Assembly: GCF_029531655.1 (NCBI RefSeq)
Contig: NZ_JANRMI010000003.1
Span: 248,001 to 312,000 of the forward strand
Source of the DNA: Bdellovibrio svalbardensis
GTDB lineage: Bacteria > Bdellovibrionota > Bdellovibrionia > Bdellovibrionales > Bdellovibrionaceae
DNA length: 64,000 bases
Direction: 5' to 3'
Shown here: positions 1 through 64,000 of the stretch, one piece after another
How the letters are laid out: every line of letters starts with the position of its first letter
How positions within the stretch are numbered: the first letter of the stretch is position 1
Program-made: the position numbers and the translations under genes
Notes under the pieces: model-generated
Seen by the model: the letters and a program-made list of their open reading frames with translations, nothing else
What the model was told of the DNA's origin: nothing
Database searches by the model: none

Positions 1-434
1 CGCACGCTGATGATTATGATGCTTTGCTGTTACCTGGTGGAGTTATGAGTCCCGACAAACTTCGCGGTAATGAATCAGCGGTTCATTTTGTTCAGGATTT
101 TGTAGACTCCGGCAAACCGATTGCAGCAATTTGCCATGGCCCGCAGACTCTGATTGAAACCGGAGCGCTTCGAGGTCGCAACATGACGAGCTATAGTTCA
201 TTAAGGACTGATATGATTAATGCGGGAGCAAACTGGTCGGATGCAGAAGTGGTCGTGGATAATGGTCTGGTGACAAGTCGCATGCCCAGCGATATTCCGG
301 CATTCAACAAAAAGATGATCGAAATATTTGCAGAAGGTCCGCATGATATTTCGCTGTTCGGTTCTTATTCTGCCAAGAAAACTGAGGCTGCAAAACAACC
401 GAATGATCGTTGGCGACAAGAGACTGGAACTTAG
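1..434 (+). CDS. PfpI/DJ-1 superfamily protein (5'-truncated by window edge)
   Basis: The reading frame is open from base 3, so the gene begins before the window; the last 144 codons are visible. The fragment carries the class I glutamine amidotransferase-like core of the PfpI family: a [10 protein letters not shown] strand and loop, then AICHGP with the nucleophile-elbow cysteine, then [10 protein letters not shown] and [11 protein letters not shown], which are typical of general-stress PfpI proteins. Members act as cytoplasmic stress proteins, deglycases or peptidases; which one applies cannot be told here. No other gene on this strand follows closely. The family call is firm, the reaction is not. 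Confidence 0.85.
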
Positions 435-556
435 ACTTCACAAAAAACAAAAAGGACAGAAGTTTCGCTGCTGCCCACACCTTAAGTACCCCAGGAGACC
501 TGTCTACGCTTTGAAAATTTCAAAACAAGCCTAGATTTCCTGGGTAGGTTGGTACC

Positions 557-580
557 GAGAGGACACGGAGGCGTCCTCTC
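557..580. terminator. hairpin downstream of the first flagellin gene
   Basis: GAGAGGAC at 557-564 pairs with GTCCTCTC at 573-580 around an 8-nt loop. It lies between the convergent PfpI gene and the minus-strand flagellin gene. On the plus strand an AT-rich stretch follows; on the minus strand no T-run follows, so it may end transcription mainly on the plus strand or protect the flagellin mRNA 3' end. Confidence 0.5.
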
Positions 581-607
581 AGATCAAACTTTATTTTCTA
601 TTCTAAA

Positions 608-1441
608 TTAACCGATCAATTTCAATGCCGCTTGTGGCATTTGATTCGCTTGCGCAAGAACACTCGTGTTAGCTTGCAACAACACTGTGTTACGAGCTGA
701 CTCAGCAGACGCTGCTGCGACGTCAGTATCACGGATACGTGAGTTCGCTGCAGAGATGTTCTCGTTTTGTACACCCAAGTTATCCACTGTAGATGTCAAA
801 CGATTTTGAAGGGCACCGAGACCAGCGCGGAAACCATTCACTTGCGTTTGCGCTTTATCGATCATTTCTAGCGCATCTTGTGCACCGGCTTTAGACGAGA
901 AGTCGAAACCAGCGATACCCAAGTTGTCGATAGATGCATTTGTTTCAGATGCGTTATAAGTGATTCTATCCGCTTCGTTATCGTTACCGATACCAACTTG
1001 GAAATCGAATTTATCACCAGAACCATCGATCAGTTTCGCATTACCGAAACGAGTTGTTTGTGTAATACGTTGTGATTCTGCTTTAAGTTGTTGAACCTCT
1101 TTATTCAAGAAACCGCGCTCTGTATCACCGATCGTGTCAGAAGAAGCTTGGATACCCAGTTCTCTCATACGAGTGAGGATGTTGGACACTTCATTCAAAC
1201 CGCCCTCAGCTGTTTGAACCATCGAGATACCATCGTTCGCATTTCGTTGAGCTTGACCTAGAGATCTGATTTGGGATTTCATTCCCTCACTGATCGCCAA
1301 GCCGGCAGCGTCGTCAGCTGCTTTGTTGATGCGTGAACCAGAAGCCAATTGCTCCATTGATTTACCGATTGAACGTTGTGATTGCACCAAAGTTCTTTGT
1401 GCGTTCACTGCTGAAATATTTGTTGATACTCTCATTCCCAT
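608..1441 (-). CDS. fliC: flagellin (277 aa), first paralogue
   Basis: This is a short flagellin that polymerises into the external filament after export through the flagellar type III apparatus. The N-terminal D0/D1 domain (about residues 1-140) has the usual RVSTNISAVNAQR start and the LASGSRINKAADDAAGLAIS signature. The C-terminal D1/D0 domain (about 190-277) has RLTSTVDNL, AANSRIRDTDVA and VLAQANQMP. Almost no variable D2/D3 insert separates them, hence 277 aa. The chosen ATG has a G-rich stretch (GGGGG) about 8 nt upstream; a second in-frame ATG two codons later is possible. A second flagellin gene lies on the same strand 1.4 kb upstream, with a transposase gene between them. Confidence 0.96.
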   Translation of the reverse strand: MGMRVSTNISAVNAQRTLVQSQRSIGKSMEQLASGSRINKAADDAAGLAISEGMKSQIRSLGQAQRNANDGISMVQTAEGGLNEVSNILTRMRELGIQASSDTIGDTERGFLNKEVQQLKAESQRITQTTRFGNAKLIDGSGDKFDFQVGIGNDNEADRITYNASETNASIDNLGIAGFDFSSKAGAQDALEMIDKAQTQVNGFRAGLGALQNRLTSTVDNLGVQNENISAANSRIRDTDVAAASAESARNTVLLQANTSVLAQANQMPQAALKLIG

Positions 1442-1919
1442 TTGGGACCCCCATTATTAGCGGCAAGCCTTATACCTACTTAGACTCACCTGTTGTACAC
1501 GTTGTGACTTCACTTTCGTCTGGGCTCTCTAGTAGCGATCCTTATCGGGCAGTCACACCTTTTAAGTCTCTCGAGCGCTTTCGACTTCAGATCCATCGTT
1601 GCTTCTGACATACCTTTCGGCGAGGTCCGTGAAGGCTTTAGTCTCGTCCTGCAGAACTAGACCAACATCCTGGATTTTCCAGACCATAGTCCTGAAAACC
1701 AGCCCATCTTCCAGCAAATTCCCAGACCAAAGCCCAGCCCAAGACCATCCGCCATCAGACCAAAACCCAAAAGGGTGCCTGCCATCTTCTCGGAAAAGGT
1801 GCCTGCCATCTTTTTGGGCCTACAACGCGTTAATTTCCGGCGAATGCGGATATCAATGGGTGCACGGGCAAAACCTTTGCACTTATAGATTTCTCTGGAA
1901 TTTGCTGGGTTGAGTGAAC
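1442..1919. other. gene-free stretch: flagellin leader/promoter region and left part of RAYT element
   Basis: No supported gene lies here. The part next to the flagellin gene should hold its promoter and leader: on the minus strand GCCCGATAA (1542-1550) resembles a sigma-28 -10 box, but the spacing to the nearest TAAA is too short. Bases 1659-1762 contain five copies of AGACCA at irregular 15-43 bp spacing. The left inverted repeat of the transposase element occupies 1775-1832. Confidence 0.55.
1775..1832. repeat. left 58-bp inverted repeat of the RAYT element
   Basis: This block matches the reverse complement of 2546-2603 at 57 of 58 bases. Inside it GTGCCTGCCATCTT occurs twice as a direct repeat 24 bp apart, which is typical of REP-type sequences that accompany RAYT transposases. 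Confidence 0.9.
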
Positions 1920-2558
1920 ATGCCTAGAACAAAGTTTGTTAGACAGTCCGAACTTCCATATCACGTCACTGCAAGATGCATTAACAAAGAGTGGTTCGCC
2001 ATAGAGATGCCCGTGATCTGGGAGATCATGACGCGAAATCTATATTTTCTTTCTCATGCCTTCAACTTGCGCATTCATGCATTCATCTTAATGAGCAATC
2101 ACTTTCATATGATTGTACGAACGCCGAACGAAAATCTTAGTGAAGCTATGGGATTTTTTATGACTCAAACAAGTAAGGAGATCGCGAAGGTAAGTAAGAG
2201 AATCAACCATGCCTACGGCGGGAGATATCACCGAACAATGATTTCATCTCCACTCTACTATTTACATGCATATAAATATTTGTATCGAAATCCGGTCACT
2301 GCCGGCATTTGCGAGAAGGTCGAAGATTATCCCTATAGCTCATTGAAAGGGCTTATCGGGGAAACATGGCTTGAAGTTCCGGTAACCGAGGATGAGCATT
2401 GGGGGAATCTTGCAGATAGGGAGGAAACTTTGGCTTGGTTAAATTCGGCTCCACCGCCTGAACATTGGGAATTGGTGAGACTTGCCCTTCGGAAGAAAGA
2501 GTTCATCCTGGCGAAAGTTAACAAGAAACCTTCAACCCTTGAGACTAACGCGTTGTAG
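1920..2558 (+). CDS. REP-associated tyrosine transposase (RAYT, Y1_Tnp family)
   Basis: The protein is a single-domain HUH transposase related to IS200/IS605 TnpA. Visible signs are the HUH metal motif in LMSNHFHMIV (around residue 58), a GGRYHRT segment and the YKYLYRNPVTAG helix bearing the likely catalytic tyrosine. RAYTs nick and rejoin single-stranded DNA at REP hairpins. The ATG at 1920 was preferred; a GTG two codons earlier (1914) is equally open and neither has a strong ribosome site. The coding end runs into the right inverted arm, so the C-terminus is partly encoded by the repeat. The gene looks intact. Family assignment is firm; activity is inferred. Confidence 0.92.
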   Translation: MPRTKFVRQSELPYHVTARCINKEWFAIEMPVIWEIMTRNLYFLSHAFNLRIHAFILMSNHFHMIVRTPNENLSEAMGFFMTQTSKEIAKVSKRINHAYGGRYHRTMISSPLYYLHAYKYLYRNPVTAGICEKVEDYPYSSLKGLIGETWLEVPVTEDEHWGNLADREETLAWLNSAPPPEHWELVRLALRKKEFILAKVNKKPSTLETNAL

Positions 2559-2603
2559 ACCCAAAAAGATGGCAGGCACCTTTTCCGAGAAGATGGCAGG
2601 CAC
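2546..2603. repeat. right 58-bp inverted repeat of the RAYT element
   Basis: This is the partner of 1775-1832 in inverted orientation, with one mismatch. It overlaps the transposase stop codon at 2556-2558 and contains two copies of AAGATGGCAGGCAC. Confidence 0.9.
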
Positions 2604-2614
2604 TCTCGAAAAAT

Positions 2615-2708
2615 CCCCAGGGGGCGGGTGCCCTCTGGGGTGGGCTTAACACGAGTAGTTTTGTGGGCGACTACTCATTGAGAGGGGTCTATCCCAAGAT
2701 ACCCTCTC
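2615..2708. repeat. three consecutive hairpins downstream of the second flagellin gene
   Basis: Three separate dyads follow one another: 2615-2625 with 2630-2640 (10 of 11 pairs, GC-rich), GAGTAGT 2653-2659 with ACTACTC 2670-2676, and GAGAGGGGT 2680-2688 with ACCCTCTC 2701-2708. None is followed by a clear T-run. They lie in the region between the RAYT unit and the flagellin gene. Confidence 0.6.
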
Positions 2709-2748
2709 GAAGCTTGTATAAAATGTGGTTTAATCGATTCTTCGCATC

Positions 2749-2792
2749 ACTTCGGCGTTGCTGAGGTTTCAGCATGCCGAAGTTTGCTTTTT
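2749..2792 (+). terminator. long-stem terminator-like hairpin between convergent RAYT and flagellin genes
   Basis: Bases 2749-2764 pair with 2769-2783 through about 15 pairs with one bulge and a GGTT loop. On the plus strand TTTGCTTTTTGC follows, which suits rho-independent termination of plus-strand transcripts; the stem also lies downstream of the minus-strand flagellin gene that ends at 2824. Confidence 0.65.
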
Positions 2793-2823
2793 GCTTATAT
2801 TCTCAGGACTTTTTTCTGAGAGA

Positions 2824-3651
2824 TTAACCTACGAGTTTCATTGCTACGTTTGGCAACTGATTTGCCTGTGCGAGCACTGACACCGCCGTGTTTTGTAAGA
2901 TATTGGCTGAGGCCATCTCTGAAGTTTCTTTTGCGATATCGGTGTCGCGGATTCGAGAATTCGCGGCCGATAGATTTTCATAAGACACGTCGAGATTGTT
3001 CACCGTTGATTCCAAGCGCGATTGAGTCGCACCGAAACCTGCGCGCATGGCGCTGACCTTTTCCAGGGCTTCGTCGACCGCTTTCAGCGAATCACGAGCA
3101 TCCCCTTTATCTGCCATTGATATTCCGTTGATCCCCAGATTACTTGCCGAGGCATCCGCATCGTAAGTAACTTTAATCATATTATCATCACCGGCATTCG
3201 GTCCCACTTGGAACTGCAGCTCTCCGCCGGATCCATCGAGAAGTTTGCGGTTACCGAAAGTCGTTGTTTTGGCAATACGATCCGACTCTTGAAGAAGTTG
3301 TTGAGTCTCTTTGTCGAGGAAGCCGCGCTCTGTTTCACCGATGGTGTCAGATGCTGCTTGAACTCCGAGCTCTCTGAGGCGGACCAAGATGTTGGAGATC
3401 TCTGAAAGACCACCCTCACCCACTTGCGCAAATGAAATCGCATTGTTCGCATTACTACGCGCTTGCGAGATCCCTTTTAATTGTCCTTTGAAGTTTTCCG
3501 AGATTGCCAGACCTGCGGCATCGTCGGCGGCATGGACGATTCTACTACCAGAAGCGAGAGCCTGCGCAGAGTGCTCCGTTCTTTTTTGCTGAGTCGAGAG
3601 CACACGTTGTGCAGCGATCGAAGCAGTGTTCGTTGCGATTCTTAAGCCCAT
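2824..3651 (-). CDS. fliC: flagellin (275 aa), second paralogue
   Basis: The second short flagellin has the same two-part D0/D1 build: RIATNTASIAAQR at the start, LASGSRIVHAADDAAGLAIS, then C-terminal RLESTVNNLDVSYENLSAANSRIRD split over the D1 helix and SVLAQANQLP near the end. The ATG at 3649-3651 was chosen because it starts the conserved N-terminus and has AAGGAGG 7 nt upstream; a longer open frame upstream lacks homology. The ribosome site contains two GGA triplets, which a CsrA dimer could bind. The two paralogues probably contribute different subunits to one filament. Confidence 0.95.
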   Translation of the reverse strand: MGLRIATNTASIAAQRVLSTQQKRTEHSAQALASGSRIVHAADDAAGLAISENFKGQLKGISQARSNANNAISFAQVGEGGLSEISNILVRLRELGVQAASDTIGETERGFLDKETQQLLQESDRIAKTTTFGNRKLLDGSGGELQFQVGPNAGDDNMIKVTYDADASASNLGINGISMADKGDARDSLKAVDEALEKVSAMRAGFGATQSRLESTVNNLDVSYENLSAANSRIRDTDIAKETSEMASANILQNTAVSVLAQANQLPNVAMKLVG

Positions 3652-3915
3652 AGTAATCCTCCTTGGGATTTTTTGAGACCTAGTTCGCTGTTTTTCTAGG
3701 GAATCAGAGCAGATCTGCGGTCGCACCACTTACCTTCAGAAAACTCCGGTATCCAACAACGTCCTGGGGTCTACGTTTAAATTTTACTAACTCAAAAAAA
3801 TTAAATTGTTGCCTGCAACTCCAGTGGGAGACTGGAGTGCAGACGGAGGCTGGAGCAGGTTCCTCGGGATGGTGGTGACTGACACCATCTTCGAGGAACA
3901 TGTCCGGAGGGGGGT

Positions 3916-3938
3916 CTACTTAGACGAAGCCAGAGTAG
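3916..3938. repeat. imperfect member of the ACTCCGAC dyad family inside the candidate RNA
   Basis: CTACTTAGACGAAGCCAGAG and its last bases AGTAG match the block at 55905 with four differences. Its presence inside the first candidate RNA suggests the repeats are transcribed hairpins. Confidence 0.5.
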
Positions 3939-3981
3939 AGGTCCTTTCGGATTGCGCCAACGTGTACGAGGATACTGTTCG

Positions 3982-4024
3982 GACCAAGGTCCAGAAAACT
4001 TTAGCCCTTGGTCTAGTTTTTTTT
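3982..4024 (+). terminator. rho-independent terminator with no upstream protein gene
   Basis: An 8-bp stem (GACCAAGG with CCTTGGTC) is followed by TAG and eight T residues. Because no plus-strand gene precedes it, it most likely ends a small RNA. Confidence 0.75.
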
Positions 4025-4200
4025 GAAGGGTTTTGCTTAGTGCCTGATTTTATTGAAATTTGGTTTTGAAAAAAATCGAGATGAAGGTCTAGGAGGACCC
4101 AGACGAAGGAATTGAAGGCGATATTTTATCCAGCAAAAGTAAGAACTCTTCGCCGACTTATGTTACGGAAAAATGTGAATTAAGAATTATTAGCCCGAAA

Positions 4201-4965
4201 TTAGTTCACAGAAATGGAACCTTTGACGTCATCAGCTTCGGAAGTGGGCCCGCCCGGAGACACAATAATCACCTTCTTCAAACCAGGATAACCGCGGCGC
4301 TCACGCACCAATACCGCCTCGTCTTCTGTGGCCAAGCGAAACTCAAAGGCATTTGTTTTGTCACCAAAACCCAGCTGGGCCATGGTATTTTCTCTCGCCA
4401 AATGATTATAAAAACCTGTGAAAAAATCGAAGCGATTCGCCCCCGAAATACCACCACCCGCATCGCGAATAATCAAAAATCCATCATGCGTTTCGCCATC
4501 AGGCATAGCTGCGCCGACCAGACGAGGCACAAAGATCACGTCGCCCACTTTATAAATTTTCAAATCAGCCGCAACCGTAAAGTAAGGATCCAAGCAAGTA
4601 TTGCGAACACCGTATCCATAAGGGCAGCGTTTTAAATCCACTTCAACAAAACGAGGAATCGTATCCGCGCCGCGAGCGTAATAGTTAAATGAGCGAAGGC
4701 GCTCCCCACTGACTGCCACAAAACACGACCCCTGCATCACGCAGTTATTGAAGTCTTTCAAACACATTGTAGCCAGAACTTTGTCTTGAGGTGACTTCAT
4801 CTCCGTCATCTCGGAGCTCTCACACCTTACTTGGTCCGTGCGAATAGTCGGCTTGTAGTAGATTGTAGGATTCAGCATTCCCGCATCAGAGGCTTTGGAG
4901 GCGGCACAGGACACCAGTTGCAGCGCAAAGAAAATCAGCGTCAGTGCAGATCTAATTGTTTTCAT
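4201..4965 (-). CDS. 3D-domain lipoprotein (MltA C-terminal-like)
   Basis: The 254-aa product begins with a lipoprotein signal (LQLVSC lipobox, Cys20), so it is probably anchored in the envelope. The C-terminal part (about residues 135-195) has the 3D fold signature: VGDVIFVPRLVG, DGETHDGFLIIRDAGGGI and NRFDFFTG, matching the aspartate-rich region at the end of lytic transglycosylases such as MltA. The MltA N-terminal domain is absent; the middle carries several cysteines (CMQGSC-like spacing). A role in peptidoglycan binding or cleavage is inferred from the domain only. It is divergent from the histidine kinase gene at 5236. Confidence 0.8.
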   Translation of the reverse strand: MKTIRSALTLIFFALQLVSCAASKASDAGMLNPTIYYKPTIRTDQVRCESSEMTEMKSPQDKVLATMCLKDFNNCVMQGSCFVAVSGERLRSFNYYARGADTIPRFVEVDLKRCPYGYGVRNTCLDPYFTVAADLKIYKVGDVIFVPRLVGAAMPDGETHDGFLIIRDAGGGISGANRFDFFTGFYNHLARENTMAQLGFGDKTNAFEFRLATEDEAVLVRERRGYPGLKKVIIVSPGGPTSEADDVKGSISVN

Positions 4966-5235
4966 TTGCGCCTCCCATCGACCCTATTAATAACAAACAA
5001 TGGGGATAATTTCAGTGACGGCGTCAAAAAGACAAGGTCGACCTGCAATGGTTACCAGAGTGTAAAAACCTTGATCACTGCGGCAGTCCGAGGACAACGA
5101 AAATACCGCAGAGTTTCATTACAAGGTATTAAGAGCCCATGCACAATGGCCTGTTTTACCCCTCAATCGCAAGTACTCGTTGCCTCTCAGAGGGGCTGTA
5201 AGATATCAATAAAACTGCAGGAATACTCAATAAGC

Positions 5236-7947
5236 ATGACTTTACGCCTCAGGATCTTTTTATTTAATCTCATCTCGGTCTTTCTTGCGACCTTCGTTGT
5301 TGCCATTATTGGCCTCAAGATCGTTGAATCGACCGTGGTTGATAGTACTTACGAGCGCTTAACTCAGATCCGTATTGCTAAAACCACTGCCATTGAAAAC
5401 TACTTCCGTGACCTGCAAATGGCGATCAATCTTATTGCCTCTCACGAACTGACCGACGATCTTTTGGGTTCCAACAAACCAGATGGCCAACCGGAGTTCC
5501 GCCGCCTTCTCGACAACTATGTTTTGGATTTTAATATCTACGACATGGCCTTGATCAATCCGACGGGAAGAATACTCTACACCACCCGCAAAGACATTGA
5601 AGACGGCGTTTCCATTTACAAGGGAATCAATCCGGCAAGTAAACTGAAAGACCTCTTCACCTGGGCCAACAAAGCACAAGAGGGCTCCACCCTCTTTTTG
5701 GATTTCGACAAAGATATCATCAATCCGAAGATCACAACCGGGTTTGTCGCCTCACCTATTTACCGTCACGGAAAATTTCTTGGCGCTGTCGTTTTAAAAA
5801 TTTCGATCTCAGAAATCGACCGCATCACCAGCGACAACTTTGCCTGGGCCACCCACGGCATGGGGCAAACCGGTGAGACCCTGATCTACGGCGAAGACTG
5901 GAGCTTGCGCAATACCGGTCGTTTCAGAGTTGAAAGTGGAATGAGCAATGGCTCTGAAAAAGAACCCGATGTCCTTTCCAGCAATCGTGGTGACGAAGAT
6001 ATCAAAAAAATTGAAAACCTCAGCGAGGTTCGCGAACTCGGAGTCGACTATCGCGGGCAAAAAGTCATTCGTTCGATCGGCAAGATCTATCTACCGAACG
6101 GAGAGCTTTGGTACATCCAAAGTAAAATTGATGAAAGCGAAGCATTTGCGGTTCTGGATCGCATCGCCATCGCTTCCAGCGCTGCTGCGGTCCTGATCTT
6201 TATCCTGTTCTTCTTCGCGACCTTCGCGGCCACGGGCAAAGTGGTTGAGCCGATCCAATTGCTGACAGATCGTCTTGAAAAACTGGGTACCAGCAATCTG
6301 ACTCAGAAAATCAATTATCAATCGAAAGACGAAATTGGCTTGCTGGTCACTAAATACAATCAGCTTGCCGACCGCTTGGAAACCACGACAGTTTCCAAAG
6401 AGTTCCTGGACAGCGTCATCCAATCCATCAAAGCGTTCCTCTTCATCGTCAAAGTCAGCCACCATGACGATTGGAGACAAGCTTCGTATATGATTTCCCA
6501 GGCCAATGAAGCGGCCCTCAAGCTTCTGGGTCTGACTTCTCAGCAAGTGGCTAAAATCGATCTAAAGACATTGATCCATTCTCAAGAAGATTTCAGAAAT
6601 TACACTTGGCTTCTACAAACCCGCCACAGTATTGAAGCTGAAATCGTCAATCACGAAGGTCATCGCGTCCCGATTTTGATGAATTGGGCGGCGTTACCAA
6701 ACCGCACCAGCAAAGATTTGACCTTCGTTTTTGTCTGCACAGATATCACGGATCGCATCCAGGCCGAGAACGCCTTGATTGAAGCCCGCGAACAGGCGGT
6801 AAAAGCCTCGCAGGCAAAATCAGAATTCCTGGCTCGCATGAGTCATGAGATCAGAACTCCGCTGAATGCCATCATCGGTATTACGGATATTCTGGGAGAA
6901 TCAGATTTGAAAGAGGATCAGGCTCAGCTCGTAAAAGTATGCGCCAATGCCGGTGAAAATCTTCTTTCTCTTATCAATGATATTTTGGATATTTCAAAAA
7001 TTGAAGCGCGTGAAGTTCGACTTGAGAAAATTGCTTTTGACCTCGAAGCGACGACAAAAAATATTTGCGATATCCTAAAACAAAAAGCGAATGAGAAAAA
7101 TCTCAACTTCTCGTTAAAAGTAAATCTGGGCAGTACGGCTTCTCACATGGTGATCGGTGATCCGACTCGCCTTCGTCAGATTCTTTTCAACCTTATCGGT
7201 AATGCGATCAAATTTACCCAAGTGGGAGAAATTTCCATCACCGTGGATTTTGAAAATGGTGACGGCAAATTTGTCCGTTTCGCCATTCATGATACCGGAA
7301 CAGGCATCCCCGAAGACAAACAGCACTTGTTGTTTCAAAATTTCGTCCAAGCAGACAGTTCTATCACCCGCAAATTTGGCGGCAGCGGCTTAGGACTGAC
7401 CATTTCCAAGAATCTCGTGGAACTGATGGGCGGCCGCATCTGGTTCACCAGCAAAGAGAACAAAGGAAGCACCTTCTTCTTCACGATTCCCTATGTGGCG
7501 ACCGAAGCCGCTGAAGTGGCACGCATCTACGAAGCACCTCCGGAGCCGACAGTTTCCGAAAAAGAAATTGGCCGAAATGCACGCATCCTTGTGGTGGACG
7601 ACACTGAAGACAATCGCTTTTTGCTCCTCACTTACCTTAAGAAATATCCGTTTGATGTCGTCCAGGCAGAAAATGGACAAATTGCCGTGGATCGAGCTAC
7701 ACAAGAAAATTTTGACCTTATCCTCATGGACATTCAAATGCCGGTGATGGATGGCTACGTCGCAACTCAAATGATTCGCGCATGGGAAAAGAAGCACAAT
7801 AAGAAAAGCATTCCTATTATAGCGGTCAGCGCAAATGCGATGGCAGAAGATGTTCAAAAATCTTTGGAAGCTGGCTGCACTGAGCACCTCACAAAACCGG
7901 TTAAAAAAACGGCTTTGTTAGAAATGGTGCAACGTTATACGATCTAG
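5236..7947 (+). CDS. membrane hybrid histidine kinase (Cache-like sensor, HAMP, PAS, kinase, receiver), 903 aa
   Basis: This is a sensor kinase that relays phosphate from its own kinase core to an attached receiver. Order: TM1 (about 7-29), a 280-residue periplasmic region resembling a Cache sensor, TM2 (about 310-333), HAMP, PAS-like region (about 395-510), HisKA with His537 in MSHEIRTPLN, HATPase with NAIKFT, DTGTGIPED and GGSGLGLTIS, and a C-terminal receiver with Asp832 in LMDIQMPVMDG and the KP lysine. The ATG at 5236 was chosen since it directly precedes TM1; the frame is open 405 bp further upstream but that part has no signal or homology. A weak AGGA is the only ribosome site. The signal sensed is unknown. 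Confidence 0.92.
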   Translation: MTLRLRIFLFNLISVFLATFVVAIIGLKIVESTVVDSTYERLTQIRIAKTTAIENYFRDLQMAINLIASHELTDDLLGSNKPDGQPEFRRLLDNYVLDFNIYDMALINPTGRILYTTRKDIEDGVSIYKGINPASKLKDLFTWANKAQEGSTLFLDFDKDIINPKITTGFVASPIYRHGKFLGAVVLKISISEIDRITSDNFAWATHGMGQTGETLIYGEDWSLRNTGRFRVESGMSNGSEKEPDVLSSNRGDEDIKKIENLSEVRELGVDYRGQKVIRSIGKIYLPNGELWYIQSKIDESEAFAVLDRIAIASSAAAVLIFILFFFATFAATGKVVEPIQLLTDRLEKLGTSNLTQKINYQSKDEIGLLVTKYNQLADRLETTTVSKEFLDSVIQSIKAFLFIVKVSHHDDWRQASYMISQANEAALKLLGLTSQQVAKIDLKTLIHSQEDFRNYTWLLQTRHSIEAEIVNHEGHRVPILMNWAALPNRTSKDLTFVFVCTDITDRIQAENALIEAREQAVKASQAKSEFLARMSHEIRTPLNAIIGITDILGESDLKEDQAQLVKVCANAGENLLSLINDILDISKIEAREVRLEKIAFDLEATTKNICDILKQKANEKNLNFSLKVNLGSTASHMVIGDPTRLRQILFNLIGNAIKFTQVGEISITVDFENGDGKFVRFAIHDTGTGIPEDKQHLLFQNFVQADSSITRKFGGSGLGLTISKNLVELMGGRIWFTSKENKGSTFFFTIPYVATEAAEVARIYEAPPEPTVSEKEIGRNARILVVDDTEDNRFLLLTYLKKYPFDVVQAENGQIAVDRATQENFDLILMDIQMPVMDGYVATQMIRAWEKKHNKKSIPIIAVSANAMAEDVQKSLEAGCTEHLTKPVKKTALLEMVQRYTI

Positions 7948-8024
7948 TTTGCACTTTAATAAACCTCCACTTGTTGATACAAGACTGAGTTCTCGGTAGA
8001 ATAAAGTAAACCTCGAGGATTTTA

Positions 8025-10064
8025 ATGCTTACATTCTGGCGCAATTTATCTGTAGCAAAAAAACTCTATACGGTGGTTGGAGTTATGGCCTTTTTGGTCG
8101 CTCTGGAACTTCTCACTTTGTTGTTCGCAATGAGCACACTCTCAACTTTGCGAGCCTTCGCCAGTGGAGAAAGCACCTGGTCCAAAGCTCAAAAAAGCTC
8201 TATTCACAGTTTGCATCTTTATATCCTCACCCAAGATGAAAAATACTATCAGGCCTTCAAAAGCTATTTAATACCGGTGATGGGAGATCGAAGATCTCGC
8301 CAAGAGCTCATGAAGCCAAATTTTAATCGCGATGTGGTCGTCCAAGGGTTTCGCGAAGGGGGTGTTGCAGAGACTGACATCCCTCGTGTCATTACCTTGA
8401 TAACACGCTTTCACAATGCACCTTACTTGCGCGATGCCATTCAATACTGGAACGAGTCTGACGCCAAGATCGACACACTCATTGCGAGCGCCGAGAAGGT
8501 TCGCGAAAAAGTCAATTCTGGCGGAATCTCTCGCCAGGAAGCTGACCGCTTTCTTGCAGAAACTTCCGAGATCAACAATCAGGCCACGGTGTTGGCGGAG
8601 GCTTTCTCGCGGGTCCTCGGCGAAGGCTCCCGCTGGCTAGAGAACATGTTAATGATGGGTTTATTTTTCGCGGTTCTCACCGTTGAATCCACTGGTTTAA
8701 TCCTCACTATCGCGTTCAACAGAAATCTCAGCCGAAGCCTTGGTGAAATCAATCAAGCGGCCAAAAATCTCGGAGAAGGCAATCTTTCCACGTCCCCCCT
8801 GATTCCAGTCCGTTCCAACGATGAGCTGGGGCAACTGGCAATGACCTTAAATAAGATGAGTATGGATCTGGAAAAAAACATTGGCCAGCGCGTGCGCGCG
8901 GAAAATGCCAGCCAGGTGAAAACTTTATTCTTAGCCAACATGAGCCATGAGATCCGAACTCCTCTGGGGGTTATCATTGGCATGACCGAAATTATCAAAG
9001 ACCCCAATCTTCCCGAGTCAGAGCGAATGAAGTACATCAAGATCATTGAAAGTACTGGCAAGAACCTCACGGGAATCATTAACGACATTCTCGACATCAC
9101 CAAAGTGGAATCAGGTCATTTGCAAATTCAAAGAAGTAACTTCGATCTTGATGAATTACTTACTGAAGTTGCTGATATGATGAAGATGAAGGCCGATGAG
9201 CAGAGAAACCGCTTCGAAGTCATCAAAGATTCGAATCTGTCTGCCGAGGTTTTCACAGATCGAAACCGCCTTCAGCAGATTCTAATTAACCTGGTCAACA
9301 ATGCGATCAAGTTCACTCAAGATGGCGTCGTGCAAGTTCGCTATGGCAAACAGAACAATTCAATCTACTTTGATGTTATTGATTCTGGCATTGGCATCCC
9401 TGAAGAATCAAAAAAGGACTTGTTCCAGGCCTTTGCCCAAATCGACTCTTCTACCACTCGAAAATATGAGGGGACTGGTTTGGGACTGGTTCTTTCGAAA
9501 AAAATCGCCCAGGCCATGAATGGGGATGTCATTCTTCTTTCCAGCACGCTGGGCAAGGGCTCGACGTTCCGAGTGGTTCTTTCCGCAGCTTCGAATGGCA
9601 CTATTGAATCCACTTCTATGGCATCAAAAAGCGCGGCCGGCCTGCCCTCCGGTTTCGCCGGAGCAAGTACTCCATCAAATTCTGCCGATCAGAAGCAAAT
9701 TGAAGGGAAAAGAATTCTGATCGTCGACGATTCCAGCGACAATCGCCTCCTGATCGAATTGTATCTCAAGAAAAAAGGCGTGATTTCTGACTTTGCAGAC
9801 AATGGTGCCGTGGCTGTGGAAAAGGCCCTGGCAAATTCCTATGACATCATTCTGATGGATATGCAGATGCCCGTCATGGACGGCTATACAGCGACAAAAA
9901 CTTTGCGAGAAAAAGGTTTTACAAAACCCATCATTGCATTGACCGCTCATGCCATGGCTGAGGATCGCAATCGCTGTCTGGAAGCGGGCTGCAACGACTA
10001 TCTCACAAAACCAGTTGATTCCTTAAAACTGTACTCGACTGTGCATAGTTATGTTGTGAGTTAG
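8025..10064 (+). CDS. membrane hybrid histidine kinase (four-helix sensor, HAMP, kinase, receiver), 679 aa
   Basis: The second tandem sensor kinase starts 77 bp after the first. TM1 lies at about 15-36, then a mostly helical periplasmic sensor of about 170 residues, TM2 at about 207-230, HAMP, HisKA with His308 in MSHEIRTPLG, HATPase with NAIKFT, DSGIGIPEE and GTGLGLVLS, then a receiver with Asp612 in LMDMQMPVMDG. It has no PAS domain, unlike its neighbour, and the sensor domains are unrelated, so the pair are probably parallel inputs and not a simple duplication. Its stop codon overlaps that of the convergent thiQ gene by 4 bases (TTAG). Confidence 0.92.
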   Translation: MLTFWRNLSVAKKLYTVVGVMAFLVALELLTLLFAMSTLSTLRAFASGESTWSKAQKSSIHSLHLYILTQDEKYYQAFKSYLIPVMGDRRSRQELMKPNFNRDVVVQGFREGGVAETDIPRVITLITRFHNAPYLRDAIQYWNESDAKIDTLIASAEKVREKVNSGGISRQEADRFLAETSEINNQATVLAEAFSRVLGEGSRWLENMLMMGLFFAVLTVESTGLILTIAFNRNLSRSLGEINQAAKNLGEGNLSTSPLIPVRSNDELGQLAMTLNKMSMDLEKNIGQRVRAENASQVKTLFLANMSHEIRTPLGVIIGMTEIIKDPNLPESERMKYIKIIESTGKNLTGIINDILDITKVESGHLQIQRSNFDLDELLTEVADMMKMKADEQRNRFEVIKDSNLSAEVFTDRNRLQQILINLVNNAIKFTQDGVVQVRYGKQNNSIYFDVIDSGIGIPEESKKDLFQAFAQIDSSTTRKYEGTGLGLVLSKKIAQAMNGDVILLSSTLGKGSTFRVVLSAASNGTIESTSMASKSAAGLPSGFAGASTPSNSADQKQIEGKRILIVDDSSDNRLLIELYLKKKGVISDFADNGAVAVEKALANSYDIILMDMQMPVMDGYTATKTLREKGFTKPIIALTAHAMAEDRNRCLEAGCNDYLTKPVDSLKLYSTVHSYVVS

Positions 10065-10711
10065 CTCAGCCGCACTTCTTCAACGATCTTACCATTACGT
10101 ATAGTGCTGACTTTATTCGCCAACATATCCACATCTTTTTGATCATGGGTCACCAGCAAAGTCGGAATTTTCTCCACTTCGATGACTTGTTTGAGCAAAC
10201 GACGACTTTCCTCCCGCAGTTCCTGATCTAACGCCGAAAAGGGCTCATCCAGAAGCAACAAACGCGGCTCACCCATAATCGCCCGGGCAATAGCCACACG
10301 CTGTCTTTCACCACCTGAAAGAACGCTGGCGGGTCTTTCCAGAAAAGATTCCATTTTCAAGATCGATGCGAGCTCTTTAAGACGATTGCGAGATTTCTCT
10401 TCACTCACTTTGCGCGCGCGGGCGGCAAATAGGATGTTCTCTTTCGCGGTCATATGTGGGAAAAGATCCAAAGTTTGAAAGACCACTCCCAATTTTTTCT
10501 GTGGGGTCTTCAACTTCGCAAGGTCCACCCCTTGAAATGACCACTTCATAGAAGGGCAGGCTTCCAATCCCAAAAGAACTCTGAATACTGAAGTTTTCCC
10601 GGAGCCTGACGGCCCCCACAGAACGGTCACTCCCTCATCGAGAATTTCCCATTGAGGAATTTCAACTTTGAAGTCTCCATAATCACGGCGCAAATTTTCG
10701 ACGTAGGACAC
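10061..10711 (-). CDS. thiQ: thiamine ABC transporter ATP-binding protein
   Basis: This is the ATPase of a binding-protein-dependent importer. It has Walker A GPSGSGKTS, Q-loop VFQTLDLFPH, signature LSGGERQRVA, Walker B LLLLDEP and the switch histidine in LLVTHD. Sequence alone fits the ThiQ/FbpC/PotA group; the neighbouring thiB and thiP give the substrate. The GTG at 10709-10711 is preferred because GGGGGGAAG precedes it and the product then begins MSYVENLRRDY as in relatives; TTG at 10735 would also be open. Either start overlaps the end of thiP, which indicates translational coupling. It is the last gene of the operon. Confidence 0.85.
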   Translation of the reverse strand: MSYVENLRRDYGDFKVEIPQWEILDEGVTVLWGPSGSGKTSVFRVLLGLEACPSMKWSFQGVDLAKLKTPQKKLGVVFQTLDLFPHMTAKENILFAARARKVSEEKSRNRLKELASILKMESFLERPASVLSGGERQRVAIARAIMGEPRLLLLDEPFSALDQELREESRRLLKQVIEVEKIPTLLVTHDQKDVDMLANKVSTIRNGKIVEEVRLS

Positions 10712-12146
10712 GACTTCCCCCCACACAAGCGGCAAAACAAATTAAACCAGCAATAACAATTAATAAACTCAGCACGGTAGCCTGATTCAGGCGATAGCTC
10801 GACATCAAGGTCTCAGTCATCATTGCGATGCTCAAATCACGATGAGCTAGAATTCTTGAAACGGCAAAATCGCCGCAAGCCCATATCGATGCGATTCCCG
10901 CAAGAATCCCGGCACGGGCGGACAACTGTGGAAAAAGAATTTCCTTAAAGATCTGCTTCGAAGAGGCCCCCATGGAGTAAGCCACAGTCATTTGCGATTG
11001 CAAAGAATGAAGCTCTCCATCCCAGCCCATACGGAACAATCCATTCAGACTTAAAATTGTCAGGGCAATGGGGATTTTGAAAAACGGAAAAAGACCCTCA
11101 TTCGGTCCCAAAATTAAAAGCGCAAAGCAAGCCAAAGACGTCGAAGGTGCAACATAGCCATTCAAAAACTTTTCAAACCACTGTTTGGGCCACAGGAAGG
11201 CAATCAGCATTAAGCCTCCATAACAAAGAGCCCCCACACTCAAACCCACCAATAGACTTCCGAGGAAGTTCCAAAGGATTGCCGACTGCACATCATAGAA
11301 AGTCGAAATCATTCCAAGACCCGCGATAAAGCCCTGCACATAACCCAGCAAATACAAAAGCGAGATGCCGATGATAATTGCCATCCCTGTCGGCATTCGA
11401 ATGAGATTTAGATTGGCCACCCGAGTCCGATTTGTCCCTTTGCCTTTTCCCGCCACATAGGACAGCAGAAAAATAAAACTCGATTGCAAGAAAGCTAAGA
11501 ATACGGCATCTCCCCAATCACTGGACAGGCGGATCTTTTCGTAAATCAAAACTTCTACGGTGGTTCCCTTCCCGCCTCCGACTATCAGAGGAACTGAGAA
11601 GCTTCCAAAGCACACCACAAAAATAAACAGCGCCAAAAGCCAAAGATCTTTTTTAATCATTGGCAAAAGTCCCTTGAACAAGAAGGTTGAGCGAGAGGCT
11701 CCTTCGACATAAGCCAATTCAACGACACCACCCACTTTATTTTCAATCAACCCGGCCAACAATACGGCGACCAGGCCGAAATTCATAATCGTGTGAATGA
11801 TAACGATCCCCGCAATTCCCATCGGAAAGGGATCAATAACATTTAGGGTGGCCAAAAGAATGAAAATCGGAGGCAGAAAATTCGGCAGCAAACACAGGAT
11901 CTCAAGAATCATGCGCCAGTGGCGACGATTGTGGTTGGTAAAACTCAACAACCCCAGAGCCGCCCAAAAGCCAAATATCATGGAAACCAAGGCCGAGAAG
12001 AAAGCCTGCAAGAGACTGTTTTTAAATGCCCAGCGCAGTTCTCCCCAGTCCGGCATCCCATGGAAACGAAATTGCGTAACCAGGAAAATGAAAGGAAACA
12101 GCAAAAACAGAACTAAGCCAATGCGAAGAAGATTTCGGCTATTCAA
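10683..12146 (-). CDS. thiP: thiamine ABC transporter permease, fused two-domain type
   Basis: The protein has about twelve membrane segments in two halves, each with the EAA-type loop of inner-membrane importers (for example GASRSTFLFKGLLP in the first half and GASSKQIFKEILFP in the second). This fused layout is typical of ThiP and FbpB. The start is probably the TTG at 12144-12146, whose TTGA overlaps the TGA stop of thiB and which is preceded by CGAGGCGAG; a TTG 30 bases upstream is also open. It sits between thiB and thiQ and forms the membrane channel of the transporter. Confidence 0.85.
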   Translation of the reverse strand: MNSRNLLRIGLVLFLLFPFIFLVTQFRFHGMPDWGELRWAFKNSLLQAFFSALVSMIFGFWAALGLLSFTNHNRRHWRMILEILCLLPNFLPPIFILLATLNVIDPFPMGIAGIVIIHTIMNFGLVAVLLAGLIENKVGGVVELAYVEGASRSTFLFKGLLPMIKKDLWLLALFIFVVCFGSFSVPLIVGGGKGTTVEVLIYEKIRLSSDWGDAVFLAFLQSSFIFLLSYVAGKGKGTNRTRVANLNLIRMPTGMAIIIGISLLYLLGYVQGFIAGLGMISTFYDVQSAILWNFLGSLLVGLSVGALCYGGLMLIAFLWPKQWFEKFLNGYVAPSTSLACFALLILGPNEGLFPFFKIPIALTILSLNGLFRMGWDGELHSLQSQMTVAYSMGASSKQIFKEILFPQLSARAGILAGIASIWACGDFAVSRILAHRDLSIAMMTETLMSSYRLNQATVLSLLIVIAGLICFAACVGGSRVLRRKFAP

Positions 12147-13183
12147 TTGAGCTCGCCTCGGCGAATTTCCGTCCAACGCTTCAACAGACGATCTACTTCT
12201 GTCGTTGAAAGGATCTCAAACTTGTCCATTGTTTTCATCGGTGGAAGATTCGCAAATACTGAATTCTCGCGAACGCCTTTCATGACCGGCAACATATAGT
12301 TCTTTTCCATGATGATCTTTTGACCTTCATTGGAAAGCATCAGATTCACAAACTGTTCAGCCAAGTCACAGTGACGACAAAATTCAGGAATCCCCACAAA
12401 TTCAAACTGCACCGGCAACGGTTCAGTGAATGAGATCGCGAAGTAGTCTTTCTTTTTCTCCTCAATTTCATGATACAGCGGCGAAGTCACATACGAGTAA
12501 GCAATCTTGGCTTGCTTGTTGGTGAAAAGACCATAAGCCGTCGACCAGGTTGGTGAAAAGCTGTGGACTTGCCCCATCATTTTCTCTAAGAACTTAAAGC
12601 CTTCTTCTTCACCTTTAGAACGCACGACCCAGTAAAGGAACTGCATGCCCGGCGAACTGGTCCGTGGATCTTGAAGGGCAATTTTTTTACTCAATTCAGA
12701 AGAAAGCAAATCGTCCAAAGTAACTGGCACATGATTCAGCTCGCCTCGACGGGCCACAAAGGTCAAAGCTCCCCAGTCATAGGGAACAAAGAAGTTGTTT
12801 GAAAGGGCGGGCTTCACGGTTTCATAAACATCAAGCTTGCCAAGACTGAGGCTGCGCCATTTTTGTTCATCCATGGCCTTGGAAAGATCGAATTGATCCA
12901 AGCCGACAACGAGATCCGCCCCCAGGCTTTCACCTTCAATGCGCAGTCTTTGCAAAAGAATTCCAGAGTCACTGCCTTCAATGAACTCCACTTTGCATTT
13001 ACAATTTTTCTCAAAGGCTTCTTTTAACAAAGGCCCCGGTCCCCAGCGACCGGTAAAAGAAGAATATCCAAAGACACGCAAAGTCGGCTGTCCGCCAATA
13101 ACTTTGCCTTGTTCTGTTCTATTTAAAACCGCAAGAAAAAGACCCAAGAAGATCACTGCGATGAAAAGTATAAAATGTCTCAT
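12143..13183 (-). CDS. thiB: periplasmic thiamine-binding protein
   Basis: The 346-aa product starts with a signal or anchor segment (residues 4-20) and then follows E. coli ThiB closely: WGPGPLLKEAFEKNC, LLQRLRIEG, ADLVVGLD, FVPYDWGALTFV, QDPRTSSPGMQFL, AYGLF and SYVTSPLYHEIEEKK. It would deliver thiamine or its phosphates to ThiP/ThiQ. The ATG at 13183 has GGTGG upstream and lies 6 bp after the DoxX-like gene. No TPP riboswitch is visible ahead of the operon. It is the strongest evidence for the substrate of this transporter. Confidence 0.9.
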   Translation of the reverse strand: MRHFILFIAVIFLGLFLAVLNRTEQGKVIGGQPTLRVFGYSSFTGRWGPGPLLKEAFEKNCKCKVEFIEGSDSGILLQRLRIEGESLGADLVVGLDQFDLSKAMDEQKWRSLSLGKLDVYETVKPALSNNFFVPYDWGALTFVARRGELNHVPVTLDDLLSSELSKKIALQDPRTSSPGMQFLYWVVRSKGEEEGFKFLEKMMGQVHSFSPTWSTAYGLFTNKQAKIAYSYVTSPLYHEIEEKKKDYFAISFTEPLPVQFEFVGIPEFCRHCDLAEQFVNLMLSNEGQKIIMEKNYMLPVMKGVRENSVFANLPPMKTMDKFEILSTTEVDRLLKRWTEIRRGELN

Positions 13184-13189
13184 AGATGT

Positions 13190-13672
13190 CTACCACCAGA
13201 TGCCGCGACGACGTTTAAAGAAATAGTAGTCAAGGCCCAAGCAGCGACCCGCTCCTACCCACGCCAAGATCAAATGAATCGCCAAAAATGTCTTATAAAG
13301 ATCTTCATGACCAGGCCCAGAAATAAAGAGCATCGTCACACAAAGAAGAACCCCCAAGAGCGCCACCGGACGCACAACGTAGCCGATGATATAGGAAATC
13401 GCGACTGCAAACTCAATTCCCAAAATAATAAAAGCCACTGTTTGCCAATTCGGAATCATTTGTGAGCTTGCAAAAATCTTGAACCAGTTCGGTGCATGAC
13501 TTGCTGGCAGCCACTCGGCGATTTGATCCGCAACTCTTGGACGAGTTAAGAAATCGCCACGGAATTTTTGCAATGCTTGTTCAAGATAGTAATAGCCCAA
13601 GAAAATTCTTAAGAAAGAAATCGGAAGAAGATGGCCTACGTATTTAACGCTCTCAAAGAATGAAATAAACAT
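13190..13672 (-). CDS. DoxX-like small membrane protein
   Basis: A 160-aa protein with four predicted membrane helices, beginning with LRIFLGYYYLEQALQKF, the usual start of DoxX-family proteins (RILLGLLFLxxGLxKL). DoxX relatives occur in quinone-linked redox modules, but many have no known job. It lies 14 bp after nth and 6 bp before thiB, so it belongs to the same transcript; whether it helps thiamine uptake is unknown. Confidence 0.75.
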   Translation of the reverse strand: MFISFFESVKYVGHLLPISFLRIFLGYYYLEQALQKFRGDFLTRPRVADQIAEWLPASHAPNWFKIFASSQMIPNWQTVAFIILGIEFAVAISYIIGYVVRPVALLGVLLCVTMLFISGPGHEDLYKTFLAIHLILAWVGAGRCLGLDYYFFKRRRGIWW

Positions 13673-13686
13673 GTGCTCATTGTGAA

Positions 13687-14481
13687 CTAGACACCCTTCT
13701 TAGGGCAAGTCTCCTCTAGAAAGCAATGACTGCAATCAGGTTTTCTCGCCTTACAGACAGCTCGACCATGAGAGATCAAATAATGCGATAGCATGATCCA
13801 ATCTTCCTTGGGAACTTCTTCCATCAACTCGCGTTCAATCAGGACAGGGTTTTCTGTGTCCACCCAGCCCAAACGATATGACAAGCGACCGACATGGGTG
13901 TCGACAACTACCCCGCTTGGAATACCGAAGGCGTTGCCAAGCACCACATTCGCCGTCTTTCTGCCTACGCCCCCCAGCTCGACCAAAGCCTCGAGATTTT
14001 GAGGGACTTCGCCTTGATATTTTTCCACCAAAGCCGCCGCACAGGATTTCAAATTCTTCGCTTTATTTTTATAGAACCCACAGGAGTGAATCAGTTTTTC
14101 AATCTCTTCAACAGGAGTCTTCACCATTGCCTGCGGTGTCGGGCATCGTTTGAAAAGAGCCGGTGTCGTCAAATTCACGCGTTCATCCGTGCACTGCGCA
14201 GACAGTGCTGTGGCCACTAAAAGCTCCCACGGATTGGTGAAGTTCAAGGCGCAATGAGCATCAGGATAATATCGTTTTAAGAGTGCCAAAGTCGGAAGAA
14301 TCGGTGCTTTTTTGGGGGCCATCTTCAGGCTCGACTTCTTGGGACCAGATTTTTTTGTGATTTTCGGCGCGACTTTTACGGCCTTCTTGGCTGACGTCTT
14401 TTTTACGGGCGTCTTCTTAACAGCAGCCTTCTGAGGGGCTGCCTTGCTTTTTTTGAGGGGCGTTTTTTTAGCTGTCGCCAT
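13687..14481 (-). CDS. nth: endonuclease III with long lysine-rich N-terminal tail
   Basis: This is a DNA glycosylase/AP lyase of base-excision repair that removes oxidised pyrimidines. The core (about residues 60-264) holds the helix-hairpin-helix with the catalytic lysine in LGGVGRKTANVV, the catalytic aspartate in VDTHVGRL, and a C-x6-C-x2-C-x5-C motif for a [4Fe-4S] cluster near the end. The first ~58 residues are almost entirely K, A, P, T, S and V, like histone H1 tails, and are not part of the usual 210-aa enzyme. Its start overlaps the ferredoxin stop by 14 bp. Confidence 0.95.
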   Translation of the reverse strand: MATAKKTPLKKSKAAPQKAAVKKTPVKKTSAKKAVKVAPKITKKSGPKKSSLKMAPKKAPILPTLALLKRYYPDAHCALNFTNPWELLVATALSAQCTDERVNLTTPALFKRCPTPQAMVKTPVEEIEKLIHSCGFYKNKAKNLKSCAAALVEKYQGEVPQNLEALVELGGVGRKTANVVLGNAFGIPSGVVVDTHVGRLSYRLGWVDTENPVLIERELMEEVPKEDWIMLSHYLISHGRAVCKARKPDCSHCFLEETCPKKGV

Positions 14482-14704
14482 CGTTGCCGATAGCTTCTAC
14501 TGGACAACCTTCCATCGCCTCTTTGCAAAGAGCTTCCTCTTCAGGAGTGGATGGTTGTTGAGATACGTAGGCGTGGCCGTCTTCCTCATGCATAGCAAAA
14601 TTCTTAGGAGCCGTTAGCACGCAGGCATCGCAAGCAATGCAAGATTGATCGACAAATACTTTACCTGGTTTATTTTCTTTCCAGCTCTGACTTTTCTCAG
14701 CCAT
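14468..14704 (-). CDS. small single-cluster ferredoxin
   Basis: The 78-aa product contains SCIACDACVLTAPKNF (three spaced cysteines) and a distal GCPVEAIG cysteine, the layout of single [3Fe-4S]/[4Fe-4S] ferredoxins. It would carry electrons in the cytoplasm. The ATG at 14704 has AGGAG at good distance. Its coding end overlaps nth, whose enzyme also carries an iron-sulfur cluster; a shared redox role is possible but unproven. It is the first gene of the minus-strand operon. Confidence 0.9.
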   Translation of the reverse strand: MAEKSQSWKENKPGKVFVDQSCIACDACVLTAPKNFAMHEEDGHAYVSQQPSTPEEEALCKEAMEGCPVEAIGNDGDS

Positions 14705-14880
14705 GGGGATCTCCTAAATATGCGCCCAATATAGTCTTTTTGGCCTTGAAGTCAAACCCGGAGTGGGGTCAAACACCCCCTCTGACCCGACTTGGGTCGC
14801 ATTTTTCATAGGGCTCTTTGCTGTTTGCTGTGGGTCTGGCCCGTTTAAAGCTAAACTAGAGGGTATTGTAAGGAGGGTTC

Positions 14881-15972
14881 ATGGAAGGACCTCGTTCGCC
14901 GCGGGAAGCTGAGTTGCCGCATGTTTTGGATTTTCTCACAAAAAATTTAAGATCAGAAGCTCCGTGGTCCATTGCCGCCGAGTACCCGACAGCCCTCACC
15001 TCAAATAATATCCATAATATGCGTATCATCGCCGACGAAGACCGCGTGGTTTCGCATGCAGTGATGAAGCCGCTTATTATTAAATCACCTCATGTTATTT
15101 ACAAAGTTGGCGCCATCGGGTCGGTCGTCACTGACGACAAACACCGTGGTCAGGGTTTGAGCACACAGATTATCAATGACTGCTTAAAATCCGCGACCGA
15201 GCAATCCTGCGACATTGCGATTTTATGGACTGATCTTTTCGATTTCTATCGTCGTATGGGTTTTGAACTTGCGGGCAGCGAAATCAGCTTTGTCATCGAA
15301 GAAAACTTCGACGTCCCACCGATCAATTTGCGCTTCTCTACGGATCCCAAAGTCTCTCCAGATGCAATCTATCGCCTCTACTCATCACACTCCGTAAACT
15401 CAGTTCGCACCATTGAAGAAACCAGAAAATTTCTGGCGATTCCTGAAACGAAGGTTTACACCGCGTGGGAACCGAATGGCCAACTGGCAGCTTATGCGAT
15501 TGAAGGCAAAGGTATTGATTTGGGAGGCTACATCCATGAATGGGGTGGCTCTGTTTCCAAATTGATGGCTCTTTTCAGTTTTATTCGCGTACAGAAAAAT
15601 CAACCTTTCACAGTAATCTGCCCTCGTCATGCGACGAATTTAATCGAGCAAATGCAAAGAAAGCCTGTGACCATGAATCAAGGCTTCCTGGGCATGATCA
15701 AGCTGGTAAACTTTGATCAATTGGCTGCGAAAATCAAAAGAGCTTTCCGCGCCGAAGGTGTAAGCGATATCGTTTTGGAAAAACATCCAGATCACTTCTT
15801 GTTCGGAATTGGTCAGGATCTTTACACCATCAACAATGAAACAGATATGGTTCGCCTGTTATTTGGCCCTATCGACTATCGTGCGATCGGAATCTTTAAA
15901 GAAGAAACTGTGCAAAAGTTTGAAAAAATCTTTCCACTCGCCCTATGGATTTGGGGATGGGATTCAATATGA
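14881..15972 (+). CDS. GNAT-family N-acetyltransferase (363 aa)
   Basis: The N-terminal half shows the GNAT acetyl-CoA site: VGAIGSVVTDDKHRGQGLST around residues 78-97, followed by LWTDLFDFYRRMGFELAG. The C-terminal half, about 180 residues, is less conserved and may be a second GNAT-like domain, as in Eis-type proteins. Acceptor unknown. AAGGAGGG sits just upstream of the ATG. The stop overlaps the start of the next gene (ATGA), so the two are co-translated. Confidence 0.85.
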   Translation: MEGPRSPREAELPHVLDFLTKNLRSEAPWSIAAEYPTALTSNNIHNMRIIADEDRVVSHAVMKPLIIKSPHVIYKVGAIGSVVTDDKHRGQGLSTQIINDCLKSATEQSCDIAILWTDLFDFYRRMGFELAGSEISFVIEENFDVPPINLRFSTDPKVSPDAIYRLYSSHSVNSVRTIEETRKFLAIPETKVYTAWEPNGQLAAYAIEGKGIDLGGYIHEWGGSVSKLMALFSFIRVQKNQPFTVICPRHATNLIEQMQRKPVTMNQGFLGMIKLVNFDQLAAKIKRAFRAEGVSDIVLEKHPDHFLFGIGQDLYTINNETDMVRLLFGPIDYRAIGIFKEETVQKFEKIFPLALWIWGWDSI

Positions 15973-16910
15973 GATCTTTGTTTCCTCGACTTTTGATTCT
16001 TGCCCTTGCGGCGGGATCACTTTCTTGTATGAAGCAGCCGGAAATGGATGAAAAATCCACCCCGGCTTCACTGGCAGAAGTGCAAAATGCAATGGTCGAC
16101 GGCTGGGGGCAGACTTCACCACTTACGATGAAAGTGAATGATTTTGTCTACACAGAAACGGACCAGCGCCTTGAGCAACAAGATGCCAAATTGGTTCTGC
16201 AGGAAGGCATTACTGTTTCCAAAAAAGAGGAAACTGCCAAAGACGTTAACTACACTTATCTTTATCAAGTCGCCGTTGTGACTGGGGACCAGGCTCAACA
16301 ATCGACCCGCGAAGATCATCGCTGTGTCGCAAAGACAGATGATGGATGCCCCGAAACTGCTGCGGCTCCTCCGACACCTGATGCCGCGGTTCCTGCTGCA
16401 CTCAAAAACTTAGTGAACCTGCAAGAAAAGGCCAAAGTTCAAGCGGCTGGCGGAGTGATCAAACCATTCGCTGAGGACTATCAAATGTCCTTGGGATTCG
16501 AAAAGTTTTTAAGCCTGGCCTACGCTTGCCAGAAAACAACCGCTGTCGATACTTATTGCAAACAGCAAATGAAGGTCGATAGCTGTGACATCAAATGTAC
16601 TAATTTAAAATCAGTAACCGAGTTAATCGACGCGCCCGCTGGTATAAAGCAACAACCCAACTGTGGTGGCTTCAAAGATTGCAAAATCAACTTAAAGCGA
16701 GTCTCATTTGATTGGTCGTTTGTAACCAAAACCGGGACAGAAACTCATACGCAAAAGATCAATTACTCAATTGCCCTCAGTCCAGACATGCCGTTCCTGG
16801 CTAGAATGATGGAGTATTGTTCGCGAGGTCTTCTCGATATCGGGACAACTGGCAACAAAGTCCTCGTGACTGTTTGCAATCGCACGAAAAATTATAAAGC
16901 AGCGCCTTAA
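15969..16910 (+). CDS. unknown lipoprotein coupled to the GNAT gene
   Basis: I do not recognise the family. The 313-aa product begins with a lipoprotein-type signal (LALAAGSLSC, Cys20), then a soluble region with paired cysteines: one pair near CVAKTDDGC and several in the segment CKQQMKVDSCDIKC to CGGFKDC, suggesting disulfides in the periplasm. The middle has an Ala/Pro-rich linker. The ATG at 15969 was chosen for its ATGA overlap with the GNAT stop and its signal peptide; an earlier in-frame ATG (15945) lies inside the GNAT gene. Confidence 0.75.
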   Translation: MRSLFPRLLILALAAGSLSCMKQPEMDEKSTPASLAEVQNAMVDGWGQTSPLTMKVNDFVYTETDQRLEQQDAKLVLQEGITVSKKEETAKDVNYTYLYQVAVVTGDQAQQSTREDHRCVAKTDDGCPETAAAPPTPDAAVPAALKNLVNLQEKAKVQAAGGVIKPFAEDYQMSLGFEKFLSLAYACQKTTAVDTYCKQQMKVDSCDIKCTNLKSVTELIDAPAGIKQQPNCGGFKDCKINLKRVSFDWSFVTKTGTETHTQKINYSIALSPDMPFLARMMEYCSRGLLDIGTTGNKVLVTVCNRTKNYKAAP

Positions 16911-17000
16911 AATAAGTTCTTAAATTTAGCACACGACTAAATCAACCTTTCTTGCCAGCCCACATCCCCTCCTGTAGAGTAATGCCTTCAGGAGGATCCG

Positions 17001-17654
17001 ATGAAAAAAATTGCTGTTGTACTCTCTGGCTGTGGCTTCCTCGACGGAAGTGAAATCACTGAATCTGTGAGCCTTCTAATTGCTTTGAACCAAGCAGGAG
17101 CAAAAGTTTCTTGCTTCGCCCCAGATATTGAATTTTCTGCAACCAATCATTTGAATGGCAATGTCACAACTGAAAAGCGTCAGCTTCTTTCTGAAGCGGC
17201 TCGCATTGCCCGCGGTGATATCAAAGCGCTTAGCACTTTGAAAACCAGTGACTTCGATGCGGTGGCGTTCCCTGGCGGATTCGGCGCTGCTAAAAATCTT
17301 TGTAACTGGGCAGAAAAAGGCGCAGCTTGCGAAGTGAATCCAGATGTAAAACGTGTTGTTCTTGAGTTCCATGCAGCAAGCAAACCCATCGGTGCTATTT
17401 GCATTGCACCTGTGATTATTGCAAAAGTTTTGGGCGAGCATAAAGTGACTGTGACTGTCGGCGATGATCAAGCGACGATTGCGGAAATCCTGAAAACTGG
17501 TGCTCAGCATGAAGAGTGTCCCGTGGACGACTACATCACTGATCGTGAAACAAAAGTTGTTTCGACACCTGCTTACATGTATGGAAACGCGAAGCCGAAT
17601 GAAGTCTTTGCTGGAATCTTTGGTCTTGCTCATGAATTAGTAGAATGGGCTTAA
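17001..17654 (+). CDS. elbB: ElbB-type DJ-1/PfpI superfamily protein
   Basis: This 217-aa protein matches ElbB (isoprenoid biosynthesis protein with glyoxalase activity): [18 protein letters not shown] at the start, [19 protein letters not shown] with the elbow cysteine, and [10 protein letters not shown]. It is cytoplasmic. AGGAGG lies 7 nt upstream of the ATG. It is followed 10 bp later by ddl, so the two may be co-transcribed. Confidence 0.92.
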
Positions 17655-17664
17655 GGGAATAAAA

Positions 17665-18753
17665 ATGAAAAAAGTAATTGCGCTTATTTTTGGTGGTAAA
17701 TCGGCAGAGCATGAAGTGTCACTTCGTTCAGCGAAAAATGTTGCCGATGCTTTGGATAAAGATCAATACACTCCAATTTTGATTGGTATTAGCAAAGAAG
17801 GCAGCTGGTATCGCTTTCCAGATATGACTGTTTTCAACAATAAAGCCATCGAAGACAAAGCACTTCCGGCGCAGGCCGAATCAGTCGCTTTGATCGCTTT
17901 GCAAGGCAGACCGGTTCTTTACTCTTTGAAGGACCATAGCAAAACTTCTTTGGACGTGGCGTTTCCGATCATGCATGGAACAATGGGTGAAGATGGCACC
18001 ATCCAAGGCCTTTTCAAAATGGTGCAATTGCCATTCGTAGGCTGCGGTGTCTGGTCTTCTGCGGCAGGCATGGACAAAGAAGTGATGAAACGACTTTTAG
18101 CAGAAGCAAGAATTCCAAATGCTCGCTATATGTTGCTCACTCCGTTTAAAAATAATTCTTATGAAGAGATCGCGGCAAAACTAGGTTCGCCTTTCTTCAT
18201 TAAACCTGCCAATGCAGGTTCATCTGTCGGCGTTCATAAAATCAAATCAGCCGCTGATTTTGGTCCTAAACTTAAAGACGCCTTCCAGTTTGACAACAAA
18301 GTTCTTGCAGAAGAGTTCATTCAAGGTCGCGAGATCGAGTGCTCTGTGATGGGTCATAACCACGCACCGAAAGCCTCTTTGCCTGGCGAAGTGATTCCTC
18401 AGCACGAGTTTTATTCTTACGAGGCGAAATACGTGGACGACAACGGCGCTTTGCTTGAGATCCCGGCCAAGCTCGATTCCGAAGTCACCAAACGATTGCA
18501 AGCCATGGCGGAGCAGACCTTCCATGTTATGGGCTGTGACGGACTGACTCGAGTCGACTTCTTCCTTAAGCCAAACGGTGAGCTCTATATCAACGAGATC
18601 AATACGATCCCTGGCTTCACGAAGATTTCAATGTATCCAAAAATGTGGGAAGCTACCGGTCTTTCTTACAAGGATTTGATCTCCAATCTGATCACCTTGG
18701 CCTTCGAAAAATACGAAGCAGAACAAAAACTAAAAACCAGCTATCTCGAATAG
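17665..18753 (+). CDS. ddl: D-alanine--D-alanine ligase
   Basis: ATP-dependent joining of two D-alanines for peptidoglycan precursors in the cytoplasm. Diagnostic pieces are [15 protein letters not shown] at the N-terminus, [39 protein letters not shown] and the metal-site end [12 protein letters not shown]. At 362 aa it has normal length for the family. It directly follows elbB and is followed immediately by a palindromic repeat that may end the transcript. Confidence 0.97.
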
Positions 18754-18879
18754 CAGGCTGGTCAAAAAGGTTCAGGTGCGAGGCGGAGAGTCTCATCTGC
18801 AGCGCAGGCGTACTGTAGGTACGCCGAAGAGAAGGATGAGGCTCGACAACGAAGCAGATGAGCCTTTTTCACCGGCCTG
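18754..18879. repeat. 126-bp palindromic intergenic element, copy 1
   Basis: The ends CAGGCTGGTCAAAAAGG and CCTTTTTCACCGGCCTG are inverted complements at 15 of 17 bases, and the interior shares AGGCGGAG, GCAGGCGT, CGACAACG and CAGATG with a second copy at 36317-36439. It starts at the base after the ddl stop. It can fold into one long stem with CCTTTTT at the 3' side on either strand, so it may act as a bidirectional terminator. Confidence 0.8.
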
Positions 18880-18935
18880 AGGTTTCAGGACTTGTTGAGT
18901 TAAGCCGCAATGTTACCATGGAGACAGGAGTCTTC

Positions 18936-20072
18936 ATGGCAAAAAAAATGGGTTTGGTTCTCTCCGGCGGCGGGGCTCGCGGAGCCTACCAAGTTGGAAT
19001 TCTCGCAGCAGTTAAAGACATCGCACAACAATCAGGACTCCCACCCCGCTTCGACTACCTTTCCGGAGTCAGCGCTGGAGCCATAAATGCCAGCTCTCTC
19101 GCCTCCAACGCTCACGACTTCAATGCTTCGGTAGATAACTTAGTCAAGTTGTGGAGCAATCTTACCATCGATCAAGTGTTCTCCACAAATCCACTGACGA
19201 TGGGACGAATTGGTTTCCAGTGGATGAAGGATCTCTCGCTAGGCTCTTTGACTGGAACAACTCCCGGTGGTTCGCTTTTGGATACCACGCCACTTCGTCA
19301 AATGATTCATCAAAACATGGATTACGCGAAGGTCGAACAAAATATCAAAGACGGCCACCTCACAGCTTTGGCGGTCACTTCTGTCGACTATGCAAACTCG
19401 ACAACCGTAACCTTCGTACAAGGACATGAAAGCCTGCCGACCTGGGATAAGGGAAGAAAGCGCAGCGAAAAAGCGGCAATCTCCACTGAACACATCATGG
19501 CCTCTTCGGCGATCCCTTTGTTATTCCCACCCATTCAGGTGAATGATCGCTTTCACGGTGACGGTTCGGTCAGAAATCACGCTCCCTGCAGCCCGGTGAT
19601 TTATTTAGGTGCGGAAAAACTATTGGTGATTGGCGTACGAAAGCAATCGACAACGGCTCATGAGCGACGTGCCGTCGAAAACCAAATCTCTCCCAGCGTT
19701 GCCAGAGTCATGAATACGATTCTGAATGGTGTTCTCTTGGATGCCATCGAACAAGACATCGATCGTCTGAAAAGACTGAACGAGTACGCCATGGCCATCC
19801 CACCCGAGCAACATCATAAGGTGGCACTAAGACCCTTGGATTACTTGTTCATCTCCCCATCTGCCGACATTGGTGAAATGGCGATCCATAAGGCCCACAA
19901 GCTGCCAAGAATTATACGATATCTTTTAAAAGGATTGGGTTCTTTAGAAGATGCCAGCGAGATCATCAGCTATCTTCTTTTCGAGCCAAGCTTCTGCTCA
20001 GACCTCATCGAGATCGGCTACCAAGATGGCCTTGCCCACAAGGAACAAATAGCACAACTCCTCAGCAAATAG
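18936..20072 (+). CDS. patatin-like phospholipase
   Basis: A serine lipid acyl hydrolase of the patatin/RssA group (378 aa). It shows the oxyanion-hole loop SGGGARGAYQVG, the nucleophile elbow GVSAGAIN, and the dyad aspartate in HGDGSVRNHAP. No signal peptide is visible, so it is cytoplasmic or exported by another route. The ATG at 18936 was chosen because AGGAG lies 6 nt upstream and the conserved fold begins at once; an upstream open frame overlaps the palindromic repeat. Substrate is unknown; in predators such enzymes could act on prey lipids. Confidence 0.92.
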   Translation: MAKKMGLVLSGGGARGAYQVGILAAVKDIAQQSGLPPRFDYLSGVSAGAINASSLASNAHDFNASVDNLVKLWSNLTIDQVFSTNPLTMGRIGFQWMKDLSLGSLTGTTPGGSLLDTTPLRQMIHQNMDYAKVEQNIKDGHLTALAVTSVDYANSTTVTFVQGHESLPTWDKGRKRSEKAAISTEHIMASSAIPLLFPPIQVNDRFHGDGSVRNHAPCSPVIYLGAEKLLVIGVRKQSTTAHERRAVENQISPSVARVMNTILNGVLLDAIEQDIDRLKRLNEYAMAIPPEQHHKVALRPLDYLFISPSADIGEMAIHKAHKLPRIIRYLLKGLGSLEDASEIISYLLFEPSFCSDLIEIGYQDGLAHKEQIAQLLSK

Positions 20073-20091
20073 CTGAGGAGTAAAAACGAAC

Positions 20092-20811
20092 TTATTGGAG
20101 AGAGTTTTTAATTCCAAGGCCCTGCAAATTCAGATCAGTGCCACGGCTTACGAGCTCTTGAAATAAAGGTTTGAATTCTTCAGAGATCTTCTCTGACTTC
20201 ATTTTATTGAAAGCCGCACAGCTTTTCAAAACCGGAACCGCCAGTTGATCCGGAGTAAGTGTCGAAGTGGCTTCAATTTTTTTAGTCGCCACATTCCAAA
20301 GCTCTGAACGCATTAGAAAATAGGCCATTGATTCACTTTCTTTGCTTGGGCTGTTCACACAGTGAATACCGTATCCCGCCTTGTATTGCTTGTAAGTGTT
20401 GTTCGCGACAGGATGAACAATGATCAGGTACTTTGCCCCCTGTTTACTGGCTTCACTCAACACGTACTGAGTCAAAATCTGCCAGCGGTCGCCCAGATAG
20501 ATGTCTTTCAAATTGCGCGCTTCCGTCTTAAGATCACTAACGGTTTTCGCATCTAAATTGATGCGTAAACCATTGCGATATTGCTCTCGCAGCTGGTTAT
20601 CGTATTCGTTGATAAACACGTCATTAAGAGCCCAAGATGTTGTGCTAATTGTTCTTTCTTTGCCTTTTGAGTTTGCCTCAGAGCTGATAGGAAGTTGATC
20701 ATCAAATAACGACACCAACCCGACGATATCAGGAGGTGGTCTTTGTTCAGCAGGTTTTGTCGCACAAGATACTAACGAGAATAAAGAAAGTAATAGAATT
20801 AATCGAGACAT
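20092..20811 (-). CDS. unknown lipoprotein (239 aa)
   Basis: No family recognised. The product has a short lipoprotein signal (LFSLVSCATKP, Cys16), a Pro-rich linker and a soluble domain with a VLSEASKQGAKYLIIVHP segment that suggests an alpha/beta fold. The ATG at 20811 follows GGAGG; a longer frame upstream overlaps the terminator hairpin of the preceding gene and was rejected. Confidence 0.7.
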   Translation of the reverse strand: MSRLILLLSLFSLVSCATKPAEQRPPPDIVGLVSLFDDQLPISSEANSKGKERTISTTSWALNDVFINEYDNQLREQYRNGLRINLDAKTVSDLKTEARNLKDIYLGDRWQILTQYVLSEASKQGAKYLIIVHPVANNTYKQYKAGYGIHCVNSPSKESESMAYFLMRSELWNVATKKIEATSTLTPDQLAVPVLKSCAAFNKMKSEKISEEFKPLFQELVSRGTDLNLQGLGIKNSLQ

Positions 20812-20862
20812 GACAATCCTCCGAAAGAAAGCATAAGCATTTTGTGCTGCAGAGGCAAAAAT

Positions 20863-20886
20863 AAAGGCGGCCCCCCGACCGCCTTT
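20863..20886 (-). terminator. terminator after the collagen-like gene
   Basis: AAAGGCGG (20863-20870) pairs with CCGCCTTT (20879-20886); on the minus strand ATTTTTG follows. It ends transcription from the gene that stops at 20916. Confidence 0.75.
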
Positions 20887-20915
20887 CAAATTCATCGAAT
20901 TGAGGACATATTCCA

Positions 20916-21878
20916 TTAGTAACAAGTCAAAACACTATTCTTGTCGATGCAGACAGTTTGTGAAATCCCATCAACTCCTGGTTGTCCTTTGTCACCAGGC
21001 TCTCCCTCGGGCCCACGGTTTTTTTCGTTCCCCAAACTCAAGACAAAACCTCCGCAACTGAAGGAAGCACTGCCTGAGCGTCCATTTTCACCGCCCTCGC
21101 CGCCTTGACCACCCTCACCCCGCTCTCCACCACGACCGGGTTTGCGTTGAATGGAATATGTAAAGCCTTGATCATTTTTTATTTTCAACTCAAGAGTTCC
21201 AGAATCACCACCGTTTTTTCCATCTTGACCGGGATGACCTTTTTTCCCTTGGCCACCAATGCCACCCCCCGTTGCTCTTCTATTGCAAATTCCATTCGAA
21301 CCAAAAGCATCACCATCTGTTCCTGGAGAACCTTCGCTTCCCTTCATTGAAGGATCCGGATTGGCTCCCTTCAAACCCTTTCCCCCTCTTTCCCCACGAA
21401 GGACAAGATTCAATACCCCCTCAGCTCGTTCGACATCAATAAGGATATGACCGCCGGCCCGTCCCACCTTATTCGGTTCAGCTGTTTGATCTTCAGAAAA
21501 TGTCGTGATCAATCCCGCAGAGCTGAGATCCGCAACATGCAGCCTGATATTATTGCCTAAAGTATAAAGCACACCCCGTTCTGTGATCGTGAGTCGATCA
21601 AATTGAAATTCAAAATCTTGCTTGGTCAGACTTTCATTTTTTGCCAAAGACTCCTTCAGAGGCTCTTTACCGGACTCCTTTTGTGCAGCTGCAAGATCTT
21701 GAGCGTTGAGGATCTGCCCCGCATAGACATACATAGGTTCATCAATCACCAGGTCCCCGAATTTTTGTACGGCCACCATCGGCGCGGGCTCCTCTGTTTT
21801 TTTGTTATCCCGAACTTCCACGCAGGCGCACAGTTGGGTCATTGCGAACAATATAGATAGGGTCCATTTTGCTTTCAT
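20916..21878 (-). CDS. lipoprotein with collagen-like Gly-rich region
   Basis: The 320-aa product has a lipoprotein signal (TQLCAC, Cys19), a beta-rich domain to about residue 165, then glycine-rich segments with Gly-X-Y periodicity: RGERGGKGLKG, GSEGSPGTDGD, GIGGQGKKGHPGQDGKNGG, GRGGERGEGGQGGEGG and PEGEPGDKGQPG. These are interrupted, so a continuous collagen triple helix is not certain; a similar pattern occurs in other surface lipoproteins of this phylum. Two pairs of cysteines lie near the C-terminus. Likely exposed in the outer membrane; function unknown. Confidence 0.8.
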   Translation of the reverse strand: MKAKWTLSILFAMTQLCACVEVRDNKKTEEPAPMVAVQKFGDLVIDEPMYVYAGQILNAQDLAAAQKESGKEPLKESLAKNESLTKQDFEFQFDRLTITERGVLYTLGNNIRLHVADLSSAGLITTFSEDQTAEPNKVGRAGGHILIDVERAEGVLNLVLRGERGGKGLKGANPDPSMKGSEGSPGTDGDAFGSNGICNRRATGGGIGGQGKKGHPGQDGKNGGDSGTLELKIKNDQGFTYSIQRKPGRGGERGEGGQGGEGGENGRSGSASFSCGGFVLSLGNEKNRGPEGEPGDKGQPGVDGISQTVCIDKNSVLTCY

Positions 21879-22060
21879 TGAGATCTCCTTTTTAATTTGA
21901 ATGAACGGGAGATCGTCTTACAAAACGGGCACCGAACCGCCCGCAATCATGGCCTAGGAGATGTCCGGCGTACGGACTTTGGCCTGTGAACAGCTTTTGC
22001 ATAAGCTCTATTTTGCTCTCCCTGCAGGATGTAGGGATACAGCAACTCAAGGATGAGAAA

Positions 22061-22267
22061 ATGGAATACAGCAAGATTAACTACTTTGAAAAAGCAGACA
22101 CTCCGAAACACCGCGAGTTCATCATTTCCCAAAACAATTGCATACTTTGCGGCACCGTGCTGGAACTAAAACACATTGCCGATCGCGACAGTGATGAAGT
22201 GAAAGAAGAAGCTTTCTGCACTCATTGTGATGTCAAAACTCGTGCGAAAACGCATATCTTGAACTAG
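22061..22267 (+). CDS. small zinc-ribbon-like protein (68 aa)
   Basis: The product is short and hydrophilic with two CxxC knuckles (NNCILCGT and AFCTHCDV) about 29 residues apart, which could bind one zinc ion. The ATG at 22061 has AAGGATG at good distance; the frame is open further upstream but without support. It is an isolated gene, convergent with the aldehyde dehydrogenase-like gene. Function unknown. Confidence 0.7.
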   Translation: MEYSKINYFEKADTPKHREFIISQNNCILCGTVLELKHIADRDSDEVKEEAFCTHCDVKTRAKTHILN

Positions 22268-22314
22268 TAAACGTCAAAAATTTAGCACTGCTTTTCGTCA
22301 GGGAGTTGACGCTC

Positions 22315-23751
22315 TTAGAAGCCCGTCAACTTCTTAACATCAGAATAGAACGACCCGTTCCAGGCCATATCGATATTTCCAAAGCTCGACTGCTTGTGAC
22401 CAAAAATTATGTTGCTTAGAACGCCATCCTGGCCGCTCAGCCAAGAATTTTCCCAAACCCGGGCACATTCCAATTTCGACGCCACTTTTTGAACTTTCTC
22501 TTCCGGACCCCAGACAATTCCCGAGTGTCCCAGGTAAGATGTGTTCGCCCATTTAAAAGTTTCATGCTGGTATTTGACTGGAGTCACCAAAATCAACGGA
22601 CCATGAAGTTCGTCTTGTTGCATGACCGAGCAATTAGGAAGATCAATCATCACCGTGGGCTTTACAAAAAATCCCGGATGATCAAGGCGTTTTTCATTTG
22701 GCTTGATCCCCCAGAAAGACTTTCCGTGCTCTGAGATTCCGAATTGAGTTCTTTCGGAAATCATAGCCATGCGATCTTCGGCAATCAGCGGTGTCCACAC
22801 GGATTCTCCATCTGGCGAAGAAAGCGGTGTGAGCGTTTCCATATAGGTATGCAAGGCTTCCATGAATTCTTTTTGGAAGGACTCCAACACAAACAATCTG
22901 GAAGAGTTCCAGCACATCTGTCCTTGGCCCAACAAAAAAGGCTTCATAACTTCAGACATGCGACCTTTAAAATCAAAATCAGAAAGTACAATCGATGAGT
23001 TTTTGGCGCCGCCACTTAATTGAAGTTTCTTAAACTCCGCAAGGCCCGCTTTGGCAATCGCCGCCATGGAAGAACCGCGTCCCACTGCCGTCACCGCTCG
23101 AATACTAGGATGACCCGCGATGATTTGCGCGACATCGGAACCGCCTTGAATAATCTGCACCAGACCAGGCAGAGCTTGAATGGCCTGAAGAGCCTCACCA
23201 ATAATCTGCCCCGTGACCGGAGAAAGCTCTGACACCTTTAAGATCACAACATTTCCCGCAGCCAAGGCTGGCGCCATACGCTCCATCACTAAGCGCAAAG
23301 ATAAACTCCACGGAGTGATGATTCCCACGATCCCCACCGGGCGCGGTTGCAGATGTCCATCTTGAGTGACTAGCAGACTTTGTGACAAATTCTGTGAATT
23401 ATATCTTAAGTGAGAAATCGCAACCTTGATGCTATTTTCCAAAACAAAACTTTTTGGCAAACCTTGATGGAGCGCTTCTAGACAGGCATAGCGATCCGCA
23501 TGGGTTTCCAGGTGATTTGCGAAATCCGCTAAAAGTTGCGCCCGATCATCAGCGGTTTGATTTTCAATCTGCTGCAATGCTTTTTTTGAACCCTGGATGG
23601 CTTTAATAACATCCATCGCATCCGATTGCGCGACTGAAGAAAGATCCGACCCATCGAAGGGAGATTTCTTTATGAAAGTCTTTGCACTTTCGGAGGCGAC
23701 AAAGGCACCTCCGATAAAATTGAGCAGATTTAAATTGAGATCCAAAATCAC
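22315..23751 (-). CDS. aldehyde dehydrogenase-like protein with altered active site
   Basis: The 478-aa sequence has the whole aldehyde dehydrogenase fold: a Rossmann part with IITPWSL, the cofactor lysine in ILKVSELSP, and the nucleophile Cys280 in GQGQMC. Two residues that are nearly invariant in active enzymes differ: the Asn of TPWN is Ser149, and the general-base Glu of ELGGK is Gln244 within an altered QLSGGAKNS stretch. It may be slow, work on thioesters or have lost activity. The start codon is GTG (23749-23751) with TAGGA close upstream. It lies 18 bp downstream of the chemotaxis operon and on the same strand. Confidence 0.85.
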   Translation of the reverse strand: MILDLNLNLLNFIGGAFVASESAKTFIKKSPFDGSDLSSVAQSDAMDVIKAIQGSKKALQQIENQTADDRAQLLADFANHLETHADRYACLEALHQGLPKSFVLENSIKVAISHLRYNSQNLSQSLLVTQDGHLQPRPVGIVGIITPWSLSLRLVMERMAPALAAGNVVILKVSELSPVTGQIIGEALQAIQALPGLVQIIQGGSDVAQIIAGHPSIRAVTAVGRGSSMAAIAKAGLAEFKKLQLSGGAKNSSIVLSDFDFKGRMSEVMKPFLLGQGQMCWNSSRLFVLESFQKEFMEALHTYMETLTPLSSPDGESVWTPLIAEDRMAMISERTQFGISEHGKSFWGIKPNEKRLDHPGFFVKPTVMIDLPNCSVMQQDELHGPLILVTPVKYQHETFKWANTSYLGHSGIVWGPEEKVQKVASKLECARVWENSWLSGQDGVLSNIIFGHKQSSFGNIDMAWNGSFYSDVKKLTGF

Positions 23752-23769
23752 GTCCTACAAAAAGAAAAC

Positions 23770-25335
23770 TTAGTACAAGTTTTGGTTTCGGTACTGCATA
23801 AGATACGCAGAAAGCATATCTGCTTTAAGTACCTCATCTGCCACACCAATTTCAATTGCTTTTTGTGGACCGAATGGAAACTGAGCTTCTTCGGGATGCT
23901 GCACGACAGTGGCTCCTCCCATTTTTTGCACATCGATCAAACCGTCCACCCCATCAGAACCGAATCCACCCAATAACACTGCAAAAACTCCCTTATTAAA
24001 AGAAGCCGCCGCCGACTGAAAGAGGACATTGCTGGAAGGAAGCTGCGAAGCCACGGGCGTTCCTTTGGCGATCTTCAAAACCGGTCCCTGAGGCCCGACA
24101 GCGACACGACCATGATGTTCGGCCGGAATAAAATAGACATGACCCATACGTAAAAAATCACCATCTTTAGCAACCACTGGGGTCACTTTCGAAGATGTTT
24201 TCAATTTACCAATGTATGCGGTCACGAAATTGGCAACCGTACTGCACGAAACTACAACCGGTGGAGTATCCGCAGCCAAGCCTTTTACAAGCTTCTCTAA
24301 AGCGTCGGCACTGCCCGCATTACCACCGACCACCACCACTTTCAGTTCCGCAGCTCTTTTACCTGCGGGTTTGGCTGGTAATGCAGATTTAATTTCCATG
24401 ACAGCGGGTGCTTCTTTAATTTTTTTAAGGATATTCACAGAAGCAGCCGCACGCACTTTATCAACGAGCATGCCTGCAAGGTCTTTTAAAACCGCTGGGT
24501 CAAACTGAGAAGGCTTATGCACAAATTCGACCGCCCCCAGCTCCAAAGATTTCAAGGCGGCATCGCCCGTACTTGCAAGAGATGAAACCATCACCACTGG
24601 AATCGGATGATGCTTCATAATCTTTTCCAAGAACATCACACCTGACATCTTTGGCATCTCAATATCCAAGGTCATTACATCAGGTTTCTTATTCAAAATA
24701 AGTTCGCGGGCCTGGTAAGCGTCGGCAGCAGCACCGACAACCTCAAGTCCACTCTTGGTAAAAATATTGGTAAAAAGAGTTCTGACCGTCGCAGAGTCAT
24801 CCACGACCAACACTTTAATATTTTTTGCGACATTGAGGGGCTTGAATCCCGAAACGTCCACTGGCCGCTGTTCAGAGCCCGCATTGTCTTTAGAAGAATT
24901 ATGTAAAACTTCGAAAGTGGCTGTATTTAATTTGATAGTGCGTGCATGCTCGCCCGCCAAATTCTTTTCAATGATTGGTATATTGAGTTCGCGCAGCATT
25001 TTTTCCGCAAGTTCAATATTGCGAACACCGACACCATTTCCCAAAGAAGAAACGCTGATAACATTCGCACCACCGTAGATTTTCGCTTGAAGCTTGCTGC
25101 GATTGGCACCCAGACGAACACATTCATCCACTAGTGCCGGAATGGCAAAGGCCCCATAACGAGTATTCAAAACTTCGTTGCCCATGCCCTCTGCCAACAG
25201 GTAATGATTCAAACCACCAATGCGAGTTGTAGGGTCATAAATTGCCACTGCAACACAGGAGCCCAACAGAGTTGAGATGATCGTTTCCTCTTTAAAGGCT
25301 GCCATCTTACCAGGAAACAAATAATGGGAGTTCAC
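23770..25335 (-). CDS. CheD-receiver-CheB fusion with degenerate esterase domain
   Basis: Three chemotaxis domains are joined in 521 aa. Residues 1-160 are CheD, the chemoreceptor glutamine deamidase, with Cys27 in LLGSCVAV, His44 in GGLNHYLL and Thr22, so it looks active. Residues about 170-290 are a receiver with the VVDD acidic pair, phospho-site Asp224 in LDIEMPKMSG and Lys in VHKP. Residues about 330-521 align with CheB methylesterase, but the catalytic serine of GASTGG is Asn339 (VGGNAGS) and the catalytic histidine of QHMP is Ser365; only Asp461 (GFGSDG) remains. Its start overlaps the cheW stop by ATGA. Function inferred: a phosphorylation-gated deamidase. Confidence 0.9.
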   Translation of the reverse strand: MNSHYLFPGKMAAFKEETIISTLLGSCVAVAIYDPTTRIGGLNHYLLAEGMGNEVLNTRYGAFAIPALVDECVRLGANRSKLQAKIYGGANVISVSSLGNGVGVRNIELAEKMLRELNIPIIEKNLAGEHARTIKLNTATFEVLHNSSKDNAGSEQRPVDVSGFKPLNVAKNIKVLVVDDSATVRTLFTNIFTKSGLEVVGAAADAYQARELILNKKPDVMTLDIEMPKMSGVMFLEKIMKHHPIPVVMVSSLASTGDAALKSLELGAVEFVHKPSQFDPAVLKDLAGMLVDKVRAAASVNILKKIKEAPAVMEIKSALPAKPAGKRAAELKVVVVGGNAGSADALEKLVKGLAADTPPVVVSCSTVANFVTAYIGKLKTSSKVTPVVAKDGDFLRMGHVYFIPAEHHGRVAVGPQGPVLKIAKGTPVASQLPSSNVLFQSAAASFNKGVFAVLLGGFGSDGVDGLIDVQKMGGATVVQHPEEAQFPFGPQKAIEIGVADEVLKADMLSAYLMQYRNQNLY

Positions 25336-26099
25336 GCCGCCACCAATCTTTCGATATCCAAGACCATGACACTGCGCTGGTCTTTAATGAAAAAGTTACG
25401 AATGAAAGGTACTGAAATTATCACTGAACTGGATTCAATACTTTGCAAATCTTTATCACAAACACTCATAAGTTCATCTGTCTCTGCAACCTGCAACGAA
25501 AAGCGCGTCCCCTCAAATTCACAGATCACATAGAGGAACTGAGTCTTCTCATTCTTTTGAAAGCCATAGTCCTGCAAACTAACTACAGGAAGAGCATCTC
25601 CTCTGAATGGAATAACCCCAAGCAAGCCTTCGCGCTTTTCAGGCAAAGGATACAACGGGAGTGCACCGCTAATCTCGACGACATATTTAATGGGAACCAC
25701 AAATTCCTGGCCTGCCACCTTACAACGAAGATAGAGACTTTCCCCCTGCAACTCGGCAGTTAAAGCAAACTGCACCCCATATTCAGGAGAATCTTTTTTT
25801 GTCTCTTGGAGGTTATCCACATACTTCTTCGCAGTACGAAGAGCCTGAACAAGATCCTCTGGCGTGGCAAAAACATCGAGCTTATCTAAAAAGCCCTGAA
25901 ACCATGCCGACAGATATTCAAATTCATTACTTTTTGCATCGACAATCCAATTTTGACACTGCTCGCGGATTTCAGCGCGAACTCGTTTCAATGTGGAGTC
26001 ATCCAGAAGATCAGCAAACTTTTCCAGCTCTGCATTCAAGCTGGTTAAATAATAACCCTTGAGTTCCGCCGTAAAGTCATCACCGAAGAAATCGCTCAT
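25332..26099 (-). CDS. cheW: CheW-domain adaptor with helical N-terminal extension
   Basis: The C-terminal part (about residues 105-255) is a CheW/SH3-like fold that couples receptors to CheA, with VVPIKYVVEISG, LLGVIPFRGDALPVVSL and VMVLDIERL. About 100 extra residues at the N-terminus are predicted helical and rich in charged residues; they are not present in ordinary CheW (about 160 aa). The gene is coupled by ATGA overlaps to cheA upstream and to the cheD/cheB fusion downstream. Confidence 0.88.
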   Translation of the reverse strand: MSDFFGDDFTAELKGYYLTSLNAELEKFADLLDDSTLKRVRAEIREQCQNWIVDAKSNEFEYLSAWFQGFLDKLDVFATPEDLVQALRTAKKYVDNLQETKKDSPEYGVQFALTAELQGESLYLRCKVAGQEFVVPIKYVVEISGALPLYPLPEKREGLLGVIPFRGDALPVVSLQDYGFQKNEKTQFLYVICEFEGTRFSLQVAETDELMSVCDKDLQSIESSSVIISVPFIRNFFIKDQRSVMVLDIERLVAA

Positions 26100-27829
26100 G
26101 CCGCCTCCGCCTGATGATTCGCAGCTATCACCGCAAGTAGAAGTTCTGGGTCAACAATATAGGTGACCTTCTCATCTGCAAGGATGGAAATTCCCTTAAA
26201 ACCTTTTTGTTGATTGATAATTTTTCCGAAGCTTTTAACAACCAAATCCGTCTGCCCGTCGATTTTATCGACCAGCAAAGCAAAGGTAGCCTCTTTACAG
26301 CGGACAAAAACTGCTGATGAAGATTTCACTTTTTCGTCTTGCTCATAAACTGACAGATTTAACATCTCATGATAGTTCAGAAGTGGAACCGTCATTCCGC
26401 CGTACTGACAATAACGTAAATGATTAACGGTCGTAACATGCAGCTGATCACAAGAGGTGATATGGGAAACTGACATCAAAGGCACAGCCAATTGATAGTC
26501 ACTCCAGGTGCATAAAAGTGCAGACTCCACCATGATATGCTGAGGAACTGGAATTTCCAGATGGAAAGAGGTCCCCTGCCCCAAGGTGGTTTCGATATGA
26601 ATCTTACCTTCATAAGAGTCCACAGTATTTTGTACGACATCCATCCCCACGCCTCGGCCAGAGATGGTTGTAATTTTATCTTTCGTCGAAAAGCCTGCGT
26701 TGAAGATGAACCGATAGACTTGCTCATCCGTTAAAGGCACCGCTTCCTCTTCGGTCAACAGGCCGGTGCTTAAAGCGCGCTGAAGAATGCGCTCTCGATT
26801 CAGACCAACACCGTCATCTTTAAATATTAAATGAATGATTCCATTTTTATCGCTGATTTCAAGGCTGAGTTGTCCAATCGAAGGTTTCCCTGAAACTGTT
26901 CTTTCAAATTGATCCTCGATACCATGATCAATGGAATTTCGCGCCAAATGCACCACGCAGTCAGATAGTTCTTTAGCCAAAGATTTATCCAACATCAGAT
27001 CCATACCATGCATTTCAAAGTGAACTTGCTTGTTAAGCTCTGTCGCTGCTTGACGAATTAAAACCGGAATACCCTGGAAGCTCTCTTCAGCGCGTTCCTT
27101 ACGAACGCCTTGAATTTGACCTTGAAATTGATCGCAAATCTTCGTCAGGTTGTGAGAGAAATCATTTTGACGACGTTCAAACAATTCCGGCTGGGTACGG
27201 AAGTTCACTGTTTGATTCATCATATTGAAGAAATTTTTTAGAACCAAAAGCTCGCCAGAAATTTTCAGCATCTCATTGAGCTGCTTCATCGAAAGCCAAA
27301 CACCTTGCTCATCATCAGAATGCGAAGCAGCCCTCTTAGGCGGCGCAGCTTTGCGTGGCGTGGGTCTTTGTCCGGAGAATTGAAAGCTTCCATAACGAGT
27401 GATGGTCTCAATCGCCTCACTCAACTCTTCCGGATACACTTCGCGTTTTTCACGAAGGGCTTCCGCCAGAACTTTAAGAAGACGGGAACTTTGCAAAAAC
27501 AGATCTACACATTCACGAGTGACGGATCTTTGCTCTTGCTTGATGCGATTTAAAAGCGCTTCAAATTCATGCGACAAGGAACCAAGTAGCTGTCCCCCGG
27601 GGACAGCCCCGACACTGCCCTTGAGAGTGTGGACTTTTCTAAAGATCAGATTAATTTGGTCCACGTCATCAGGATTTTCCTCAAGCTTGAGAATCTGCTC
27701 TTCAAGGTTTTCCAAAATCTCTTTGGACTCTTCAAAAAAGACAGCAGAGACCTGTTCGACTTGTTCAAAGTCGATCAGAAACATCTCATCGAGCTGCGCT
27801 TGAGAATTGTTGTTTTGCTCGTCTGACAT
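26096..27829 (-). CDS. cheA: chemotaxis histidine kinase CheA
   Basis: A soluble kinase of 577 aa. The Hpt domain holds phospho-site His67 in RKVHTLKGSVG. A linker with basic APPKRAA replaces a clear P2 domain. The dimerisation helices, then ATP-binding N box LARNSIDHGIE, G1 DDGVGLN, F box NAGFSTKD and G2 SGRGVGMDVV, and a C-terminal CheW-like domain follow. All kinase motifs look intact. The ATG at 27829 was chosen; a TTG 24 bases upstream is also open. First gene of the operon cheA-cheW-cheD/cheB. No receptor, CheR or separate CheY gene is in the window. Confidence 0.93.
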   Translation of the reverse strand: MSDEQNNNSQAQLDEMFLIDFEQVEQVSAVFFEESKEILENLEEQILKLEENPDDVDQINLIFRKVHTLKGSVGAVPGGQLLGSLSHEFEALLNRIKQEQRSVTRECVDLFLQSSRLLKVLAEALREKREVYPEELSEAIETITRYGSFQFSGQRPTPRKAAPPKRAASHSDDEQGVWLSMKQLNEMLKISGELLVLKNFFNMMNQTVNFRTQPELFERRQNDFSHNLTKICDQFQGQIQGVRKERAEESFQGIPVLIRQAATELNKQVHFEMHGMDLMLDKSLAKELSDCVVHLARNSIDHGIEDQFERTVSGKPSIGQLSLEISDKNGIIHLIFKDDGVGLNRERILQRALSTGLLTEEEAVPLTDEQVYRFIFNAGFSTKDKITTISGRGVGMDVVQNTVDSYEGKIHIETTLGQGTSFHLEIPVPQHIMVESALLCTWSDYQLAVPLMSVSHITSCDQLHVTTVNHLRYCQYGGMTVPLLNYHEMLNLSVYEQDEKVKSSSAVFVRCKEATFALLVDKIDGQTDLVVKSFGKIINQQKGFKGISILADEKVTYIVDPELLLAVIAANHQAEAA

Positions 27830-27944
27830 ATTCTTGAAGATCTCGCTTTTCAATGACGTGAAGGTTCAAGAATTTATCGGATTTTCGCGGATTTAAGTTA
27901 ATTCCTTAGGAGCCAATAAGGACTAGATTTTTATGAGAAAATTA

Positions 27945-28150
27945 CTATTTGAAAGAAAAGGAAAGGCGGCTCGATTGGATCCGTTTCCGGTGCTCATCGG
28001 CCGCCTTTTAGTAACAAGATTCTAGTAGCTAGAATCCTCGGCGAAGGTCGAGACAGCTAAGAAGCTGTCACCTCCGCCTTGGTTATGTCACAGTGTTGAA
28101 CCATAAGCACCACCCCCTTCCCAGCCCTGAGGCTTTCCTTGATTCTACAG
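27945..28150 (-). ncRNA. candidate structured small RNA upstream of cheA
   Basis: Read on the minus strand, three stems follow each other: a two-part hairpin at 28078-28040 (outer 9 bp, inner GACAGCT with AGCTGTC), a hairpin at 28036-28018 (GATTCTAG with CTAGAATC, 3-nt loop), and a terminator-like hairpin with AAAGGCGGC and GCCGCCTTT arms at 28008-27962 followed by CCTTTTCTTTC. No protein frame fits. The 5' end is not known; it could instead be the leader of the cheA transcript with an attenuator. Confidence 0.45.
27962..28008 (-). terminator. terminator-like hairpin of the candidate RNA
   Basis: Arms 27962-27970 and 28000-28008 are complementary over 9 bases with a 29-nt loop. On the minus strand a T-rich run follows. 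It lies 130 bp ahead of cheA on the same strand. Confidence 0.55.
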
Positions 28151-28271
28151 ATTCACGCTAAAACTCGCCACTTTTTCTGGGGCCAGATGAAATTCTCAGC
28201 CCAAGGTAGTAGACCAAAATGAGAAATGTCTCGTTGGGTTACGGAAAAAATAAATTACTCGTAGAGCGGGG

Positions 28272-28415
28272 GATTTATTGAAGAGTGAGTTAAGGGCTGA
28301 CGCTTCGGTCGGCACAGCATCGTGCTTCGTCAGCGCCGGCTTCGCCGGTTCGGGCCGTCCGGGCCCCGCTGAAGGCCTCTCTTCGGTCATCCCTTAACTC
28401 ACTCTTCAATAAATC
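28272..28415. repeat. 144-bp element with perfect 25-bp inverted ends
   Basis: Bases 28272-28296 are the exact inverted complement of 28391-28415. The 94-bp centre is GC-rich and holds its own hairpin GCCGGCTTCGCCGG. No gene is inside and no clear target duplication flanks it. It could be a small non-autonomous mobile element or a very stable RNA stem downstream of the gene ending at 28464. Confidence 0.8.
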
Positions 28416-28463
28416 TTACTTCGATATTTTATTTTTCGTAATCAACTTCTTCTGGTGTTCTTT

Positions 28464-28919
28464 CTATGGAGTTGGTGGTTGTGGTGTTTGGACTTCTATG
28501 TGGTGCCAGACGTCTCCGATTCCGTTGCCCATGTCGTCGCCTTGTTCACGGTCGAAGCCGTAGGTGTAGACGGGGCGACCTTCATAGGTGAGTTGGATTT
28601 TTTTGCTGGTGCGCTCGATGGAACCGAGTGGTGGTTGGAGTTCGGCGACTTCGTCTTCTGTTAGAATGTAGGGTGGCCATAATTCGGCGCAATTGCCGTT
28701 GCAGACTGGATTTGGCTTGTCCTTGTCGAGATCGAAGACGTAGAGGGTGCGACTGAAACTGTCTGCCAAAAGCATTTCGCCTTTATCGGTTTGCACAACC
28801 TTTGTGAGCTCAGGTTTTGGAAGTGGTTCTTGAGGCGGCGTTGGTGGATCATCCGCGAGCGCTGCGATTGCAACAAGTGACACAAAAACTGGGATAACTA
28901 TTCTGCTTAGAATACTCAT
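28464..28919 (-). CDS. secreted COG4315-type protein (YxFxxD motif)
   Basis: The 151-aa product has a signal peptide (IVIPVFVSLVAIAALA), a Pro-rich linker and the repeat-like motif of the COG4315/lipoprotein-15 family: TLYVFDLDKDKPNPVC, NGNCAELWPPY, then GRPVYTYGFDREQGD. Two cysteines near NPVCNGNC may form a disulfide. The ATG at 28919 has AGAGGAG upstream. The periplasmic role of the family is unknown; some members lie near electron-transfer genes. Confidence 0.82.
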   Translation of the reverse strand: MSILSRIVIPVFVSLVAIAALADDPPTPPQEPLPKPELTKVVQTDKGEMLLADSFSRTLYVFDLDKDKPNPVCNGNCAELWPPYILTEDEVAELQPPLGSIERTSKKIQLTYEGRPVYTYGFDREQGDDMGNGIGDVWHHIEVQTPQPPTP

Positions 28920-29052
28920 GGGTCTCTCCTCTTTATTAGTGAGATCATCCTGAGACCTGAAAAAAAATTCGTCGAAGTTTTTCCAACTCCCCTGCAACCA
29001 ATCAAGACATAAAGATCATTTTCTGATACCCAACAAAAAACTGAAGATGCAG

Positions 29053-29076
29053 TTCAACACCAGCGACGGTGTTGAA
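29053..29076 (-). terminator. hairpin after the di-haem oxidoreductase gene
   Basis: TTCAACACC (29053-29061) pairs with GGTGTTGAA (29068-29076). A T-rich stretch (TTTTTTG) follows about 15 bp later on the minus strand. It lies 20 bp past the operon end. Confidence 0.5.
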
Positions 29077-29095
29077 TTGCTTCCACCTTAGAGAC

Positions 29096-30610
29096 CTACA
29101 AAGACCGAACGAATTGGATCAAAGCCATTCTATCTTCTTTAGGGAGCGAGACAAACTTCTTCTTGGAGTAATCACCTTCACCACCGTGCCACAAGATCGC
29201 TTCTTCCAAAGTTCTTGCCCGACCGTCATGAAGGAACCCACCACGTGGATTGACGGTTTGTGACTGGCCAATGCCCCATAAAGGACGGGTCTTCCATTGT
29301 TTACCCGTCGCCTCAAAATCTTGTCTGCCATCGGCTAAACCATCCCCCATGTCATGTAAAAGCATATCAGTGAATGGATAGATTTTCTGATTTGAAAATG
29401 CGCTGATTTGATGTGGGCCCGTTGTGAAACTTGGCTGGTGACAGCTCGTGCAGTTTACCTGATGAAAAATTTCCGCGCCGCGAACGACGACCGGGTTGTC
29501 CACGTTACGACGTGATGGAACTGCCAACGTTTGAGAGTAAAATACCAGATCATCCGCGACTTGATTTGAAGCTTCCAAAGCCGTTGGCAATGGCCCATGA
29601 CTTTGTTCAAACATTTTCCAAAGGTCCGTCTCAAAAATGCTTTCTTTCGGGAATGCATAGTTTGTCACACCGATATCGCCACGCAAAGCCCCCAACGATT
29701 GATGGAAGACTGATGGTGTGTTGTTTTTCAAACCGAAGCGGCCCATAGATACTGGGTACGGATCGTTGGCCATGCTTTTTTGAATATCAAAAACGTAGTT
29801 GGCTTTTCCATGCACACCCTCGGCAGAAAGATCACGAGCAGCCAGAGCCATGATGTCGGATTCCTTGATGGCCTCCAACAATCCCAAGCCAATCATCGGA
29901 GTCCCCATACGAGGACCCATTTTTACATCTTTTTCAAAAAGCCGACTGCGTGTTTGGCCTGACACAGAATCGAAATACTCATCATAGGGTGCTGTCACTT
30001 TGAAAATCGGTTTGCGAAGTTCAACAGAATTTCCATCAGGATAAGTGAATGTGCTTTTTTCGTATTTCATCCAGACTTGGGCCTGCCCTGCACCTGGAAG
30101 ATCTTCACGAACTCCCCATGAACCCAAATGGAAAAGTTGATCAGAAAAACCTGGAACAGGCACAGGAGCGCCCCAGTTATTTTCCTTCGTCTTAGGATGT
30201 TGCAAACCATCTTCGATGCTAATACGAAGAAAAACAGCTTCATTTTGTTTAAGCTGAACCCACTCTGTTCCCACCGGAACCACCGGCAAAGCGCCGCGCC
30301 CATCTTTAGAATGGCAGGCGTTGCAGTTGGTATTGTTAAAGACCGGTCCCAAACCCTTATCAAATCTGGAAGCTTCGTCGGAAAAATTTCTTTCAAATAG
30401 CGCATCGCCAGTCAAATGCTGGCGAATTTGCTCTTCGGTTAAGTTGGCCGCTGGATTGCGGTAAGCTTGAATCGATTCTCCCTTAAAATGCACCGTTGTA
30501 TCGCCACCGGATTTGATAGCTGATACATAGTCCATGTTGATATCAGAAGCAGCTACAGCCGCTGTTCCAAAACTCATGTATAGGGCAAAAAGAAGAATCG
30601 ATTTTTTCAT
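29096..30610 (-). CDS. di-haem oxidoreductase (DHOR/COG3488) c-type cytochrome
   Basis: A 504-aa periplasmic protein with a signal peptide (LLFALYMSFGTAAVAA) and two haem c sites, NCNACH near residue 97 and NCTSCH near residue 385, typical of the DUF1111 di-haem oxidoreductase family. Its gene follows the imelysin gene by 3 bp. This pairing is known from imelysin/DHOR iron-acquisition operons, where the cytochrome is thought to change the redox state of a ligand or metal. Exact substrate unknown. Confidence 0.9.
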   Translation of the reverse strand: MKKSILLFALYMSFGTAAVAASDINMDYVSAIKSGGDTTVHFKGESIQAYRNPAANLTEEQIRQHLTGDALFERNFSDEASRFDKGLGPVFNNTNCNACHSKDGRGALPVVPVGTEWVQLKQNEAVFLRISIEDGLQHPKTKENNWGAPVPVPGFSDQLFHLGSWGVREDLPGAGQAQVWMKYEKSTFTYPDGNSVELRKPIFKVTAPYDEYFDSVSGQTRSRLFEKDVKMGPRMGTPMIGLGLLEAIKESDIMALAARDLSAEGVHGKANYVFDIQKSMANDPYPVSMGRFGLKNNTPSVFHQSLGALRGDIGVTNYAFPKESIFETDLWKMFEQSHGPLPTALEASNQVADDLVFYSQTLAVPSRRNVDNPVVVRGAEIFHQVNCTSCHQPSFTTGPHQISAFSNQKIYPFTDMLLHDMGDGLADGRQDFEATGKQWKTRPLWGIGQSQTVNPRGGFLHDGRARTLEEAILWHGGEGDYSKKKFVSLPKEDRMALIQFVRSL

Positions 30611-30613
30611 AGT

Positions 30614-31702
30614 TTATTTATCCGCCAAAGGTAGAATCTGAGATTCCAGAGTTGCATGAAGCGCATTCAAAGCCTCGATCGCTCTTTGAGTACGAGCACG
30701 GCCGTCAGCTGTGAAAATAGCCTGACCGAAATCACCACCGCCGGCTGGACGAATAGCTTCAATCAAGTTGATGCAATTGATGATATCCGCTTCAATTTTT
30801 GCGGCCAAAGAAGGATTAAAACGAGCGACCATGGCTTGCACTCCTGGGCCCTTCACCTGACCGTAAGTACCCGTGTAGACACTGTAGATCGAGCGGATGT
30901 TCATTTTGAAGTCGTTGAGTGAATTCCAAGAAAATGGAGACTCAACCAGCGCCATGTTGGCAGAGTTGATATCGCCACCCATAGGATCTGCGATTTTCCC
31001 GTTCGCCACTTCATCAGCAATTCCCATCATACCTTTGATGAGCTCTTCCATCACCGCGCCTTCAGACGAGTAGAATGGATTTTCATAAGAAGGAGCGCTG
31101 ATCACAGTCACATAACCTGGAGCACCCGAGTTTTCCGGGTCATAGTTTGTCGTCCAAGCATAGGCCAAGTAAGCCGCATGTTCAGCAAGCACAGTCGCAG
31201 TTGCATTCAAATAGTCAAACTGTCTTGACGTGAATGCCGAAACTGGTTTGGTGTTTGAGTTCACACCATTGCCAAAAAGAAGATATTCAATGGTGTGGAA
31301 GCCTTGAAGATTTGTTCCCAACGAATGTACCAAATCAACAGTGATCGGTGACTTGCCGTTCAAGACACCGTCCAAGTCTGATCTGTTCAAAGGCCAAGTG
31401 TCCAACATCGGATCTACGCCCAAAGAATCCACCGGTCCAAATAAGAATGCTTCAGAGGCTTCCCAAGGGACACGAGTATAACGCCATTGCTGTTGCGCGA
31501 GGGCCAGGTTTTCAGGAGTTGGGTTGCTCACGAAATTAGAAACTGCCACTTTAAGATTTGCAGTTGCACTGGCTAAATCCACATAAGTTTGCATGATTAC
31601 ATTGTAGCTGACGTGTTGGATAATTTCTTGGTTGGTAGCAGCAGTTGCCTGGACGCCCACTGCGAGAGACAAAGCCGCAACCATCATTTTAAGAGCATTC
31701 AT
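30614..31702 (-). CDS. imelysin-family periplasmic protein
   Basis: The 362-aa product has a signal peptide (LSLAVGVQATA) and the M75/imelysin hallmarks: WRYTRVPWEASEAFLFGPV and the GxHxxE motif in GFHTIEYLLFG (around residue 135). Imelysins bind iron or related ligands in the periplasm; peptidase activity is doubtful for most. It lies 3 bp from the DHOR gene and 58 bp after the outer-membrane protein gene, forming one operon. Confidence 0.9.
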   Translation of the reverse strand: MNALKMMVAALSLAVGVQATAATNQEIIQHVSYNVIMQTYVDLASATANLKVAVSNFVSNPTPENLALAQQQWRYTRVPWEASEAFLFGPVDSLGVDPMLDTWPLNRSDLDGVLNGKSPITVDLVHSLGTNLQGFHTIEYLLFGNGVNSNTKPVSAFTSRQFDYLNATATVLAEHAAYLAYAWTTNYDPENSGAPGYVTVISAPSYENPFYSSEGAVMEELIKGMMGIADEVANGKIADPMGGDINSANMALVESPFSWNSLNDFKMNIRSIYSVYTGTYGQVKGPGVQAMVARFNPSLAAKIEADIINCINLIEAIRPAGGGDFGQAIFTADGRARTQRAIEALNALHATLESQILPLADK

Positions 31703-31721
31703 TTAGATTCTCCTGTCTACA

Positions 31722-31740
31722 CTCCGACTTTGTCGGAGTA
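31722..31740. repeat. 19-bp dyad ACTCCGAC-N3-GTCGGAGT
   Basis: A perfect 8-bp stem with loop TTT between the outer-membrane protein gene and the imelysin gene. The same dyad recurs at 54438-54456 and, less exactly, at 3916-3938 and 55907-55925. It may tune expression between operon members. Confidence 0.75.
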
Positions 31741-31760
31741 GGTTATTAAAGAACGATTTA

Positions 31761-33119
31761 TTAATTAAATTTCGCAATATCAAAACCAAACGCCAGATCC
31801 GCCTGGTAAGTTTCCGGCAAATCATCAAGTCCTGTTTTGGTGAGTGTGTACTGAGCTTTCATAAAAGCTCCTTTGTCGTAGTTCCACATAAAGCCCGATG
31901 ATCTTTTGCTCACATCATAGCGAGGCAACTTTTGAACCGAACCCTCGACATCAGCAAACGAATCGACATGTTCTGTTTTAAGGTAGAATACAAAGTCATC
32001 CGTAAAGTCATAAGAAACCTGCAGGCTTTGCAAAACGGCTTTTGAACCCAATGCGACGAATGATTTGGGTTTCGCCAAACCACCCAAAGTGGCATTGGCT
32101 TTCACAACCTCACTGGAGTTTTGCAAAGTCCCCGTGATGGCCTCGCCAGAAACTCCAAATCGGCCGAATTTATAATTTAAAAGAAGGGACCAGATTTCGA
32201 CATTCGAATCAACCGTGAGCTTATCCTTCTTCCAACGGTTATCCGTGGTATTTCCGGTGTAATAAGCCAGAGCGACGCCCGTGCCTTTTTTCAAGGAACC
32301 GTACTCAAGACTGACAACCGTTGCCATATCATCCGCATTGATGGTTTCAAACTGGCGTTGGTAACCGCCACCAACCCAGCTGTAAGAGCGGAAGAATTCC
32401 GAGTTCAAACCGCTCACCAGACCCAAGCGACCTGTCAATTCCCAGTACTTCTGTTCAACTTGAACACCGGTTTCATTCCACTCTGGAGGAAGCATATAAG
32501 CCTCAACACCCGAAGCAAAAACTGTTGGATAACGACGTGGTTTCTCCAGGATCGTACCCAAAGTCATAAAAATCGGAAATTTACCAATCTTCAGCAAAGT
32601 GTTCGTTTGTTTGAAGTTCTTCATATAGACGAATTCTGGCAGAACAACTTCCCCGCCCTTTTCAACTTCCGTTTCAAACTCTCCAAATTCTTCAAACGGA
32701 TCGAACTCCATAGCGGTGCCTGTTCCACCGTGTTCAACCTCCACCTCGAATTCGATCAAAGAAGAATCCGTCAGAATATAGCTGCCTTCGAAGGCGATAG
32801 CCGCCAAATCGATAGAACGTTTGACGTAAGGTTTGTTGTAATTAGGGTCTGTTTTTGTATTGGTCTTGAAGGTCTCACCTTGGCCAAACACAAAGTAGCC
32901 GTAAGAAACCAGGCTAATATAAGGATATTCACGCTGAACTTTGGGTGCTGTCGTGACCATTTGAGTCTCTGGTTGAATCTCTGGTTGAATCTCTGGCGCA
33001 GCCACTTCGATGGGTGCAGCGGTGGTCATTGATGTCACACCGACATCAGCAGGTTTCGTCGCCTCTTGAGCGAACGCGGTCGATGACATGCAAATAGATA
33101 GGGCAATTAAACTCTTCAT
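31761..33119 (-). CDS. putative outer-membrane porin-like protein (452 aa)
   Basis: The product has a signal peptide (LSICMSSTAFAQ), a Pro/Glu/Thr linker (EIQPEIQPETQ), then alternating amphipathic strands ending in phenylalanine-rich FGFDIAKFN, as expected of a beta barrel. Segments such as FVYMKNFKQTNTLLKIGKFP and MLPPEWNETGVQ resemble porin-type strands found beside imelysin genes. It is first in the operon and would pass a ligand across the outer membrane. Exact family not certain. Confidence 0.7.
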   Translation of the reverse strand: MKSLIALSICMSSTAFAQEATKPADVGVTSMTTAAPIEVAAPEIQPEIQPETQMVTTAPKVQREYPYISLVSYGYFVFGQGETFKTNTKTDPNYNKPYVKRSIDLAAIAFEGSYILTDSSLIEFEVEVEHGGTGTAMEFDPFEEFGEFETEVEKGGEVVLPEFVYMKNFKQTNTLLKIGKFPIFMTLGTILEKPRRYPTVFASGVEAYMLPPEWNETGVQVEQKYWELTGRLGLVSGLNSEFFRSYSWVGGGYQRQFETINADDMATVVSLEYGSLKKGTGVALAYYTGNTTDNRWKKDKLTVDSNVEIWSLLLNYKFGRFGVSGEAITGTLQNSSEVVKANATLGGLAKPKSFVALGSKAVLQSLQVSYDFTDDFVFYLKTEHVDSFADVEGSVQKLPRYDVSKRSSGFMWNYDKGAFMKAQYTLTKTGLDDLPETYQADLAFGFDIAKFN

Positions 33120-33383
33120 GAACTCAGATCTCCAGGACTCTATGAGATGCGGTTCTAAAGGGCGGACCGTGAAAAATCAAAAAGCTCCCAGCAATTGTCC
33201 TTTGTTGAGAAGCCCTTGAGAGCTAGTTGAAAGTCTAATGATAAGCTCTCTTGAGCCTATGAATTCCTTTCAATCTTTTGTGAATTTACGTGGAACGCTT
33301 AAGGCCTCAATTTGAGGTCTTGGTGACTTACAAAGCGTAGACAGCCCCCATTGACGATGCCACGCTTAAAGCATGGAGGAACC

Positions 33384-33725
33384 ATGAAGTTTTTAGGTGC
33401 AACGATCTTGGTATTACTGACTAGCTTTTCTGCTTTAGCTCAAGACAACGAAGTCACTTGCAAAGTGAAAGTGAACAGCGAAATTCAATTTGATTTTATT
33501 CTTGCCTCTCCAGAGGGTCAAAAAATCAAAATTGGAGATTTTGAAGCCTTCAGAGTTTTCCTTAATCACACAGCAAACAACCAGTTCTCTTTGGAAGTTT
33601 TCGATGGTGATTTAGCTATGCGTACTTATTCCGATGCTCCTCTTCGCACATTGAATGACGAGATTACGCATACGATTTGGAAGCGCGATGTTCTTTTTGA
33701 AACTACCTGCCAACTTCATAAATAA
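33384..33725 (+). CDS. small secreted protein of unknown function (113 aa)
   Basis: A signal peptide (GATILVLLTSFSALA) is followed by an about 90-residue domain, probably all-beta, with two cysteines (one near each end) that could form a disulfide. GGAGG precedes the ATG at 33384, which was preferred to an earlier in-frame ATG. It is a single gene ended by a strong terminator. No family recognised. Confidence 0.7.
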   Translation: MKFLGATILVLLTSFSALAQDNEVTCKVKVNSEIQFDFILASPEGQKIKIGDFEAFRVFLNHTANNQFSLEVFDGDLAMRTYSDAPLRTLNDEITHTIWKRDVLFETTCQLHK

Positions 33726-33753
33726 GTTGAGTCTTAAAATGAAAAATAAAAAA

Positions 33754-33780
33754 GCTCTCGGGAACTCCGAGAGCTTTTTT
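33754..33780. terminator. bidirectional terminator between convergent genes
   Basis: GCTCTCGG (33754-33761) pairs with CCGAGAGC (33767-33774) and has a T-run on the plus strand and A-run ahead, so it works both ways between the secreted protein gene and the DUF1653 gene. Confidence 0.9.
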
Positions 33781-33785
33781 TTATT

Positions 33786-34016
33786 TTAATTGAACAAGAA
33801 TTTAAACCGAGGAACCATTTCCCCATTAACTTCAACCAGCTCTGCCCACATCCCCAGGGGACGACTCCAAAGACGTCCGAGAGAATTTTCGTACAAAGCC
33901 TCGTACAGAACGACTTCTTCCAAAGTCTCACTGTGACGGCCGACTCCAATGACACGGTACTGTTTGCCTTTGTAGTGCTGATAAATGGCGCCAGCGATAG
34001 GTTTGGTTTCGTTCAT
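33786..34016 (-). CDS. DUF1653 family protein (76 aa)
   Basis: The short product has the DUF1653 layout: GAIYQHYKGKQYRVIGVGRHSETLE, given here in part as YQHYKGKQYRV, then VVLYEALY and the W/F-rich end LGMWAEL and PRFKFL. Function unknown; a small beta-barrel fold is likely. Its ATG overlaps the HIT gene stop by one base (TAATG), so it is translationally coupled. Confidence 0.88.
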   Translation of the reverse strand: MNETKPIAGAIYQHYKGKQYRVIGVGRHSETLEEVVLYEALYENSLGRLWSRPLGMWAELVEVNGEMVPRFKFLFN

Positions 34017-34408
34017 TATTTTTCCAAGTGCTTAATGATCAACGCTTGAATCTCTTTCATCTCGGCATCAGAACGTCTTTGCGCTTTCTTAAAATCCAAA
34101 TCCGGAATCGACCAAGCTGGGATAAGATGCAAATGATAATGCGGAACTTCGAACCCCGCCACCATTTGTCCAACACGTGGTGAACCAGAGGCCTTCAAAA
34201 TCGCTTTACCAATATTTTGTGACACTTTATGAAGATGCGCATAGGTTTCAGGAGGAACTTCAGTCCAATGATTGATCTCTTCTTTGCAGATCACCAATGT
34301 GTGACCAAGATTCACCTGATCCAAAGCCAAGAATGAAAGGACTTGCTCGTCTTCATAGATTTTATAACAAGGAAGTTCACCACTGATAATTTTTGTAAAA
34401 ACAGACAT
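34016..34408 (-). CDS. HIT family nucleotide hydrolase
   Basis: A 130-aa histidine-triad protein with the HxHxH active site in VPHYHLHLIP and the N-terminal FTKIISGELPCYKIYED. Such enzymes hydrolyse dinucleotides or phosphoramidates in the cytoplasm. AGAGGA precedes the ATG at 34408. It is co-translated with DUF1653. Confidence 0.92.
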   Translation of the reverse strand: MSVFTKIISGELPCYKIYEDEQVLSFLALDQVNLGHTLVICKEEINHWTEVPPETYAHLHKVSQNIGKAILKASGSPRVGQMVAGFEVPHYHLHLIPAWSIPDLDFKKAQRRSDAEMKEIQALIIKHLEK

Positions 34409-34516
34409 TTTAGATCCTCTTATGATCAAAGAGTATAGGCAGATCCCTTCCTTTTCGGCAAATTAGAATTGAGAAGTCCGCCCTGTAAATGGCGGACTTC
34501 CTTGAACTGCGTTGAT

Positions 34517-36100
34517 CTAAAATGGACCAGAAATATATCTTTGAATTGTCGTGTTCTGACCGTAAAGATCGTCAGCAAAGCGAATGATTCCGTCAGAACT
34601 CATCTGCGACGTCAAATAAGCCAAATACACCGGTATATATCGGTCTTTTTTCAGCGGCACTATGGTTGGTTTTGCAACGATTTCCCCAGGCTTCGCGACA
34701 ACGGCATCGATGGCCGCACGATTCCAAGGGGTGCCTTGCAAAATATATTCAGCCAAATCAAAAGGTTTTTCCAGACGAATGCAGCCGGAACTTAGCTGAC
34801 GCATGGGCTCGACGAACAGTTCTCGCTGATTGGTATCATGCATATAGACCGAGAATGAATTTGTTAACTCGAACTTCACGCCACCCAAAGCATTTCCCAA
34901 ATGGGGCTTTTGACGAATATAAATATCTGGCGCGACGGTCCCTTCGCTGATGCCCCACCAATCGATAGTCGAAGGGTCAATACGTTTGGTAAACGATTTA
35001 TTCCAAACTTCATAGTTGTGGGAATTAAAGTAGTTATTGATTTCCCAAGGCGGAAGATTTTTTATCTCCTCCACTTTGTCCTGCATGAAGATTGTCGGAG
35101 GTACGACCCAATAAGGATTGAAGATAACCGTCACGACCTCATCACGCATTGTGGGAGACTTCCTTGCCGGACGTCCATTAATTGTTCTAAATGACATCGT
35201 CACATTTTGATTAGGGGTTCTGTCCACCAAAGCAAAATAGGTCATAGCCAGATTTATGAAAATATAGCGCGGTTCGAACTGCTGCGGAAGCCAGCGCATT
35301 TTCTCCATATCAGCTTGCAACTGGCGGACACGATCCATGCAACTGACATTCAAGAAGGTCCACGTTCGGCCCCCTGGAGAAATCACCCCGTCGGGTTTCG
35401 CACGTAAATTCCACTGAATGTCATTGATCGCAGCCAAAACTTCGCCATCAAACAGATCATCCATAGAGGAAATTCGATAGCCCAGAAAACTCAGACGTTT
35501 TTTTATATCAATCAGAACTTTATTGCGCGTATTCAGCTTCAAATCTTTTTTGACTGGGACAATTGGCGTCCAAGCCCCATTCGTGCAGGCAGGATAAACC
35601 TTGCGCATGGCCTCCTTCACTGAAAGATAAGGAGGATTTTGGGGCGCCACTCCTTCGATCACCGAATCTGCACGTTTTCCAGAGGCCAACACCAAAGCTT
35701 GCAGCTGCTGCACTGAAATAAAGTTCTTCTTGATGAACTTCACATCAAAACCCAAGAGCTGGGGATCGACGCTTCCGGAATAGAGATCCTGCAAGAGCTG
35801 CAAGAAGCTCTGATTGGCACGATATTTCAAATCTTTGCTGAAGCTGCCACCACGCTGGTAGGCCCACTCCATATCGTCCGTCCAGTAAGTTTTTGGATTC
35901 AGTCCGTGTCCCCAAATTTTGAGCATCGCACTTCGCATATCATCAAGATACAGTTGATCAATTGTCGAATAGTAATCCGGTTGAGCGGCGTTTTGAGAGG
36001 CCGCTTGCTCTTCACTGGACTGCATTTGTGCGAAGGACGTTGTCTGGAAGATGACCGGTAGCATGAGAGACAGAACAGTTGTTGCTCGAAAAACACCCAT
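34517..36100 (-). CDS. YcbB-type L,D-transpeptidase
   Basis: A 527-aa secreted enzyme with signal peptide (VLSLMLPVIFQTTSFA). It has a peptidoglycan-binding-like segment near residues 190-250 (IKKRLSFLGYRI ... PDGVISPG) and a YkuD catalytic domain with YMHDTN and nucleophile Cys440 in SSGCIRLEKP. It would make 3-3 cross-links or attach lipoproteins in the wall. ATG at 36100 has AAGGAGGGG upstream; a GTG upstream of it is part of that ribosome site. Predators use such enzymes on prey or own wall; which applies is not shown here. Confidence 0.92.
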   Translation of the reverse strand: MGVFRATTVLSLMLPVIFQTTSFAQMQSSEEQAASQNAAQPDYYSTIDQLYLDDMRSAMLKIWGHGLNPKTYWTDDMEWAYQRGGSFSKDLKYRANQSFLQLLQDLYSGSVDPQLLGFDVKFIKKNFISVQQLQALVLASGKRADSVIEGVAPQNPPYLSVKEAMRKVYPACTNGAWTPIVPVKKDLKLNTRNKVLIDIKKRLSFLGYRISSMDDLFDGEVLAAINDIQWNLRAKPDGVISPGGRTWTFLNVSCMDRVRQLQADMEKMRWLPQQFEPRYIFINLAMTYFALVDRTPNQNVTMSFRTINGRPARKSPTMRDEVVTVIFNPYWVVPPTIFMQDKVEEIKNLPPWEINNYFNSHNYEVWNKSFTKRIDPSTIDWWGISEGTVAPDIYIRQKPHLGNALGGVKFELTNSFSVYMHDTNQRELFVEPMRQLSSGCIRLEKPFDLAEYILQGTPWNRAAIDAVVAKPGEIVAKPTIVPLKKDRYIPVYLAYLTSQMSSDGIIRFADDLYGQNTTIQRYISGPF

Positions 36101-36267
36101 GGCATTCCCCTCCTTCACTACTAAGATTTTCCTGCGATTTTCTTAGCGGCGTAAGAAGATTCTGGGCTGGGGGACTGAAGATTTCGAAAAGAAAATGACC
36201 ATTCCTGTTTAAAGTCAGCGAAAAATAGTTTGCCCGACATAGGACTCGACCCATGCTCGACAAAAAC

Positions 36268-36295
36268 AAAAAGGGAGCGAAAGCTCCCTTTTTTA
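36268..36295. terminator. bidirectional terminator downstream of gltA
   Basis: GGGAGC (36273-36278) pairs with GCTCCC (36283-36288) around GAAA, with A- and T-runs on both sides. On the minus strand it ends the gltA transcript after the palindromic repeat. Confidence 0.88.
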
Positions 36296-36316
36296 TGCGA
36301 AACAAAAATTACTTAA

Positions 36317-36439
36317 GGTTGGTCAAAAAGGTCCAGATGCAAGGCGGAGGGCCTTTCACGAAACGCAGGCGTGGCAGCGCCACGTCGGAGAGAAGTGAAA
36401 TGCCCGACAACGCTGTCAGATGGGCCTTTTTCACCGACC
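36317..36439. repeat. 123-bp palindromic intergenic element, copy 2
   Basis: The ends GGTTGGTCAAAAAGG and CCTTTTTCACCGACC are complementary at 13 of 15 bases. The element shares its ends and several internal blocks with 18754-18879. Like that copy it begins almost at a stop codon, here that of gltA (36442). Confidence 0.8.
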
Positions 36440-36441
36440 GA

Positions 36442-37581
36442 CTAGCGTTGGCTAGCGGGTGTCCACTTCAAACCCTCTTTACCAGCCCATTTTCCACGAG
36501 GACGGTAGATACGGTTGTTCGCGTACTGCTCGAACGCATGAGCGCACCAGCCAGAGATACGAGAAGCCGCGAAGATTGGAGTGAACAAATCAGTTGGGAT
36601 ACCCATTGAGAAGTACACAGTCGCAGAATAGAAATCCACGTTCGGCATCAAGCCTTTTTCTTTGTACATAGTATCGTCGATCAAAGTCGACATTTCGTAC
36701 ATGTGGTGCATTCCTGCGTCTTTAGTCAATTTGTCAGACATACCGCGAAGGATGCGAGCACGTGGATCGCCGTTTTTGTAAACGCGGTGACCGATACCCA
36801 TTACTTTTTCTTTCGCTTGCAAAGCGTCTTTTACAAATTGTTGAGCTTTGTCCATGTTGCCGATTTTTTGCAACATCAAGATCACTTGCTCATTCGCTCC
36901 GCCGTGCAAAGGACCCTTCAAGGCGCCAATTGCAGACACAACTGCAGAGTGAAGATCAGACAAAGAAGAAGCTGTTACGCGAGTCGCGAATGCAGAGCAG
37001 TTCAATTCATGGTCAGCATGAAGGATCAAGCAAGTATCCATTACTTTAACGTGTTCAGCGTTAGGCTCTTTACCACCGCCCAACATGTACATCATGTTCC
37101 AAGCGATAGATTTATCAGTCTTAGGAGCCACTGGCTCTTGACCTTTGCGGATTGCATCGAATGCGCAAAGAAGAGTTGTCATTTGTGCAGTCAAACGAAC
37201 TGATTTGCGCAAGTTTGCAGCTTCGCTGTTGTCGTTAGCATCAGCATCCCAGTGCGCCATCAAAGACACAGCTGTACGCAACCAACCCATTGGATGAACG
37301 TTTGTTGGAATGCCTTTTAGAACTTTGATAAACTCAGGGCTCAAAGCCATTTGGTTATGAAGCTCTGTAGAGAATTTTTGAAGTTCAGCAGCTGTTGGAA
37401 GTTTGTCGTTCCAAAGAAGATAAACAACTTCTTCATAAGTTGAGTTCGCAGCCAAATCATCAATCGTGTAGCCACGGAAATTAAGATTATCGCCAACGAT
37501 AAATGATACTTTCGTTGTACAAGCAACTACGCCTTCAAGACCTTTATCCAAAGCGCCTTCATAGATATTAACCTCAGCCAT
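36442..37581 (-). CDS. gltA: citrate synthase
   Basis: The first enzyme of the citric acid cycle, joining oxaloacetate and acetyl-CoA. The 379-aa protein (bacterial short or type II-like length) carries HADHELNCSAF, GPLHGGANE, GIGHRVYKNGDPRARIL and the C-terminal RPRG arginines for substrate binding. AAAGGAAA is upstream of the ATG. It is a single-gene unit, with the PP2C-like gene on the same strand ahead of it. Confidence 0.97.
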   Translation of the reverse strand: MAEVNIYEGALDKGLEGVVACTTKVSFIVGDNLNFRGYTIDDLAANSTYEEVVYLLWNDKLPTAAELQKFSTELHNQMALSPEFIKVLKGIPTNVHPMGWLRTAVSLMAHWDADANDNSEAANLRKSVRLTAQMTTLLCAFDAIRKGQEPVAPKTDKSIAWNMMYMLGGGKEPNAEHVKVMDTCLILHADHELNCSAFATRVTASSLSDLHSAVVSAIGALKGPLHGGANEQVILMLQKIGNMDKAQQFVKDALQAKEKVMGIGHRVYKNGDPRARILRGMSDKLTKDAGMHHMYEMSTLIDDTMYKEKGLMPNVDFYSATVYFSMGIPTDLFTPIFAASRISGWCAHAFEQYANNRIYRPRGKWAGKEGLKWTPASQR

Positions 37582-37667
37582 TTGAGTTTCCTTTCTGAGT
37601 TTTAAAAAAGAACAAACCAGTTTTATTAAAAGCTTTCAATAATGTCACGCACTGTCTACGGGCCGGT

Positions 37668-37703
37668 CTACACTCTGACTCCGTCGGGCCGGCCTCCACT
37701 CCG
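37668..37703. repeat. degenerate copies of the GTCTACxCTC palindrome family
   Basis: Between the PP2C-like gene and gltA lie CTACACTCTGACTCCGTCGG and a GGCCGG dyad, related to the ACTCCGAC-N3-GTCGGAGT family. They could fold into a stem on either strand. Confidence 0.5.
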
Positions 37704-37704
37704 G

Positions 37705-38598
37705 CTAGTTCTTAGCCAGCTTAATCACTCGATCTTTTACTTCGGTGACAATTAGAGTTTGATCTCTAACCGGGTCCTCTTTGCCAGTGTACTTTTGGTT
37801 GGCGTAAAGGATTTCATTGCGAAGTTCATGGACCCCTTGACGTGGGGCTTTCGAAATCGCCTCCGACAAGCCGTGTCCTCCCCAGGCAACACCCAAGGAA
37901 TTCTGGGAATTCTTAAGACCTTCTGTGGCAAGGATGAGTCTATCACGGGGGTTGAGTTGCACCGTGCGACTTTGAGGCTCTGTGTTAAAATCTCTTCCAA
38001 GGCTCGGTCCAGTCGCAAGAAGCTCCTGTAAGGAGTCCTTACCATAGACGGCCAGAAAGCCATCAATGATACCCACCGAACAATACTGAAACTCATAACT
38101 TCGGCGATCCACGATTCCATAAAAAATATTGGCCTTGTCGTCGTTCGCGATATTCGGAACCACTTCCTTGGCAAGCAGCGCCACAACTTTGTGGGCCTCA
38201 AGACCGCGACGAGCCTCGATCTGAGATGAAATCTTAATGATAACGGACAAGAGCAAAGACGAAAGAGAATAGCCGCTGGCGCTGGAAATCAATATTCCGA
38301 ATTTCAATTTGTCTTCATGCTCAAAGATATCGAAATAATCTCCGCCCGATCTGGTTCCCGCCAAAAACTTGGTGCTGAACTCAAAGCCTTGAACGTTCGG
38401 CAATTCAGTCGGCGACAAAAATTTTTGCAGAGACTGCGCCATCTTCAACTCTTGATTGGTTTGCGCGATAAGCTTCTCCAACGCGACATTGGCCTTTGAT
38501 AGCTCGAGACGATAACGATGCAGTTCGGCCTCTTTCACGGCGAGCTCGTGTTCCAAATCTGAAATGCGTTCCTTTAAAGAGTCTTGATCATTTGCCAT
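37705..38598 (-). CDS. PP2C/SpoIIE-like protein with coiled coil, probably degenerate
   Basis: The first ~60 residues form a coiled coil. The rest resembles SpoIIE/RsbU-type PP2C phosphatases: SGGDYFDIF (Asp87, Asp90) keeps metal ligands, but DVSGHG reads SASGYS (Asp to Ser106, His to Tyr110) and the TDG motif is TEG (Glu226); DQT near residue 280 is present. Two metal sites are thus disturbed. It may be an inactive partner or phosphoprotein-binding member. AGGATG precedes the ATG. Its targets are unknown. Confidence 0.82.
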   Translation of the reverse strand: MANDQDSLKERISDLEHELAVKEAELHRYRLELSKANVALEKLIAQTNQELKMAQSLQKFLSPTELPNVQGFEFSTKFLAGTRSGGDYFDIFEHEDKLKFGILISSASGYSLSSLLLSVIIKISSQIEARRGLEAHKVVALLAKEVVPNIANDDKANIFYGIVDRRSYEFQYCSVGIIDGFLAVYGKDSLQELLATGPSLGRDFNTEPQSRTVQLNPRDRLILATEGLKNSQNSLGVAWGGHGLSEAISKAPRQGVHELRNEILYANQKYTGKEDPVRDQTLIVTEVKDRVIKLAKN

Positions 38599-38811
38599 GC
38601 TACATCCTGCGTCCGCGCAAATTCAGCCGGGAAAATCCCGGCGCACAGGACTGTTATTTTAGAGTTTTTTTTTAGACGAGTCGCGCAGTTATCGCAGAAC
38701 AGGTAGTTCTTCAGCCTTAAGTCGAGACGGTTCAAAACAGATCACCTACATGGGGGATTCTATTTAATTGCTAAAAACCAGAGAATTTAGATTCACTTAT
38801 CGGGAGTCTAA

Positions 38812-40305
38812 ATGAAGAAATGCATTTATACGGGAGCCACCGGACTGACTGTCTTGATCTCCATGCTAATGGGTTGTTCCAACACAGTTAAAAATTTAGT
38901 CGTTGCCTCAACAGAGCCTGAAACTTCGATTTTCAATCCCGAAGGCACACTTGAATTTTTCAAAGAGATCAACCCAGGATCAAGTGCTGCTGATCCCGCC
39001 TCTTTCGCGATGTTGGGAAGCAACAAGTTTCTTTTTTATGCCAATGATGGCACCAACGGCGTTGAGCTGTGGGCTTCCGATGGAACTGCGGCGGGGACTG
39101 CCTTGGTCAAAGATATTTTCACGGGCCCATCCAGTTCCTATCCAGCCGGCTACACCATCCTTCAAGGAGTCAGCCCCGCAACGGCAGTCTTTAATGCCAC
39201 CTCTGCCACATCTGATTCGTCTCTTTGGAAAACTGATGGCACGACAAGTGGGACCGTTCAGATCAAAAATATCAGAACAGGTGCCACTGACGGCTTAATG
39301 AACTTTTTTTCTACGGCCAACGGTAAAGTTCTCTTTCAGGCCAATGATGGCAGTACTGGTGCTGAGCCCTGGGTCACAGATGGCACACTTGCGGGAACCA
39401 CACAGTTAGCAGACATCAATTCCGGGGCACTCGACTCAACCCCCTTTGGGCATCGTTCTATTGGAAACAATGAATATATGTTCTTGGGCAACACGGGAAG
39501 TCCGGCAATTCGTCAGGTTTTTAAAACCGACGGAGTCACTGTCTCAGATGTAAGGTCAGACTTTACCAAAAGCTGTACAATTCTGGGGGTTCCTGCCTTT
39601 GGATCGCTCGGCTCAGGAAAAAAAGTCTTTGCACAATGTGATGATGCCAACGGGAATGAACTATGGATCACTGACGGAACCTACGTGGGAACTCAGCTGC
39701 TAAAGGATATCAATCCAGGGACGTCAGGTTCAACTCCACAAGGATTCCAGGCTCTGCCCGATGGACGTGTTATATTTTTTGCGATCACACCGAGTACAGG
39801 CAGTGAGCTCTGGGTGACTGACGGCACGGAATCAGGAACGACTCTTCTGAAGGACATTCTGCCTGGCACAGGGTCAGGTGGCGGCAACGGCTTCACTGAT
39901 CTCAAAGACGGTCGATTTATTTTCCATGCGGCCGACGCAACCGGAAACTATGAACCGTGGATAACTGACGGAACTTTAGCGGGAACTCGCAAGGTCAAGG
40001 AAATCAATCCAGGGACCGCGGCTTCAAGTGCGGGGGGTGGATTTGCCCTTCTCAAGCCAGGAGTCGTGGTATTCTGGGCCAACGATGGTGTTCATGGCAA
40101 TGAACCCTGGATCTCAGATGGAACCGAGCAAGGCACAAAACTTTTGTTAGACACGATCGCCGGTGCAAGCACCGCTGTTTGGAATACAGGAAGTCCGCCC
40201 TTTGTATTTTCGTCGACCAAAATTTTCTTCAATGGTTGCGAAGGCACTGTTGCTTCGAATCCACCTCACTGCAAAGAGCTTTATTCTATCAATGTAAAGT
40301 ATTGA
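38812..40305 (+). CDS. lipoprotein with ELWxxDGTxxGT repeats
   Basis: The 497-aa product has a lipobox in SMLMGCSN and then seven or eight repeats of about 50 residues, each ending in a motif such as ELWASDGTAAGT, LWKTDGTTSGT, PWVTDGTLAGT, ELWITDGTYVGT or PWISDGTEQGT. Such repeats build beta propellers in surface proteins. Two cysteines in the last 25 residues may be paired. GGGAG precedes the ATG. Cell-surface location is inferred; binding partner unknown. Confidence 0.88.
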   Translation: MKKCIYTGATGLTVLISMLMGCSNTVKNLVVASTEPETSIFNPEGTLEFFKEINPGSSAADPASFAMLGSNKFLFYANDGTNGVELWASDGTAAGTALVKDIFTGPSSSYPAGYTILQGVSPATAVFNATSATSDSSLWKTDGTTSGTVQIKNIRTGATDGLMNFFSTANGKVLFQANDGSTGAEPWVTDGTLAGTTQLADINSGALDSTPFGHRSIGNNEYMFLGNTGSPAIRQVFKTDGVTVSDVRSDFTKSCTILGVPAFGSLGSGKKVFAQCDDANGNELWITDGTYVGTQLLKDINPGTSGSTPQGFQALPDGRVIFFAITPSTGSELWVTDGTESGTTLLKDILPGTGSGGGNGFTDLKDGRFIFHAADATGNYEPWITDGTLAGTRKVKEINPGTAASSAGGGFALLKPGVVVFWANDGVHGNEPWISDGTEQGTKLLLDTIAGASTAVWNTGSPPFVFSSTKIFFNGCEGTVASNPPHCKELYSINVKY

Positions 40306-40328
40306 ACCAGGTCTCTCACAGAAAAAAT

Positions 40329-40350
40329 CGGGCTTGATAAAACAAGCCCG
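40329..40350 (-). terminator. terminator after the trypsin-like gene
   Basis: CGGGCTTG (40329-40336) pairs with CAAGCCCG (40343-40350); on the minus strand ATTTTTTC follows. It serves the gene ending at 40375 and also separates it from the convergent ELWxxDGT gene. Confidence 0.8.
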
Positions 40351-40374
40351 AGCTATCTATCACCAGTTATAGAA

Positions 40375-41187
40375 CTACTTAGGCACGAGCTTCCCAATCG
40401 TTTCTGCGATCCAAGGCTTGTAAACATCAAGACGCGTGTAGATTGAAGTTCCATTGCAATCATGATTCGCGCCTTTGTAATGACTGACTCGGTTTGCAAC
40501 GCCAAATACTTTCAATCGATTTCCCACTTTCACAATCGCCGGCCCTCCAGAATCACCGAAGCAAATTCCGCGGCCGAGATCACGCTGACCGAATATCACC
40601 GTGCCCATCGACCAGGTTGTATCTGCCACCTTCAAGTTGATTCTTCGCAAAGTTCCACTCCCCCATTTCAAGCGGGGCATACTGATTCCATAGCCGGCGA
40701 CGACGATCGAAGTTCCCACTTGAAAGGCCGCATAATCATCCAAGAACTCAGCCGGGCGATAACCCTTTGGCAGTGCCTCGGAAATTTTTAAAATCGCAAG
40801 ATCATGCATGTCTCGATACATGACGTCCGGAATATACTTTGGATTCACTTCGATCCGCACCACCTTGCGAGAAGCCTCCCCACCGCGAACACCAAAAAGA
40901 ACTGTCACCGCCGAGGCCGGCGCCTTGTACACGCAATGAGCAGCCGTTAGAATCGTGCGAGGTCCCAAGATAGATGCCGAGCAGGTCGAATTGTTGTATC
41001 TGTTCTTTAAGAACACGGTCGTTGCCGCAATCGGATCCGAATCAGAAACGGTGTCACCACCATATATTCCTGGATTATTTTGAAGGTCGTTTGATGCATT
41101 CTGATTATTAGAAATATCGGAGGGATCAGCACAAGCGGATAGTAAGAATAAGGTCAATGCGCCAACTAAGAACTGGTGAAGCTTCAT
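40375..41187 (-). CDS. trypsin-like serine protease lipoprotein
   Basis: The 270-aa product has a lipobox in LFLLSACAD and the full chymotrypsin triad: His in LTAAHCV, Asp in MHDLAILK and Ser in FGDSGGPAIV. Disulfide cysteines flank these sites (STCSAS, CFGDSGG, HDCNG). The ATG at 41187 (second of ATGACCATG) has AGGAG at better spacing than the first. Secreted proteases of this kind are numerous in Bdellovibrio-type predators and may digest prey protein. Confidence 0.93.
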   Translation of the reverse strand: MKLHQFLVGALTLFLLSACADPSDISNNQNASNDLQNNPGIYGGDTVSDSDPIAATTVFLKNRYNNSTCSASILGPRTILTAAHCVYKAPASAVTVLFGVRGGEASRKVVRIEVNPKYIPDVMYRDMHDLAILKISEALPKGYRPAEFLDDYAAFQVGTSIVVAGYGISMPRLKWGSGTLRRINLKVADTTWSMGTVIFGQRDLGRGICFGDSGGPAIVKVGNRLKVFGVANRVSHYKGANHDCNGTSIYTRLDVYKPWIAETIGKLVPK

Positions 41188-41312
41188 GGTCATCTCCTGA
41201 AAGATTGCTGTGGCCCTTATAGCAATCCCTCAGAATTTATCAAATGACGAGAACGCAACTTTGCCGACGGATCTTTCGTTTCACACTTTTAACGAAAAAA
41301 AATAGAAGCGTG

Positions 41313-42479
41313 CTAGAACAGCTTCTCTATGACCGTCAGCTGCTCTTCTTCAGCCTTCAAGCGCGCTTGAATATGTTCCGGCACTTGGCCTTCCTTGAGA
41401 GTTCCCAAGCCTGCCACGTGATAACGAATTTCACTCAAGCGCTTATGCACTTTTCCCTTGGCCCAGGCCATGCTGGTAGTAGAGAAGAATTCCGGACGGA
41501 ACCATGATTTTGAAATGTACTTGGGCTCTTGCATCTCATCAACTTTGAACTGAACTGCAAAATGACCCCAGATCATCTGAGCAATGAATTGGAAAAGCAA
41601 AATCACGATGAACAACATCATGAACTGCAAACTCTTGTCTTGGAATGAAGCCATGCCGGTTGAGTATCCCAAATTCACAGTCTCTCTGACCACTCCCGCC
41701 ATTACCAAGCCAACAAAGGCTCCCAGTGAAGAGACCACAGCGAACTGTGTCCCCAAACGGCGACAATCTTGATTCAATGAACGAGTGTGCCACCAAAATA
41801 AAAGCATGCGCCCGATACGTTCCCCAGCAAGCAGCCCGATTGCACCGTTCAATGACAGGACATTCGTGAACAACAAACTGAGACCCAAAGCCAAAGTCCA
41901 AAATTCAATTTGTACAATCAAACTTAAAACAATTCCGGCAAGCAGCAGTCCCAGCATTGCGGGGAATCTTCCGTCTGCCAAAAAGAAGACCAAATCACTC
42001 TCGCCCAGTGTTGATTGCAAAATGCTGGAGTTGCGCAACATGATTTCGCCCCCCAACAAAAACAAACCTGTGAAGAAAATCCACTTCAGCACTTTATCAA
42101 CTTTCACAGAAACAAAAGGGCTTAGGAACATCAACGAGCACAGTCCCATCAGGAAAAGTCCGTTAAAGCTCATAAATAAAAATCCCAAAATCAAAACCCA
42201 CCAGGCTCCGAGGGTGCTGAGACACATGACCAAAGTGCTCGGTCGCAGCGCCAATACACGCAGATTATAAAGTCCCATACCGGCATATAAAGATTTTTGA
42301 GGGGAAGTTTCTAACAGCACGACATCAGCCGCACGAATAAACATAGTACCCAGATTCGTATCGAGACCTTTATCGAAAAACTTTTTTTGTAAGCCTGCGA
42401 AGAATTCCGCCGCATATTTCTGCGAAGTGGAAAGACCAAACATCATCAGGACAAAACTACCCAACCACATAAGAATCAT
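41313..42479 (-). CDS. multi-pass membrane protein of unknown function (388 aa)
   Basis: About nine hydrophobic segments are followed by an about 100-residue soluble C-terminus. The start WLGSFVLMMFGLSTSQKYAAEFF is reminiscent of Na/Pi-cotransporter repeats, but the match is weak and I do not assign a substrate. ATG at 42479 has AAGGAAAGGTGG upstream; a TTG seven codons earlier is open. It overlaps rsmJ by 23 bp and is the last gene of the polyprenyl operon. Confidence 0.65.
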   Translation of the reverse strand: MILMWLGSFVLMMFGLSTSQKYAAEFFAGLQKKFFDKGLDTNLGTMFIRAADVVLLETSPQKSLYAGMGLYNLRVLALRPSTLVMCLSTLGAWWVLILGFLFMSFNGLFLMGLCSLMFLSPFVSVKVDKVLKWIFFTGLFLLGGEIMLRNSSILQSTLGESDLVFFLADGRFPAMLGLLLAGIVLSLIVQIEFWTLALGLSLLFTNVLSLNGAIGLLAGERIGRMLLFWWHTRSLNQDCRRLGTQFAVVSSLGAFVGLVMAGVVRETVNLGYSTGMASFQDKSLQFMMLFIVILLFQFIAQMIWGHFAVQFKVDEMQEPKYISKSWFRPEFFSTTSMAWAKGKVHKRLSEIRYHVAGLGTLKEGQVPEHIQARLKAEEEQLTVIEKLF

Positions 42480-43215
42480 AGCGAACCACCTTTCCTTCAA
42501 ACGAGTGAATCACTCCAGGCAACAATTCTTCCGCCTTCATAGGACGTTTCACCACTACACGGCGCACAGGCCAAGTAAGGGCCTCTTTCAAAACCTCGGC
42601 GGCATCGGCATCATGTCCGACAAGATCCCGGAAGACCACCATCTCTTGTTTCGGCAATGCGGACTTCTTCTTGTGCGGATACATTGGATCAAAATAAATC
42701 GCATCAACATCCAACTTTCCTTTATTTTCACGCAAGAAAGTCAGAGCATCCGCAAAGTGCAGCTGATAGGATTTCAAATATTGTTTTTCTGTACGAGCAA
42801 AAGCCTCTTTAAGAAGAGCATACAAAACGGGGGATCTCTCCACTCCGATCACCTGAAAATTCAACTGCATTAAGAAAACGCTGTCGATCCCCATGCCCAC
42901 GGACAGATCCAAAACCTTGCGGCAACCCTTGGCGTACCCCAAGGCCTTGGCAATCAACTCATTCTTACCTTGATGACCGCGACGTTCGTAATCGAGATGG
43001 TTTTTATCAAAATCAATTTCCAGCAACCGCTTTTCAGCATCGCGGACATAGACACGATCACCCTCGACATGAAAACGAAAGAAATAGTCATCGATAGAGG
43101 ACGGATTCACGGGGCATTGAAAGAACTCCGCCCATTGAGCGGCCCTCACCAGGCCGGCCTCATCGGAAAGAATACAGATCTTTTTTGAATTTAAGCTATC
43201 AGATACCACAGACAT
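42457..43215 (-). CDS. rsmJ: 16S rRNA (guanine1516-N2)-methyltransferase
   Basis: The 252-aa sequence has a class I SAM site in VLDLSVGMGIDSVFLM and GVERSP, and the catalytic AIYFDPMYPHKKKSALPKQ of RsmJ (DUF548). It modifies the small ribosomal subunit. It overlaps the UbiA gene by 25 bp, so expression is coupled to the quinone genes. Confidence 0.92.
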   Translation of the reverse strand: MSVVSDSLNSKKICILSDEAGLVRAAQWAEFFQCPVNPSSIDDYFFRFHVEGDRVYVRDAEKRLLEIDFDKNHLDYERRGHQGKNELIAKALGYAKGCRKVLDLSVGMGIDSVFLMQLNFQVIGVERSPVLYALLKEAFARTEKQYLKSYQLHFADALTFLRENKGKLDVDAIYFDPMYPHKKKSALPKQEMVVFRDLVGHDADAAEVLKEALTWPVRRVVVKRPMKAEELLPGVIHSFEGKVVRYDSYVVG

Positions 43216-44258
43216 TCAAATACCCAAAGGCCTATGGTGATGAGGAATAATGACAATCCATATTTAAAGACCTGGCGAAGTTCACTTCCCACCGGACTGG
43301 AAATACTTTTCAATTTCGATATAAAGCTGCCGGATACGAACAGAACCGCCACTGAAAGATAGAATCCCCAATAGGTTCCCGCAAAGATATAGTGGTACGC
43401 CAAGTTCATGCCGATAAATGCCAACCACCAGAAGGCCAATAAACGACGGGCATTATCAAAACCCAGCCAGTTCACGGTGTTTTTAAATCCTGCCTGGCTG
43501 CTCGGAAGGATGTTCGTGAAGTTTTTCAGGTGCACGATGAACAGCACTCCCCAGCCCCACAAGCAACCCAACCAGAAAATTTCCTGATCAAGGCGTGCAC
43601 CCATCGAAAGCTGGTAACCGACGGTTAAAAGAGGTCCCAACAACAGAAACAGGGCAAACTCTCCACCAATTTGGTATTTGAATGAGTTCTGTCTTTTAAA
43701 CTGCGCCCACAATCCGACGGCAAATGAGATTGCGATGACGATGGCAACCTCTGGAAAAGCGAAAACCACCGGAATGGCACAGATTCCTGCTAACAATAAA
43801 AACAAAGAAGAAAAGTTTTTGACTTGAATCGCCGTCAACCAGCCATTTTGGATAGAACGACTTCCACTGTTGGCAATAATTCGATCAACGCCTTTGATGT
43901 GATCCATAAAATCATTGCGCAGATTCACGGAAATCAGAGTGAAGATCAGACCGATCGTGGCGATGATTGTCGTAAAGGGATCACGTCCTGTTTTATCGAC
44001 GATATTCTTGGTCAAAACCAAAAACAATGGAACTAAAAGCAAAAGAAAGCTGCGCACCTTAACAGACTTCAAGGCTACCACGAACCATGACGGGCGATTG
44101 AGTTCACTTACGGGAACAATTTTAAAGGTGACCGTCTCTGACGCCGAATTGACGTTCAAAGATTGCACCGGCAAGGCGCGCTTATCAGAGGCAAAAGTGC
44201 CCAGCAAATAAGATTCAAACTCTGGAGAGTCTTTAGAAAGCGTGACCAAGTGACTCAC
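43191..44258 (-). CDS. UbiA-family prenyltransferase
   Basis: An integral membrane protein of 355 aa with about eight helices. The first aspartate motif is in NLRNDFMDHIKGVDR; a second, weaker one is near the middle. UbiA enzymes join polyprenyl chains to aromatic rings, as in quinone or haem synthesis. The substrate is unknown; a second UbiA enzyme (menA, 50324) is in this window, so this one may serve another acceptor. The start codon is GTG and overlaps the TAG of the upstream polyprenyl synthase by one base. Confidence 0.82.
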   Translation of the reverse strand: MSHLVTLSKDSPEFESYLLGTFASDKRALPVQSLNVNSASETVTFKIVPVSELNRPSWFVVALKSVKVRSFLLLLVPLFLVLTKNIVDKTGRDPFTTIIATIGLIFTLISVNLRNDFMDHIKGVDRIIANSGSRSIQNGWLTAIQVKNFSSLFLLLAGICAIPVVFAFPEVAIVIAISFAVGLWAQFKRQNSFKYQIGGEFALFLLLGPLLTVGYQLSMGARLDQEIFWLGCLWGWGVLFIVHLKNFTNILPSSQAGFKNTVNWLGFDNARRLLAFWWLAFIGMNLAYHYIFAGTYWGFYLSVAVLFVSGSFISKLKSISSPVGSELRQVFKYGLSLFLITIGLWVFECLWYLIA

Positions 44259-45211
44259 TAAGGTTTCCTTCTCCAGTACAAGATCTCCGTCAGCGGACGA
44301 AGCTGTTCAATGAGATTTTCCTCACCAGGCTGCAAATGTTTTCTGAGTCTTTCAAGATGATGATCGTACATTTTGATCAAGCCTTTGTTCATTTCATCGA
44401 ACTCAGCAAGTTTCTGGTCGAATTGATCTTTGCCACCAATGCTCGCGTAGTACTCTTCCAGATTTTTACTTTTCACAATTTGATCGATCTCTTGACGACT
44501 GCGACCGCGACAAACGAAAGCGCCGAAGGAATTCAGATAGCCCGATTTCAAATCACCCAAGATGGCTTTGCCTTCGTCGTTACGAATATCGTAATCCAAA
44601 AGGTCATCACTTCGCTGGAACAACTGTCCAAGCAAAGTGCCCATCTCTTCCAAAGTTTGATGCAACTCTTCGTTGTATCTTTCTTTGGCGATGAACGGAG
44701 CGCGAATACACCATTTAAACAAACTGGCGGTTTTGAGATTGTGAATGCGGTCCAATTGCTCAAGAGTCACGAAGAAGTCGCCAACAACAGAGTCCTGCAA
44801 CCACTCGCCTTCAAGCAAATCAGAAATCACTTCAGCTGTGTATTGAACTAGCTTGATATTTCCGTGACCAGAAAGATTGACCATCACGCGAGCGAGCAAA
44901 TAGTCGCCAGCCAACACCGCGTACTCTGGAGTGTACTTCAACCAAGCCGCTGTTTTACCACGACGAAGATTTGAACGGTCGATCAAATCATCATGCAACA
45001 AAGAGGCGTTGTGAATGAACTCGATAGTCTGAGCCAAAAGATGTTCCGCTTTGGCATCCAGGGACAGGTTCGAGCCCATCATTCGAATTAATTTCGCACG
45101 AAATCCTTTACCACCTGCAAAGAGGTCATCATAAAGCTTATTCAGCTTTGGTAAATAGGCAGGGAAATCCCTGGAATCATAGACTTTAAGATCAATGACA
45201 TTGCGCGACAA
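44258..45211 (-). CDS. polyprenyl diphosphate synthase
   Basis: A 317-aa trans-isoprenyl diphosphate synthase making the long side chain of a quinone. It has the first aspartate motif HDDLIDRSNLRRGK (Asp74, Asp75, Asp78) and a second motif DDLLDYD near residue 207. GGKGFRAK replaces the usual GGKRLRP at the start. It is the first gene of an operon with a UbiA enzyme. Chain length is not predictable here, so no symbol is given. Confidence 0.92.
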   Translation of the reverse strand: MSRNVIDLKVYDSRDFPAYLPKLNKLYDDLFAGGKGFRAKLIRMMGSNLSLDAKAEHLLAQTIEFIHNASLLHDDLIDRSNLRRGKTAAWLKYTPEYAVLAGDYLLARVMVNLSGHGNIKLVQYTAEVISDLLEGEWLQDSVVGDFFVTLEQLDRIHNLKTASLFKWCIRAPFIAKERYNEELHQTLEEMGTLLGQLFQRSDDLLDYDIRNDEGKAILGDLKSGYLNSFGAFVCRGRSRQEIDQIVKSKNLEEYYASIGGKDQFDQKLAEFDEMNKGLIKMYDHHLERLRKHLQPGEENLIEQLRPLTEILYWRRKP

Positions 45212-45289
45212 TGGTAACTCCTAATATGGAGTCAAAATGGCGAGATATCTTCTTGCTGTCAAGGGACTACAGGCCTTAAAGTCCCCGGA

Positions 45290-45745
45290 ATGGAAGAATT
45301 TAAATTCACTGGTAAAGAATGGTGGCGCGAAGGTGTTCGCTTTGAATGCACAGGCTCTGGCAAGTGCTGCACTTCGCATGGCGAATATGGCTTCGTTTAT
45401 CTCAACTTGGAAGACCGCCAGCGTTTTGCCAAGCATTTGGGAATCCGCACCTCTGAGTTCACCAAGAACTACTGCGAGAAAACCGGCGGGATCTGGCATC
45501 TGAAAGAAGATCCTAAAAATCCTGATTGTATGTTTTTAAAAGGCAAAGGCTGTGGCGTCTATGAAGCTCGCCCCACGCAGTGCCGTACTTGGCCGTTCTG
45601 GCCTGAAGTGATGAACGCAAAATCTTGGGCAAAAGACGTCAAGGCTTTCTGTCCCGGAGTGGGACGTGGCCCCGTTATTTCTGCTGAGAAAATCGAGGAG
45701 CAACTTCGCGATCAACTAAAAAGCGAGCAAGGCTGGGGTAAATAG
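45290..45745 (+). CDS. YkgJ-family cysteine-cluster protein
   Basis: A 151-aa protein with the YkgJ metal-binding pattern: FECTGSGKCCTSHGEYG, GCGVYEARPTQCRTWPFWP and a final FCPG. Up to nine cysteines suggest a zinc or iron-sulfur site. The family's job is not known. It is divergent from the polyprenyl synthase gene. No signal peptide. Confidence 0.88.
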   Translation: MEEFKFTGKEWWREGVRFECTGSGKCCTSHGEYGFVYLNLEDRQRFAKHLGIRTSEFTKNYCEKTGGIWHLKEDPKNPDCMFLKGKGCGVYEARPTQCRTWPFWPEVMNAKSWAKDVKAFCPGVGRGPVISAEKIEEQLRDQLKSEQGWGK

Positions 45746-45841
45746 CTTGGAAAGAGACGGCTACATTACAGCCGTCATAATTCCGTCAAAATTCTCATTC
45801 TGAGTCTTAAGCCCCCCCGATGAACTGTCGAAAAGTACTGC

Positions 45842-47854
45842 ATGAAGTACGTTAATGCGAAGTTCACCACCCTTATGTGCGTCTTGGCCTTGTCGGCATC
45901 AGCTCTTACTGGCTGTGAAGATCCCGCTGTTGAAGTGGGCGTCTTGGGTAAAAAACTATCTGCACCCGCTCTTAAAGGGACAAGTCCTTTTGATCAAAGC
46001 TTCAGTTCTCAGAATTATGTTCATATCACTGGATCTTGTGACACTCGCGTCGGTGATGTTTCTGTCAGCTTTAAAATCGGGAGCAAAACCGGATCTGGCA
46101 GCGCAGGCACCAGCCCCACTTCAACCGAAATTGCCAACGCGGCAATGTACCATACTCCATCAAGCAGTCCGGATTTAACAGGCACCTCATTGACCGGCCC
46201 TATCGTCAACGATGTGAATTGTGCCGACGGAGTGTTTGATTTTTACTTAACGAAAAATGACTTGCTCTCTGTGTGGGGGTTTGACGGCACTTCAACCAAT
46301 ATAGATGTGACTGTCATCTATATCAAAGGATCAACACTGATCGGTGACACGCAAGTCTTGACCCTCACTGATCCAAAGGGCAGCAACGGTTCCGGCGGCA
46401 ATGTCGCGACCAAGATCGCGGTTGAGAAGCAGTGGCCACATGGCTTTGCCGGTTCTGGGCGCTGTGAAGGCTTCAATGTTTTTCTGACTGATGCCAATAA
46501 CAATTGGGCGTCGTCTTCGGCCCCTGTCACATTCAGTCTTTCCCAAGCAAAGGGCGGCAGTGCTGCTACGACAGTGTTTGGTTATTCATCTTGGGAAACC
46601 TGCAACAGTTCTTTGATAAATCCGATTGCGGGCGTCAGTTCATTCACTATTCCCGCAGGACAAAACAGCATTCAAATCATGATACCAATGCCATCAGATG
46701 TGGGTTCACTCGATCAAACATTCAGCATTAGCGCCATCAGTTCTGGCCTGAACTCTGCAACCGCTGATTCTTATATCCTTCGCAACTCAGCCTCCAGTCG
46801 TCGCTGGTTAACGGCGGATTCCCCAGGCAATAACCGCATTTATAAAGACATTTGCTATCCGACCAAGTTCTCTCGTTACAACTATACAGGTTCTTATGAA
46901 ACGACTGATGCGGCGATTGACGTCACACCTATCAGTGCCAATGCGAAGTTGAAATACTTTAACGATGCAAGCTGTACGAATCAAACTACGACGTTTTCCA
47001 TCCCGGCGAGCATTGCTTCAGTCAGCGGATACGTGAAGTATGTTTCCGATGCCAACGACACGGCATCTTCACTACGAATTCCTATAACTTTCGCCAACAC
47101 GAATGCCAATTACGACTTTGCATCTTACAGAGTGGATGTGGATCTCAGCGCCTCTGCCACAGTGACAAGAGTTGATTTTTGGGGTCCCAACTACATCCAG
47201 CGTGGCTACTGCAGTTCCTATAGAGTGGTTCGCGCCAACAACTACATGACGCCTATTCCAGATCCAGGCTCAAGCCTGACAGTTTCCTTAAGTTCAACGG
47301 CCTCTGGAACTTTCTATCCTTATTCGGGCTGCACAGGAACACCACTCAGTCAGGTGACGATTGGTTACGGCTCTGCCGATACTGAAGTTTACTTCAAGCC
47401 AGATGGAGTGCTCACTCCAGGAACCTACACCGTCACAGCGTCAGCCCCTGGGCTGACAAGTATGGTTCGAGATATGAAAGTTACTGCAGCATCTGCAACA
47501 AATTATACTCTCAACCAGCTCTTTGGTTCTGTTTTGGCCCAAGACACTTGTAGCGCTATGAAAATTTATACTTATGACTCGAACTCGAATCCGTCGTCGG
47601 ACGTTCCGATTAGCATCCTTTATTACTCTTCTGGCTTGTCTATTGCCACGGATGTTCAACTGTATCGGGACCCAAGTTGTAGCACTGCAATCACTCAAAA
47701 TACTGCGACAACTTTGACGTCTTCAGGATCACAGTACTATATGGTCTATATAAAATCGACGGCACTTACAGGATCCAGCTTCAGCCTGAACCTGCAAGTC
47801 AACTTTGAAACTATGTCACAGAGCCAAGCCTACAACATCTACTTGTCTCACTAG
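45842..47854 (+). CDS. large surface lipoprotein of unknown function (670 aa)
   Basis: The product has a clear lipobox ASALTGCEDP (Cys25) and a long Ser/Thr/Asn-rich beta region. Two or three Ig-like or immunoglobulin-type strands recur, each with a pair of cysteines (for example SWETCNSS, YCSSYR, SGCTGTP, DTCSAM, DPSCST). These suggest several disulfide-bonded domains. A weak AAG is the only ribosome site visible before the ATG. No family recognised; possibly exposed on the outer membrane. Confidence 0.72.
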   Translation: MKYVNAKFTTLMCVLALSASALTGCEDPAVEVGVLGKKLSAPALKGTSPFDQSFSSQNYVHITGSCDTRVGDVSVSFKIGSKTGSGSAGTSPTSTEIANAAMYHTPSSSPDLTGTSLTGPIVNDVNCADGVFDFYLTKNDLLSVWGFDGTSTNIDVTVIYIKGSTLIGDTQVLTLTDPKGSNGSGGNVATKIAVEKQWPHGFAGSGRCEGFNVFLTDANNNWASSSAPVTFSLSQAKGGSAATTVFGYSSWETCNSSLINPIAGVSSFTIPAGQNSIQIMIPMPSDVGSLDQTFSISAISSGLNSATADSYILRNSASSRRWLTADSPGNNRIYKDICYPTKFSRYNYTGSYETTDAAIDVTPISANAKLKYFNDASCTNQTTTFSIPASIASVSGYVKYVSDANDTASSLRIPITFANTNANYDFASYRVDVDLSASATVTRVDFWGPNYIQRGYCSSYRVVRANNYMTPIPDPGSSLTVSLSSTASGTFYPYSGCTGTPLSQVTIGYGSADTEVYFKPDGVLTPGTYTVTASAPGLTSMVRDMKVTAASATNYTLNQLFGSVLAQDTCSAMKIYTYDSNSNPSSDVPISILYYSSGLSIATDVQLYRDPSCSTAITQNTATTLTSSGSQYYMVYIKSTALTGSSFSLNLQVNFETMSQSQAYNIYLSH

Positions 47855-47881
47855 TTATCTAACCTGCGAAGTTGTTGAAAT

Positions 47882-48199
47882 TTAGATCTTAGATTTCAAC
47901 AACTTCAAAAGCTCTTCACGGTCCTTCTCGGGATGGACTGTGAAAGTTTCGGTTTTACCGTCTGTTGATGCAAAAGTAACAGCTTGAGTATCGTCAATGC
48001 AAACGTCCAAACAGCTGGAAGTGACAACTCTGATCTTAGAAAGATCACCGCTCTCTTTAAAGCTTTTCTTCAAAAAAGTTTTAAGATTCTCTCCCGCATT
48101 GCCTTCCTCTTTCAAAGAGGAAGCTGAAATAGACTTGTGACATTTCGTACAAACAAGAACCACTCCCTCAGACCAAGGTGTCTCTTCTTTTTTTAACAT
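47882..48199 (-). CDS. thioredoxin-fold [2Fe-2S] ferredoxin-like protein
   Basis: A 105-aa protein with LVCTKCHKS and, near residue 70, SSCLDVCIDD, the paired cysteines of the thioredoxin-like [2Fe-2S] ferredoxins; the spacing of the first two (CxxC) is shorter than in the type members, so the cluster may differ. GGAGA precedes the ATG at 48199, which overlaps the menE end by 7 bp. It is the last gene after menE. Confidence 0.72.
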   Translation of the reverse strand: MLKKEETPWSEGVVLVCTKCHKSISASSLKEEGNAGENLKTFLKKSFKESGDLSKIRVVTSSCLDVCIDDTQAVTFASTDGKTETFTVHPEKDREELLKLLKSKI

Positions 48200-49356
48200 A
48201 GTATTCTCCTTAGTGCGCTCCACTGAATCTTGCCCAGATCTGTGCGCGGGATCTCGGTTACAAAATGGATCTTTCTTATTTTTTCATAGGGCAAAACTTT
48301 TTCGCCATACAAGTTCGCAATCTTTTCGGCTGCACTCGAATTTAAAGTCGTGACCATATGAATCTCCGCCCCTAAACGTTCAGACGGCATATCCAATAAG
48401 CTTATATGTAATGGCCAGAGTGGATTGAGTTCAAGCGCCGATTGCTCAAGCACCGCCCGAAGTCTTGCGACGTTCGTGCCTTCTCCCCCAATTTTGACAT
48501 AGTCCTTGCTGCGTCCTGAAATTTTCAAAGCCATCCCCTGAACCTCACCACGATCTTCAGAGACAAACCAACCCTGAATCTTTGGATCCCAATGACGGGC
48601 TCCTTCCGCGGTGTTCTGGGCGTAGCAGGTAAATAGAGACAAAGCTTTCACTTCCAAAAAGCCCTCCTCATTGCTGCGAGCGTCGGCATGACTCAGAAGT
48701 TCAATCTCAGGATAGTCCTGGGCTTGGAGCGACTGCAGAGAGGCGGTGGCAATTTGCGAAGCTGTTTCGGTCATGCCATAACTTGGCAGAACCGGCCACC
48801 CCAATGCCCGAGCTTGCTCATACAATGGGGCATCAAACACACCTCCTCCGACAACGATGGCACGCATTGTTTCCGGAGCACGAAGATTGTGTGCAACCAA
48901 ATCATAAACTTGAGTGGGCACCAGTGCAGACAAGGTGCACTTCTCTTTAAGAATTGTTTGATAGAAATGCTGAGCGTCCCATTTGCCCTCTTTCAACGCA
49001 GGGACAACTCGCGATCCCGCGAGTTCAGACCGAATCTCTATGCCCAGCCCACCCACATGAAAATGCGGAAGAACTTGTGTCCAGATATCTTCTGCGGTGG
49101 CTTGAAGATGTTTGTTCACGGATACGGCAGAAGCGATCAGTGCCTTTTTAGAAAGTGCCACCAGCTTGGTTGATCCAATGGAGTCAGCCGTGGAACCCGA
49201 TGTGGCAATCCACACATGAGCTTGCAATCCAAGTTCATGCTGAACGCTTTCCGCTAAAGAATATAATTTATCGAAATCCGCCTTGGGAAAACGCGGATTT
49301 ATCAATATCACATTGTCATCCGTAGAAAGATCTAACGGAGTTTGATGTGATACCAT
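48193..49356 (-). CDS. menE: O-succinylbenzoate-CoA ligase-like enzyme
   Basis: An ANL-superfamily adenylating enzyme of 387 aa. It has IATSGSTADSIG (P-loop), YGMTETASQIA, the SEDRGE aspartate and the hinge region FVSEDRGEV and SKDYVKIGGEG. It lacks the first ~80-100 residues of ordinary MenE, starting close to the P-loop. It would make succinylbenzoyl-CoA for menaquinone. Context (menC upstream, menA further up) gives the substrate. Its start overlaps menC by 25 bp. Confidence 0.85.
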   Translation of the reverse strand: MVSHQTPLDLSTDDNVILINPRFPKADFDKLYSLAESVQHELGLQAHVWIATSGSTADSIGSTKLVALSKKALIASAVSVNKHLQATAEDIWTQVLPHFHVGGLGIEIRSELAGSRVVPALKEGKWDAQHFYQTILKEKCTLSALVPTQVYDLVAHNLRAPETMRAIVVGGGVFDAPLYEQARALGWPVLPSYGMTETASQIATASLQSLQAQDYPEIELLSHADARSNEEGFLEVKALSLFTCYAQNTAEGARHWDPKIQGWFVSEDRGEVQGMALKISGRSKDYVKIGGEGTNVARLRAVLEQSALELNPLWPLHISLLDMPSERLGAEIHMVTTLNSSAAEKIANLYGEKVLPYEKIRKIHFVTEIPRTDLGKIQWSALRRILC

Positions 49357-50327
49357 GGCAGGGCCTCCAAAAGTTTGTCAAAGCCGACACCGGTACCACG
49401 AACTCGGCGAAGAAACGGGCCCTTCGTATCCAACTCTGCAGCGAACACATCCATTTTATAGTGACGATGAGTGAGACAACCTGATTCTATAATCAATTCG
49501 CCATATTTTTTCTTAAGCTCCATCGCAATCGTCATGGCGTGCGCGACGCCCACCGGATGATCCATGTAACTGGTCACCGCAGCTTTCAAATTCCATTTTT
49601 GACAATGTCCAATTGCCATATCGACATCCATCTTCGCCGGCTTAATCACAATCACGTCAAAAGGAGCTTCGGCCTCTAACTGGTCCCAACGAACTTTGTT
49701 GTATTGATTATCAATAGCCAATTTCACAAGCTTTTTAGCTTCCATCCATGAATGAGCATCATAAGGAAATGGATCTTCCACATATTCAATGAGGGCGCGC
49801 ACTTTCGGATCGAGATTTTTCATAAAGCGCTCGAAGATCTGCCAATTTGCCAGAGCATTGAAATCAAGACGCATTTTAAAGCCCGCACCAGCAATATGCA
49901 CCAGAGCTTCGGCTTCCTCTTGAAGGTCTCGGCCAATTTTTACTTTGATGGTATCAAAACCTTCTCTTTTAACTTCATCCAATAGACCTGGTTTGACGTC
50001 TTCGGCGTGAGTCAGCAGGTAGTTATTCTTAACCGGAGTTCCTATATCAAAAAGATTTCGCTTCTTTGAACGTGCTTCGGCATCACGACGAGCCAACCAA
50101 ATAGTTTGCTCGATTTGCGCACTGATTTTTCCCGCACGCAGACCCGCCAATTGTTCTTCCAAAGACGGATCACCCAGCTCTGGCCACGGCTGAAGATCTC
50201 CATAACCTGTCAGACCGTCATTCCACTCAACTTTAAATAGTACGCCCTCACGATGAGTATCCAAACTCACCGCATTGAGCGATGCTACAGGCTTGAGTGT
50301 ATACGGGCTGTAACTAAGTTTGATCAA
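49332..50327 (-). CDS. menC: o-succinylbenzoate synthase
   Basis: An enolase-superfamily dehydratase (331 aa) in menaquinone synthesis. Visible are the KxK base pair in FDTIKVKIG, metal ligands in MRLDFNA and YVEDPFPYD, a third aspartate in VRWDQLE, and the second catalytic lysine in VIVIKPAKMD. The start is TTG (50325-50327) whose TTGA overlaps the menA stop. It is co-translated with menA and menE. Confidence 0.93.
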   Translation of the reverse strand: MIKLSYSPYTLKPVASLNAVSLDTHREGVLFKVEWNDGLTGYGDLQPWPELGDPSLEEQLAGLRAGKISAQIEQTIWLARRDAEARSKKRNLFDIGTPVKNNYLLTHAEDVKPGLLDEVKREGFDTIKVKIGRDLQEEAEALVHIAGAGFKMRLDFNALANWQIFERFMKNLDPKVRALIEYVEDPFPYDAHSWMEAKKLVKLAIDNQYNKVRWDQLEAEAPFDVIVIKPAKMDVDMAIGHCQKWNLKAAVTSYMDHPVGVAHAMTIAMELKKKYGELIIESGCLTHRHYKMDVFAAELDTKGPFLRRVRGTGVGFDKLLEALPWYHIKLR

Positions 50328-51202
50328 AAAATAAATCCTAACGTCAGCAAGAGTCCAAAGACCAAATGAAGACCGGCAGCTTGTCCTAAAAACTTATTAT
50401 AGACTGGGCTGGGTTCGGTCGTAAAAACATTTTTGGTCAACTTCACTGCCAAAGGCAATGCGAACAAAGATACCACGGCTGCAATCTTGTAACCCTCAAA
50501 CCACCAGTAGAGATTCATCACAAACGGCAAGAAACACATCGCTGCAATTTCCCAGCGTGCGAACTTGACGCCGAAACGCACGGCCAAGGTCTTTTTATTC
50601 ACCAGCTTATCACCTTCGCGGTCACGCAAGTTATTCACACACAGCAAAGCCGTCGCATGGAAACCAATTTGCAAACCCAGCACCAAGGCTTCAACCATCC
50701 ACTCGCCCGTATTCAAAAAGACGATTCCCATGACCGCCAAGACCCCAAAGAATGCGATGACAAAAAGATCCGCAATTCCAAGATAAGCCAAGGGGAAAGG
50801 GCCTGCCGTATAACAATAAGCCAGCAAAACAGAAGCCAAGCCAATCGCTATGATTGTCATGCCACCTTTCATGACCAAAGGAATACCACATAGAACTGCC
50901 AAGAAAAGCAAGAAGGTCGCAAGTCCCATGACTTGATTTGCGGTCAGAATCCCCGCCTGAGTAATACGTTGAGGACCAATGCGCTTTTCGGTGTCTGCAC
51001 CTTTTTTGAAATCCACCGCATCGTTCACGAGATTCGTTCCTATTTGAATAAGAAAAGAAGCTGCGAGTGCATAAAATAAAACATGGCCATCCCAAGACAG
51101 CCCAATGGCTTTTACCAAAGCGGTTCCAGCTAAACAGGGAACCAAAGCGGCCGTTAATGTTTTCGGGCGAAACGCGAGAATAATACTCTTAATTTGACTC
51201 AT
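50324..51202 (-). CDS. menA: 1,4-dihydroxy-2-naphthoate prenyltransferase
   Basis: A 292-aa UbiA-family membrane enzyme that attaches the polyprenyl tail to the naphthoate ring. It starts IILAFRPKTLTAALVPCLAG, and the aspartate motif NLVNDAVDFKKGAD with RIGPQRITQAG is typical of MenA. The ATG at 51202 is in front of this conserved start; the frame is open nearly 300 bp upstream but overlaps the divergent rmuC and has no homology. It heads the menA-menC-menE operon. Confidence 0.93.
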   Translation of the reverse strand: MSQIKSIILAFRPKTLTAALVPCLAGTALVKAIGLSWDGHVLFYALAASFLIQIGTNLVNDAVDFKKGADTEKRIGPQRITQAGILTANQVMGLATFLLFLAVLCGIPLVMKGGMTIIAIGLASVLLAYCYTAGPFPLAYLGIADLFVIAFFGVLAVMGIVFLNTGEWMVEALVLGLQIGFHATALLCVNNLRDREGDKLVNKKTLAVRFGVKFARWEIAAMCFLPFVMNLYWWFEGYKIAAVVSLFALPLAVKLTKNVFTTEPSPVYNKFLGQAAGLHLVFGLLLTLGFIF

Positions 51203-51305
51203 TCGCGCATCATACACTGTTTTTCGCGTGACCTGAAGCACTTCTAAAGGCAAAAAAAAGGCTGCTCTGCCAAAACTCGGAGTCTCTAAAAATACGGAGG
51301 ATGCC

Positions 51306-52532
51306 ATGACTATCATAAACTTCGTTGCCTTTATCGCCGGCGCATTAATTTCTGGATTAATCATCTTCTTCAAGGCGAAAGCGCAATCCGCGGCAGAAAA
51401 AGCCAACTTGCAGGCAGAACTCCAAACTTTGCAAATGAAGAATGAACTTCTCGCCAGCAGCCTTTCAGAACAAAAAAGCCTGATGATCGAAGCACGCAAA
51501 CAGCAGGAAGCCCTGGCTGAGCGTATGAATGTTCAATTTGAAGTCGTTGCACAAAAAATATTCGAAGAGAAATCTGTTAAGTTCACCGAATCAAATCATA
51601 AAAACATCTCTGCTGTTCTTGAACCCCTGAAAGAGCGCATTAAGGACTTCGAAAAGAAAGTTGAAGAAACCTACTCCACTGAAAGATCAGAACGCGGAAT
51701 GCTGCGCGGAGAGCTTGCGAAGCTGATGGAACTGAACAAAGTGATGTCGACCGATGCGCAAAACCTCACCAAAGCTTTGAAGGGTGAAGTCAAAACCCAG
51801 GGCAATTGGGGCGAACTTATTCTTGAGAATATCCTGGAACGTTCAGGCCTGCGCAAAGGGGAAGAGTACACTGTCCAGGGAACCGACATGGACTTGCGTG
51901 GTGACGACGGACAAATCCTGCGCCCCGACGTGATCGTGAATCTTCCAGACAGCAAGCATATTGTCGTCGACTCAAAAATGACTTTACTGGCCTACGAGCA
52001 GTACTCTTCGTCTGAGCACGCTGAAGATCAGGAACGCTTCGGCAAACTGCATATCGAATCTTTAAAGAAGCATATCGATGGTCTTTCTGAAAAGAAATAC
52101 CATGCGGCCGACAAACTGGTGTCTCCAGACTTCGTGATCCTCTTCATGCCGTTGGAACCTGCATTTGCCTTGGCCTTCCGTTTAAAACCAGATCTCTTCC
52201 AGTACGCCTGGGAAAAGAATGTGGCCATCGTCAGCCCAACGACCCTGCTGGCAACGCTTAGAACAGTTTCAGCTTTATGGAAACAAGATCGCCAGGAAAA
52301 AAATGCTTTGGAAATTGCAAAGCGTGGCGGCCTGCTTTACGAAAAGTTCGCAAATCTTCTAAAGGACCTTCAAAACCTTGGTGAGAAATTGGGCGCGGCT
52401 CAAAAAGCTCACGAAGAGGTCATCAAGAAAGTTTCAGATGGCCGTGGCAACTTGATGGATCAGGTTGAAGATTTGAAGCGTTTGGGAGCAAAGACGGAAA
52501 AATCTTTGCCTCAGCTAGAGCCCATTTCTTAG
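51306..52532 (+). CDS. rmuC: DNA recombination protein RmuC
   Basis: A 408-aa protein with an N-terminal membrane anchor (INFVAFIAGALISGLIIFF), a long coiled coil (about 25-140) and the RmuC nuclease-like domain: GNWGELILENILERSGL, RPDVIVNLPDSKHIVVDSK and FVILFMPLEPAF. It is thought to limit inverted-repeat rearrangements. GGAGG precedes the ATG. It is divergent from menA. Confidence 0.95.
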   Translation: MTIINFVAFIAGALISGLIIFFKAKAQSAAEKANLQAELQTLQMKNELLASSLSEQKSLMIEARKQQEALAERMNVQFEVVAQKIFEEKSVKFTESNHKNISAVLEPLKERIKDFEKKVEETYSTERSERGMLRGELAKLMELNKVMSTDAQNLTKALKGEVKTQGNWGELILENILERSGLRKGEEYTVQGTDMDLRGDDGQILRPDVIVNLPDSKHIVVDSKMTLLAYEQYSSSEHAEDQERFGKLHIESLKKHIDGLSEKKYHAADKLVSPDFVILFMPLEPAFALAFRLKPDLFQYAWEKNVAIVSPTTLLATLRTVSALWKQDRQEKNALEIAKRGGLLYEKFANLLKDLQNLGEKLGAAQKAHEEVIKKVSDGRGNLMDQVEDLKRLGAKTEKSLPQLEPIS

Positions 52533-52554
52533 TCAGGCTTCTTAGCCCGGCTTT

Positions 52555-53538
52555 TTAATTCACGCCACTCGTACCGTCGGAGTCCTTCACATGCGAAGGA
52601 CTTCCCTGCACAGCCTTTATCGACTTGATCTTTCCGCTATTCATGGCGTCCTGAATACGGCGAGAAGACGTATTGAACTTTTCAAGCTCCAAGGGATTTG
52701 CACACAAGCTTTTCATGGCCATCAGTTTTTTATTTAACTCAACCGCATCCGCAGTCCGCAGATCATTGACCAGAGCATTGCCATTGGTGATCGCGTAGCT
52801 GTCTTTACCGCGCAGAGTGATTTTTTCAAGCTCCCCCTGGAGCTCTTTCTTTCCACCCACTTCACTGAAAAATATTTGATTGCCGCCGGGCTGAAGTTCA
52901 ATCGTCAGACGATCCTTACCCTTGCTTTGAATGATCTTGTTCGCACCACACTCCATCTTCAAAGGCTCTGTGGAGTTCTTATACCACTTATAGCCGAAGT
53001 ATCCCGCGACGGTCACACCCGTCACCGCCAGAGCTGCTGTGACGCCAACAAAGGTAAAGAGCATCGCATACAGAGGGCCGACATCCGCATAAGCAGAATT
53101 CATGAAGGGATTAAACTGCGCCACTGGAAAGTTCAGTTCTTTGAACTGCCCCCAAGACTTTTTCATCTCTACAAAATTGGCTTTGACTGATTTCTTTGGA
53201 TTGTAGTTGTAAGTGATACCCTTATAGGTGAACTCATATGGAGACGCCCCCACAATCACGGGATCCACCAAACCTTCGAAGCGGATCTTATTACCATCGA
53301 ATTCCATGCCGATGAAAGGTCCCGATAGATCGAGTTTATAATGTCTAAACAGTTCGCGGCTGTCGCGCTCGAAACGGTCGCTCCCGGTGGCAGCTGTGAC
53401 CAAATTCAGAGCGGAATCCAAGGAGTTCACTTCATAAAAAACAGGTGCAGGAAAGTTTGGCGCTGCCAGCACTGGCTGCACCATAAACTGAACGCTCAAA
53501 GGTAATAACAGAAAGGTAACTAAGAACTTTCTAAGCAC
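52555..53538 (-). CDS. secreted/membrane protein of unknown function (327 aa)
   Basis: A signal peptide (FLLLPLSVQFMVQPVLA) is followed by a 130-residue periplasmic part, a strong membrane helix (about residues 158-182, LFTFVGVTAALAVTGVTVAG) and a C-terminal part of about 140 residues. No family recognised. It lies alone between rmuC and fliW. Confidence 0.65.
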   Translation of the reverse strand: MLRKFLVTFLLLPLSVQFMVQPVLAAPNFPAPVFYEVNSLDSALNLVTAATGSDRFERDSRELFRHYKLDLSGPFIGMEFDGNKIRFEGLVDPVIVGASPYEFTYKGITYNYNPKKSVKANFVEMKKSWGQFKELNFPVAQFNPFMNSAYADVGPLYAMLFTFVGVTAALAVTGVTVAGYFGYKWYKNSTEPLKMECGANKIIQSKGKDRLTIELQPGGNQIFFSEVGGKKELQGELEKITLRGKDSYAITNGNALVNDLRTADAVELNKKLMAMKSLCANPLELEKFNTSSRRIQDAMNSGKIKSIKAVQGSPSHVKDSDGTSGVN

Positions 53539-53629
53539 ATATCCCTCGCACTGTTTGAAAATCGTATCAACACCGGGAACATATGCCTAGTAAAGGTTTA
53601 CACAAGAAAGGAACGGGGCCAGAAAGCAA

Positions 53630-53656
53630 AAAGCCACTCATTTTGTGAGTGGCTTT
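53630..53656 (-). terminator. terminator after fliW
   Basis: AAAGCCACTCA (53630-53640) pairs perfectly with TGAGTGGCTTT (53646-53656); on the minus strand TTTTTGC follows. It ends the flagellar cluster transcript. Confidence 0.9.
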
Positions 53657-53695
53657 AGTAGTTTGCTTCGATTTGAATTTTGGAGCGAATCCCTA

Positions 53696-54223
53696 CTAGA
53701 GTTCAGCATCCTTCACGACATGCAACTTCGTCGCAACATCAATTCCAGTGGTTTGATTTTTAATCGCCACCGCTGGGTTTTGAACCACGCGCTGTTGAAG
53801 TTTTGTAAAGATTGGCTCACGAATAGCTAGATTATTGTCCTGAAGCACACATTGACGAGCGATCTTTTGTGCGACATTCACAACAACAGGAGCTTTCAAG
53901 TTCGCTGTCATTTGCGTTGGATCGTCAGGAATTGTCACGATAGAGAAGTAGCGAGCTTTGTCTTGACCAGAAAGCTTCAAAGCTTCCATGTCACTTTTCG
54001 TTAGGCTGGCTTTATATTGAGGAGCAAAAAGTTCTGGCTCAAGAACTGGGAAAGCAATTTGAGGAGCTTCACAGCTTTGCAACCAAGCGAAGATCTCATC
54101 ATTCGGATCGTCAAGAAGAGCAAACTTTCTCAAATCGGCGAAGCCCAACATTCCCTCTGGAAAAGTCAGAACATCTTCTTCTTTCAGCTCAATTTGGCCG
54201 AATCGCGATGTAGAAATGATCAT
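53696..54223 (-). CDS. fliW: flagellar assembly factor FliW
   Basis: FliW is a small cytoplasmic protein that binds flagellin and the translational repressor CsrA, linking flagellin export to its translation. The 175-aa sequence has LTFPEGMLGFADLRKFAL, PDDPTQMTANLKAPVVVN (family signature TANLKAPIVIN) and a C-terminal extension of about 30 residues beyond the usual 145. GGAGGGGG is upstream. csrA is the next gene upstream on the same strand. Confidence 0.95.
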   Translation of the reverse strand: MIISTSRFGQIELKEEDVLTFPEGMLGFADLRKFALLDDPNDEIFAWLQSCEAPQIAFPVLEPELFAPQYKASLTKSDMEALKLSGQDKARYFSIVTIPDDPTQMTANLKAPVVVNVAQKIARQCVLQDNNLAIREPIFTKLQQRVVQNPAVAIKNQTTGIDVATKLHVVKDAEL

Positions 54224-54409
54224 TCGTTCCCCCTCCGGAAAGCAGGATACACACTTAAAGTTTCCAATAGTTTAGACACGCAGAGGCGCAAAACCGGTGT
54301 ATCCATATATAAATCTGGACCTAAATCTAGGGAGACTCAATTAAAATTTAGCGTATTTGACGGAGCGCTTCAGGCTTAAGAGAGGAAGGGAGCGTCACTC
54401 TGGACGCGA

Positions 54410-54431
54410 AAAGGGGCCCTAAGACCCCTTT
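54410..54431 (-). terminator. terminator after csrA
   Basis: AAAGGGG (54410-54416) pairs with CCCCTTT (54425-54431); on the minus strand TTTTCGCG follows. It separates csrA from fliW. Confidence 0.65.
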
Positions 54432-54437
54432 ATACCT

Positions 54438-54456
54438 ACTCCGACATCGTCGGAGT
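54438..54456. repeat. 19-bp dyad ACTCCGAC-N3-GTCGGAGT
   Basis: A perfect 8-bp stem with loop ATC between csrA and its terminator. Identical arms are found at 31722-31740. Confidence 0.75.
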
Positions 54457-54469
54457 GAATCAAAAAACA

Positions 54470-54697
54470 TTACGGTTTTAAGAGTTTTGCCACACTACGT
54501 GATTTATCAGCAGAAACATCAGCAGACTGAACGTTTTGCTCTTGAATCGCGACGTAAACTTCTTCGCGGTGAATTTTAGTATCTTTGGGCGCTTCGATGC
54601 CAAGACGGACCTGTTTGCCCTTTATTTGGACTACTCTGATCTTAATGTGGTCATCGATAGCGATGCTTTCACCCAACTTCCGTGTGAGAACCAGCAT
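54470..54697 (-). CDS. csrA: carbon storage regulator CsrA
   Basis: A 75-aa RNA-binding dimer with the family start MLVLTRKLGESIAIDD and core KIRVVQIKGKQVRLGIEAP and HREEVY. It binds GGA motifs near ribosome sites; with FliW it likely controls flagellin mRNA. AAGGAG precedes the ATG. It is placed between flgL and fliW, as in many flagellated bacteria. Confidence 0.97.
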   Translation of the reverse strand: MLVLTRKLGESIAIDDHIKIRVVQIKGKQVRLGIEAPKDTKIHREEVYVAIQEQNVQSADVSADKSRSVAKLLKP

Positions 54698-54757
54698 GAC
54701 AACTCCTTTTGCTGCAGTCGTTATCGGTAGAATTTAGCGGAACTGTAGGTATTATTT

Positions 54758-55840
54758 TTATTTGATAAAGTCAAGGAGGCTTGGCTGAATAAGCTTGCCC
54801 GACGTTTCAAGCGCCGCTTTGAGCGTGCTTTCTGTCTTGTTGATATCAGAAATCACCTGGAAAGCATCGGCATCTTCAAGCTGCGATGCTGTTGTTTTAT
54901 TATCAACCACGGCCTTTTGCAGGGAATCCATGGTGTTATTTACTGCCATAATTCTGGACCCAACCTCGGAACGAGCTAGAACCACTTGGGAAATAGCCAA
55001 ATCGAGAGTGTCCAAGGCCTCTTGCACGCCTTCTTTATCATTCGCACGCAAAGAGATTTCCAAGCCCTTCAAGGTGCTGAAAAGATTCACACCCGCACCA
55101 CCCGTTACCGGATCGCGCTTATCAGTGGGTTTTTGACGCAACTCTGACGCCGGCCCGCGAGTCGGAAGGAAATTCTCTTCCAATTCCTGATTCGATTGCT
55201 GACGGCGAGCTTCTTCATTTTGGAAGTCCTTCAAAGACTCTACATCTGTAGGACTCTCGTAACGAGGGCGAACCACACCGTCACCGCCCAAGCCTCTGCC
55301 CAGGAAGACCTTGTTGCCAGAAATATTCATGGCAACAAACGAATCCTTCTGAGTCTGGATCTTCATGTCGCCGTCATTACCGCGGTATTCACCGGCATTA
55401 TTGAAAGGCGCAGATTGAGTTTTAGATCCGGCGAAAACATAACGTTCACCGAGCTTGCGATTTCCGATTTGAACCGATTGATTATAGATCTGCTCGATCT
55501 CTGCCGCAGTGACATTGCGGGTTTCCGCATTTCCACTGGCATCATTCGACTGACTGACCGCAAGCTCTTTGGCGCGAACGAGAATGTCCGAGAGCTCCCC
55601 TAAAGATTGATCAGAGAACTCCAGGAAAGATTTCGCATTATTGATATTCTTAATAAACTGAGAATTGCTGTGCTCTTCGGTACGAGCAGCCAACACACGG
55701 GCCGCCGAAAGTGGATCATCCGAAGGCTTATTGATACGCTTCTGGGTCGCAGCTTGGTTCTGCAATTCAGTCATATCTGAGCGGTTCTTGCCCAGATTCT
55801 GATTCACTTGATTGAAACCCATTTTATCTGCGATTCTCAT
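54758..55840 (-). CDS. flgL: hook-filament junction protein FlgL
   Basis: FlgL (HAP3) joins the hook to the filament. The 360-aa protein has a flagellin-like N-terminus RINKPSDDPLSAARVL and GERYVFAGSKTQSAPF, and helical ends typical of axial proteins. It lies 95 bp after flgK, with an intervening short palindrome at 55907. Confidence 0.95.
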   Translation of the reverse strand: MRIADKMGFNQVNQNLGKNRSDMTELQNQAATQKRINKPSDDPLSAARVLAARTEEHSNSQFIKNINNAKSFLEFSDQSLGELSDILVRAKELAVSQSNDASGNAETRNVTAAEIEQIYNQSVQIGNRKLGERYVFAGSKTQSAPFNNAGEYRGNDGDMKIQTQKDSFVAMNISGNKVFLGRGLGGDGVVRPRYESPTDVESLKDFQNEEARRQQSNQELEENFLPTRGPASELRQKPTDKRDPVTGGAGVNLFSTLKGLEISLRANDKEGVQEALDTLDLAISQVVLARSEVGSRIMAVNNTMDSLQKAVVDNKTTASQLEDADAFQVISDINKTESTLKAALETSGKLIQPSLLDFIK

Positions 55841-55906
55841 TTTCTCTTTCTATTCCCTTTAGTGCAGCCCACTAAACTTTTTTAATTCTCATTTTAGACA
55901 GCCCCT

Positions 55907-55925
55907 ACTCAGACGAAGTCAGAGT
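55907..55925. repeat. imperfect 19-bp dyad of the ACTCCGAC family
   Basis: ACTCAGAC-GAA-GTCAGAGT lies between flgK and flgL. It resembles 3916-3938 (19 of 23 bases in the wider block) and the perfect copies at 31722 and 54438. Confidence 0.55.
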
Positions 55926-55935
55926 GCAAGCAGGT

Positions 55936-57342
55936 CTACATTCGTTTCAGATTCAAAACTGTATCGAACATCTCATCCGCAGTTTTGATAAGTCTTGCGG
56001 AAGCATCGTAAGTTTTTTGGAACTCGATCATTTTCGTCGTCTCTTCATCCAAGCTCACACCGCTGACACTTTCACGGATATTCGAAAGTTGGTTGATCAC
56101 ATTTTTCTGAGACTCTTGAGCTTTCACCGCTCTTTGTGCCATCGCACCGACTTGACCAACTTGAGTGTTGTAGTAGTCGTCCATCGTCGATGTTCCGCCA
56201 TCCATTACCTGACGGTATTGAAGGGCTGAGATGACGTTGGCGACCGTATTGTCACCCGGAGCATCCGGCTGCGCTGCCGCCGCAATTCTAGAAACGTCGT
56301 TGAAGATCGTTTTGTTCAAGCCAATTGCCGCTGCGGCACCTTTTTCAGAATCCGGCTGTTCAAAGAACAAAACACCTGGCTTACCCGTTTTATCGTAACC
56401 TTCGATATGGGCTTTATTAACCTCTGTCGCCAAGGTGTAAGCAAGCTTATCCACGTGGCCTAAAAGATCTTCGATGACATGGTCACGAACATCCAGGGCA
56501 CCACCAATACGTCCACCCGTGATTTGGCTGGTAATATTAGAAGGAGTTCCCGTTCCTACAAAGAAGACTTCCATACGATCCGTAGTATCAGTCTGTTGAG
56601 CCTTCAACTCTGAAGAGCCCGTTCCAGAAACCAGAACCGCAGTTCTACCCGCAGTTACGCTAACCAGGCCGTCTTTTCCTTCAGCCCAAGTGATATCAAT
56701 CTTTTCGCCGAGCTTTTTAAGCAAAAGATCGCGACGATCTCGCTCGTCATTGGCCGGAGTTTTCTGAACTTCAACCATTTGAATTTTTTCATTCAAAGAG
56801 GCAATTTCTTTAGTGATCTGATTGATCTCACCCACAGTCGTCTTGATTTGGCCGTCCAAGTCTTCTTGAACACCACGCAGTTGGCTGGTAACGCGTGCGA
56901 AGTCTTTCACCATACCTGTTGCAGATTCACGCACCATCGTACGTGAAGCCAAGCTTTCTGGATTATTGGAAAGCTCACGGAAGCCATTGAAGAAATCCGT
57001 TACGTATTGATTCAGACCTTTATTGTTTTGTTCATTATAAATTTGTTCAACGCGACCCATAGCATCGGCACGAGAGTCCTCAAACCCCATGCTCATGCCT
57101 TCTTTTTGGATCTGTTTTTCAAGCCATGGATTATTAACGCGAGTCACGACACCGGCACGGGCACCCATACCGATTTGCAAGCCACCCTCACCAATAGGAG
57201 TGTTCGAAAGAAGTTCTACTCTTTGACGAGAGTACCCTTCTGTGGATTTATTGGCGATGTTGTGTCCAACAGTTTGCAAAGACGTCTGAGAATTCATCAG
57301 AGATCTTTTTCCTGTGTCCATCATTGCCGAAATCTTCGACAT
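55936..57342 (-). CDS. flgK: hook-associated protein FlgK
   Basis: FlgK (HAP1) forms the first junction ring at the hook end. The 468-aa product has the axial-protein start SLMNSQTSLQTVGHNIANKS and STEGYSRQRVEL, and the family end with SGVSLDEETTKMIEFQKTYD, split here as VSGVSLDEE and EFQKTYDAS. GAGGAGA precedes the ATG. Downstream of flgN in the operon. Confidence 0.96.
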   Translation of the reverse strand: MSKISAMMDTGKRSLMNSQTSLQTVGHNIANKSTEGYSRQRVELLSNTPIGEGGLQIGMGARAGVVTRVNNPWLEKQIQKEGMSMGFEDSRADAMGRVEQIYNEQNNKGLNQYVTDFFNGFRELSNNPESLASRTMVRESATGMVKDFARVTSQLRGVQEDLDGQIKTTVGEINQITKEIASLNEKIQMVEVQKTPANDERDRRDLLLKKLGEKIDITWAEGKDGLVSVTAGRTAVLVSGTGSSELKAQQTDTTDRMEVFFVGTGTPSNITSQITGGRIGGALDVRDHVIEDLLGHVDKLAYTLATEVNKAHIEGYDKTGKPGVLFFEQPDSEKGAAAAIGLNKTIFNDVSRIAAAAQPDAPGDNTVANVISALQYRQVMDGGTSTMDDYYNTQVGQVGAMAQRAVKAQESQKNVINQLSNIRESVSGVSLDEETTKMIEFQKTYDASARLIKTADEMFDTVLNLKRM

Positions 57343-57395
57343 TCTGTCTCCTCAAGATGAGCCGTCCTGGTTCACCTTCTGGTTCGTTAAATGAC

Positions 57396-57914
57396 TTAGG
57401 CTTCTTTGCTGACAAAGTTCCCGGAAACTTGCGGGCCTTGTTTGTATTTGCCTTTGCTTTCGTAGGTTTTTTTGCCGCTCAAGGCTTCTTTGATATTATC
57501 CAAAGCGCCGTTCAAAGTTTTAAGAGCTGACATAGTGTACTCTTCATTTTCCTTGTTGATCGTTGTGATACGTTTGATCAACAAATCAAGAGCCGCATGT
57601 TGAGTGCGCAGACGATCCGCCGCTGGAGTGCCTGCAAGCTTTTGCGCCAATTCCAGCAAACGAGGATTTTCAATATCCGCGCCCACGATTGTCGCAAGGT
57701 CCATCGCATAGCGAGAACGCAAAGAATCCTGCGCTCTGAGTTTGTATAGCAATTCTTCTTTCAAAAGATTGCTTTCTTCCAAAGCGTCGCGATCTGCTCT
57801 AACAAGAATTTCTTTTTCCTTGCGAACAACATCAAGAAGTTGACGATAAATTTTTGTGAGTTCTTCGAGATTGGCTTCGAGCTTTTGATAAGCTCTTTCT
57901 GCTACTGCATCCAT
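57396..57914 (-). CDS. flgN: flagellar export chaperone FlgN
   Basis: FlgN is the cytoplasmic helical chaperone for FlgK and FlgL. The 172-aa product is nearly all helix with LEELTKIYRQLLDVVRKEKE and LLIKRITTINKENEEY. Three ATGs lie close together (57923, 57920, 57914); AAGGATG suits the last best. Neighbours flgM and flgK support the call. Confidence 0.88.
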   Translation of the reverse strand: MDAVAERAYQKLEANLEELTKIYRQLLDVVRKEKEILVRADRDALEESNLLKEELLYKLRAQDSLRSRYAMDLATIVGADIENPRLLELAQKLAGTPAADRLRTQHAALDLLIKRITTINKENEEYTMSALKTLNGALDNIKEALSGKKTYESKGKYKQGPQVSGNFVSKEA

Positions 57915-58044
57915 CTTCATCATCCTTGTGAAGTAGGTTGTCTGATCACGCGCTTCAGCCTACGCCAAGGCTTCGGCTGACTACACCGCTTCGCGGCTTC
58001 GTCATCTCTGCATTACGATCCTTCGCAATGCAGACTACGGATAA

Positions 58045-58377
58045 TTAAAATTCTAAATGTTCATCAACCATTCTGTCGGCGATTGCTTTCGCATCAGTTT
58101 TGTATTCGCCTTTATCGATCAGGTCGCGGAACTTCGCAACTTTAGCTTCATCAACATCTGGAGCTGACATTGCCAACTCTTTAATGCGTTTTGCATCTTG
58201 AGCTTTTGGAGATAATTCCACTTTCGTAGATTCACCCAAGCCCGCTGATTTGAGAGCATCAAGTTTCGATGTTGCTGCACCTTCAGTCGCTTTGCTAGCA
58301 ATGCCAGAGGCTTTGTCGGCTTTACCAGAATCTGTAAGATTCAGATTTTGACCAATTTTATTATGCGTGATTTTCAT
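58045..58377 (-). CDS. flgM: anti-sigma-28 factor FlgM
   Basis: FlgM binds sigma-28 (FliA) until exported by the finished hook, so that late genes such as flagellin come on in time. The 110-aa sequence has the usual disordered N-terminus and C-terminal KVELSPKAQD, RIKELAMSAPDVDEAKV and ADRMVDEHL. GAGGCTGTCG is a weak ribosome site. Confidence 0.9.
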   Translation of the reverse strand: MKITHNKIGQNLNLTDSGKADKASGIASKATEGAATSKLDALKSAGLGESTKVELSPKAQDAKRIKELAMSAPDVDEAKVAKFRDLIDKGEYKTDAKAIADRMVDEHLEF

Positions 58378-58483
58378 CGACAGCCTCCTCTAAGCGAGTG
58401 TCTTATTTTTCGTGACAGTATTCTGTCAACAGACACTCATTGCTATTCTTCTCATAGTACCACAATGAGACATTTACACCAAA

Positions 58484-59359
58484 TCATTCTGAGACAGTTT
58501 GTGGTCCAGGTTCTTTGTCACCCTCTACGGTCCAGTAGAGTGATTTCGACTCTGGACTTAAAACCCCAAGGGTCTCGCCAGCTTGGATCTTTTCCCCTGT
58601 CGAAACTTTAGACACATCACCCTTAAACACCATCTGACTTTTTAGACCATTGTCGTGTTCAATTTCCACCATGGTTTGCTTATCCGCCAAAGTCTTAGAT
58701 CCCAGCAAAACCCCGTCCCACGGCGCTTTTACCTCGGGCTTCTCCTGCGGAGCCCCCGGCGCTACGGCCATTTTATCAATGCGATAAGACAAAGCCTGTT
58801 TTTTACCCGGATGGCGAAACTGATGAGCCGAATAATTACTCTTCTCATCCAAAGGCAACGGCCCCTGAGGCTTAGCAACATTGCGCTTAATCCCCAACTG
58901 CACACCAAACTTATCAATCAACTGTTCATAGATAAGTTTAGAAAGACCAATGCCACCCTTCTCACTCCACTTATCAACATAATGATCATCCAACTGCTCA
59001 CGAAAAATTTTCTCAGCCTGATTCTGCTGAATAAAACCACCTTCATGCACCGTCGACCGCATCGCCTTCATCATCTCGCGAAGAAAATGCTTCTCATACA
59101 TATCCGAAACATCCCGAAGCTTCTCATCCGGCGACTTCTGCTTGGGCATCTTCATAAACCGCCCAGGCAAAGCCTTAAAATTAGAATTATCAACCACACC
59201 ATCAGTCTTCGCACCACCAACAGCGCCAGCAACCTGCGAAGCAGAAGCGGGTTGATTCAAAACCGGCTTACTATCAACATCCCCAATAAACTCAGCCCGC
59301 GCAACACCACTAAACGCCAACACACATAGAAGCACTCCTGCCATTTTTTTCTTACTCAT
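58484..59359 (-). CDS. flgJ: FlgJ-type rod protein with degenerate M23/LytM-like C-terminus
   Basis: The 291-aa product has a signal peptide (GVLLCVLAFSGVARAEF), a rod-binding domain (about residues 75-145: LRDVSDMYEKHFLREMMKAM, QNQAEKIFREQLDDHYVDKW) and a C-terminal domain that resembles M23 peptidase/LytM: VKAPWDGVLLG, VEIEHDNGLKSQM, VSTGEKIQAGETLGVL and LYWTVE. The HxH and upstream zinc ligands are missing. The usual FlgJ ends in a glucosaminidase. The ATG at 59359 was chosen for its signal peptide; the frame stays open for 156 codons upstream through an inverted repeat, which I think is chance. Confidence 0.85.
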   Translation of the reverse strand: MSKKKMAGVLLCVLAFSGVARAEFIGDVDSKPVLNQPASASQVAGAVGGAKTDGVVDNSNFKALPGRFMKMPKQKSPDEKLRDVSDMYEKHFLREMMKAMRSTVHEGGFIQQNQAEKIFREQLDDHYVDKWSEKGGIGLSKLIYEQLIDKFGVQLGIKRNVAKPQGPLPLDEKSNYSAHQFRHPGKKQALSYRIDKMAVAPGAPQEKPEVKAPWDGVLLGSKTLADKQTMVEIEHDNGLKSQMVFKGDVSKVSTGEKIQAGETLGVLSPESKSLYWTVEGDKEPGPQTVSE

Positions 59360-59371
59360 TACTAGCAATGA

Positions 59372-59545
59372 GTGTTCGAAAAAGTTTATAGCAGAGTTTG
59401 CTCTGATCGAGTTCCGCAGTAAAACAAAGTGGTTAAAAAAGAAAGACTCCAACGAGCCAATCGTCTCCGATCGAAGAGACAGAAAAATACGAGCGAGGAC
59501 TGTCCGAAGAGCAGAGCAAACTCTGCTATAAACTTTTTCGAACAC
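59372..59545. repeat. 174-bp element with perfect 34-bp inverted arms
   Basis: Bases 59372-59405 are the exact inverted complement of 59512-59545 (34 of 34). The 106-bp centre has no matching pairs beyond the arms. No target duplication is evident. In RNA it would form a very stable stem upstream of flgJ. Confidence 0.85.
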
Positions 59546-59748
59546 GTCGTCGCTTTTAAATAAAGAGGAAGAAAAAAAGGGGAGTTGAGTCGGAGAATCA
59601 TGTGCATCCTGCACTTGACTCTTTAGAGTGTAGCGTCTGCTCAATTTGGTCACTCCGTGACCTGGCTGAACTATTGCTCCTGTTTCCTGCGAGAAAACTT
59701 TGACTCTTGACCTTCCATGGTTCGCGATCTCTTCCTCACCCTCCCCGC

Positions 59749-59776
59749 GTTTCAAGCACATCCATGTGTTTGAAAC
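59749..59776 (-). terminator. hairpin after flgI
   Basis: GTTTCAAGCACAT (59749-59761) pairs with ATGTGTTTGAAAC (59764-59776) with one wobble. It lies 48 bp past the flgI stop on the minus strand. No T-run follows, so termination is uncertain; it may protect the mRNA end. Confidence 0.5.
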
Positions 59777-59823
59777 ATATACTCTCAGTTTATTAAATGC
59801 CGTGTCATTATGAAACAAAAATT

Positions 59824-60831
59824 TCATAATACTTCGAGTTCCCCGTGCAAAGCTCCAGCTGCTTTGATGGACTGAAGTATAGTTATCAGGTCCTTTGGCG
59901 AGACGCCGAGCTTATTCAGCGCCTGCACAAGATCCCCAACACTGACACCTGTATCAAGAAGTGCAACTTTTTCGTCAGCACCTTTTTTGCCATCGCCCAC
60001 TTTCACTGACAGTGAACCGTGCGAGATCGCAACTTTCGAAATCTTTACTTTATCCCCGATAACAATCGTTCCGGTTTTTTCATTGATCACAACCCGAGCT
60101 TTCATGTCGGGATTGATATCGATGGATTCAATCGTCGCCAACAGCTCCACACCACGATTTTCATAGGCAAATGGCGTGATGATATCAATTGTTCCCGCGT
60201 CTTTTGCAGAAGCATAGTGACCACCCAATTCCTTATTGATCGTCAGCACAGAGCGCGCCGCCGTCGTGAAATCAGGATTGATCAAATTCAGACGATACAT
60301 TTTGCGAGTCGCAAAGTCCGCTGTCATATCACGTTCAATGATCGCACCATTCGGAATACGACCAGCCGTAAGATGCTGTTCTTTACCATCACCACCGATA
60401 ATGACACTGCCCTGAGCGACGGCAAACACCTGGTCATTGGCAGCGCGCAAAGGAGTCTGCAACAAAGTTCCACCCTGCAATGAACCGGCATCACCAATGG
60501 CACTCACTGTGATATCGATCGGGTTTCCTGCTTTTCCGAATGCGGGCATGGTCGCCGTCACGATCACTGCCGCCACATTTTTACTGGCGAACTCTGGAGA
60601 ATCCAATTTCATTCCCAGTTTGTCGAACATGCGCACGACACTCTTACTCATGAACTCATTTTTACCGTCGCCCGTGCCTTTCAGACCGACCACAATGCCG
60701 TAACCGATCAATTGGTTCTCACGCACGCCGCGAATGCTCGCGATGTCCTTCAATCTTGCCGCATTGGCTTGCTCAAAGGAGACCAGCAAAAGAAGCGCTG
60801 ACAATACGATGATGCTTAAAATCTTATTCAT
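59824..60831 (-). CDS. flgI: flagellar P-ring protein FlgI
   Basis: FlgI forms the periplasmic P ring around the rod. The 335-aa product has a signal peptide (VLSALLLLVSFEQANA) and RLKDIASIRGVRENQLIGYG, LKGTGDG and DVITVSAIGDA-like SAIGDAGSLQGGTLL. The ATG at 60831 has AAGGAAC upstream and overlaps flgH by 8 bp. Confidence 0.97.
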   Translation of the reverse strand: MNKILSIIVLSALLLLVSFEQANAARLKDIASIRGVRENQLIGYGIVVGLKGTGDGKNEFMSKSVVRMFDKLGMKLDSPEFASKNVAAVIVTATMPAFGKAGNPIDITVSAIGDAGSLQGGTLLQTPLRAANDQVFAVAQGSVIIGGDGKEQHLTAGRIPNGAIIERDMTADFATRKMYRLNLINPDFTTAARSVLTINKELGGHYASAKDAGTIDIITPFAYENRGVELLATIESIDINPDMKARVVINEKTGTIVIGDKVKISKVAISHGSLSVKVGDGKKGADEKVALLDTGVSVGDLVQALNKLGVSPKDLITILQSIKAAGALHGELEVL

Positions 60832-61585
60832 TGCTCTTGTTCCTTCTAATGCTGACAACATCGTACTGCGGGTCTAAAAGTTTTTGAGTTGTGATACCTT
60901 CATCATTGAAATCTTCAGGGCGAATCATCCCCGTCAAGATAACTTTGTATTCACGTTTTCCAATCATAAAAGGCTGTTGACCTTTCAAGCGGTAGTTTCC
61001 ATCCGGCATTTTTTCAACAATTCGTGAAGGAATGGCTTGAATATCCGCAAGTCCTTCCTTGTCATCTTCCTTCTTAGGCTCTTCTTTCGCAGCGGGCGCC
61101 GGAGCCTCTGCCGAAGCTGGCGCACGACCGGCTTCGCCGTTTGCTGCCAAAGAATTTCCTAAAGCCGGTTGAGGATTGTTCTGTTCCTCAAGCTGCTTTA
61201 AAAGTTTTTTGATCACGGAAACTTTTGTCTCCACTTGCTTCATCGCTGGAGCATCCAGTTTCACATTCAACAAATCACCTTCTCTGCGCATTTTATTTTG
61301 CGCAAACAAGTAGGCTCCTTGGCCTTCCATCACCCAAGTCGATCCCGCGTTACTCCCCAGGTCTGACTCTTCTTCCATGCGATTTTTAGTCATACGCTTA
61401 TACTGACGATCTGTCGGAACACCCATATTTTGCGAATCAGAATACCGCGGCGATGTCGCAATCTTCTCAAGCGGAGGGTTTTCTTTTTTATTCATGGACG
61501 CCAAATAGTCGTTCACAGTCGCACAGCCTGTCGAAACCACCATGCCTGTTAGAACTGAAAATACTGAAAAATACTTTTTAATCAT
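60824..61585 (-). CDS. flgH: flagellar L-ring lipoprotein FlgH
   Basis: FlgH makes the outer-membrane L ring. The 253-aa product has a lipobox in MVVSTGCATV and SLWV-type end features: DLLNVKLD, GMIRPEDF and VVSIRRNK. About 45 residues rich in A, P, E and K (roughly 138-182) form an insertion not seen in usual FlgH. It overlaps flgA by ATGA and flgI by 8 bp. Confidence 0.92.
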   Translation of the reverse strand: MIKKYFSVFSVLTGMVVSTGCATVNDYLASMNKKENPPLEKIATSPRYSDSQNMGVPTDRQYKRMTKNRMEEESDLGSNAGSTWVMEGQGAYLFAQNKMRREGDLLNVKLDAPAMKQVETKVSVIKKLLKQLEEQNNPQPALGNSLAANGEAGRAPASAEAPAPAAKEEPKKEDDKEGLADIQAIPSRIVEKMPDGNYRLKGQQPFMIGKREYKVILTGMIRPEDFNDEGITTQKLLDPQYDVVSIRRNKSNE

Positions 61586-62511
61586 TGCAACTTCACCACG
61601 CCTTTATCAGTCACCAAAGCAGAAAGAACTTTTTGAGTGTCGAGATTTTTGACTTTCACCAAATCACCAATGACGCCATTGTCCTGACATTCGACGTTCA
61701 CAGTGATCTCAAAATCCTGATTACCCACAAGGGCCTTAACAATCTGTCCCTTCTTAGCTGCCGGTTCACGTCTGAGATCGGAAGTCCATACCGGGCTTCC
61801 AACGGGAAGTGTGCGAGCGGCCAGTTGCCCCTGAATGTCTTCCATACGAAGACCCGCATCCTTCGCAAAAGTCACATCCAGCATGGACATGCGAAGGTCT
61901 TCAGGTTTTACCCGCTCTCCTTGTGAGATCATTCGGGTCGTTACCGGGGTTAATCGAGACACGTGAATTGTTCCGGAAATCCATTTTGGGTTGCGACTCT
62001 CGCTGTCACGTAGGGGCAAAAGGAAACCACCTTTGGCTGTAAGCTGCGTAAAATCGAGCTCCCACTGACGATTATTAGGAACCGGGACAGATTGAATACT
62101 GAGACGGTATTCACATTCAGAACAACGCGCCTTCAAGGCATTCATGATTTTTCTTTCAACTTCTTGCTTTGAAATTGGATTCGCCGCAAAGGTCACTTTG
62201 ACATTTGATGGAATTTTGAAAGAAGGATTGAGCTTTCTTAAAGTCTCATTATCTTGCATCGCCGCTCTGATCTTCCCCAGAAGTTCATTGGCTTCGAAAT
62301 GCTGTGATAAAAGAAGTTCTCTGGCGTCATCACGAATCACCACACCCTGCAGCTGTTCCAGCAATTCTTCGCTGCCATCTTTGACAATGGCAATATCACT
62401 CAAGTGAAGTGCAGGTCGCTGAGACACTTCCACCGTTGCCGGAATGGAAACCTCAGGCCTTGCGACCGCTTGAAGACTTATCAATAACAACGCTGCTACG
62501 ATTTTCTTCAT
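61582..62511 (-). CDS. flgA: P-ring assembly chaperone FlgA
   Basis: FlgA is the periplasmic chaperone for FlgI. The 309-aa product has a signal peptide (VAALLLISLQAVA) and the SAF-like end: VTRMISQGERVKPEDL, LAARTLPVGSPVW, VKALVGNQDFEITV and VKVKNLDTQKVL. It is coupled to flgH by ATGA. Confidence 0.93.
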   Translation of the reverse strand: MKKIVAALLLISLQAVARPEVSIPATVEVSQRPALHLSDIAIVKDGSEELLEQLQGVVIRDDARELLLSQHFEANELLGKIRAAMQDNETLRKLNPSFKIPSNVKVTFAANPISKQEVERKIMNALKARCSECEYRLSIQSVPVPNNRQWELDFTQLTAKGGFLLPLRDSESRNPKWISGTIHVSRLTPVTTRMISQGERVKPEDLRMSMLDVTFAKDAGLRMEDIQGQLAARTLPVGSPVWTSDLRREPAAKKGQIVKALVGNQDFEITVNVECQDNGVIGDLVKVKNLDTQKVLSALVTDKGVVKLQ

Positions 62512-62518
62512 CCAGTTA

Positions 62519-63304
62519 TTATCTCAAGTTATTAATTGATTGAAGCATCTGATCGGAAGCTTGAATCACTTTAGAGTTTGTTTCATAAGCACGTTGGGCA
62601 GTGATCATATTGACCATTTCATCCACGATATTGACGTTACTTGCCTCAAGCTGTCCTTGCGCCAAATATCCTGTGCCGTTCAAACCCGGGCGAGCTTGAA
62701 TAGCCTGACCACTGGCTGGAGTTTGTGTGAATAAGTTTTTACCAACCGCTTTAAGACCCGCTGGATTAACGAAATTCACCACATCGATTTGTCCGATTGT
62801 TTGCGGCACTGAGTTCACTCCTGCGATCGTGCGAACTTCACCCGTTGGTGCCACTTCCAGACCTGCGACATCTGCAGGAACTGTGATCTCTGGTTGTAAA
62901 ACGTTGCCGTTTTTGTCGACGATACGACCACCTGGATCTTTTTTAAATGAACCGTCGCGTGTATATGCCGTTTCACCGTCTGGTGTTAAAACTTGGAAGA
63001 ATCCAGAACCTTCAATTTGCAGATCCAAGGGATTCTTCGTGACCTGAGCGCTTCCACCCGTGAAATCTTTTTGAATAGCTGCTGTGCGTACACCCAAACC
63101 CGTTTGCACTCCGTTCGGAGAATAGGCATTCATCCCCGTCGCCGCACCAGGCTCTTTTTGAGTTTGATACATGAGGTCTTCGAACTCAGCGCGAGATTTT
63201 TTAAAACCTGACGTTGAAACGTTGGCAATATTATTGGCAATAACATCCATATTCGTCTGTTGTGCCGCCATGCCTGTTGCTGCTGTATTCAAACTCTTAA
63301 GCAT
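62519..63304 (-). CDS. flgG: distal rod protein FlgG
   Basis: FlgG forms the distal rod. The 261-aa protein has LNTAATGMAAQQTNMDVIAN at its start, ANNIANVSTSGFKKSRAEF, DLQIEGSGFFQV, YTRDGSF and the end VEMVNMITAQRAYETNSKV split as VDEMVNMITAQRAYETN. AAGGA precedes the ATG. It is 7 bp before flgA. Confidence 0.97.
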   Translation of the reverse strand: MLKSLNTAATGMAAQQTNMDVIANNIANVSTSGFKKSRAEFEDLMYQTQKEPGAATGMNAYSPNGVQTGLGVRTAAIQKDFTGGSAQVTKNPLDLQIEGSGFFQVLTPDGETAYTRDGSFKKDPGGRIVDKNGNVLQPEITVPADVAGLEVAPTGEVRTIAGVNSVPQTIGQIDVVNFVNPAGLKAVGKNLFTQTPASGQAIQARPGLNGTGYLAQGQLEASNVNIVDEMVNMITAQRAYETNSKVIQASDQMLQSINNLR

Positions 63305-63383
63305 CTAGGAATCCTTCCGTATGCATTTCTAAATTCAATTTACTTCAAAACCGTTAGCGAACTTCATCGGAGTGCAAGCCAGC

Positions 63384-64000
63384 CTACGGAGTCGTTTTCC
63401 CGACCACATTAACCATCTTCTCAGCCATTTGGTCGTACGCGCTGATGGCTTTTTGCGTGCTTTCAAATACTCGATTTGTCGAGATCATATCTGTCATCTC
63501 TTGTACGATATTGACGTTCGAAGTTTCCAAGAAGCCCTGCTTCAAACTTGGATTTTTAATTTCAGACACTTCAGCCTGCATATTCGGTTTAAAACCGTAC
63601 AAAGAACTTCCTTGCTTCAATAAGGCATCTGGATTGGCAACATTCACCATTGAAAGCTTACCCAGGTTATTAGTCCCTTGATAAACATCTCCATTGTCAG
63701 CAATCTGCACCGGAGCAGAACTATCAAAACGAATCACACGTGATGCAGGATCGGCTCCCGCCTCACCGGCTTTCAACACAGGAAAGCCTTCCTTTGTCAC
63801 AAGTTGTCCATTGCCATCCAATGTAAAATTACCGGCCCGAGTCAGTTTCACACCACCTGGAGTGGCCACTTCGAAGAAACCCTTGCCATCAATGGCAACA
63901 TCCAGTGTGTTGCCCGTCGGTCTTAAACCGCCTTGAGAAAAGTCAGTGAAGGTTCCTTTTGTGTCGACATAGGATTTGTCGCCACCTTGCATATTATAAA
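63384..64000 (-). CDS. flgF: proximal rod protein FlgF (5'-truncated by window edge)
   Basis: The visible C-terminal part (about 205 codons) has LDVAIDGKGFFEVATPGG, LTRAGNFTLDGNG, VTKEGFPVL and NVNIVQEMTDMISTNRVFES, as in FlgF/FlgG rod proteins; order before flgG makes FlgF likely. The frame is open to the window edge. Confidence 0.88.
   Translation of the reverse strand, partial: YNMQGGDKSYVDTKGTFTDFSQGGLRPTGNTLDVAIDGKGFFEVATPGGVKLTRAGNFTLDGNGQLVTKEGFPVLKAGEAGADPASRVIRFDSSAPVQIADNGDVYQGTNNLGKLSMVNVANPDALLKQGSSLYGFKPNMQAEVSEIKNPSLKQGFLETSNVNIVQEMTDMISTNRVFESTQKAISAYDQMAEKMVNVVGKTTP

Follow-up and report, generated by a model that had tools for sequence, protein, structure and literature searches.

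The protein encoded on the minus strand at positions 23770..25335 of the window (the whole 64,000-nt stretch of Bdellovibrio svalbardensis DNA that was analyzed) joins a CheD deamidase domain and a receiver domain, both with intact active-site residues, to a CheB-like domain that has lost the catalytic Ser and His of the methylesterase (pseudo-CheB). Residue comparisons strongly support the prediction that pseudo-CheB would be unable to cleave methyl esters, and comparisons across genomes strongly support the view that this dead type represents a conserved subfamily with a single ancient origin, not a lone decayed gene. The best explanation, to which we would give an even chance, is that the protein is a phosphorylation-controlled CheD, with pseudo-CheB acting as a docking or regulatory part.

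Domain layout and active-site residues

The gene encodes 521 aa, from a GTG start at 25335 to a stop codon at 23770 that is included in the interval; the initial annotation had given the same coordinates, to which the minus strand is added here. Three domains are recognized by Pfam on this strand: CheD (PF03975; residues 2-147, 24895..25332) with 80 bits against a cut-off of 25, the receiver (Response_reg, PF00072; residues 172-285, 24481..24822) with 85.5 bits, and pseudo-CheB (CheB_methylest, PF01339; residues 330-512, 23800..24348) with 111 bits against a cut-off of 24. Among solved structures, the top sequence match was full-length Salmonella CheB (1a2o), covering residues 172-511, and residues 9-145 could be aligned with Thermotoga maritima CheD (2f9z_C). 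In the AlphaFold model (mean pLDDT 83.7), the receiver together with pseudo-CheB matched 1a2o with a Z score of 39.2 over 334 residues, and the predicted fold of residues 170-521 matched both 1a2o and the CheB of P. atrosepticum (6ymz) with Z scores of 39-40 and an rmsd of 3.3. Pseudo-CheB was similar to 1chd (Z 30.0, rmsd 2.2, 195 residues) and 3sft (Z 29.4), and the CheD part to 2f9z_C (Z 23.9, rmsd 2.0, 148 residues). In this model the receiver packs on pseudo-CheB as it does in CheB, which may reflect what AlphaFold learned from CheB itself.

The catalytic residues of CheD (Thr22, Cys27, and His44) are intact in the alignment to 2f9z_C and kept in all 23 CheD-bearing dead-type sequences, and those of the receiver (the acidic pair D179/D180, the phospho-acceptor D224 with its codon at 24664-24666, and K274) are kept in every dead-type sequence that has a receiver. 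Receiver residue S252 is also present in the fusion and is replaced by Q in G273, a member from outside the class. In pseudo-CheB, alignment to 1a2o placed Asn339 (codon 24319..24321) at the position of the catalytic Ser and Ser365 (codon 24241..24243) at that of the catalytic His, leaving Asp461 (codon 23953..23955) as the sole residue of the triad. The assignments in CheD and pseudo-CheB, and those of the acidic pair, Asp224, and the Lys of the receiver, had been made in the initial annotation and were borne out. Asn339 and Asp461 are found in 24/24 orthologs, and His at position 365 in 0/24. Chance or an assembly error was rejected as the cause of Asn339, since the same Asn occurs in many genomes.

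A Ser-His-Asp triad located elsewhere in the domain, the observation that the initial annotation had set against its own claim, was examined by alignment, and no such triad was found. A domain-specific conserved set cannot be assembled from the 24 orthologs, because the most conserved His column (408) is not invariant (His in 21 of 24 sequences, N or Q in the others) and the two invariant serines, Ser434 and Ser441, also occur as Ser (or Ala at 434) in active CheBs. Residues fixed within the dead clade include N339, F458, and P481. The invariance of Asn339 and Asp461, with such class-specific neighbors, might suggest that pseudo-CheB has gained a new chemistry based on these two residues; however, neither a nucleophile nor a general base is conserved alongside them, and Asp461 belongs to a GxDG turn that is common to active CheBs and may be structural, which makes this reading highly improbable.

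Pseudo-CheB received 246 bits from the NCBIfam CheB subfamily model, below the cut-off of 293, whereas the canonical CheB of the same genome received 425 bits and an active trifusion 377 bits. Homology makes the third domain a member of the CheB superfamily, yet judged by its sequence it fails both the catalytic definition and the NCBIfam cut-off for CheB. The CheD part was also below the cut-off of the NCBIfam CheD equivalog models (best score 121 bits, cut-off 223); these models look lineage-specific, because an active trifusion fails them as well. Compared with the CheB methylesterases 1a2o and 6ymz, with which it has the receiver and the CheB fold in common, the fusion lacks the Ser and His of the triad, has an altered pocket (F458, P481), and carries CheD in front. 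Compared with the CheD deamidases (2f9z_C and Bacillus subtilis CheD), whose fold and Thr-Cys-His residues it possesses, its CheD is joined to a receiver and pseudo-CheB, lacks a CheC-linked Met-Phe pair, and occurs in a genome where no classical CheC was found.

Distribution, origin and selective constraint

All 66 genomes of the family Bdellovibrionaceae were searched, and the survey was extended to 369 genomes of the phylum Bdellovibrionota. The full-length dead fusion was detected in 20 Bdellovibrio genomes and in three other genomes (G034, G065, and G002), and a further copy (G020) is split over two contigs. Across the phylum, the dead-CheB profile produced 29 matches (227-302 bits) in 29 of the 369 genomes, the next match being an intact CheB with 131 bits. 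Members beyond the family were found in other families of the order (G209, G216, G217, and G265) and in another family outside the class (G273). All 29 dead-type domains are located in CheD proteins, comprising 27 complete frames, the split G020 copy, and a fusion in G209 that is truncated at the contig end and retains part of CheD. Residue-by-residue reading of 28 of the 29 domains showed Asn in place of the Ser in each, G020 being placed by score only. The dead-type protein of G217 consists of CheD and pseudo-CheB with no receiver.

The other 23 CheD-REC-CheB fusions in the phylum retain Ser, His, and Asp. These trifusions (e.g., in G036, G038, G060, and G107) have the same domain order and a similar length but differ from the dead type in their triad, in the position of their REC-CheB parts in a separate clade, and in the linker between CheD and the receiver, which contains a VDxSG motif in the dead clade only (PVDVSGFKP, residues 158-166, 24838..24864 on the minus strand). 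In a tree built without the triad columns and their neighbors, a branch with 100/100 support set all dead REC-CheBs apart from the others; some of the dead members are on long branches. Other CheD architectures were also observed, including a CheD-CheR fusion in G112 (deamidase joined to methyltransferase; L116:3086-4300), a two-domain CheD-REC protein without CheB in G121 (L127:3632-4561), and receiver-less CheD-CheB fusions in L063 (about 6854-7927) and L064 (about 6214-7281), which are closer to intact CheB than to the dead one.

A search of genome contigs with the single protein gave few matches beyond Bdellovibrio; the ortholog in G003 is located at 537926-539482. Among the ten matches listed from the plasmid collection, no annotated fusion was present outside Bdellovibrio (according to annotation, without alignment), and adjacent cheD and cheB genes occur in other phyla. 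No match in phage records spanned most of the fusion protein. Plasmid pBdHAGR1 (AP029177.1; L194) carries cheW and a fusion gene that ends just past the GGNAGS motif (5240-7053), with IS21 genes nearby and no cheA match within the stretch.

At the same chromosomal place, standalone CheDs were found in two genomes of the same genus (G011 and G004) and in another genus (g19), where the locus lacks cheA, cheW, and the REC-CheB part. In the CheD tree, dead fusions lie on both sides of these standalone CheDs with modest support; because of this arrangement, loss of the remaining parts appears to be the simpler reading, and a standalone CheD as the ancestor of the fusion is the possible but less simple one. 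G003 has a second CheD near 2.73 Mb. The predation proteome of strain HD100 names a CheD, Bd2829 (PMC12546842), which, from its position only, probably corresponds to this second, standalone CheD and not to the fusion.

We also examined the selective constraint on each part of the gene. Based on 21 genes of Bdellovibrio and G034, the median dN/dS was 0.076 for CheD, 0.029 for the receiver, 0.058 for pseudo-CheB, and about 0.2 for the linkers; many dS values were saturated, so that these ratios are approximate, and close pairs agree with them. Pseudo-CheB is under purifying selection of the same strength as CheD. Mean identity across the nine dead-type lineages was 45% for CheD, 66% for the receiver, and 38% for pseudo-CheB, compared with 42%, 53%, and 61% for the corresponding domains (the last being CheB) of active trifusions. 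Pseudo-CheB thus has more freedom than a working CheB but remains constrained, and the tightest constraint is on the receiver. The reading in which the CheB part is a nonfunctional remnant in decay could draw on the fact that it has diverged more than the other domains of the dead clade and that the plasmid copy lacks most of it, but the dN/dS of pseudo-CheB, as well as its retention across several families and beyond the order, contradicts this reading; it was rejected on the former ground and is, in our estimate, very unlikely indeed.

Operon and chemotaxis gene context

The fusion gene is the third of a cheA-cheW-fusion operon on the minus strand, in which each overlap between genes is 4 bases long. 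The first gene (26096..27853) encodes a CheA with a P1 domain, an ATPase domain, and a CheW-like domain; the P1 His (HTLKG) and the ATPase motifs are kept, and neither P2 nor a receiver is present. In G002 and G065, the relatives of this CheA carry a receiver at the N-terminus. The second gene (25332..26099), which overlaps cheA by ATGA and the fusion gene by GTGA, encodes a CheW with an N-terminal P1/Hpt-like domain in which the phospho-His is missing. This domain is helical, and its best structural matches other than CheW were CheA P1 domains (1i5n and 3kyj), with a Z score of about 12.3 over 114 residues; bundles of helices can reach scores close to this one simply by being arranged alike. 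The phospho-His position is occupied by Q, R, D, or similar residues in Bdellovibrio and G034 and by His in G002 and G065, whose homologous domains are recognized as Hpt by Pfam. From these residues, the operon is predicted to hold two degenerate catalytic domains, namely pseudo-CheB and the P1-like domain of CheW. No cheR, cheY, or active cheB was found in the operon, where the only receiver is that of the fusion. Beside the operon, at 20916-21878 of the window, lies the gene of a predicted lipoprotein whose sequence includes a collagen-like, glycine-rich stretch (GPEGEPGDKGQPG and similar), and this placement is kept in many relatives.

The main chemotaxis cluster is located elsewhere in the genome and has its own CheA, CheR, and intact CheB. 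No classical CheC was found: the PF04509 matches in the genome are a 165-aa CheX (75 bits for PF13690) and a 315-aa FliM-sized frame only. In the CheD of the fusion, Val92-Ile93 takes the place of the Met-Phe pair, which has been linked to CheC binding (PMC3513319). About 8 of the genome's 21 receptors (L133-L153) end in a common tail such as VGTTDGF-COOH, as do 3 of 8 in G011; this shared tail is possibly a tether for adaptation enzymes.

The presence of an intact CheB in this genome bears on a reading in which pseudo-CheB is mainly a competitor: by binding the methylation helices of receptors it would keep the true CheB away from them, and the fusion would antagonize demethylation while its CheD modifies neighboring sites. 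Consistent with this, the gene next after the dead fusion encodes an intact REC-CheB in six of the nine dead-type lineages (G002, G065, G209, G216, G217, and G273), and the pocket has its own fixed residues (those listed above), unlike what random decay would leave. On the other hand, no cheB adjoins the fusion in Bdellovibrio itself or in G265 (nor in G034), and the low identity of pseudo-CheB relative to the CheB of active trifusions argues against a strictly conserved helix-binding surface. We regard such a competitor as unlikely.

Proposed control of CheD and possible role of pseudo-CheB

The initial annotation had proposed that phosphorylation by CheA gates deamidation by CheD, with the dead esterase domain as a scaffold. 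The first part of this proposal, control of CheD by the receiver, fits our results, because the only receiver of the operon, which is also the most conserved domain, resides in the fusion, because the VDxSG linker motif is exclusive to the dead clade, and because CheD alone survives at the locus in relatives and no classical CheC was found. The second part, that the output is deamidation, is less secure. A simple-pattern count of the core methylation sites in the 21 receptors gave 119 E and 7 Q, leaving few obvious substrates for deamidation and favoring binding or non-core sites. Moreover, the CheD of B. subtilis increases CheA activation and binds to receptors, with CheY-P acting via CheC, and this binding matters more than the deamidase activity of CheD, which is minor (PMC3513319). 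That the dead CheB domain serves as a scaffold is a guess.

A narrower form of the best explanation holds that CheD works through binding to receptors (kinase activation) instead of deamidating them, with the phosphorylated receiver releasing or recruiting it in the manner of CheC and CheY-P in B. subtilis. The low number of Gln residues at the core sites, the failure to find a classical CheC, and the B. subtilis variant CheD-F102E, which deamidates McpA yet fails in chemotaxis (PMC3513319), are in its favor, whereas no member has lost the catalytic Thr, Cys, or His of CheD, suggesting that catalysis still matters, and many receptors have an EQ pair elsewhere, at about +84 relative to the hairpin-tip motif. 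The chance of this narrower form seems somewhat short of even.

For a CheD controlled by phosphorylation, the following sequence of events may be envisaged. The CheA of the operon would pass phosphate to Asp224 of the receiver, whose packing against pseudo-CheB would be altered; via the conserved VDxSG linker, the phosphorylated state would then change the engagement of CheD with chemoreceptors, and the output would be the action of CheD on receptors, either deamidation of a few Gln sites or binding that alters CheA activity. Pseudo-CheB would be kept as the docking partner of the receiver and possibly also as a receptor-binding module. The AlphaFold model leaves the packing of CheD on the receiver without known confidence, which counts against this explanation, and the receiver-less member in G217 indicates that phosphorylation control is not obligatory. 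More tentatively, the operon could constitute a minimal kinase-to-CheD branch, built around two pseudo-domains, in which CheA has the receiver of the fusion as its only target within the operon and thereby controls CheD, the pseudo-P1 domain of CheW tethers this receiver to the receptor array without accepting phosphate, and the ancient Asn-type pseudo-methylesterase serves to hold either the receiver or the receptor; this reading is rather unlikely.

The proposed control of CheD-receptor engagement by a phospho-signal resembles the CheC/CheD/CheY-P system of B. subtilis, with the difference that the receiver is provided in cis, where it would substitute for CheC and CheY-P acting on CheD, and that CheX, not CheC, was identified. 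A physical interaction between CheB and CheD has been reported in Halobacterium (PMC3579733) and offers, by analogy, a plausible route to such fusions. In the openly accessible literature that was searched, nothing relevant was found on CheD-CheB fusions or degenerate CheB triads, nor was any system of this kind, in agreement with the initial annotation.

Automatic annotation of such proteins may mislead, as Pfam reports a CheB methylesterase well over its cut-off and the NCBIfam cut-off rejects pseudo-CheB. The fusion defines a conserved pseudo-methylesterase subfamily. It also bears on the control of CheD in bacteria that have no CheC: here a receiver is wired directly to CheD, and the esterase that such receivers usually control has been dropped. 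Therefore, this single polypeptide would be well suited for studying the control of CheD by phosphorylation.
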